Shown here piece after piece: positions 1-32,117 of a stretch of 32,117 nt of DNA. The notes under the pieces are model-generated. The model was not told where the DNA came from. It saw nothing but the letters and a program-made list of their open reading frames with translations, and ran no database searches. Source of the stretch: Candidatus Contendobacter odensis Run_B_J11. Lineage in GTDB: Bacteria > Pseudomonadota > Gammaproteobacteria > Competibacterales > Competibacteraceae. The position numbers and the translations under genes were made by a program. How positions within the stretch are numbered: the first letter of the stretch is position 1; every line of letters begins with the position of its first letter. The DNA is taken from the NCBI RefSeq assembly GCF_000531125.1, contig NZ_CBTK010000010.1:1-32117 (forward strand), read 5' to 3'.

Positions 1-51
1 CCCGTGCAGGCCGTCTGATCATGAACAACCCTCACAGAAACACAATACAAG

Positions 52-77
52 GGCGGGTTAGCGAAGCGTAACCCGCC
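52..77. repeat. GC-rich palindromic repeat (hairpin 1)
   Basis: Perfect 9-bp arms ggcgggtta (52-60) and taacccgcc (69-77) flank an 8-base loop. A second copy with the same arms lies 21 bp downstream (98-127). Two copies with conserved arms and different loops look like an intergenic REP-like repeat family rather than a terminator, since no T-run follows. Confidence 0.75.
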
Positions 78-97
78 GGAACCAGGATGCCCTGAAC

Positions 98-127
98 GGC
101 GGGTTACGGCTCAGCGCCTAACCCGCC
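98..127. repeat. GC-rich palindromic repeat (hairpin 2)
   Basis: Same arms as the repeat at 52-77: ggcgggtta (98-106) and taacccgcc (119-127), with a 12-base loop. The two form a tandem pair in the gene-free stretch at the left end of the window. Confidence 0.75.
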
Positions 128-175
128 CTACTTCTGAACGAACCGCCCTTGGGAAACCGGGGGCGGGGTTTTGTC

Positions 176-209
176 GAAATCCCCCCTAGCCCCCCTTTTG
201 CAAAGGGGG
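176..209. repeat. C-tract/G-tract palindromic repeat
   Basis: A run of two C-tracts is followed by the hairpin cccccttt (191-198) / aaaggggg (202-209) with a 3-base loop. Dispersed intergenic repeats of this kind are familiar from several Gammaproteobacteria and cyanobacteria. Apart from the three repeats, I see no gene in 1-290. The short ORFs across this stretch are repeat-derived. Confidence 0.6.
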
Positions 210-290
210 AAAGGCGGTGAAACAATGACCTGCCGGTTCTCGTGAGCGGATCGACGGGTTTTCTCTAAGAGCAATAGACCGGAGATTGAG

Positions 291-653
291 ATGGGCTTAA
301 CGCATATTACCGTCGCTCTCAGCAATTTGCGCGCCGACCGGCAAGCCTTTGAGGGTGAGTTTTTGGTGGATACCGGCTCTATTGATTGTCTGGCCCCGGC
401 GAAAGCGCTGGTCGCTGCGGGAATCGACATTGAAGGTAAAGATGTTTATGAATTGGCCAATGGTGCGCTGGTCGAATACCCGTATGGCTTTGCCCGCGTG
501 TTATTCATGGGCGCAGAAACGGTCGGCAAGGTGATCTTTGGTCCAGATGACTGTGAACCTTTATTGGGCGTTGTCGCACTGGAAAGCACCGGGATTGGCG
601 TCGATCCGGTCTCGCATACCCTAAAACGCATGGCAGCAAAGCCGCTGAAATGA
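291..653 (+). CDS. small retropepsin-like (clan AA) aspartic protease
   Basis: This 120-residue protein carries the aspartic-protease signature FLVDTGS at residues 24-30, so Asp27 is the expected catalytic residue. It also has the second hydrophobic-Gly element EPLLGVVALE near residues 89-98. Bacterial proteins of this size contain one retropepsin lobe and, by analogy with viral proteases, should work as homodimers. No signal peptide is visible, so it is probably cytoplasmic. The ATG at 291 has a GGAG ribosome site at 281-284 with 6-base spacing. No partner gene is evident: repeats lie upstream and a dead transposase downstream on the other strand. Substrate is unknown. The fold assignment is fairly secure. 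Activity is inferred. Confidence 0.75.
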   Translation: MGLTHITVALSNLRADRQAFEGEFLVDTGSIDCLAPAKALVAAGIDIEGKDVYELANGALVEYPYGFARVLFMGAETVGKVIFGPDDCEPLLGVVALESTGIGVDPVSHTLKRMAAKPLK

Positions 654-665
654 ATCCGTTAGCTT

Positions 666-694
666 CGTAGCATCGTAGCGCGTAGCTGCGTAGA
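666..694. repeat. short CGTAG direct repeats
   Basis: CGTAG occurs four times at 666, 674, 681 and 689, spaced 7-8 bp, between the protease gene and the transposase remnant. It may be part of the decayed insertion-sequence end or simple sequence. No function can be assigned. Confidence 0.3.
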
Positions 695-708
695 TACCGT
701 CTTGAATG

Positions 709-1353
709 TCAACGAGCAGGCGTCCAATCCGCTTGATAAGGTTTCTGATGCTTAAGAACCCCGAACGCCAATTGCACCAGTTTACGCAGGGCGGCCCCCA
801 GGGCGGCCATCTTGGCTTTGCCTCGGGCCAGCAGACGCTTATACAACGTGCGAATATGGGGGTTGTAGCGGGTGGCAACGACGGCGGCCCTGTACAGAGC
901 GGCGCGGATGCGGGGTGCCCCAGCTTTGGAGAGCCGGGGTCGGCGGTGGAGGCTGCTGCCGGATTGGCATTCGATGGGAACCAGGCCCAAGAAGGCCGTG
1001 GCTTGATCGGCGGACTGGAACGACCGGCTCCGCAAGACCGCTACCCAGCGTTGGGCGGTTTTCTCGCCGACTGCGGGAATGAAGAGTAGCAGGTCGCGGT
1101 CTTGGCGCAGGCCGGGATGCTGGTCAATGTGGTCATGGAGGGCGGTTTGCAAGCGAGTGGCTTCCGCTTTCAGAAAGTCGATGTGCTGCTGGAGCGACTC
1201 GGTGACCGTGGTGGGCATCGGGACCACCTCGGCTTTTTCTTGCCGGTTCTGTTCCCGGCGCAGGTCGGCCTCGACCGCGTCCAGCCGGGCGATCAGGGCG
1301 TGCAACTCGCGAATCTCTGGGGTGCGGGTCGGCTACAGCCCTGATTCCTGCGC
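709..1353 (-). pseudogene. IS110-family transposase, 5'-truncated remnant
   Basis: Reading leftward, the C-terminal Transposase_20 (IS116/IS110/IS902) region is intact: an RxEQNR-type coiled segment, then the helix-hairpin-helix-like stretch FIPAVGEKTAQRWVAVL, and the AFLGLVPIE...SGSS...RLSKAG block ending at the TGA at 709-711. Homology can be followed upstream to AQESGL at about 1353. There an in-frame TAG (1333-1335), which looks like a CAG-to-TAG change, interrupts the frame, and beyond it the catalytic N-terminal DEDD/RuvC-like domain is missing. The open frame from the TTG at 1305 covers 198 residues only. With the DEDD domain and the upstream non-coding end gone, it cannot be an active element. 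Confidence 0.8.
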
Positions 1354-1512
1354 CCGGTTTTACCTGCGGCGGCAACAGGATATGGGCAAGGCGCTGACCT
1401 ATGGTCTGGTCTGCCTGCGGCGGGTGTCCGGTCACTCGCCGACTTGGAGTGGCTAAAACGGCATTCCCACGCTGGCGCGTCACTGCCAACTGAACCACTA
1501 CCCCACAACTTT
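1354..1512. other. junction region without a recognisable gene
   Basis: About 160 bp between the broken end of the IS110 remnant and the stop of the next gene. All frames lack a recognisable protein. It probably holds the breakpoint where the 5' half of the insertion sequence was lost. Confidence 0.4.
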
Positions 1513-1893
1513 TCACCCCTCGCGCTGAAATTTCTGGTTTCTGACCAGCCATTCCACCAGCGCCGGGTGAGAAATCCGGTGATGGCAACCGACCAGAAAG
1601 GCATCGAGATCACGGGGATCGGCATTTTTTACCGCCGGATGTTCGGCCAGCTCGCAGAATTGCCGCAGCGTGGTCGGCCTGATCCGCAACAACTGGCAGA
1701 CTTCGCCGGGCCGGTAGACCGCCCTCGGCGTGATCCCCTCGGCCAGCAGCAGGGCGTGAAGCTGACCTTCGGCCTGCGCCAGGAGGTCGAGGGGGGCGAG
1801 ACCGGAGCCGGAATGCCGCTCAGACCGCCGGAGACGGTCGCTGGCGCGTTCAATCGCCCGACCTGCTACCCGGGGAAAATCCCTAAGCCGCAT
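1513..1893 (-). CDS. hypothetical protein with a possible MerR-like helix-turn-helix
   Basis: A 126-residue protein begins at the ATG at 1893, chosen because AGGAGG sits 5 bases upstream. A longer frame starting at 1962 lacks such a site. The first half is Arg/Leu-rich and helical. The second half contains YRPGEVCQLLRIRPTTLRQF, which resembles the winged-helix or excisionase-type HTH in which a protein reads 'xxxEVAxxLgvsxxTlrry'. No effector domain follows. It overlaps the 96-codon gene upstream by 11 bp, so the two are translationally coupled. The role is unknown. DNA binding is an inference from this one motif. Confidence 0.55.
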   Translation of the reverse strand: MRLRDFPRVAGRAIERASDRLRRSERHSGSGLAPLDLLAQAEGQLHALLLAEGITPRAVYRPGEVCQLLRIRPTTLRQFCELAEHPAVKNADPRDLDAFLVGCHHRISHPALVEWLVRNQKFQREG

Positions 1894-2173
1894 CGTCGCC
1901 TCCTGACCGGTCTCCGGGCGTTTTCCGGATCGGTTTCGGTCGCGGGATCGGGACATCGCCACCGAGGCTGACGGTCAAGGGTTGGCCGCGATGCAGCACC
2001 TCGACCAGCTTCCGGCGTTCCTGGGGCGGCACGTCGTTCAAGCGCACCGACAGCACGATTTCCAACAACAGGTCTTCCGAGGCGTTGATGACCGTGCTGG
2101 AATCGACCATCGCTTGAATCGTGGCTTTGGGCAGCGGGCGGCGGGACGGAAAGTTCAGGACGCGGGCGGTCAT
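1883..2173 (-). CDS. hypothetical protein, middle gene of a three-gene set
   Basis: A 96-residue protein starts at the ATG at 2173, with GGAGA 7 bases upstream. The frame is open further upstream to a TTG at 2407, but that extension overlaps another gene and has no ribosome site. The N-terminus is basic (RVLNFPSRRPLPK). A central helical, acidic-hydrophobic stretch follows (EDLLLEIVLSVRLNDVPPQERRKLVEVL), and the tail is Pro/Arg-rich. I recognise no family. It overlaps its upstream neighbour by the ATGA motif and its downstream neighbour by 11 bp, which is the main argument that it is real. Confidence 0.55.
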   Translation of the reverse strand: MTARVLNFPSRRPLPKATIQAMVDSSTVINASEDLLLEIVLSVRLNDVPPQERRKLVEVLHRGQPLTVSLGGDVPIPRPKPIRKTPGDRSGGDDAA

Positions 2174-2388
2174 GTCACGCTCTCCACACGGTAAATCGCG
2201 GGGGTTTCGCACGGTTCCAGGCCATCGTGCGACGGATCGTGCGAATCCGGCCCTTGCCGATTCCCGCCGAATTGCTCGGCGGCGATTATCGCAGCGATCC
2301 TGGACTTCGGGCCGATCTCCAGCACTGGGTCGGGCAGATCTGGGCCGATAAGGATGCGCAGATCGAACAACTTTTGGGCGACGGCCAC
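2170..2388 (-). CDS. hypothetical small protein, first gene of a three-gene set
   Basis: A 72-codon frame opens with a GTG at 2388, 15 bases after the stop of the membrane-protein gene at 2404-2832, and closes in an ATGA overlap with the next gene. The sequence includes QKLFDLRILIGPDLPDP and IGPKSRIAAIIAAEQFGGN and no recognised domain. The ribosome site is weak (GAAG about 13 bases upstream). Existence is supported by the tight coupling downstream. The start remains uncertain. Confidence 0.4.
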   Translation of the reverse strand: MAVAQKLFDLRILIGPDLPDPVLEIGPKSRIAAIIAAEQFGGNRQGPDSHDPSHDGLEPCETPAIYRVESVT

Positions 2389-2403
2389 CTTGATCGATGA
2401 TCT

Positions 2404-2832
2404 TCAAGCTACTGCGCCAAGCAGCGGATGTCCCTCATCATCCAGCAGAATATCCGCCCAGCCCTCCCGGTAAATGCGGCGCAGATCGAGAATGGACCAG
2501 GGAATTAGAATCAGCGCCGCCACGATCCAGGCGGCCAGATGCCAAATCCAGCCGCCACCGGGAATGAAGGTGGCGACCGCGACAAAGAAACCCGTCACCC
2601 CATAAAACCGATAGGCGGCCTGCTGGGTGTAGTGGCCCACACGGGGATCGGGATGATGCCGGTTCAGGGCATACACCAGCATCGAGGCGCCGAACCAGAA
2701 GATCAGCAGGGGAAAGGGAATCAGAATCGCGACTAGATTGCCATAATTCATCAAGGCCGCCGCCTGCTTGGCGGAGGAGCCGCGCGCGACCCTGCCAATT
2801 ATCGTATCTTCGCTTTGTTCCAGGAGATGCAT
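2404..2832 (-). CDS. hypothetical membrane protein, three predicted helices
   Basis: A 142-residue protein starts at the ATG at 2832, with AAGGA about 9 bases upstream. An upstream in-frame start at 2883 has no site. Hydrophobic segments lie near residues 33-56, 75-90 and 96-115. A short cytoplasmic-looking N-terminus precedes them, and an acidic, charged tail (RREGWADILLDDEG-like) follows. A linker rich in His and Pro (NRHHPDPRVGHY) joins the first two helices and might bind metal, but that is only a composition argument. The gene follows the PCu(A)C-like gene after 56 bp and may be the distal part of the mbnPH operon or a separate unit. Family not recognised. Confidence 0.65.
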   Translation of the reverse strand: MHLLEQSEDTIIGRVARGSSAKQAAALMNYGNLVAILIPFPLLIFWFGASMLVYALNRHHPDPRVGHYTQQAAYRFYGVTGFFVAVATFIPGGGWIWHLAAWIVAALILIPWSILDLRRIYREGWADILLDDEGHPLLGAVA

Positions 2833-2853
2833 GATTGCAATCCTTCGGATTGA

Positions 2854-2890
2854 AAACGGGAACCCCAGAGTTCTAATTAGCAACCCGTTT
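2854..2890 (-). terminator. possible terminator or attenuator after the PCu(A)C-like gene
   Basis: On the minus strand AAACGGG (2890-2884) pairs with CCCGTTT (2860-2854) across a 23-base loop, and T residues continue the right arm. The left arm overlaps the stop codon of the gene at 2889-3350. The loop is long and the stem only 7 bp, so this is a weak candidate that could separate the copper-related genes from the membrane-protein gene. Confidence 0.25.
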
Positions 2891-3350
2891 AATAGATTGA
2901 GCTTTTTTCATTTTTCTGCACAAACATTTCCACGATGATCTCCCCGGCGTTTTGGAATTTGAGTAAGACCGGAAAGCGATCTCCCTCCGCCAAGGGTTGC
3001 TTAAGGTCGCTAAACTGGATGTAGGGTCCACCGGGTTTCAGCCTGATTTCCTCCCCGGCTGGGATGGCGATAGCGTCAACCGGCTCGATTTTTAGCCCAG
3101 CGTCGGTCTTCGTCAGCGTATACAGTTCCGCCTTAGCCGCAATGGCCGTTGAAGCTGAAACCAGTTTATCGTCTCTCGCGCCCCGGTTTTTCAGCCCCAG
3201 ATAGCCCGATCCAGTCGTAGTCTGGGTAGGCGCCGCCCACGGATGCCGGACTGCAATACTGCCCAAAGGATAGCCGTGGCCGCTGACTAAAAACGGTATT
3301 CCTAGTAACACCAGCGCGGCGAACGCGGAGAAAAACCATTTCGGGTTCAT
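2889..3350 (-). CDS. PCu(A)C-fold periplasmic protein lacking the usual copper ligands
   Basis: A 153-residue exported protein starts at the ATG at 3350. A signal peptide spans residues 1 to about 24 (FFSAFAALVLLGIPFLVSG). The remainder follows the PCu(A)C (DUF461) pattern: IAVRHPWAAPT at 32-42, GSGYLGLKNRG at 47-57, IPAGEEIRLKPGG at 96-108 and LKQPLAEGD at 116-124. Normal members bind Cu(I) through a conserved His plus Met set and an HxM pair. Here Tyr77 stands where His is expected, Leu86/Ile88 replace Met positions, and the HxM pair reads Tyr110-Ile-Gln112. The fold is clear, but standard Cu(I) chaperone chemistry is not supported. It follows the DUF4189 lipoprotein gene by 8 bp in the mbnPH operon. 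Confidence 0.8.
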   Translation of the reverse strand: MNPKWFFSAFAALVLLGIPFLVSGHGYPLGSIAVRHPWAAPTQTTTGSGYLGLKNRGARDDKLVSASTAIAAKAELYTLTKTDAGLKIEPVDAIAIPAGEEIRLKPGGPYIQFSDLKQPLAEGDRFPVLLKFQNAGEIIVEMFVQKNEKSSIY

Positions 3351-3358
3351 GATGTTTT

Positions 3359-3733
3359 TCAACGATTGCACTCCGCCTCGGCAACCCGGCAACCTTGCCC
3401 CTTGCGCTGGCACTCCGCCAGCGCCGCGCTTTCAGCGGCAGCCGGCGTATCGCCCAAACCGATGCCGAAACCGGGATCGCCCAAGGCCAGCGTACCGCAT
3501 TGCCCCGGTCCGAATTCCAGTACGACCTGACAATCGGCAGTGGCGCAATTGGCTAATGCCTGCAGTCGCGCCTGTTGCGGATCGGGCGCTCGCCAATGCA
3601 GCCGCCAATCCTGAGTGCTGGCTGCGTAAGCGACTGCGCCGTAACTACTCGTTGAACTCGATGCTTCTAATCCGGCACAACCCGCGTTCAACATCAGAAT
3701 CAGCACGAGTGCAATTGCCGTTGCCGCCCTCAC
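3359..3733 (-). CDS. DUF4189-like lipoprotein
   Basis: A 124-residue lipoprotein starts with a GTG at 3733, inside a GTGA overlap with the upstream gene. The lipobox LNAGC places the lipidated Cys at residue 19, with Ala at +2, which predicts outer-membrane retention. The mature part matches the DUF4189 layout: YGAVAYAASTQDW, then a helix with ALANC...DCQVV, then QCGTLAL, a GFGIG turn, and a second AAALAEC...GC. The six mature Cys after the lipid Cys are probably disulphide-paired. Function of the domain is unknown. Its fixed place between the Gly-rich gene and the PCu(A)C-like gene suggests a role in the same exported metal-related assembly. Confidence 0.7.
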   Translation of the reverse strand: MRAATAIALVLILMLNAGCAGLEASSSTSSYGAVAYAASTQDWRLHWRAPDPQQARLQALANCATADCQVVLEFGPGQCGTLALGDPGFGIGLGDTPAAAESAALAECQRKGQGCRVAEAECNR

Positions 3734-3981
3734 GACTTCATACCCTGGAAACCGCGACCGCCCTTGCCATAACCATCACCCGGTGTTTTCCGAATCATGC
3801 CGTCTCCTTTACCGCCACCACCGCCACCCGCCCCACCGCCACCCGCCCCGCCACCACCGTGATGGGCATAGGCCGTGGGTAACGTGAGGGAATTGTCCAG
3901 TATTGGTATTCCCAAGCTCCAAGCCAAAGCGCTGCTTACTAACAAGTAATGCCAGAGGGAACGACGGGGACGATTGAGCAT
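3730..3981 (-). CDS. small exported Gly-rich protein with predicted N-terminal His-His
   Basis: An 83-residue protein starts at the ATG at 3981, 20 bp after the mbnH stop, with GGAG about 10 bases upstream. Basic residues, then a hydrophobic core (LLVSSALAWSLGIPIL, 13-28), then TAYA at 36-39 form a plausible signal peptide. Cleavage after Ala39 would leave a mature chain beginning His-His followed by a Gly-rich tract (42-57) and a basic Gly-rich tail ending GFQGMKS. A free N-terminal His is a copper-binding arrangement in some secreted proteins, which is notable in this operon. No family is recognised. The stop overlaps the next start (GTGA), so the two are coupled. Confidence 0.65.
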   Translation of the reverse strand: MLNRPRRSLWHYLLVSSALAWSLGIPILDNSLTLPTAYAHHGGGGAGGGGAGGGGGGKGDGMIRKTPGDGYGKGGRGFQGMKS

Positions 3982-4001
3982 GGCGGGTCTTCTCCAAAGA
4001 A

Positions 4002-5198
4002 TCAGTTGCAGCGGGAATGGCGGGGGGAATTGCCAAACGGGTCGGCGAAACGTGAATCACACAGGAATTCCCAATCGGTCAGACTCTGGAAAAAGGCGAT
4101 GAGATCCAGCTTCTCCTGTGCAGTCAGCCGGAAGCTCACGATCAGTTCACTCTTGAACGGACTCCGGGCGCCATCACCAGCCAACGGCCCTTCACTGATC
4201 AGCCGCCCGCCACGGGCATAGTGATCCACCACTTCCTCCAGCGTAGCGATGGAACCGTCGTGCATATAGGGTGCAGTCAACTCGATATTGCGCAGCGTTG
4301 GGGCGCGAAACCGGCCCATATCCGCAGGCCGCTGGGTGAACTCCCACAAGCCCCGGTTCCCCGCTGGATAGTCCCCTTTGCCGCCGATGTTGTAGAGACC
4401 GTTGTTGTGAAATTCCTCTTGCGCAACTGGCGTTCCAGCATGACTGACTGATTGGCTGAAGTTGAAACCACCGTGGCAGTGAAAGCACTCCATTCGCTCA
4501 GAGAAAAACAAGTTCTGACCACGCCGCGCTGCTGCGCTCATGGCGCTGTTATTCAATTGAAACGTGGCTTGGTCATAGGGCGAATTACCTGAAATCAAGG
4601 TGGAGACGAAAGCGGCGACGGCCTTGGCAACCCGATCTGCGTTAACTGGAGTGCTTTCTCCGGGATAAGCAGCGGCAAATAACTCTTGATACTTTGGATC
4701 AAAGCGGAAGCGATCCAGAATTTCAGCTTCATGATCGCTCCAACCCAGTTCCACCGGAAACTCGGCAAACATTGGGGTGAGCGCCTGAGCATGGAGCGTC
4801 TTTAGCACCGGGTTGGCCCAATCGAAAGTGGCGTTGTACACCACATTAGTCAAACTCATGGCATTGCGTGGATGCACCTCGCCGGTCGTGCCAATCGCCG
4901 TGGTGCGGCCATCGCTGAAGGCGCGCGCAGGTAGATGACAAGAGGCGCAAGACGCACTTTGATTGATCGACATGCGCGGGTCGTAGAACAGGTGGCGACC
5001 CAACTCGACTTTGGCGGTTGACATTGGGTTTTCAGCAAACTCCTTGGGTGTAGGGAAGCCTTTCGGCAATGACCACGAATAGCCCGAAGGAGTCACGGGT
5101 GGCGGCGGCGTCTCATCTCCGCCGTCGTCACCGCCACCGCATCCCGCAACCAGTAGCAACAGCCCTAGCGCCGTGGCCCAGCGGGATGTTCGACTCAT
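4002..5198 (-). CDS. mbnH: MbnH-type di-heme cytochrome c peroxidase family enzyme
   Basis: A 398-residue di-heme c-type cytochrome with lipobox LVAGC (Cys20) followed by a Gly/Asp/Pro-rich linker. Two heme sites are visible, CASCH at 84-88 and CFHCH at 238-242. The C-terminal PYMHDGS at 310-316 matches the distal-ligand region of the MauG/CcpA family. In characterised methanotroph loci MbnH converts a Trp of its partner MbnP to kynurenine, creating a copper site, through a bis-Fe(IV) intermediate. Here the gene overlaps the mbnP-like gene upstream by ATGA, which separates it from an ordinary cytochrome c peroxidase. Location is periplasmic, probably outer-membrane tethered. Assignment rests on the pairing as well as the motifs. 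Confidence 0.85.
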   Translation of the reverse strand: MSRTSRWATALGLLLLVAGCGGGDDGGDETPPPPVTPSGYSWSLPKGFPTPKEFAENPMSTAKVELGRHLFYDPRMSINQSASCASCHLPARAFSDGRTTAIGTTGEVHPRNAMSLTNVVYNATFDWANPVLKTLHAQALTPMFAEFPVELGWSDHEAEILDRFRFDPKYQELFAAAYPGESTPVNADRVAKAVAAFVSTLISGNSPYDQATFQLNNSAMSAAARRGQNLFFSERMECFHCHGGFNFSQSVSHAGTPVAQEEFHNNGLYNIGGKGDYPAGNRGLWEFTQRPADMGRFRAPTLRNIELTAPYMHDGSIATLEEVVDHYARGGRLISEGPLAGDGARSPFKSELIVSFRLTAQEKLDLIAFFQSLTDWEFLCDSRFADPFGNSPRHSRCN

Positions 5199-6121
5199 GG
5201 CTTGCGCACACTGAATAGCACTTGGGGAACCGCTTTGGAGTATTTCTCAGGAGTCGCTCCGGCTCCAGCGACATAGGTAAAGTCCAGATTCAGGCGCGGC
5301 ATGATGGGGATACACTCCGGATCGGAGTTGCCCGACATGCAGCCCGATGAGGTGTCGGGGGTGTTGAATGCGACATTGGACGCTGCCAACGTTTTACCCA
5401 TGTCCATCACAACACGGTCTTGATCGACGTTGAAGTTGTCCAAGCAGAATTCAGCGATGTTCGGATAACCGCAGGCGGCAGTGGGTGGGGCGCTGGGATC
5501 GGAACCGGGGCATTCGGTGCTGCCCAGGTGAGTCACGAACGCCACGCTGTTGTCGCCGCCGGGCGCACCAAAACCGTCCACACGGATGAACTTGCGCCCG
5601 CCCCGCCAGTTCCACAGCATCCCGGAGGCGTTCAACGGCGAGGGCGCAGTGGCATCACTGATATGGTTTAGCGCGTAGGGAACGCCGACCTTGAAGCACA
5701 AGCCCGCATAGTTCTCATTAGGCACGGATCCCTTTACGACCGCATTGGTCGGCAGAGTACCGCTACCGCAATCCTTTCTCAGGTCCAGCAGTACCGTATT
5801 TTGATATTGCCAGACGCCATCCTGATCCAGATCGATCTCTTGGCGGCTGCCATCAGCTTTAACCAGCGCCACATCATGGACATAGAAGCGCCAATCGTTG
5901 ACCTGATAAGTGCCGGGCTGACCGACGCCAACATTGCTATAGGTCTTGCCGCAGACAAAATCCTGACCGTTAACCTCCGCCTTGAACTGCACGGTCGCCG
6001 AGCGTTCTCCAGGACTGTTATCGTCATCGCTGCCGCAACCTGCGACCAGCGCCAGCGCGACGCCCAGCGCTGTAGCGCTCCGAAGGGGGAACAAAAACTG
6101 CCGGTTGCGGGGATGCGCCAT
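5195..6121 (-). CDS. mbnP: MbnP-type copper-binding lipoprotein
   Basis: A 308-residue lipoprotein with lipobox LVAGC (Cys29). The mature region shows the MbnP family pattern: VQFKAEVNGQDFVCGKTY (44-61), DWRFYVHDVALV (76-87), DGVWQYQNTVLLDL (101-114), a VGVPYALNH segment (145-153), PLNASGMLWNWRGGRKFIR (162-180) and VTHLGSTEC (196-204). Candidate metal or modification residues include Trp77, His82, His153, Trp170, Trp172 and His198. I cannot say which Trp becomes kynurenine without an alignment. The start ATG at 6121 has AGGAGA 8 bases upstream. It heads the leftward operon and sits 36 bp from a RegA-like box. No methanobactin precursor or biosynthesis gene is visible, so the pair acts outside a methanobactin locus. 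Confidence 0.85.
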   Translation of the reverse strand: MAHPRNRQFLFPLRSATALGVALALVAGCGSDDDNSPGERSATVQFKAEVNGQDFVCGKTYSNVGVGQPGTYQVNDWRFYVHDVALVKADGSRQEIDLDQDGVWQYQNTVLLDLRKDCGSGTLPTNAVVKGSVPNENYAGLCFKVGVPYALNHISDATAPSPLNASGMLWNWRGGRKFIRVDGFGAPGGDNSVAFVTHLGSTECPGSDPSAPPTAACGYPNIAEFCLDNFNVDQDRVVMDMGKTLAASNVAFNTPDTSSGCMSGNSDPECIPIMPRLNLDFTYVAGAGATPEKYSKAVPQVLFSVRKP

Positions 6122-6157
6122 TTCAAGATTCTCCTGGTTTTGTGGTATCTGATTATG

Positions 6158-6205
6158 CTAAGTCGCAGCAGGCGCGGTGAAAATGCGACAAATTGCCGCA
6201 CCTGT
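6158..6205. promoter_or_regulatory. RegA/PrrA-like operator upstream of mbnP (element 1)
   Basis: The core GCGAC-aaatt-GCCGC (6185-6199) matches the GCGNC...GNCGC half-site pair reported for RegA/PrrA-family regulators and lies in a 17-bp near-palindrome (6184-6200). A further inverted half-site GTCGCA occurs at 6162-6167, 22 bp from TGCGAC at 6184-6189. Aligned without gaps to 7078-7125, 32 of 48 positions agree. It ends 36 bp before the mbnP start. No convincing sigma-70 hexamers were found, which would fit activator dependence. The rest of 6206-6372 shows nothing recognisable. Confidence 0.55.
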
Positions 6206-6372
6206 AGGAAAAGAGACTGACACAACAAAACGGCTACAATGCAATGCCAAATAACGGTTACTGAATCCAACTCCGGCTGACGAAAGACTTGTGATCATTA
6301 TTGGCTACTCCACTGAGCTTACCCAACGACTCATCTCAGTTGGCAACGAACTGATTGCTATGTTTGTAGCGG

Positions 6373-6990
6373 TTACATTGCGTATCCGGCTTTTTCCAGC
6401 TCAGCATAAGTCGTCGGCTGGCGTGTTGGGTCAATGTCCAGACCTAATTGCAAACCGATTTGCGACAGTGAGAAAATACCGCGCACGGCTTGCTGTCCAA
6501 CGCCGGAGTCGCTATCTATCACCAGCGCATGCTGGCGATTGACCTGACGCAGCGTAGCGATGATGTCGCCGACCCGCGCGCTCAACACCTCTTTCATCAG
6601 CAGCGCCTCCAACTTTGGTCTGAGCGTCATCAAATCGGCAACCAGCAACTCATCCCAAACACCGCCGGCTTTGGTCAGAATGCGTCCGGGCTTGTCCCCT
6701 TCGATGTCACGACTGGTAATCAATCCAATGACTCGATTATTGGCGTCACTGACCAATAACAGGCGCACCCCATGTTGAATCATGGTTGTCAGCGCCTCGT
6801 TAATCGGTACGGACAGTTGAGTAATATGGGGAATGACCTGACTGAGATCGGTCATCACTCCGACAGCGGCATCAGCAGCGATGACCGGTTTAATAGCCGG
6901 CTGTTTGGCGCGAATGCGCCGCTTAGGGCGGCAGTACCCCGTGCCGGGTTCCAGACGATGCAATGAGAGCGGTGGGTAGGTATGGGTCAT
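6373..6990 (-). CDS. CBS-domain-pair protein
   Basis: A 205-residue soluble protein with two CBS motifs. The first covers about residues 51-105 (VIPHITQLSVPINEALTTM ... LLVSDANNRVIGLITSRDI). The second covers about 117-185 (ADLMTLRPKLEALLMKEV ... ALVIDSDSGVGQQAVRGIFSLSQI). The first 45 residues are basic and unassigned. CBS pairs bind adenine nucleotides or S-adenosyl compounds and often sense energy state. No catalytic domain is attached. It starts at the ATG at 6990 (GGAAG upstream) and is divergent from the RegB-like kinase gene, sharing the intergenic region that holds the second RegA-like element. Confidence 0.8.
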   Translation of the reverse strand: MTHTYPPLSLHRLEPGTGYCRPKRRIRAKQPAIKPVIAADAAVGVMTDLSQVIPHITQLSVPINEALTTMIQHGVRLLLVSDANNRVIGLITSRDIEGDKPGRILTKAGGVWDELLVADLMTLRPKLEALLMKEVLSARVGDIIATLRQVNRQHALVIDSDSGVGQQAVRGIFSLSQIGLQLGLDIDPTRQPTTYAELEKAGYAM

Positions 6991-7077
6991 GGGGGCGACT
7001 TCCAGGATACAAAACAGGTTAAAGAGGATCGATGCAACGATGAAAACCGCTACGCCTCTGTGGATCCTGCCATCATC

Positions 7078-7125
7078 CTAAGTCGTGGCGCGCAATTTTG
7101 GGATGTGACAAATTACCGCGCATGT
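7078..7125. promoter_or_regulatory. RegA/PrrA-like element between the CBS gene and regB (element 2)
   Basis: CTAAGTCG (7078-7085) and GACAAATT (7107-7114) occur at exactly the same 29-bp offset as in the element upstream of mbnP, and CCGC follows at the same position. The core reads GTGAC-aaatt-ACCGC, a degenerate RegA half-site pair. It lies 87 bp upstream of the CBS gene and 73 bp upstream of the preferred regB start, so it could control either gene or autoregulate the two-component system. An A/T-rich taaaatataac at 7143-7153 is a possible -10 for regB. Confidence 0.45.
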
Positions 7126-7198
7126 CCGGTTGAAGGCGCGGCTAAAATATAACGTTCACCACGCCCGAAACGGCGATTACCGGATCGGATTTAATCGA

Positions 7199-8434
7199 AT
7201 GGAAGATTTGCGACGCCTGCTGTTACTCCGTTTGCTGGTGATGCTGGGGCCGGTCATCATGCTGCTCTGGCTGTACTTCGGCCTGATCCCGCCCCATGCC
7301 CTGCCGGCGTGGTCGATAGTGATCTCTCTGGGATTGATGGCGCTGGCCGCCGCCACTTTGCGGCTGCGCACTCAGCGTGCTACTGCGCTGACGGCATGGG
7401 AGTTATTCGCCCATCTTCAGATCGACGTGCTGGCGCTGGCGATACTGTTGTTCTTCAGTGGCGGCGCCAGTAACCCTTTCGTTTCGCTGCTGCTCTTGCC
7501 GTTGATCATCACCGCCGCACTGCTGCCGCCCGGCTGTGTCTGGGCGATGGCAGGAGTGACGGTGACGGTTTATACCGCGCTGATGTTCTATTACCTGCCG
7601 CTGCCGGGGATGATCAGCGGCCACGGTCCCGGCTTTCATGCGCATTTATGGGGAATGTGGCTGGTGTTCGTGATTAGCGCTCTGCTGATCGCCGGCTTCG
7701 TGGCGCGATTGGCGGAAATGTTACGACAGCGGGACCGTCAGTTAGCGCGCTTGCGGGAAAAAGCGTTGCGCGACGAACAAATCCTGACCTTGGGAATGTT
7801 CGCAGCCGGTGCGGCCCACGAGTTAGGCACCCCTTTATCAACCATCGCAGTGCTGGCGCGGGAACTGGAACACGCCCATGGCGAAGACGCGCCGCACCGC
7901 GCTGACCTGCGCACCCTGCGTCAGCAAGTGGAGGTGTGCAAAAGCATTCTCGGCGACTTGCTTAAAAGCGCCGATTTAGCGACCGACCGCGAGGCCGCGC
8001 AAGCGTTGGATGTGCTGCTGGAACACATCCGCAACCGCTGGCAATTACTGCATCCCCGCGTGCCGCTGCGGGTCAGTTGCGCGGGACCATCGCCCTCGCC
8101 GGCGGTGGCGGCGCCGCAAACCATCGGACAAACCTTGATTAGCTTGCTCAACAACGCCGCCGACGCCTGCCCCAAGGGCGTGGATTTGGCAGGACGCTGG
8201 GATGCGTGCCGGGTGGTCATTGAGATTCGTGATCATGGGCCGGGGCTGCCGCCGGATGTGGCGAATCGCGTCGGGGAAGCCTTCTTTTCTACCAAGGAGG
8301 GCGGCATTGGCATCGGTTTATTGCTGGCCAATGCCGCGTTGGAGCGGCTGGGCGGAGAAGTCAGCCTGTTGCGCGATCCTCAGGGCGGCACCTGCACCCG
8401 GATCGATTTGCCGGCGCGGGTCGGCATGGCCTGA
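7199..8434 (+). CDS. regB: RegB/PrrB-type redox sensor histidine kinase
   Basis: I place the start at the ATG at 7199 (411 residues). The frame is open to a TTG at 7130 but without a ribosome site. The N-terminal half has about six hydrophobic helices (residues 10-170). It carries the fully conserved quinone-binding heptapeptide GGASNPF at 88-94. The H-box GAAHELGTPLSTIA places the phosphorylated His at 207, and the redox-sensing Cys typical of RegB is present as Cys247 in QQVEVCKSIL. NNAADA (318-323) and DHGPGLP (345-351) form the ATP site. RegB autophosphorylates when the quinone pool or Cys is reduced and signals to RegA. The stop overlaps the regulator start (TGATG), so the two are coupled. 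Confidence 0.9.
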   Translation: MEDLRRLLLLRLLVMLGPVIMLLWLYFGLIPPHALPAWSIVISLGLMALAAATLRLRTQRATALTAWELFAHLQIDVLALAILLFFSGGASNPFVSLLLLPLIITAALLPPGCVWAMAGVTVTVYTALMFYYLPLPGMISGHGPGFHAHLWGMWLVFVISALLIAGFVARLAEMLRQRDRQLARLREKALRDEQILTLGMFAAGAAHELGTPLSTIAVLARELEHAHGEDAPHRADLRTLRQQVEVCKSILGDLLKSADLATDREAAQALDVLLEHIRNRWQLLHPRVPLRVSCAGPSPSPAVAAPQTIGQTLISLLNNAADACPKGVDLAGRWDACRVVIEIRDHGPGLPPDVANRVGEAFFSTKEGGIGIGLLLANAALERLGGEVSLLRDPQGGTCTRIDLPARVGMA

Positions 8435-8979
8435 TGATGGAAGCGATGGATGGCTCCAGCCTGCTGCTGGTGGACGACGACGCCACTTTTTGCCGGGTGC
8501 TGGGTCTGGCTCTAAGCCGACGGGGCTTCGCGGTGGCGACCGCGCACGACAACGCGGCGGCGTTGCAACTGGCTCAAGCCGATCCGCCGGAATACGCCAT
8601 CGTGGATCTCAATCTGGCCGGCGATTCGGGTCTGAGTCTGATTCCTGAACTGCTCGCCCTCGATTCCGTCACCCGCATCGTGGTGCTCACCGGCTATGCC
8701 AGTATTGCTACAGCGGTGGAAGCGATCAAACTGGGCGCGGTGAATTATCTGGCCAAGCCCGCTGACGCCGATCAGGTGTTGGCCGCCTTAGCTGCTATTG
8801 CTGGCGATCCCGCCGCGCCGGTCAATACTCGCCCCCTGAGCATCGGTCGGCTGGAATGGGAACACATCCAGCGGGTACTGCATGACAACAGCGGCAACAT
8901 CTCCGCCACCGCCCGGCAGTTGGGAATGCATCGCCGCACCTTGCAACGCAAGCTGTCCAAACGGCCGGTCCGGTTCTAA
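8434..8979 (+). CDS. regA: RegA/PrrA-type response regulator
   Basis: A 181-residue regulator. The receiver domain (residues 8-122) has the acidic pair in LLVDDD (11-16), phospho-acceptor Asp58 in AIVDLN, the Thr in VVLTGYAS and Lys108 in LAKPAD. A short linker with Pro precedes the Fis-type HTH at about 155-175 (NISATARQLGMHRRTLQRKL), nearly the canonical RegA recognition helix. RegA activates or represses respiratory, carbon and redox genes. Here its likely targets in the window include the elements at 6158-6205 and 7078-7125. No senC gene accompanies the pair, unlike the classical alphaproteobacterial locus. The ATG at 8437 is an alternative start. Confidence 0.9.
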   Translation: MMEAMDGSSLLLVDDDATFCRVLGLALSRRGFAVATAHDNAAALQLAQADPPEYAIVDLNLAGDSGLSLIPELLALDSVTRIVVLTGYASIATAVEAIKLGAVNYLAKPADADQVLAALAAIAGDPAAPVNTRPLSIGRLEWEHIQRVLHDNSGNISATARQLGMHRRTLQRKLSKRPVRF

Positions 8980-9093
8980 CTCAGCAAGCGACGCATTGAT
9001 AATGGCTCAATATGGATTCCAGACGGTTGAAAAGGGTTCGCCCTGAAGGAGACCGAGCAGGTTGCGAGCCGCTGCAATCGAGAGTCGCGGATA

Positions 9094-9318
9094 ATGATCA
9101 ACCTTCAAAACCTGCTGGATGATGTGAAATGCTACGAAACGGTTCGGCAGCTACGCTGGTCCGGGGGGGTTGCTTTGGAAGCCACCGTCAGCGGGGCGGG
9201 AGGTGACGCCTGTGAAGAGCAAGGCTCTGGCGTCGGGCGCAAGATCACCGTGAAACCGGCCTCGGTGAAGCAGGCAATCATCCATGGGCTTATTGGTCCA
9301 TGGGTGATGCAACGGTAA
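9094..9318 (+). pseudogene. IS1595-like transposase N-terminal scrap
   Basis: The open frame begins MINLQNLLDDVKCYETVRQL and continues RWSGGV. This matches the start of ISXO2/IS1595-type transposases, which normally go on into a zinc-ribbon CPHC. Here the zinc-ribbon is lost. Another frame then reads GSHRQ, as though a short deletion and frameshift hit the first CxxC knuckle. The rest of the 74-codon frame is unrelated. The remaining 8980-9093 and 9319-9374 hold nothing recognisable. Confidence 0.55.
9277..9308. repeat. imperfect hairpin built on CCATGG
   Basis: ATCATCCATGG (9277-9287) pairs with CCATGGGTGAT (9298-9308) with one T-G wobble and a 10-base loop. No T-run follows, so it is not an obvious terminator. 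It may belong to the decayed insertion sequence. Confidence 0.4.
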
Positions 9319-9374
9319 TCAACCATGACGATTCTTACCTATACTTTCAGGGCTTTCACCCGGCAGCCCTCCTG

Positions 9375-9402
9375 CGTCATACCGGCTTTCGCCGGTATGA
9401 CG
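9375..9402. repeat. perfect palindromic intergenic repeat upstream of phaC
   Basis: CGTCATACCGGC (9375-9386) and GCCGGTATGACG (9391-9402) form a perfect 12-bp stem with a TTTC loop. This sequence type is a common dispersed repeat in proteobacterial intergenic regions. It lies 54 bp before the phaC start, so it would fall in or near the phaC leader. Confidence 0.8.
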
Positions 9403-9456
9403 GAAAGCGAAAGTCCGACTTTATAAAGTCATCCCTGTCCTAAGCGAGGTATCGTC

Positions 9457-11262
9457 ATGTCCCCGTCTACCGCGCCGTCCACTCCCGATCTCAAAACCGC
9501 TGATCCCAACAAGCTGGCCCAGAATCTTTCCAAGATCATCGAGCAAAGCCAGCGTGTCTTGCAGGAGTATCTCAAGCGCCAGGAGCGCGGCGATCAAATT
9601 TCCCTCATCGATCCCGCCATCATCGGCAAATCGTTCCAGGAGCTGTTTCAGCAATTGTTGAAAGATCCCGACAAGTTGATCAAGGCTCAGGTCGAATTCT
9701 GGAAGAACTATCTTGACCTATGGCAAGCTGCTTCCCAGCGCTTGGCGGGGCACGAAACCCAGCCGGTGATTGAACCGCCACCCGGCGACAAGCGTTTTAA
9801 GGACCAGCAGTGGGCCGAAAACGTAGTATTCGATTTCATCAAACAATCCTATCTACTGTCCGCTGACAGCCTGCAAGGACTGGTACAAAGCGTCGAAGGG
9901 CTGGACGATAAGACTGCCCGCAAGGTGCAGTTCTACACTCGCCAGTTCGTAGACGCGATGGCCCCGACCAACTTCGTGCTGACCAATCCGACCGTACTCC
10001 AGGCTACGCTGGATTCGGGTGGCGATAACCTGGTCAAGGGCTTGCAAAACGTACTGACCGACCTGGAGCGCGGGCGCGGGCAATTGCAGATTACGATGAC
10101 CGATCTCAACGCCTTCACGCCGGGTGAAAATGTCGCGGTCACGCCCGGCAAGGTCATCTACCAGAGTGAATTGCTGCAACTCATCCAGTACAACCCCAGC
10201 ACCCCAACCGTCTGTCAGCGGCCGTTCCTGTTCGTTTCGCCCTGGATCAACAAGTTTTACATCATGGACATGCGGCCCAAAAACTCGATGGTCAAGTGGA
10301 TGGTGGATCAGGGCTTCACCGTGTTTATGACCTCGTGGATCAACCCCGACGAACGGCTGGCGCATAAAACCTTCGACGATTACATGCTGGCCTGCGTGGA
10401 GGCGATGGACGCCATTGAACAGGCCACCGGCGAGCGGGAAATCAGTGCTGCCGGCTACTGCCTGGGCGGTACTCTGCTGCTGAGCACCCTAGCTTGGCTC
10501 GCCGCCAAGAAGGACAAGCGGGTAAAAAGCGCCATCTGCTTCGCCTGCATGACCGACTTCAGCGAACCGGGCGAACTGGAGGTATTCATTGACGAGGAGT
10601 TAATCACTCTGCTGGAGAAGCAGATGGGCGAACGGGGCTATCTGGACGGCAGCCAGATGGCCGGCGTGTTCAGCATGTTGCGCGCCAACGATCTGATCTG
10701 GTACTTCGTGGTGAACAACTACCTGCTGGGCAACGATCCCTACCCCTTCGATCTGCTGTACTGGAATTCCGATTCCACCCGGATGCCCCGGGACATGCAC
10801 AGTTTCTACGTGCGCAACATGTATCAGAAGAATCTACTGCGCCAACCGGGCGGCATTACTCTGGCCGGTGTGCCGATTGATTTACGCAAAATCAAGACGC
10901 CGGTCTGTTTCCTGTCGGCCTACGAGGATCACATCGCGCCGTGGAAATCCACTTATGCCGGCACGCAACTGGTCGGCGGGCCAGTGAAATTCGTACTGAG
11001 CGGCTCCGGCCACATCGCTGGAGTCATCAATCCGGCCTCTTCCGACAAGTACGGCTATTGGCTCAACCCCAACAATTCGCCGAATCCCGATGACTGGTTC
11101 AAGGGTGCGGTCAAACAGGAAGGCTCGTGGTGGCCGGACTGGCTGGCCTGGCTGCAACCTCACACCGGCCCGCAAGTGCCGGCCCGTACCCCGGGCGATG
11201 GCAAACTGAAACCGGTCGAGGACGCGCCCGGTTCCTACGTCAAGATGCGCTACGACCAGTGA
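9457..11262 (+). CDS. phaC: class I poly(3-hydroxyalkanoate) synthase
   Basis: A 601-residue PHA synthase, close to the usual class I length. It polymerises (R)-3-hydroxyacyl-CoA into storage granules. The N-terminal PhaC_N region (about 60-260) includes NFVLTNPTVL and the conserved VFMTSWINPDE follows at 289-299. The catalytic triad is visible: Cys335 in the modified lipase box GYCLGG, Asp491 in SAYEDHIAPW, and His519 in GSGHIAGVINP. The ATG at 9457 has GAGGT 7 bases upstream. It stands alone, with no phaA, phaB or phaP in the window, and converges on cca with only 14 bp between the stops. The catalytic residues are intact, so an active synthase is expected. Confidence 0.95.
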   Translation: MSPSTAPSTPDLKTADPNKLAQNLSKIIEQSQRVLQEYLKRQERGDQISLIDPAIIGKSFQELFQQLLKDPDKLIKAQVEFWKNYLDLWQAASQRLAGHETQPVIEPPPGDKRFKDQQWAENVVFDFIKQSYLLSADSLQGLVQSVEGLDDKTARKVQFYTRQFVDAMAPTNFVLTNPTVLQATLDSGGDNLVKGLQNVLTDLERGRGQLQITMTDLNAFTPGENVAVTPGKVIYQSELLQLIQYNPSTPTVCQRPFLFVSPWINKFYIMDMRPKNSMVKWMVDQGFTVFMTSWINPDERLAHKTFDDYMLACVEAMDAIEQATGEREISAAGYCLGGTLLLSTLAWLAAKKDKRVKSAICFACMTDFSEPGELEVFIDEELITLLEKQMGERGYLDGSQMAGVFSMLRANDLIWYFVVNNYLLGNDPYPFDLLYWNSDSTRMPRDMHSFYVRNMYQKNLLRQPGGITLAGVPIDLRKIKTPVCFLSAYEDHIAPWKSTYAGTQLVGGPVKFVLSGSGHIAGVINPASSDKYGYWLNPNNSPNPDDWFKGAVKQEGSWWPDWLAWLQPHTGPQVPARTPGDGKLKPVEDAPGSYVKMRYDQ

Positions 11263-11276
11263 CTAATCTCATAATC

Positions 11277-12521
11277 TCAGGCGGGCGTCTCAGAGTCCCG
11301 AAATGCCTGCCTGACTTGGGTAATCGCCGCCAGTCGCTCCCGTTGTAACGCTTCCGCCAGCGCCAGTCCGGTCAAGCCTTGCGCCAGCAGCGGCCGCGCC
11401 TGAACCGCCGCTGCCGCCTGATAAACCTGGCGCATGAATTCCGCCTGAATATAATCCCGGTTTTCCAGACCGGTTCGGCCCCGCGCATCGGCTTCACAGA
11501 CGATGAGGTATTGCTCGAAACGCTGCGGTTTACGGAAGGCGTCCAGCCCTTGCAGGGTGTTGAGCAGGGTTTTCGGGCGCAACTCCAGCGCCCGGTGGCA
11601 ATGAGTGTGATAGCGTGCAGTCAATACCCCCAGTTCCCGGTACATATTGGGAACCCGCAACCGCTGGCAGAGCGTCCGAATCAAATCCGAGCCGCGTTGT
11701 TCGTGGCCGTGGTGGCGAGGCCAGTCGTCGGGTTGCGTGGTTCCCTTGCCGAGGTCATGAACCAATACGGCGAAGCGGGTCACGGCGTCTGCGTTCAGTC
11801 GCACCGCTTGCGCCAACGCCAGCAGGGTATGGACGCCCGTATCAATCTCAGGATGATGCGCTGCGGGTTGCGGCACCCCGAACAACCGGTCCAGTTCCGG
11901 GAAAATCCGCGCCAGCGCTCCGCACTCGCGCAGCGTAGCGATGAATTGTTCCGGATGGGATTCGCCCAGGGCGCGCACGGTTTCCGCCCACACTCGTTCT
12001 GGCACCAGACTATCCACTTCACCGCTGGCAACCATGGTTCGCATCAGATTCAGCGTTTCCGGGGCGACTCGAAACCCCAACGGCGCATAACGGGCGCTGA
12101 ATCGGGCCAGCCGCAGGATCCGCACCGGATCTTCAGCGAAGGCCGGCGAGACATGTCGCAGCCAGCGGGTTTCGAGATCGCAGGTGCCGCGATAAGGATC
12201 GATCAGTCGGCCCTGGGCGTCGCGAGCCATGGCATTGATGGTGAGGTCACGGCGCAACAGGTCTTGTTCCAGCGTCACATCAGGCGCGGCATGGACGCTG
12301 AAGCCATGGTAGCCCGGCGCGGTCTTGCGTTCAGTGCGGGCCAGCGCGTATTCCTCGTGAGTATTCGGGTGCAGGAACACTGGAAAGTCTTTGCCGACTG
12401 ATCGGAAACCACGCGCCAACAGCTCGGCGGGCGTAGCGCCGACCACCACCCAATCGCGTTCCTGGACCGGTACGCCCAACAAGTCGTCGCGCACCGCGCC
12501 GCCGACCAGATAAATTTCCAT
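11277..12521 (-). CDS. cca: multifunctional CCA tRNA nucleotidyltransferase
   Basis: A 414-residue class II enzyme that adds or repairs the 3'-CCA of tRNAs. The start ATG at 12521 gives [12 protein letters not shown], matching the E. coli start. An ATG at 12536 would add five residues. The nucleotidyltransferase motif GGAVRD lies at 7-12, the metal-binding pair at Glu21/Asp23 (DxD in E. coli, here ExD), and RRDLTIN with [15 protein letters not shown] follows. The C-terminal HD phosphohydrolase region is present ([12 protein letters not shown] and VHDLGKG). Full length compared with the 412-residue E. coli protein. The gene is single on the minus strand between phaC and the aminopeptidase gene. 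Confidence 0.95.
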
Positions 12522-12574
12522 TGTGCTTACATTCATCGCTTAGCGTTCTATGACAGGCATAATACAAGTGCTCA

Positions 12575-12599
12575 GCGGATTTTCTGGGGTGTAATCCGC
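12575..12599. promoter_or_regulatory. hairpin in the divergent cca/aminopeptidase interval
   Basis: GCGGATT (12575-12581) pairs with AATCCGC (12593-12599) across an 11-base loop. It lies midway between the divergent starts at 12521 and 12634, so it may be an operator or a leader hairpin. A CATAAT at 12558-12563 nearby is a possible -10. No matching -35 is convincing. Confidence 0.3.
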
Positions 12600-12633
12600 A
12601 CGGGCTGATAAACCTTAGACGGTTTTACCAACG

Positions 12634-13776
12634 ATGCGGCGAACTTTCTGGATACTTTTTATCATGGTGGGCCTCGGGCTGGCGCTGTCGGGCTGTACCG
12701 AACTGGCCTATTACCGGCAGGCGGCGGCGGGGCAGTGGGATTTGTTGCAGGCGCGCCGGCCGGTAGCCGAGGTGCTGGCCGATCCGGCGACTGCCCCGAA
12801 CGTGCGTCAGCGGCTGGAAACCGCCCAAGCGTTACGCGCCTTCGCCAGCGCTGAACTGGCTCTGCCCGACAATGACAGTTACCGCAGTTACGTCGATGTG
12901 CAGCGGCTCTATGTGGTCAAAAATGTGTTTGCCGCGCCGGAACTGGAACTGGAACCGCGTCGCTGGTGTTTCCCGATAGCGGGTTGTTTGAGTTATCGCG
13001 GCTATTTCGACGCCGAAGCGGCGCAGCACCTGGCCGATGCATTGCGGGCGGACGGTGATGAGGTCTATGTCGCCGATATTGCAGCGTATTCGACTTTGGG
13101 CTGGTTCGCTGATCCGCTCTTGAACACCTTTATCCATTGGCCGACCGGGCGGTTGGCGGAACTGATGTTTCACGAACTGGCCCATCAGCGGCTGTACCTC
13201 GCCGACGATACCGCCTTCAACGAAGCGTTCGCGACGGCTGTAGGTCACTTGGGTGCGGAACGCTGGCTGGTGCAGCGGGGTAGTGCGCGTGAGCAGGAAG
13301 AGTACAGCGCTGATGACCGTCGCCGACAGGCGTTTTTACAAATCGTGACGGCGAGCCGCGAGTCCTTGGCAGCGGTGTACGCCTCGGATCAATCCGATGC
13401 TGAAAAACGAGTCGAGAAACAACGGATTCTGGCCGAATTGCGTACCCGCTATCGGGAACTGAAACAGGAGTGGGGCGGCTATGCCGGTTACGACCGCTGG
13501 TTCGAGCAGGATTTGAACAACGCCAAACTGGCCGGCCACAGTACCTACCATCGCTGGGTACCGGCGTTCATTGTCTTGTACGAGCAGGGCGGGCGGGATT
13601 TCACGACGTTCTATCAGGCAGCGGAAATTCTCGGACGCTTACCACCGCCGGAGCGGGAAGCGCGCTTGCGGGAGTTGCTGACCGTGCGTAGCCCGTCTAT
13701 GCTGGCGCATATCCCTTCGATTGCTGGAGCTGGTCATGCTCGAAACACGCGTTGCTCGTTTGTTCAAGAACGGTAG
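12634..13776 (+). CDS. zinc aminopeptidase-family lipoprotein (PF10023 type)
   Basis: A 380-residue lipoprotein with lipobox LALSGC (Cys at 21). The metallopeptidase signature HELAHQ sits near residue 181, with a downstream Glu in DTAFNEAFATAVG that would be the third zinc ligand. The conserved SYRGYFD block is upstream. This family was annotated as putative aminopeptidases, with substrate largely unstudied. The location is the periplasmic face of a membrane. The start ATG at 12634 has a weak ribosome site. The last 14 codons overlap the vapB gene in another frame, and the tail after LLTVRSPSMLAHI does not look like family sequence. The end may therefore have been altered when the toxin-antitoxin pair arrived. 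Confidence 0.85.
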   Translation: MRRTFWILFIMVGLGLALSGCTELAYYRQAAAGQWDLLQARRPVAEVLADPATAPNVRQRLETAQALRAFASAELALPDNDSYRSYVDVQRLYVVKNVFAAPELELEPRRWCFPIAGCLSYRGYFDAEAAQHLADALRADGDEVYVADIAAYSTLGWFADPLLNTFIHWPTGRLAELMFHELAHQRLYLADDTAFNEAFATAVGHLGAERWLVQRGSAREQEEYSADDRRRQAFLQIVTASRESLAAVYASDQSDAEKRVEKQRILAELRTRYRELKQEWGGYAGYDRWFEQDLNNAKLAGHSTYHRWVPAFIVLYEQGGRDFTTFYQAAEILGRLPPPEREARLRELLTVRSPSMLAHIPSIAGAGHARNTRCSFVQER

Positions 13777-14008
13777 CAGCCAAGCCGTTCGTTTGCCCGC
13801 TGAATTCCGCTTCGAGAGTGAAGAGATTTATATCACTCGCGACGCGGCGAGTGGGGATGTGGTGCTTTCAACCCGGCCCGGGGCGAAGGCATGGGACGAA
13901 TTTTTCGCCCTGATCCATAGTATCGAAGCATCCGATGATTTCATGGCCGAACGTCCGCTCAACGTTATTCCGTGCGAGCGTGATCTGTTTGCGGAAGATG
14001 TGAGCTAA
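13736..14008 (+). CDS. vapB: VapB-type antitoxin, AbrB/SpoVT family
   Basis: A 90-residue antitoxin. The N-terminal swapped-hairpin DNA-binding domain is clear in VARLFKNGSSQAVRLPAEFRF (residues 6-26). The C-terminal helix and acidic tail would wrap the toxin. I chose the ATG at 13736 over the one at 13721 because GGAG lies 6 bases before it and the family begins immediately before this motif. It overlaps the 3' end of the aminopeptidase gene by 41 bp and precedes vapC by 2 bp. VapBC complexes usually repress their own promoter, which would have to lie inside the aminopeptidase coding sequence. Confidence 0.9.
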   Translation: MLETRVARLFKNGSSQAVRLPAEFRFESEEIYITRDAASGDVVLSTRPGAKAWDEFFALIHSIEASDDFMAERPLNVIPCERDLFAEDVS

Positions 14009-14010
14009 CT

Positions 14011-14415
14011 ATGCTGCACATGCTTGATACCGACACGGCGAGCTACCTGATCAAGGGTCGCTCGCCGGTCATCGAGGCTCATCTGGCGACTCTGTTGTCG
14101 TCCAATGTCTGCATCTCGGTGATGACGCGCGCCGAATTGCTGTACGGGTTGAAGCGGTTGCCCCCCGAACATCGGTTGCACTTAGCCGTGCGTCACTTTC
14201 TCAAAATCGTGCGGGTACTGCCTTGGGATGCGGATGCGGCGGACTTTTACGCCGATATCCGCTACCAACTGGTTACGACCGGTCAGCCCATTGGGGAAAT
14301 GGATATGATGATTGCGGCGCATTCGCTGTCGGCCGGCGCCGTCCTGGTCACGAACAACATCCGCCATTACCAGCGTATCGTCGCTCCGCTGATCCTGGTC
14401 AATTGGAGCGAATAA
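14011..14415 (+). CDS. vapC: VapC-type PIN-domain toxin ribonuclease
   Basis: A 134-residue PIN-domain endoribonuclease, the toxin of the pair. Acidic catalytic residues visible are Asp6 (MLDTDTASYL), Glu42 (TRAELLYGL) and Asp98 (IGEMDMMIAAHSL). The last conserved position reads LVTNN, as in many FitB/VapC proteins. Members of the family cleave initiator tRNA or rRNA, and the target here is unknown. The start is 2 bp after the antitoxin stop, and the stop is 1 bp before the start of the ABC ATPase gene. Transcripts may therefore read through into the transporter gene. Confidence 0.9.
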   Translation: MLHMLDTDTASYLIKGRSPVIEAHLATLLSSNVCISVMTRAELLYGLKRLPPEHRLHLAVRHFLKIVRVLPWDADAADFYADIRYQLVTTGQPIGEMDMMIAAHSLSAGAVLVTNNIRHYQRIVAPLILVNWSE

Positions 14416-14416
14416 G

Positions 14417-16039
14417 GTGGACGCCACGATTCCCCTCCTCGAAGTCCGCGACCTGTCGACATCCTTCGGTACTGTGCCGGCGGTCAAGCAGGTGTCGTTT
14501 ACCCTGAATCGTGGCGAAACGCTGGCGCTGGTCGGGGAGAGCGGTTCCGGCAAATCGGTGTCGGCGCTGTCGCTGTTGCAACTGCTGCCGTATCCCCATG
14601 CCCACCATCCTGGCGGCAGCATCCGCCTGCGTGGGATGGAACTGCTGGGCGCGGCCACGGATCGGCTGCGGGCGGTGCGCGGCAACCAAATCGCGATGGT
14701 GTTTCAGGAGCCGATGACCTCGCTCAACCCACTGCATTCAATTGAGAAACAGATCAGCGAAACGCTGATCCTGCACAAGGGTTTGAGTGGTGCCCGACTA
14801 CGGGCGCGGATTCTGGAATTGCTGGATTGGGTCGGGCTGCCCGACGCCGCCCATCGGCTGAACGCCCTGCCGCATGAACTGTCCGGTGGTCAGCGCCAGC
14901 GGGTGATGATCGCCATGGCGCTGGCTAATGATCCCGACCTGCTGATCGCCGACGAGCCGACCACCGCGCTCGATGTCACCATCCAGGCGCAGATTCTCAA
15001 GCTGTTGAAGGAGTTGCAGGCGCGCTTGGGCATGGCGATCCTGTTCATCACCCATGACCTCGGCATCGTCCGCAAGATGGCGGATCGGGTCTGCGTGATG
15101 CGCGCCGGCGAGGTGATGGAAACCGCAGCGGTCGCCGAGATTTTCGCCCATCCGCAGCATCTCTACACCCGGCAATTGCTGGCCGCCGAACCCCAGGGCG
15201 ATCCCCCACCGGAAGCGGCTGATGCACCCGAAGTAATGTCCAGCGAGCAGTTAAAAGTCTGGTTTCCGCTAAAACGCGATTTATTTGGGCGGGTAGTGAA
15301 TCACCTCAAAGCGGTGGATGGCGTCAGTGTCCAGGTGCGGGAAGGGCAGACGCTGGGCGTGGTCGGTGAGAGCGGTTCCGGTAAAACGACGCTGGGGCTG
15401 GCGCTGCTGCGCTTATTGTCCAGCGAGGGCACAATTCGGTTCGAGGGTCAGCGGATTGATGGCCTTCACAGTCGGGCGCTGCGCCCATTGCGAAAAGCCA
15501 TGCAGATCGTCTTTCAAGATCCATTCGGTTCGCTGAGTCCCCGGTTATCGGTCGGGGAGATCGTGGAGGAAGGCTTGCTGGTGCATGGTCTGGCCGGCGA
15601 CCGTACCGCCCGCCGCGCCCGGATTGTTCAAGCGCTGGAAGAAGTCGGCCTGGACCCGGACACACAGGATCGCTATCCGCATGAGTTCTCTGGCGGTCAG
15701 CGCCAGCGTATCGCCATTGCTCGCGCCCTGGCCTTGCAACCACGCCTGCTGATTCTGGATGAGCCGACCAGCGCCTTGGACGTATCGGTGCAGGCGCAGA
15801 TCGTAGATTTGTTGCGGGAGTTGCAGCGTCGTTATCGGCTGGCCTATGTGTTTATCAGCCACGATTTGCGGGTGGTGCGCGCCTTGGCGAATCATCTGCT
15901 GGTGATGAAAAACGGTCGAGTGGTAGAAGCAGGTCCGGCGCGGCGGGTGTTCGACCGTCCGCAGCATCCTTATACCCAGGCATTGCTGGCTGCCGCGCTG
16001 AATCTGGATGTGGTCGGCGGCAATGCAGTGGCAACTTGA
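14417..16039 (+). CDS. yejF: double-domain oligopeptide/peptide ABC transporter ATP-binding protein (YejF-like)
   Basis: A 540-residue protein made of two fused ABC ATPase domains. Domain 1 has Walker A GESGSGKS (40-47), signature LSGGQRQRV and Walker [13 protein letters not shown]. Domain 2 has Walker A GESGSGKT (317-324), signature FSGGQRQRI and [12 protein letters not shown]. Both halves have the PET-family C-terminal region that follows YTRQLL/YTQALL. Such fusions energise dipeptide, oligopeptide or microcin C importers. No permease or binding-protein gene is adjacent, which is unusual because yejF normally closes a yejABEF operon. The GTG at 14417 is served by GGAG at 14405-14408, inside the vapC end. 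The gene symbol is by resemblance only. Confidence 0.85.
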
Positions 16040-16067
16040 GTTGAGCAACAGGAATAAAGTAAATGGT

Positions 16068-16544
16068 ATGAACGAGAATGCAATGGAGAACGAGGTGAGG
16101 CTGTTTACTGACGGCGCTTGCTCCGGCAATCCCGGCCCTGGTGGTTGGGGGGCATTACTGTGCTATCGGGAGCACGAGAAAGAGCTGTCCGGCAGCGAAC
16201 CCGTATCTACCAATAACCGTATGGAAATGCTGGCGGTAATCAATGGATTGGAGGCACTGGAGCAGCCGATGCGGGTGCGGATTTGCACCGACAGCCAGTA
16301 TGTGATGAAGGGCATGACGGAATGGCTGGCGGGGTGGAAGCGGCGCGGCTGGAAAACCGCCGACCGTCAGCCGGTCAAAAACATGGACTTATGGCAGCGG
16401 ATGGAAGTTGCCCTGGCTCCCCACCAAGTGGAATGGCAATGGGTGCGCGGCCACAGCGGCCATCCTGAGAACGAGCGGGTAGACGAACTGGCGCGTGAGG
16501 CTATCCAACGGGCGAAACTGCAACAATCCTCCCGCCCTGGATAA
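16068..16544 (+). CDS. rnhA: ribonuclease HI
   Basis: A 158-residue RNase HI that degrades the RNA strand of RNA-DNA hybrids. Catalytic residues are Asp15 in [15 protein letters not shown], Glu53 in NNRMEMLAV, Asp75 in CTDSQYV and Asp139 in ERVDELA, all in family order. The basic handle segment [16 protein letters not shown] is present. The start at the ATG at 16068 is preferred, with ATG 16083 possible. The ribosome site is weak (AGGA 14 bases upstream). It lies 28 bp after the ABC gene and converges on dnaE with an 18-bp gap that holds no visible terminator. Confidence 0.93.
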
Positions 16545-16562
16545 AGCGCAGTAAACGCGCCG

Positions 16563-19500
16563 TTAACCCAAGCTGTTGCGATCCACTGTCCGTTGCTGTT
16601 CGTAGCGCAACTGGACCTGCTCCGCGCCGGCCAGTTCGCGGAGCCGCTTAAGCAGCGCTTCGTTGGGCTTGACCCGCCAGTGCTGACCAAAGGCCAGTTC
16701 CACCCGCGCTCCACCGCCGGTGTATTCCATCCACACCGCGCAGCGGCCCTCAGCGCGATGCTCGGCCAACACCCCGGCCAGTTGCCGCAGCACTCCCGCC
16801 GCGCACTGCCGTGCATCCAGGCGCAGCCACAGCCGGCGAGCGTATTCGGCGCGTGCCCCGTCCAAATCCAGCACTCGTTCGACGTTCAGGCGAGTGGTCT
16901 GGTTGAACTCATCCCAGCCCAGCGCACCCTGCACCAGCAGAATGGCATCTTCAACAATCAGCATCCGGTGCCGTTCGTACACTTCCGGGAAGATGCGGAC
17001 CTCCAGTCGCCCGCTGCCGTCGTCCAGCGTCAAAAAGCCGATCCGCCCACCCCGATTGGCATTGCGGGTCCGCAGGCTCACCACCAGCCCGGCGACCGTC
17101 ACCGAGCGGTCGTTGCTCCGGCGCAGGGTGCCCCCGTTCTCAGTCAGATCGTGCAGCCGGGCTGCGCCGAGCGCGGCCAGTTCCGCTGCGATCCGGTGAA
17201 TGGGATGTCCGGTTAGATAGACTCCCAGCGTTTCCTTTTCACCGCGCAGCCGCTCCTCTTCCTCCCACTCTGGTACTTCGGCGATGTGCAGTGGCCGCGT
17301 CGGTGTTTTCTCGGCAGCGGCGGCGAGTCCGAACATGTCGTTCTGACCGGCGGCGTCGTTGCGGGAATGCTGTTCGGCCAGTTGCAAAGCCTCCGGTAAC
17401 TGCGCCGCCAGCGTCGCCCGGTTGGTACCGAGGGCGTCAAAGGCTCCGCAACGGATCAGCGAATCCAGCACTCGGCGGTTGAGTTTGCGCAAATCCACCC
17501 GCTGGCACAGGTCGAACAAATCGTGGAACGGTCCGTTTTGCTGCCGCTCCTGCACCAGTGCCTCGATAGCGCTCTCACCGACACCCTTGATCGCCCCCAG
17601 GCCGTAGCGGATTTCGCCGGATATGCCGGCGGTGAAGTGGTATTCAGAGTGGTTGATAGCCGGCGGCGTGAGGGTGAGGTTCATGCGGCGGCATTCCTCA
17701 ATCAGCACCACCACCTTATCGGTCTTGTCCATGTCCGACGACATGACCGCCGCCATGAACGCCGCTGGATAGTGCGCCTTCAGCCAGGCGGTCTGGTAGG
17801 ACACCAGGGCGTAGGCAGCGCTGTGCGACTTGTTGAAACCATAACCTGCAAATTTATCGATTAAGTCAAAAATATAGGTTGCCGTTTCCGGTTCAACCTG
17901 ATGGGCCTTGGCACCATTGACAAAGCCTTCGCGCTGCTTGGCCATCTTCTCAGCGTCTTTTTTACCCATCGCCCGGCGCAGCAAATCCGCTCCGCCCAGG
18001 CTATATCCCGCCAGCACCTGAGCAATTTGCATCACCTGTTCCTGATAGAGGATGACACCGTAAGTGGGCTTGAGAATGGTGGCCAGCGCCGGATGCGGAT
18101 ATTCAATCCGGGCGTGGCCGTGCTTACGGTCAATGAAATCATCCACCATCCCCGATTGCAGCGGTCCAGGCCGAAACAGCGCCACCAAAGCGACGATTTC
18201 CTCGAAGCAGTCCGGTTGCAGGCGGCGGATCAAATCCTTCATCCCGCTGGATTCCAACTGAAAGACCGCCGTAGTCTGATAGCGTTTGAGCAGATCGAAG
18301 GTCTTCGTGTCATCCAAAGGAAGGGTAGCAATGTTCAGCGGTTCCTCAGCCGTCGCTGCTCGCTGCCGGTTGATGGTCTGCACCGCCCAATCAATGATGG
18401 TCAGGGTCCGCAGCCCCAGAAAGTCGAATTTGACCAACCCGGCGGCTTCGACATCATCCTTATCAAATTGGGTGATCAGACTCGAATCACCCTCTTCGCA
18501 GTACAGCGGCGCGAAATCGGTCAGGGTAGACGGCGCGATCACCACGCCGCCGGCGTGTTTGCCCACGTTGCGCGCCAATCCTTCCAGCGAGCGGGCCAGA
18601 TCGATCAGCGTCCGCACCTCGTCGTCGTTTTCGTACAGCCGACGTAATTCCGCTTCCTGCTCGATGGCCTTGTCCAGCGTGATCCCCAATTCAAACGGAA
18701 TCAGCTTGGCGATGCGATCCACGAAACCGTAGGGATGGCCCAGCACCCGCCCGACATCGCGCACCACCGCTTTAGCCGCCATGCTGCCGTGAGTGGCGAT
18801 CTGCGACACCCGGTCGCGCCCATAACGCTGGGCGACGTACTCGATCACTTTGTCGCGACCTTCCATGCAGAAATCAATGTCGAAATCCGGCATCGATACC
18901 CGTTCGGGATTCAGGAAGCGCTCAAACAGCAGGTCATAGGCCAGCGGGTCGAGATCGGTAATACCGAGCGCATAGGCCACCAGCGACCCGGCGCCGGAAC
19001 CGCGACCTGGCCCGACCGGCACCCCATGCGCCCGCGCCCACTGGATGAAATCGGCGACGATCAGGAAATAGCCGGGGAAACCCATCTGGATGATCACGCC
19101 GAGTTCCTGCTCCAACCGCTGGTCGTAAGGCTGACGGCGTTCGGCGAAATTGGCCGCAGTCGGATCAAACAGTCGTGGCAACCGCTGTTCCAGCCCGGCG
19201 CGAGCCTGAGTCGAGAAATAGGCGGCGGTAGTCATTCCCTCCGGCACCGGAAAATCCGGCAGCACGTTCTTGCCCAGCTCCAGTCGCAAATTACAGCGGC
19301 GAGCGATCTCGATGCTGTTCTCCAGCGCCTCCGGCAAATCAGCGAACAGCGCCGCCATTTCCGCCGGGGTGCGCAGATATTGCTGGTCGCTGTAGCGGCG
19401 GGGTCGGCGTGGATCGTCCAGTGTCACCCCATCGTGGATGCAGACCCGCGCCTCGTGCGCCTCGAAATCACCGCGTTTGAGGAAGCACACTTCATTGGTC

Positions 19501-20087
19501 GCCACCACCGGCGTCCCGGTCGCTGCCGCCAATTCCACCACGGCGTCGAGATACTCTTCTTCCTGCGAGCGGCCAGTGCGCTGCACTTCCAGATAGAACC
19601 GCCCCGGGAACAGGCATTGCCATTCCGCCAGCCATGTTTCCGCCTGCTCCCGGCGATCATTCAGCAGTGCCTGACCGAGTTCACCGTCGCGACCACCGGA
19701 TAGCGCGATCAAGCCGTCGGTGCTTCCGGTCAGCCAGGCGTAATCGATGATCGGCAAACCCCGCTGCTGGCCTTCGAGAAAGCTGCGACTGACCAGCCGG
19801 GTCAGGTTGCGATAACCGATCAGGTTCTGGCACAGCAGCGCCAGCCGCGCCGGTCCTTCCTGCCGTCGCACCCAGGCGTCCACGCCAATGATCGGCTTGA
19901 TCCCGGCGTTCAGCGCCGCCTTGTAGAACTTGATCAGCGCGAACAGATTGCTCATGTCGGTGACTGCCACGGCAGGCATTGCGGCAGCGGCGGCTTGCTT
20001 AACCAGGCTCTTGATCCGGATCAATCCATCCACCAGCGAGTATTCGGTATGCAGGCGCAAATGGACGAACGGCGCGGTCATGATCAT
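16563..20087 (-). CDS. dnaE: DNA polymerase III alpha subunit
   Basis: A 1174-residue replicative polymerase. An ATG two codons later at 20081 has a better placed GCGAG and gives 1172. The N-terminal PHP domain begins [15 protein letters not shown]. Polymerase carboxylates fall at Asp401 and Asp403 (PDFDIDF) and Asp555 (VKFDFLGLR), the same numbers as in E. coli. A beta-clamp-binding motif QNDMF is at 915-919. The OB-fold nucleic-acid domain follows near 1000 ([24 protein letters not shown]). Full length and intact. The start overlaps the rnhB stop by ATGA, reproducing the rnhB-dnaE linkage of Gammaproteobacteria. Confidence 0.97.
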
Positions 20088-20671
20088 TTCTCGCTGGCGA
20101 GGAGCAGTACGGCGGCGACGGGGGCGAAGGAGCGACGATGTTCGGGGCAGGGGCCGTAGCGGCGTAGTGCTTCCCGGTGTACGGCGGTCGGATAGCCTTT
20201 GTGGCGGGCGAAACCGTAGTCCGGATACTGCTCATGCAATTGGCAGAGTTCCGCATCCCGCGCCACTTTGGCCAGAATCGAGGCGGCGCTGATCGCTGGT
20301 ACGGTGGCATCGCCTTTGATGATAGCTTCACAGGGACAAGTCAGCGCCGGACAACGGTTGCCGTCTACCAGCACCCGTTCTGGAGCGATGCTGAGAGCCA
20401 TCACCGCCCGTTGCATCGCCAGCAGCGAAGCTTGCAGGATGTTGATCCGGTCAATTTCATCCACTTCGGCGCGGCCCAGCGCCCAGGCCAGTGCCTTGAT
20501 GCGGATTTCCGCTGCCAGATGCTCCCGCCGGGCCGGGCTGAGAATCTTGGAATCGGCCAGGCCCGCAATGAGGCGGGCGGGATCGAGGATAACGGCGGCG
20601 GCGACGACGGGACCGGCCAGTGGGCCGCGTCCCACTTCGTCCACGCCGGCGATCAGATGGGTGTCGGTCAT
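20084..20671 (-). CDS. rnhB: ribonuclease HII
   Basis: A 195-residue RNase HII, which removes ribonucleotides misincorporated into [18 protein letters not shown] at 8-22 carries the metal-binding Asp11-Glu12 and the GRG motif for recognising the RNA-DNA junction. VLVDGN and the [13 protein letters not shown] block follow, and the family C-terminus HRRSFAPV is intact. The ATG at 20671 is chosen because family homology starts there. The frame is open to 20800 but without similarity. Coupled to dnaE through an ATGA overlap. In E. coli lpxB lies upstream, but here the upstream gene is divergent, so the lpx cluster is not linked. Confidence 0.95.
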
Positions 20672-20868
20672 GATTGGGAAAGTGAGGGTGCAAGGTCGAA
20701 CAGGGGCGAGGAGTTTAGCGCCAATAGCGGCTCCGCCATAGACTGCGCGCCGGGCGCAATCTGGAGGGCAGTCCAGCACATGTAGCGATATAAAAATCAT
20801 CTATTTGGTATTATTGGATCTATTGGCGTCCAGTCCTTTGGATGTCGCTTAACTTGAGGAGCTGTTTA
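20672..20868. promoter_or_regulatory. divergent intergenic region with an A/T-rich centre
   Basis: The interval between rnhB (leftward) and the PLDc_N-type gene (rightward) contains an A/T-rich block at about 20785-20825 (tataaaaatcat and tattattgg). This is the only low-GC patch nearby and probably contains both promoters. I could not fit clean -35/-10 pairs. Confidence 0.35.
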
Positions 20869-21246
20869 GTGAGTAACTTTTGGGACATTCTCTACCTGAT
20901 CGCGTCAGCTTTCTTTTTTGTGGCGTATCTCATCGTCCTGTTCCATGTAGTCGTTGATCTCTTCCGGGATGCCGAGCTGGGCGGGGGATCCAAAGTCATC
21001 TGGCTGGTAGGTCTCATCTTCCTGCCCGTTTTGACCGCGCTCATCTATATCCTGGCCCGCGGCAGAGGCATGGCAGAACGGCAGCGGGCGGCAATACAGC
21101 GGGCCAAATCCGATACCGATGCCTACATCCGGGAAGTGGCCGGAAAATCGCCGGCGGAACAGATTGCCGACGCCAAAGCGCTGCTCGATGCTGGCACGAT
21201 CAACCCGGAGGAGTTCGCGAGACTGAAGGCTAAAGCTCTCGCCTGA
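20869..21246 (+). CDS. membrane protein with PLDc_N and SHOCT domains
   Basis: A 125-residue protein starts with the GTG at 20869, selected by a strong GAGGAG at 20856-20861 with 7-base spacing. The open frame from an ATG at 20842 has no such site. Two transmembrane helices (about residues 5-28 and 41-62) flank FRDAELGGGSKVIW, which together form the phospholipase-D-nuclease N-terminal module. This module is non-catalytic and found in many small membrane proteins. A coiled linker leads to a C-terminal SHOCT motif (SPAEQIADAKALLDAGTINP, then EEFARLKAKAL). SHOCT tails are oligomerisation or scaffold elements. Function unknown. Confidence 0.8.
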   Translation: MSNFWDILYLIASAFFFVAYLIVLFHVVVDLFRDAELGGGSKVIWLVGLIFLPVLTALIYILARGRGMAERQRAAIQRAKSDTDAYIREVAGKSPAEQIADAKALLDAGTINPEEFARLKAKALA

Positions 21247-21355
21247 CCGGGTTGCCGCCGCACAGCGCCTGAACCACGATTCATCATCGGCAAGGTTGAC
21301 GCTGGTCGGCGCGATAATGTTGCTTCCAACTCCTTCAATTTTTTAAGGAATTTAC

Positions 21356-22408
21356 ATGACCATACAAACCTCTGTGGGGACGCAGCCGCACCGCGATATT
21401 GTCCTGGTCGATCTCGGCTTGCAAGGCGGCGGCGCGCATGGTGCGTTCACCTGGGGCGTACTCGACCGTCTGCTTGAAGTGCCCTGGCTGCGCTTTGACG
21501 GAATTTCCGGCACCTCGGCCGGCGCCATGAATGCGGTGGTGATGGCCGACGGTTATGCAGCGGGCGGACCGGAGGGCGCACGGGCGGCGCTCGAAAAGTT
21601 CTGGAAGCGCGTCTCGGACGGTGCGCTGCTTAGCCCTCTGCGCCGTGGCCCCCTCGAAATCCTGACTGGCCTGTGGACTCTCGATTACTCCCCTGTCTAT
21701 TTAGCCATGGACCTCGCCTCTCGGGTCTTTTCGCCCTACGATTTGGGCGCAGCCAGCTCCGTGAATCCCTTGCGTGCGATCCTGGAGCAAAGCATCGACT
21801 TTGATCGGGTCGCCAGCGCGCCGATGCGCCTGTTCGTCACGGCTACCAATGTACGCACTGGGCGCGGCCGCGTCTTCCGCAACGCCGACCTCACCCCCGA
21901 TGTTCTACTCGCCTCGGCGTGCCTGCCGACGATGTTCAAGGCGGTGGAGATTGACGGGGAAGCCTACTGGGACGGCGGCTACTCCGGCAACCCGACCATG
22001 GCGCCGCTGGTCCGCGAATGCACGTCGGAAGACACGATTCTGATCCAGATCAACCCGGTCGAACGCCCTGGGACGCCCAAGACCGCACGCGAGATTCACA
22101 ACCGACTGAACGAAATCGCCTTTAACTCAAATTTGATCAAAGAGTTGCGTGCAGGGGCGTTACTACGGCAGGTGGCCGACCCCGGTCATTGCGAGGGTGC
22201 GGTCTGGGCCAAAATGCGCATTCACCGGATCGCCAGCGAAGAAATGACCCAACTCAGTTCCTCCTCAAAGGTTCTGGCCGAGTGGGAATTTCTTTGTCGG
22301 CTCCGCGACAAGGGCCGGCGCGCTGCTGAAGCGTTTCTGGAGGCTCACGGGGCCGATCTGGGCGTGCGCTCGACGCTCGACCTCGACGAACTGTTGGAGG
22401 GCATTTAA
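21356..22408 (+). CDS. patatin-like phospholipase/acyl hydrolase
   Basis: A 350-residue patatin-domain protein without a signal peptide. The oxyanion loop GLQGGGAHGAF lies at 21-31, nucleophile Ser54 is in GTSAG (52-56), and Asp206 in the DGG motif (YWDGGYSGNP) completes the Ser-Asp dyad. A final Leu-rich region follows. The ATG at 21356 has AAGGA 7 bases upstream. The GntP permease gene starts 3 bp after its stop, so the two are one operon. In several PHB-producing Proteobacteria a patatin-like protein of this type sits beside 3-hydroxybutyrate genes, so a lipid or polyester/3-hydroxybutyrate role is a reasonable guess but not shown by the sequence. Confidence 0.85.
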   Translation: MTIQTSVGTQPHRDIVLVDLGLQGGGAHGAFTWGVLDRLLEVPWLRFDGISGTSAGAMNAVVMADGYAAGGPEGARAALEKFWKRVSDGALLSPLRRGPLEILTGLWTLDYSPVYLAMDLASRVFSPYDLGAASSVNPLRAILEQSIDFDRVASAPMRLFVTATNVRTGRGRVFRNADLTPDVLLASACLPTMFKAVEIDGEAYWDGGYSGNPTMAPLVRECTSEDTILIQINPVERPGTPKTAREIHNRLNEIAFNSNLIKELRAGALLRQVADPGHCEGAVWAKMRIHRIASEEMTQLSSSSKVLAEWEFLCRLRDKGRRAAEAFLEAHGADLGVRSTLDLDELLEGI

Positions 22409-22411
22409 CTC

Positions 22412-23863
22412 ATGGGATTGTTAGGCATTCTGATCGGCCTCGGGGTCCTGATCTGGCTGTCGTTTCGAGGCTGGAGCATTCTGGTCCTCGCGCCAGCGGC
22501 GGCATTGATCGCTGCCCTCGCCGCAGGCGAACCCCTACTGGCGCACTGGACCCAGACCTTCATGATTTCGGCGAGCGGGTTTCTCGCCCAGTTCTTTCCG
22601 CTGTTTCTCTTGGGCGCCGTGTTCGGGAAACTCATGGATGACAGCGGCTCGGTCTCGACCATCGCCCGCTTTATGACCGAACGGCTCGGTCCGCGCCGGG
22701 CCATACTGGCGGTCGTGCTGGCGGGTGCATTGGTCACTTACGGCGGCGTGAGCCTGTTCGTCGCCTTCTTTGTGATTGGACCGATGGCCCAAGCCCTGTT
22801 TCGGGCGGCCGATATCCCGAATCGGCTGATGCCGGCGGCCATTGCCCTCGGCACCTCGACCTTCACCATGTCCGCCTTGCCGGGCACGCCGGCGATCCAG
22901 AACGCGATCCCCATGCCGTTCTTTGGCACCACGCCCTTCGCCGCGCCGGGGTTGGGCATCATCGCGGCGATCATCATGCTGGGCTTCGGCCTGTGGTGGC
23001 TGGCGCACGCCGAGGCCGTCGCCCGCCGCAAGGGGGAAGGCTATGGCGACGCCCTCGTGGCCCCCGATACCGCCGCTGACGACACCCTGGTGCGCGAACG
23101 GGCCACGACCGCTGGCACCTTTGACCCGCCCGAAGTGCATCGCGGCCATCATAGCGAATCCGGTCCCTCGATCCTGGTGGCTATCCTCCCGCTGATCGTG
23201 GTGATCCTCGTTAACCTGGTCATGTCCATGTGGGTGCTGCCGCGTCTTGACACCAGCTTCCTGGCCGAAGCACGGTGGGGAGAAATTCCGCTTTCGGCGG
23301 TCAGTGGGGTCTGGTCGGTAATCGTGGCGCTGATTTCCGCCACCCTCATTCTGGTCGCGTTCAATTACCGGCGGCTGCCGGCGCTGCGTGATACGGTCGA
23401 CGCCGGGGCTAACGCCTCAGTCCTGCCGGTGCTGAGCGTGGCCAGCCTGGTGGGTTTTGGGGCCGTTGTGGCCGCCGTGCCGGCGTTCGAGATCGTGCGT
23501 GAGTGGGTGCTGTCGATTGAGGGCGGGCCACTGGTTTCGCTGGCCCTGTCCACCAACATCCTCTCCGCGTTGACCGGTTCGGCGTCGGGCGGAATGACCA
23601 TTGCCCTCGATGCGCTCGGTGCGACCTATCTGCAAATGGCGGTGGAGTTGGGCATCGATCCGGCCTTGCTGCACCGCGTAGCAGTGATCAGTGCGGGTAC
23701 TCTCGACAGCCTGCCACACAACGGCGCGGTAGTGACGCTGCTGGCGGTCTGCGGTTCCACGCACCAAAAAAGCTATTTTGATATCGTGATGGTCGGTATC
23801 GTCGGGGCGATGGTTGCGCTGGTGGCGGTGATTGCCCTTGGCACCCTGTTCGGCTCGTTCTAG
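22412..23863 (+). CDS. GntP-family permease
   Basis: A 483-residue integral membrane protein with about 12 hydrophobic segments. GntP-family features include the opening MGLLGILIGLGVLIWLSFRG, the FLAQFFPLFLLGAVFGKLMDD region, the ALGTSTFTMSALPGTPAIQN motif and a late LTGSASGGMTIALDALG region. Family members import gluconate, related hydroxy acids, or hydroxybutyrate by proton symport. A hydrophilic loop (about residues 200-250) separates the halves. GGAGGG lies 10 bases before the ATG at 22412. Coupling with the patatin gene hints at uptake of a short hydroxy acid. The stop overlaps the convergent hydrolase stop by 3 bp. Confidence 0.85.
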   Translation: MGLLGILIGLGVLIWLSFRGWSILVLAPAAALIAALAAGEPLLAHWTQTFMISASGFLAQFFPLFLLGAVFGKLMDDSGSVSTIARFMTERLGPRRAILAVVLAGALVTYGGVSLFVAFFVIGPMAQALFRAADIPNRLMPAAIALGTSTFTMSALPGTPAIQNAIPMPFFGTTPFAAPGLGIIAAIIMLGFGLWWLAHAEAVARRKGEGYGDALVAPDTAADDTLVRERATTAGTFDPPEVHRGHHSESGPSILVAILPLIVVILVNLVMSMWVLPRLDTSFLAEARWGEIPLSAVSGVWSVIVALISATLILVAFNYRRLPALRDTVDAGANASVLPVLSVASLVGFGAVVAAVPAFEIVREWVLSIEGGPLVSLALSTNILSALTGSASGGMTIALDALGATYLQMAVELGIDPALLHRVAVISAGTLDSLPHNGAVVTLLAVCGSTHQKSYFDIVMVGIVGAMVALVAVIALGTLFGSF

Positions 23864-25380
23864 CCAGACACCGCACCCTTGGGTGTATCTGGCGATGGAG
23901 GAGTGGGCACCACATTTTTTGACGCGCTCACGGGGTGGATACCTTCCTCAATCCGTTCCAGCATGTAGGAGAAGAACGGGTTGGAGGACATGCGAATCAG
24001 CGAATCCAGACTGACGATCAGGGTGCCACGCTCTCCCCGTGGGGCCACTGCACCCAAGCTGATGCCGTACTCCTCAAGGGGATCAGGATGGATGCCATAC
24101 AGGGAATCACTCATCGGAAACGGCACTGCGACATGTGAGAGCGAGAACACGCCCAGCGGATAGGACAATCCCAACTCGCGGGTCCGCTCCGTCGTCGCCC
24201 CGGCTTCCGTGACCCGCTCCATCACCTTGCTGGTGTCGGGATTGATGTTGGTGATGATCGTGGTCCTGAACGAGCGGGGCGCGTCTGGCAGGATGCGGTT
24301 CAACATGGTGTTGGCGCTGGCGCGCATGAGCGGGCCGAATTTGGCATTCCGGTTCAAATCGAACAAAACCAGTTCACTACCGTTATCGGGAAGCTGTTGA
24401 TACAACGCGGTAATAATCGCCCGGGTGCTGACAGTAAAATCCACTACTGACTGAAAGGTGAGAATAGGAGGCAACTCAGCGAGTTTTCCTTCGCTCGCGT
24501 AGCGCGCAATCCGGGGTTGCAGGGCGCGTGTCAGCAACGATGATTGCCGGGCGCCATTGATCGGGAACGAGTTGTATTTGAAGGGATTGAACTCAGGTAC
24601 GATGCTGAGCCACGCCGCCTTTGCAAAGGGTGGAAAGATCGCCGGCCAACCGAAGACTCCTGCAAACCGGGCCATTTCCGTGATCCCGATCATCGGCGAA
24701 ATCAGTACGACTCGCTCCGGGCGGGTCAACTTCGGGTCACCGACCGCATCGAGCGCGTACTTCATCGCCAGCGCACCGCCATTCGAGAACCCGATGATAT
24801 GTAATGGCAGTGTTGGGCCGATCCGCCGCCGTGCTTCCCGCACCGCCAGATGGGTCGCCGCCACCCAGTCCTCCCACTCCACATTGGTCAGACCGGCGGG
24901 GACAGTGCCATGCCCCGGCAGCCGGATGGCGATGGCGACAAAGCCTTGGGACTGATAGAGCCGGGCGACGTGACGCAGGCTGTAGGGCGAATCGGTCAGT
25001 CCATGCAGCAACACTACCGCACCGACGGGAGCGCCTGCCGGCTCCAAAATGTAGGAGCGGTTCCAGTCGGTAGCAAAATTTGCCGGATACAACGGGCTGC
25101 CTTCAAAGTAGCGATTGGCCGAAACCTGGTCTTCCGGATCCAACTTTTGGGTGACATTGACGCGCACACTCTCGAAGATCGTGCGCTCCGCAGCCAGATA
25201 GCCGTCCCAATTGGTTGTAGCCAGTTCTTGAGCCGTCAGTTCGTGGGGCGCATAGGTGTGCCAAAGCGCAAGCGGCGCTCCGCGCTGCGAGTCATAGGCG
25301 CGTATTGCCAGCAATGTCACCACGCTTACGGCAAACAGCAGCACCACAGTTTTCAACAGCTTGGTGAACTTCGCCCTCAC
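23860..25380 (-). CDS. membrane-anchored alpha/beta hydrolase
   Basis: A 506-residue protein with one N-terminal signal anchor (residues 9-26), so the enzyme probably faces the periplasm. The alpha/beta-hydrolase core starts near residue 118. LLHGLTDSPYS (124-134) supplies the oxyanion HG, and IIGFSNGG (195-202) the nucleophile Ser199 in a GxSxG-type elbow, followed by a second-half Asp/His region (SLSHVAVPFP). It is larger than typical carboxylesterases of about 300 residues because of a long N-terminal extension and C-terminal insert. Substrate unknown. The GTG at 25380 has AAGGA 8 bases upstream. It heads away from the META-domain gene, with 63 bp between. Confidence 0.8.
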   Translation of the reverse strand: MRAKFTKLLKTVVLLFAVSVVTLLAIRAYDSQRGAPLALWHTYAPHELTAQELATTNWDGYLAAERTIFESVRVNVTQKLDPEDQVSANRYFEGSPLYPANFATDWNRSYILEPAGAPVGAVVLLHGLTDSPYSLRHVARLYQSQGFVAIAIRLPGHGTVPAGLTNVEWEDWVAATHLAVREARRRIGPTLPLHIIGFSNGGALAMKYALDAVGDPKLTRPERVVLISPMIGITEMARFAGVFGWPAIFPPFAKAAWLSIVPEFNPFKYNSFPINGARQSSLLTRALQPRIARYASEGKLAELPPILTFQSVVDFTVSTRAIITALYQQLPDNGSELVLFDLNRNAKFGPLMRASANTMLNRILPDAPRSFRTTIITNINPDTSKVMERVTEAGATTERTRELGLSYPLGVFSLSHVAVPFPMSDSLYGIHPDPLEEYGISLGAVAPRGERGTLIVSLDSLIRMSSNPFFSYMLERIEEGIHPVSASKNVVPTPPSPDTPKGAVSG

Positions 25381-25443
25381 GGTCTGGATCCTTTTTGGTT
25401 GTGGAATGGCATCTTGATAGGTTTGCTGGAAAACACCGTGTAT

Positions 25444-26229
25444 TCAGCCACCGCTGGCCTGAAACAAAGCAACCAGTGCGTCCTCGGCGGTGCGCAACTC
25501 CAGTTGCTGACCTTGAATCGCGTAGGTAGCGGTCGTCGTCAGCGCCTTGAGATATTCACTTTCCTGCTGCATCACCCCCTTCGGATCGGAACAGATCTTG
25601 CGCGTCGCCGCCGGAGCCTGGATGGTGATGGATGATCCCTCAATGACATAGGCAGCCCGATAATGATTACAGCCGGCCGACCCGCTCAGTACGCCGTCGG
25701 TACCAAAGGTCGCCGTGATCTCACTGCCGTCAATCAACGAGACGGCGGCGCTGCGGCCGTTGTTGTAAACGGTCGCCCGCCAGGTGACGCCCTTCAACGC
25801 CACCAGTGGCTGCACCTTGAAGGTTGCGATCTCGTGACCCTGAGTATCCAGCAAGGCGAGTTGACCGTCCTCGATTCGATAGGCCGTTGTAGCTGCCAGC
25901 GCCGCCATCAACGGCTGTTCAACCATCATCTGGGGTTCAGGACACGCCATCATCGTACTCGCCGCCATGCCGATGGTCAGCTTGCCGGCATCCACGGTGT
26001 AACTGGCGGTGTAACGATTGCAGCCGCCGCTGCCGCTCACCGAGCCATTGGCAAAGGTTGCGGTGGCCTCGACGCCGGACGGAACGGAGTGAACCTGACT
26101 ATCGGCCAGAGTAATGCGGGTTAACTGCCAGGTCGCGCCTTCGAGTACCGTCTTATCCATCTCGCCCGCCAGCACCAAAACCGGCACCGCCCAAGCGACC
26201 AGCAACCCCAAAAAACCCACACTCACCAT
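25444..26229 (-). CDS. double META-domain (HslJ-like) exported protein
   Basis: A 261-residue protein with a signal peptide (residues 1-21, VGFLGLLVAWAVPVLVLAG) and two META domains. The first carries SVSGSGGCNRYTASYTV, then MAASTMMACP. The second carries LSGSAGCNHYRAAYVI, then PAATRKICS. Each has the GCN turn and paired Cys typical of the family, which includes the heat-inducible HslJ linked to novobiocin resistance. Tandem duplication within one chain is visible, with the copies clearly diverged. The ATG at 26229 has GAGAGGA about 7 bases upstream. Probably periplasmic, role unknown. Confidence 0.85.
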   Translation of the reverse strand: MVSVGFLGLLVAWAVPVLVLAGEMDKTVLEGATWQLTRITLADSQVHSVPSGVEATATFANGSVSGSGGCNRYTASYTVDAGKLTIGMAASTMMACPEPQMMVEQPLMAALAATTAYRIEDGQLALLDTQGHEIATFKVQPLVALKGVTWRATVYNNGRSAAVSLIDGSEITATFGTDGVLSGSAGCNHYRAAYVIEGSSITIQAPAATRKICSDPKGVMQQESEYLKALTTTATYAIQGQQLELRTAEDALVALFQASGG

Positions 26230-26248
26230 CGTCCATCCTCTCTTTTTG

Positions 26249-26860
26249 TCACGATGCGGTCGCTTGAGGAAACTCTGCGGAAGCCTGAATCGTTCGGAAA
26301 AGGAGCCAAAGACTGAGAATCAACACGACCAACTCGGCGAAAACGCAGAGGCTTAAAGCCATCAAACTCATCATGTCGACGGCGGACACCCAACCCGTCT
26401 GGCCAGCGTCGGACGTTTGGAACACGGGAACGCCCCCTTGAGGTGCCGCCAGGAAATAAAACAGCAGGTGCCCGGTCTCGGTCACCATCACCAGCATGGA
26501 AAACAGCAGACCAATACTACTGGCCACCAATCCCGTCCAGACTGATCGAATGACCGAGGATGCCGGCGGACACGCTTGCGGATCCGCAATACTGTTAGCC
26601 AGGCGGGTATACCGGTGAAACCAGACGATGGTGAAAATCAGGATCAGTAAGCTGGCTAGCGTCAGGTATTCAACGACAGCCAGCCCGGCGCGCGGACCGG
26701 AAGGAGAGCGTGAGAAGATGAAGGCATAGGCCATCAGGAGCAAGGGAATCGCTCCCATTACGATTTGCACCCAGAAACCAATTCGGCCCAGACGGGAAAA
26801 GGTTTTGGCAAGGCTCTGAGTTCCGGGCTGTTGCAGACTTTCCATGAGTTTTTTTAGCAT
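26249..26860 (-). CDS. DUF3611-family membrane protein
   Basis: A 203-residue protein with four hydrophobic helices. It matches the DUF3611 pattern: FSRLGRIGFWVQIVMGAIPLLL, then VWFHRYTRLA, then SVWTGLVASSIGLLFSMLVM, then LLFYFLAAPQGGVPVFQT and AVDMMSLMALSLCVFAELVVL. The family is best known from cyanobacteria and plastids and has no established function. The ATG at 26860 has AGGAG 6 bases upstream. An open extension to 26938 lacks a site. It is 20 bp upstream of the META-domain gene, so the two are probably co-transcribed. Confidence 0.8.
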   Translation of the reverse strand: MLKKLMESLQQPGTQSLAKTFSRLGRIGFWVQIVMGAIPLLLMAYAFIFSRSPSGPRAGLAVVEYLTLASLLILIFTIVWFHRYTRLANSIADPQACPPASSVIRSVWTGLVASSIGLLFSMLVMVTETGHLLFYFLAAPQGGVPVFQTSDAGQTGWVSAVDMMSLMALSLCVFAELVVLILSLWLLFRTIQASAEFPQATAS

Positions 26861-26902
26861 GACCACTCCTGATTTTTCGGTATTTGTGATTGGAAGACAT
26901 GA

Positions 26903-26917
26903 GTGGGCAATACCCAC
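26903..26917. repeat. short GTGGG/CCCAC hairpin repeat
   Basis: GTGGG (26903-26907) and CCCAC (26913-26917) surround CAATA, followed by cctacg. This resembles the dispersed intergenic repeat type seen at the left end of the window. The rest of 26861-26974 shows nothing else. Confidence 0.4.
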
Positions 26918-26974
26918 CCTACGAAACGACTGCGCCAATTACCGAATCCGGCGAACGGCGCGGGTAACGAACGC

Positions 26975-27457
26975 TTAACGGATCTCAAATTCAGCGCGGC
27001 AACCGTGGTCCACCCATACTCCACGCCGGTTGTAACCCCAGGAACTGTTGAAGCGACAAGGCGCTCTGCTCAATTGCCGGATCAGAATCACCTCATTCCG
27101 AACGTCCGCCCGACATAACTGGCGGCCGCTGCCCTCGGCGGAGCAAGTCAAACGCTGGTTGCGCCGGTGGTCATTGCTGCCGACGCGGAATTCAGCGCGA
27201 CAACCGCGATCCACCCAAATGCCGCCCCGGTCATAACCCCAGGTCTGGTCTTTCCGGCAAGCCGCGCTGCTCAATTGCCGCTGGAGCTGCACTCCACCCC
27301 GGGTGTCAACGCGGCAGTGCTGGTAGCGATTATTGAGCGACTCACAGGTGACATGACGAGATCGAGCTTGGGCATCCTGAACCGGCAGCCCGGTCAATGC
27401 CGCCACCAATACGCCACCGAGCAAGGCGGTCGCCAGGGTAGTTTGGCTGAGTTTCAT
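26975..27457 (-). CDS. exported protein with two DUF3011 repeats
   Basis: A 160-residue protein with a signal peptide (about residues 1-31, ending PVQDAQA). Two DUF3011 repeats follow. Repeat 1 runs VTCESLNNRYQHCRVDTRGG to WVDRGCRAEF. Repeat 2 runs LTCSAEGSGRQLCRADVRNE to WVDHGCRAEF. Each has four Cys, a QLS segment, WGY and WVDxGCRAEF. The repeats are commonly found in secreted or periplasmic proteins of unknown role and look lectin-like. The ATG at 27457 is selected by CGGAG 8 bases upstream. A TTG at 27472 is less likely. Confidence 0.85.
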   Translation of the reverse strand: MKLSQTTLATALLGGVLVAALTGLPVQDAQARSRHVTCESLNNRYQHCRVDTRGGVQLQRQLSSAACRKDQTWGYDRGGIWVDRGCRAEFRVGSNDHRRNQRLTCSAEGSGRQLCRADVRNEVILIRQLSRAPCRFNSSWGYNRRGVWVDHGCRAEFEIR

Positions 27458-27477
27458 CAATTTTCTCCGCAAGAGAA

Positions 27478-27495
27478 CCCACCTTTCAAGGCGGG
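27478..27495 (-). promoter_or_regulatory. leader hairpin upstream of the DUF3011 gene
   Basis: On the minus strand CCCGCCTT pairs with AAGGTGGG (one G-U wobble) across a 2-base loop, 20 bases before the start codon. It could be a leader structure or the end of a repeat. The interval 27496-27631 to the antiporter operon stop holds nothing else recognisable. Confidence 0.3.
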
Positions 27496-27631
27496 GAGGG
27501 ATAGCGTAGCGTGCGACACATCGCCAGCATTAAGTGTCAGTCTTTCCCGGCGGTCAGCCCGCAAGGATCTAATCACGAACCTCTCCACAGTGTATCTCCC
27601 CTCGTCCTTGTCGCATACCGGCGCAACCGGA

Positions 27632-29260
27632 TCAATGTCCGTTGAACATCACTCCGCCCAGGATCAGGATCAGTGTCAACAGGGACAGTCCCGCCACCGG
27701 CCATTGCCGCAGTACGCCTTCCATCTGTTCCAAGGCATCTCCCCACTGGACAATAACGCGCATGGCGGGTTGACCCACGACCACGATGTCGCCTTCCGGT
27801 ACCCGTGGCAGATATCGCCCCCAGCGCCACAGTCCAAGTGCCAGTCCAGCACCGATCAGAATGGGCCATAGCGCCGCCCAGAGAATTGCGGGCTGGAGTA
27901 CATCGGCCCAGGTACCGATTCCGGTTACCAAATACAGCGTCCAGGGAACCACGAGAGCGGCAACGAACATCAATAGCCAGGGTAAAGCGATTCCCCAGGG
28001 TGCCGATGCCGACGGATCGGGCGCAGCGCTCGCCGCCAAACGGTGGAGGAAATGCAGCATCAATAGCGTAGTCCCAATCGCCGACAAGGTCGCCAGCAGT
28101 TCTACCAGCCCCTCCCCCAAAACCGGTTTTACCGCCAGCTTCGCCAACGCGCCACCGGTCAGGGGTAGCCCGCCAATCGCCAAGGCCAGGATGGCCGCCG
28201 GCAGCAACATTAGCCAGAGCCGGCGTCGGCCCGTTGTAGCGATCACGCCCACGGCGAGGAACAGCGCACCCTTGGCCAGCAGGTGATGGGCCGCGTAAAA
28301 AGACGCTGCCTGCGTGGCGCTAGCGTCGCCATTCGCAAGACCCATGCCGATGACTGCAACAAGGAAACCCATCTGACTCACGCTCGAATACGCGAGTACG
28401 ATCTTCGGCTGCGACTGCATGATCCCAATCACCACGCCATAGAAAGCGCCGAACAAGCCAATGGTTGTCAGTGGCAGGCCAAAGTCCGGCAGCGCGATAT
28501 CAAACGGCAGGAAACGGATCAGCGCGAGAGCGCTCGCCTTGACGACGGCGCCGCTCATCACGGCTGCGGCTGGAATCGGCGCCGCGCCATAGGCCAGCGG
28601 CATCCAGAAATGCAGCGGCACGAGGCCCGCCTTCATGCCGAGGCCGACGACCAGAAGCATAAGGGTGAGATCGCGCCACGGCGATGCAGGAATCGCGGCG
28701 GCGGCATCGCGGATCAACAGGCTGCCGTCCGGGGTCGCCATCGCCAGCATCACCAGGCCGGCGAGCAGGAACGCTTCGGCAATCAGCGCGAGTCCGAGGT
28801 AGACGGCGCTGGCGCGCAGCGCTTCCGCCGTGCCGCCCTGCAGGACGAGTCCGCTGGCGCCGACGGACAACACCGCGAGCAGGAAGTAGAAGCCCACCAG
28901 GTCGGCGGCGAGAAACACGCCGACGCAACCGGTCAGCGTCATCAGCCAGCACACGACGAAGCTACCGGCATTGACCGTGCCCCGTAACCCCGTCGCAGCG
29001 TAGGCCCCTGCCGCGATCCACAGGATCGCAGCGACCAAGAGCAGCATCGCCCCCGGTTCGTCCATGGCGAACGACAGCGCGAACTGGGCATTGCCGAGTA
29101 CGACGGGCGTGTCGTCGGCAAGCAGTGCGGCCACAAGGGCGGGGATCGGCGCGAGCGCCAGCAGCAGCGGCATACGCTTGCGCAGCCCCGGCACCATACA
29201 GGCCAGCAGCAGCGCGAGCGGCGCACCGATAGCGGCGAGCAACAAAACAGAAGTCGTCAT
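27632..29260 (-). CDS. Mrp/Mnh-type antiporter subunit D homologue (second copy)
   Basis: A 542-residue hydrophobic protein of the Proton_antipo_M (NuoL/M/N, MrpA/D) superfamily with about 14 helices. The core shows VGLGMKAGLVPLHFWMPLAYG, with a Lys in the helix typical of ion-translocating subunits, and SQPKIVLAYSSVSQMGFLV. The C-terminus is longer than a standard MrpD and ends in a lone helix. I prefer the ATG at 29260 because it overlaps the mnhD stop as ATGA. The ATG at 29266 is also possible. It is the last gene of the operon. Having two D-type subunits in a row is a feature of some gammaproteobacterial and autotroph antiporter clusters. Confidence 0.85.
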   Translation of the reverse strand: MTTSVLLLAAIGAPLALLLACMVPGLRKRMPLLLALAPIPALVAALLADDTPVVLGNAQFALSFAMDEPGAMLLLVAAILWIAAGAYAATGLRGTVNAGSFVVCWLMTLTGCVGVFLAADLVGFYFLLAVLSVGASGLVLQGGTAEALRASAVYLGLALIAEAFLLAGLVMLAMATPDGSLLIRDAAAAIPASPWRDLTLMLLVVGLGMKAGLVPLHFWMPLAYGAAPIPAAAVMSGAVVKASALALIRFLPFDIALPDFGLPLTTIGLFGAFYGVVIGIMQSQPKIVLAYSSVSQMGFLVAVIGMGLANGDASATQAASFYAAHHLLAKGALFLAVGVIATTGRRRLWLMLLPAAILALAIGGLPLTGGALAKLAVKPVLGEGLVELLATLSAIGTTLLMLHFLHRLAASAAPDPSASAPWGIALPWLLMFVAALVVPWTLYLVTGIGTWADVLQPAILWAALWPILIGAGLALGLWRWGRYLPRVPEGDIVVVGQPAMRVIVQWGDALEQMEGVLRQWPVAGLSLLTLILILGGVMFNGH

Positions 29261-30789
29261 GGCCATCCGATCCCTGGTACGACCGCCCGTCCGATCTGCG
29301 CCACGTCCACCGGGCAGAATACGGCCATGCCGAGCAGAAACGAGCACAGGGCCAGCGCCAGCACCGCCACCTGCTGATAGTAAGGAACGCACGCCTTCGG
29401 GGTCCATCCTTCGGGCGCGGGAGCCATCGCGCGCACAACGACGATGAAGACGTAGGCACTGGTGAGCAGGCCCCCCACGAACATCACGAGCGCCCACCAC
29501 CACTGTGCGGTCATGATGGCCGCCGATACCAGCAGCCACTTGGCGAGAAACCCTCCCGAGGGCGGTAGCCCAATCAGCGAAGCGCCGCCGAGCGCGAAGG
29601 CGACCAGGGTCATCGGCAACGCCCGCGCTGCACCGCGTAAATCGGCAATGCGATCATGTCCAAGCGTCGTGTAAATGAGTCCCGCAGCCATGAACATCGC
29701 CGCCTTCGCGGTGGCGTGGGAGATTGCTTGCAATAGGCCACCGTTCACAGCCGTCGCGCTGTCAAGCTGGGCGGCAGCGAGTCCGGCCGCGAGCGGGAAC
29801 ATCAGGAACAGATAGCCGATCTGCGCAACCGTCGAGTAAGCGATCAGCAGCTTGAGCCGCACCTGCCTGAGCGCGACGATGTTGCCGACCAGAATGGCCG
29901 CCGCGCCCAGTGTCGCCAGCGTCTGCGCCGACGGCAGTGTCACTACGCCGGCGAAGACGTCGAGCCAGAGCCGCACGGCGAGAAACCACGAACCCTTGAT
30001 CACCAGGCCCGACAGTACGGCGCTCGCCGCTGCCGGTGCGCCCGCATGCGCAGGCGGCAACCAGAGATGCAATGGAAAGAGGGCAGTCTTGGCCAACAGC
30101 CCCACTGTCATCAGCGCAGCAGCCGCCCAAGTGACCGGTTCGGGGTGAACCCGCACGGCGAGCAGCATAATGTCCAGCGTGCCATACGCGCCGTACAGCA
30201 GCACCGCCCCCAGCAGATAGAGCACCGAGCCAAACAGGGCGTACAACAGATACCGCAGTGCGGAACGTAAGGTCTCCGGCTGACCGCTGAGGCTGACCAG
30301 CGGCACGCCGGCGAACGTCAGGAGTTCCAGGGCGACGTATAGCGTAAAGAGATCTCCACTCACGAACACCAGGTTCAGCGAACCCCACACCGCGAGCAGC
30401 AGCAGCCAGAACATCAGCGGCGCACGCGCCTCGCGAACCCCCTGGGGCGTACCGAAGTCGGCCCGGGCATACACGCCGATGCCGCTGATCACCACCGCGA
30501 CGGCCAGCAGCATGATCACGGCCAGGCCGTCGGCGCGCAGCGCAATGCCCAGTGGCGGCGTCCAGCCGCCCAGGATATAGACCACGGCATCGCCGGAGCG
30601 CACCAGCGCATCGGCGATGGCGATGGCGATGGCGAGCCCGGTCGCGAGGATCGCGAGCGCCACCCGTTGGGCACTGCGGCTGCCGAGAACCATACCGGCC
30701 AGCACCCCAACAAAAGGGACCAGCACCGCCAGCACCAGCAGCAGCCCGCCGGGGGTCGTCACGTCCTGAGTCGAGAGGGAATGTGGCAT
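29257..30789 (-). CDS. mnhD: Mrp/Mnh cation:proton antiporter subunit D
   Basis: A 510-residue membrane protein with about 14 helices. The Proton_antipo_M core includes FVSGDLFTLYVALELLTFAGVPLVSL (carrying the conserved Glu), LLAKTALFPLHLWLPPAHAGAP (the Lys-bearing helix with the family HLWLPPAHxxAP) and LKLLIAYSTVAQIGYL. It works with subunits A, B, C, E, F and G as one membrane complex that exchanges Na+ or K+ for protons. The start is directly after the mnhC stop, and its own stop overlaps the next start. Assignment to the D subunit is supported by position after mnhC. Confidence 0.88.
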   Translation of the reverse strand: MPHSLSTQDVTTPGGLLLVLAVLVPFVGVLAGMVLGSRSAQRVALAILATGLAIAIAIADALVRSGDAVVYILGGWTPPLGIALRADGLAVIMLLAVAVVISGIGVYARADFGTPQGVREARAPLMFWLLLLAVWGSLNLVFVSGDLFTLYVALELLTFAGVPLVSLSGQPETLRSALRYLLYALFGSVLYLLGAVLLYGAYGTLDIMLLAVRVHPEPVTWAAAALMTVGLLAKTALFPLHLWLPPAHAGAPAAASAVLSGLVIKGSWFLAVRLWLDVFAGVVTLPSAQTLATLGAAAILVGNIVALRQVRLKLLIAYSTVAQIGYLFLMFPLAAGLAAAQLDSATAVNGGLLQAISHATAKAAMFMAAGLIYTTLGHDRIADLRGAARALPMTLVAFALGGASLIGLPPSGGFLAKWLLVSAAIMTAQWWWALVMFVGGLLTSAYVFIVVVRAMAPAPEGWTPKACVPYYQQVAVLALALCSFLLGMAVFCPVDVAQIGRAVVPGIGWP

Positions 30790-31131
30790 CTAGGCGTCCG
30801 GGAGATCGGCCTGCGCCTTGGCCGACGCATCCGAGGCAAGCGTAACCGAACCGGCTTCGTCGAACAGTCGCAACACCAGCGCAACGGCCAGCGCGGTCGC
30901 TGAGAAGGCGACGACGATGCCGGTGATCAGCAGCGCCTGCGGCACCGGGTCGCCCCCCATCCCGACTGCCGCACCCCGGCGGGCGATGGCACCGAAGAGC
31001 AGGAACACCCCGCTGCCGATCAGGTTGAACGCGAGGATCTTGCGCAGCGGCTGCGGGTGGATGATCAAGCCATACAGGCCGAAGCCCACCAGCGCTGCAG
31101 CGCACAGTCCAAACAGCGTCGGCGTGTTCAT
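30790..31131 (-). CDS. mnhC: Mrp/Mnh antiporter subunit C
   Basis: A 113-residue NuoK-like protein with three helices (about residues 4-23, 30-50 and 64-88). The Glu-poor NLIGSGVFLLFGAIARR and DPVPQALLITGIVVAFSATALAVAL segments are diagnostic of MnhC/MrpC. In MrpC the DPxPQALVLTAIVI motif is the hallmark. The start overlaps the stop of the MnhB fusion gene as ATGA. The last 20 residues are a charged tail. The gene is full length. Confidence 0.92.
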   Translation of the reverse strand: MNTPTLFGLCAAALVGFGLYGLIIHPQPLRKILAFNLIGSGVFLLFGAIARRGAAVGMGGDPVPQALLITGIVVAFSATALAVALVLRLFDEAGSVTLASDASAKAQADLPDA

Positions 31132-32064
31132 CCCGGCGGCGTCCGTTGCGGTGCGCCAGCCACCAGCAAGGCAAGCGCCAGCACGAGCGTAGGCATCAGC
31201 GCGATCTCAATGGCGACGATCAGCGGTTTTGCATAGCCCTCCGGGTAGGCGAGGACTGCTCCCGCAGTGATGGATCCCGCGAAGCCGATGGCGATGAACA
31301 CCAGCGGTCCGATCACGAGCAGGACCCGCAGCCAGGTCCGGCTAACCGGCGGCGTGTCGGCGAGACCTGCCCCGATAACCAACAGCCACATCGCAGCCAG
31401 GATCGTGGCGCCCTGGAATTTGCCGCCAGGAAGATCTGCTCCGATCCAGAAGATGTAGAGACCCACGATGATCCCAATCGGCGGCAGGAGCCGTGCGAGA
31501 TAGGCAAGGACTCCGTTGGGATCGACATGGCGCTGCGGTCCTGGATAGCCACCCCAGGCACGGTCGGGCGCCAGCGACCACACACCGAGCAGTGCCAATA
31601 GCACTACGATGGCCTCGAGCAGCGTGTCCATTGCGCGGAACGCAAGCAATACCGCAGTAATTGGATTGCCGACCCCGGTTGTAGCCAGATTGGCGGCGGC
31701 GGCAGGTGCGAGCGTGGGGGCGGGATCAGGCAGTGCCAGGACACCCACAGCAAGCGCCGCTGCGACGGTGACGGCCAAGGCTGCGGCGAGTGTCCGGGTG
31801 AGGGCGCCGGGGTATTCGGCGCACGCCGCAGCCTCCGTCCTTCGCAGCCGGGCTGCAGCGCCGATCAGCAAAGCACCGGTCAGGCCACCACCGATCGCCG
31901 CCTCCGTCAGCGCCACATCCGGCGCGGCGAGGCGCACCCAGATCAACGCCAGCAACAGCCCATAGGCCACGAAGCCAATCACCGCCGCGAAGGTGTCGCG
32001 CACGGCGATGATCCACCCGGCCATCGCCAGAACGAGCAGGGTCAGGCTGATGTCAACTGCCAGG
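31128..32064 (-). CDS. Mrp antiporter MbhD (DUF4040)-MnhB fusion, 5'-truncated at the contig end
   Basis: Real coding sequence runs leftward from about 32063. Any start codon beyond that is adapter. The N-terminal part (LAVDISLTLLVLAMAGW, then AAPDVALTEAAIGGGLTGALL) is DUF4040/MbhD, the segment that forms the tail of MrpA in canonical systems. The middle holds an MbhE-like stretch with NPITAVLLAFRAMDTLLEAIV. The C-terminal half is MnhB, recognised by YIFWIGADLPGGKFQGA and about four helices. One chain thus combines the MrpA tail and MrpB. The N-terminus probably lacks only a few residues. A separate mnhA/E/F/G may lie beyond the contig. Confidence 0.85.
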
Positions 32065-32117
32065 AGATCGGAAGAGCACACGTCTGAACTCCAGTCACGC
32101 CAATATCTCGTATGCCG
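32065..32117 (+). other. Illumina TruSeq adapter, not genomic
   Basis: Bases 32065-32098 match the TruSeq read-1 3' adapter (AGATCGGAAGAGC continuing to CCAGTCAC). Bases 32099-32104 are GCCAAT, TruSeq index 6, and 32105-32117 continue ATCTCGTATGCCG. Read on the minus strand it encodes the false N-terminus MCSSDL. Untrimmed adapter was built into the assembly. Confidence 0.99.

Follow-up and report, generated by a model that had tools for sequence, protein, structure and literature searches.

A putative RegA/PrrA-type operator-promoter shared by mbnPH and the regB/CBS gap in Candidatus Contendobacter odensis and its relatives

Introduction

What controls an mbnP-mbnH gene pair that lies close to the genes of a RegB-like kinase and a RegA-like response regulator? 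Kynurenine chemistry is known for both MbnH and MbnP. In the open-access literature, among the matches listed, we found no controller of the two proteins outside methanobactin operons. The question arises in the window, the whole 32,117-nucleotide stretch of a Candidatus Contendobacter odensis Run_B_J11 contig (Competibacteraceae) that was analyzed here. An earlier note on this DNA had pointed to two similar 48-bp blocks, one upstream of mbnP and one between a CBS-domain gene and regB, and had proposed that both carry a RegA-like operator.

Results

Genes around the two blocks

The mbnP gene (5195..6121, minus strand) and the adjacent mbnH gene for a di-heme enzyme (4002..5198, minus strand) both scored above their family cut-offs. 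MbnP reached 237.6 bits with TIGR04052 (cut-off 140) and matched PF20243; MbnH reached 495.1 bits with TIGR04039 (cut-off 362.85) and matched PF03150. Farther along the minus strand are genes for a DUF4189 protein (3359..3733, PF13827) and a PCuAC copper chaperone (2889..3413, PF04314). Judging from spacing and strand, the DUF4189 gene probably belongs to the mbnPH operon, and we infer that the PCuAC gene probably does too. Between mbnH and the DUF4189 gene, at about 3730-3981 on the minus strand (coordinates read by eye), a small secreted Gly-rich peptide is encoded. Its predicted mature end is HHGGGG-like, and it is also found at mbnPH loci of eight further family genomes (HGGGG in one). This peptide possibly binds copper.

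On the other side of mbnP lie the CBS-domain gene (6373..6990, minus strand, PF00571), with relatives in 28 of 39 family genomes, the regB-like gene (7199..8434, plus strand) and the regA-like gene (8434..8979, plus strand). The most likely regB start is ATG 7199, since the TTG given in the ORF list (7130) lies ahead of the regB-facing -10 described below. The earlier note had placed RegB-RegA beside the block. The two genes do adjoin it, but both products fall under the curated cut-offs: the kinase reached 237.6 of 350 bits with the equivalog NF033792 and the regulator 190.3 of 250 bits with NF033791, each being the top match. We therefore call them RegB-like and RegA-like.

The RegA-like protein has a receiver domain (PF00072) and a Fis-type HTH (PF02954), and it matches the PrrA effector domain 1umq with an E value of 1.1e-11. 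Its MHRRTLQRKL is invariant in 14 family sequences. The group 1 cysteine (Cys156) is missing from the window protein, which by eye has the His of VLHDN where VYELCDR aligns. The RegB-like protein keeps the GGxxNPF motif as GGASNPF, and has a Cys 40 residues past the H-box His. G88, G89, N92, P93, F94, H207 and C247 are invariant in 14 family sequences. From the His-Cys spacing of R. capsulatus RegB we take C247 to be the redox cysteine. The GGxxNPF motif and Cys-265 are named for RegB in PMC8191878 (seen in part).

Two matching blocks

Block 1 (6158-6205) and block 2 (7078-7125), offset by 920 bp, are identical at 32 of 48 ungapped positions, and the distance from CTAAGTCG to GACAAATT is 29 bp in both. 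This agreement with its common 29-bp offset, reported in the earlier note, held up against dinucleotide-preserving shuffles of the two gaps (mbnP upstream and CBS/regB) compared on both strands. None of 1000 shuffles reached 32; the best 48-mer averaged 24.2 and at most scored 29. In the rest of the window the top match to either block was 26/48.

Block 1 contains GCGAC-N5-GCCGC at 6185-6199, within the palindrome TGCGACAAATTGCCGCA (6184-6200). The two 8-bp arms of this palindrome are complementary at 7 of 8 positions. The near-perfect palindrome before mbnP is thus confirmed, and so is its description as a RegA/PrrA half-site pair. Using the consensus sequences quoted in PMC5506826 (seen in part), block 1 has no mismatch to RegA or PrrA and one to RegR; block 2 has two, one and three mismatches, respectively. 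As a control, 5 of 20000 random 17-mers came within one mismatch of the PrrA consensus.

The composite CTAAGTCG-N21-GACAAATTNCCGC, with up to three mismatches allowed, occurs only at blocks 1 and 2 in the whole 4.6-Mb genome, and the reversed control pattern gave one match. Because there are only these two places, the block is not a scattered repeat, the case that the earlier note had named as its refutation, and we rejected that reading. Taken by itself, the loose motif TGCGNC-N5-GNCGCA shows no enrichment in the own genome (14 places against 13 for the control), and the palindrome with up to three mismatches stays at control level there (16+16 rows against 14+19). When 26 palindrome loci of this genome were inspected by eye, only the CBS/regB copy was promoter-like; the mbnP copy is locus L002, and another two rows carried no locus. 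Since motif counts in the own genome show no enrichment, the evidence is cross-genome conservation.

Operator-promoter anatomy

Each block consists of a 17-bp palindrome and a -10 placed 22-24 bp beyond it. On the minus strand, block 1 reads operator 1, TGCGGCAATTTGTCGCA (6200-6184), the abutting -35-like TTTTCA (6178..6183), placed by a 17-bp spacer, the -10-like TAGCAT (6155..6160), 23 bp from the operator, and then mbnP. The mbnP -10 is overlapped by CGACTTAG, and CTAAGTCG is this sequence reversed. On the reverse side of block 1, TACAAT is found at 34 bp and none at 22.

Operator 2, CGCGGTAATTTGTCACA (7104..7120, minus strand), lies in the gap between the CBS gene and regB. It is among the weakest members, with 7 of 10 fixed positions. 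A -10-like TAGGAT (7075..7080, minus strand) faces the CBS gene at 23 bp, and a -10-like TAAAAT (7143..7148, plus strand) faces regB at 22 bp. With a -10 on each side at these distances, block 2 is a predicted symmetric divergent promoter, for the CBS gene one way and regB the other.

Two points of the earlier note had to be revised here. The shared operator stands, but CTAAGTCG overlaps the -10 and is no second binding motif. The promoter direction was also corrected: because the reversed CTAAGTCG overlaps the -10, both blocks are read on the minus strand, toward mbnP and the CBS gene, with block 2 having the additional regB-facing -10.

Conservation within the family

We compared 39 Competibacteraceae genomes, 11 of which have mbnP. 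The palindrome before mbnP is exact in all ten with readable upstream DNA; the eleventh, G015, has a contig edge upstream of mbnP and was left out. Upstream of mbnP, mean pairwise identity was highest in the palindrome (0.97), followed by the -10 (0.74) and the -35 edge (0.73); it was 0.47 for the spacer and 0.30-0.34 outside these elements.

A site with up to three mismatches lies 49-154 bp before regB in 16 of 20 family genomes. This count comes from 22 rows, less L140 (regB start off the contig) and L160 (a 45% regB with its N-terminus unaligned). Five of the 16 are the mbnP site itself, common to divergent regB and mbnP. Two of the other regB genes have sites with 4-5 mismatches, and those of G002 and G014 have none within 5 mismatches. 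Thirteen regB-gap sites are separate from the mbnP site. Eleven of them have a -10 at 21-24 bp on the flank that points away from regB, and nine have one on the flank facing regB; the background rate was 2.5%.

Of 30 CBS loci, 23 yielded the ORF, and in 21 of those 23 there is no upstream match better than 5 mismatches. The site is therefore a feature of the regB gap, and we rejected it as a general CBS-gene element. Across the family the composite pattern gave 36 matches (reversed control, 19), 31 of them at the loci described here.

TACAAT was also observed 22-23 bp from the palindrome on the side of the CBS 3' end (L084, L086, L087, L089, L090, L101, L102). A conserved reverse promoter of this kind would read antisense into the CBS gene; it is perhaps a relic of a regB once located there.

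Linkage to regBA and target genes

An orthologue of RegA was found in 22 of the 39 family genomes. Of these, 20 reach 74% identity or more, one has 64%, and one is incomplete and interrupted by an in-frame stop; three weaker matches belong to different response regulators. The orthologue is present in every one of the 11 mbnP genomes. Around the palindrome, regB and mbnP are direct divergent neighbors in G025, G026, G028, G030 and G038, and the CBS gene lies between them in G000, G006, G033 and G034. In G017 and G015, mbnP and regBA are on separate contigs.

Places with at most one mismatch numbered 30 in the 39 genomes (36 rows; reversed control, 9 rows). Twenty are found no more than 5 kb from regA or regB. 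Six more are the targets distant from regBA that are listed below or the mbnP of G017, and four look like chance. Genes behind regBA-near sites include NosL in G016 (scanned) and in G014 and G029 (similar N-terminus), PCuAC with SCO1 in G017, PCuAC in G018, an ORF followed by CopC and CopD in G001, and a TonB receptor in G004. G002, G007, G010 and G011 have a site close to regBA without mbnP as a neighbor. TonB and ExbD were dropped as targets in G010 and G011; these genes run toward the site, not away from it. Distant from regBA, the site precedes TonB receptors in G002 and G007 (scanned) and in G029 and G011 (by eye), and cydAB in G025 (CydA scanned).

The -10 at 22-24 bp is missing at the PCuAC sites of G017 (by eye) and G018 and at the NosL site of G029. 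Both PCuAC genes have GATAAT about 33 bp out, one helical turn further (by eye). A palindrome variant centered on AATAT/ATATT, with TAATAT or TAGTAT at 23 bp, was seen before TonB receptors of four genomes (L085, L104, L106 and L110). In G025, the promoters of cydAB (L109 / L162, G025:C4:210750-210795) and mbnP remain nearly identical past the palindrome, which suggests that this predicted promoter module was copied between the two genes.

Two further genomes stand apart. In G018 (L159) regB is represented by no more than a short match, and RegA is absent at E 1e-15; in G027 (L132) regA is partial and contains an in-frame stop. Both represent decay of the RegBA system. Separately, a Competibacteraceae-type mbnP (79%) occurs on JAAUTD010000169.1 (L174), whose title is Synechococcaceae cyanobacterium SM1_2_3; the MAG looks misnamed.

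mbnP genes outside the family

Searches with TIGR04052 in samples from the class (13 of 369 genomes) and the phylum (19 of 398) gave 27 outside-family genomes with mbnP, three of them with matches under the cut-off. A site was counted when at least 9 of 10 fixed positions were present up to 600 bp before the domain match. Seven of the 27 mbnP genes have such a site and 20 do not; among overlapping control windows of the same loci the count was 28 of 594. A -10 hexamer stands at 22 or 23 bp in 6 of the 7, compared with 1 among 35 reads from control palindromes of equal quality, and the seventh has TAATGT at 22. The flanks of these genes differ while the spacing from palindrome to -10 is kept. 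In all seven, positions 2, 4, 6, 12, 14 and 16 (the outer G-N-G-N-C / G-N-C-N-C) are invariant and the inner five bases vary.

One outside genome, G100, has a RegBA pair (RegA 61% identical) 1.7-3 kb from mbnH. The presence of RegA does not discriminate among the outside genomes and was set aside as uninformative: a full-length RegA-like protein was found in 6 of the 7 with a site and in 12 of the 20 without. In G233, one of the seven, NF033791 matched receiver domains only. Taken with the cis-linkage to regBA and the published consensuses, footprinting inside and outside the family upholds the central proposal of the earlier note, an operator shared by the mbnPH upstream region and the regB/CBS gap.

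Discussion

Proposed regulation

Both blocks are very probably RegA/PrrA-type operator-promoters under the control of the neighboring RegA, driving mbnPH, the CBS gene and regBA; this assignment was made from DNA and protein sequence. RegB would sense the state of the respiratory chain and phosphorylate RegA, as expected from its family. Because RegB keeps GGxxNPF and the cysteine 40 residues past the H-box His, we infer that redox is the signal at the putative operators. RegA would then bind the palindrome, centered near -44 and touching a poor -35, and would most likely activate from the -10 located 22-24 bp beyond. A site near -44 that abuts the -35, with a 17-bp spacer, is a usual position for an activator. 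In Acidithiobacillus, most RegA binding is located upstream of the -35 (PMC5506826, in part). Repression by RegA instead of activation is possible, and Rhodobacter RegA does both (PMC5359404, in part). Block 1 would drive mbnP-mbnH and probably also the two genes that follow, for the DUF4189 protein and PCuAC. From block 2, transcription would run both ways, into the CBS gene and into regB-regA, so that the RegBA system is probably autoregulated.

The copper-handling targets, together with one copper-free oxidase, suggest as a more tentative idea that RegB senses a shortage of copper by way of the quinone pool. A specialized RegBA might then serve as an indirect sensor of copper sufficiency, acting through a standard promoter of palindrome, 22/24 bp and -10; we consider this possible but doubtful. 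When copper is short, heme-copper oxidases would fail, the quinone pool would become reduced and RegB would fire. RegA would then induce MbnPH, PCuAC, SCO1, NosL, CopCD and TonB receptors for copper capture and delivery, and in one genome also the copper-free bd oxidase. If this were true, the same promoter type would serve mbnPH in several gammaproteobacterial families.

Other explanations of the palindrome

The E. coli CusR copper box is GACAA-nn-TTGTC, with conserved inner bases and a two-base center. The core GACAA-n-TTGTC of our palindrome resembles it and the targets are copper genes, so the palindrome might be the box of a copper-responsive CopR/CusR-type response regulator, with RegBA as a mere neighbor. 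We regard this as very unlikely. The center of the palindrome is one base, not two, and the seven outside sites keep the outer positions and differ at the inner five, a pattern expected of RegA/PrrA but not of a box that carries its signal in the inner bases. Moreover, the sites cluster with regBA, and one precedes cydAB, a known RegA target in R. capsulatus (PMC5359404, in part).

That some other regulator uses the palindrome and RegBA is only a target is very unlikely. The operator was assigned by sequence, and G233, with its receiver-domain matches alone, would suit such a regulator. However, the RegA, PrrA and RegR consensuses fit, the sites are linked to regBA, and by eye no other regulator gene is regularly present at these loci. 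A third possibility, that recent copying of a promoter or repeat produced the two blocks and that they regulate nothing themselves, can practically be dismissed: the likeness of the G025 cydAB and mbnP promoters for more than 30 bp past the palindrome means that promoter copying happens in Competibacteraceae, but the own genome has two copies only, conservation is limited to the palindrome, the -35 edge and the -10, and outside mbnP genes keep the spacing despite different flanks.

Comparison with known systems

With RegA as the probable regulator, the conserved putative promoter ties MbnP/MbnH to respiratory redox sensing and names both the regulator and the exact bases. The earlier note had held that a RegA-mbnPH link is not generally described, and we likewise found none in the open-access literature, among the matches listed. 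The part of PMC3621798 that was available also gave no link of RegA to CorA, MopE or mbnPH. No motif could be derived from RegA-bound promoters of Acidithiobacillus, according to the available part of PMC5506826. The architecture of palindrome and -10 may offer a recognizable guide to RegA targets in Gammaproteobacteria.

The mbnPH genes of methanobactin operons, CorA/CorB and MopE share with the window pair the combination of a copper protein and a di-heme partner. CorA and MopE genes are lowered by copper, and their products are not markedly similar to MbnP (PMC3621798, in part). Methanobactin mbn operons differ in having their own regulators, MbnI/MbnR.

RegB/RegA of Methylomonas sp. DH-1 is likewise a gammaproteobacterial RegBA over metal uptake; its reported direct target is iron (feo), and mbnP is absent from the part of the text available (PMC13274454). 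RegS/RegR of Bradyrhizobium is similar in its operator, the RegR box differing from block 1 by one mismatch, and the genes under RegR control, direct or indirect, include copCAB and nos (PMC4064962, in part). In contrast to the window system, it is alpha-proteobacterial and has no mbnPH.

RegB/RegA and PrrB/PrrA of Rhodobacter have the same GGxxNPF kinase with a redox cysteine, the same Fis-type HTH regulator and the same operator form, GCGNC-N5-GNCGC. The window palindrome nearly matches GTGACAATTTGTCCC, the ChIP site at cydA of R. capsulatus (PMC5359404, in part). R. capsulatus RegA, a group 1 protein, binds copper and dimerizes through Cys156 (PMC9147068, in part), whereas the window RegA has VLHDN at the aligned place. 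Unlike in the Rhodobacter systems, senC does not adjoin regBA in the window. Rhodobacter RegA is global and uses degenerate sites, whereas the Competibacteraceae have near-perfect sites, mostly beside regBA and on copper genes.
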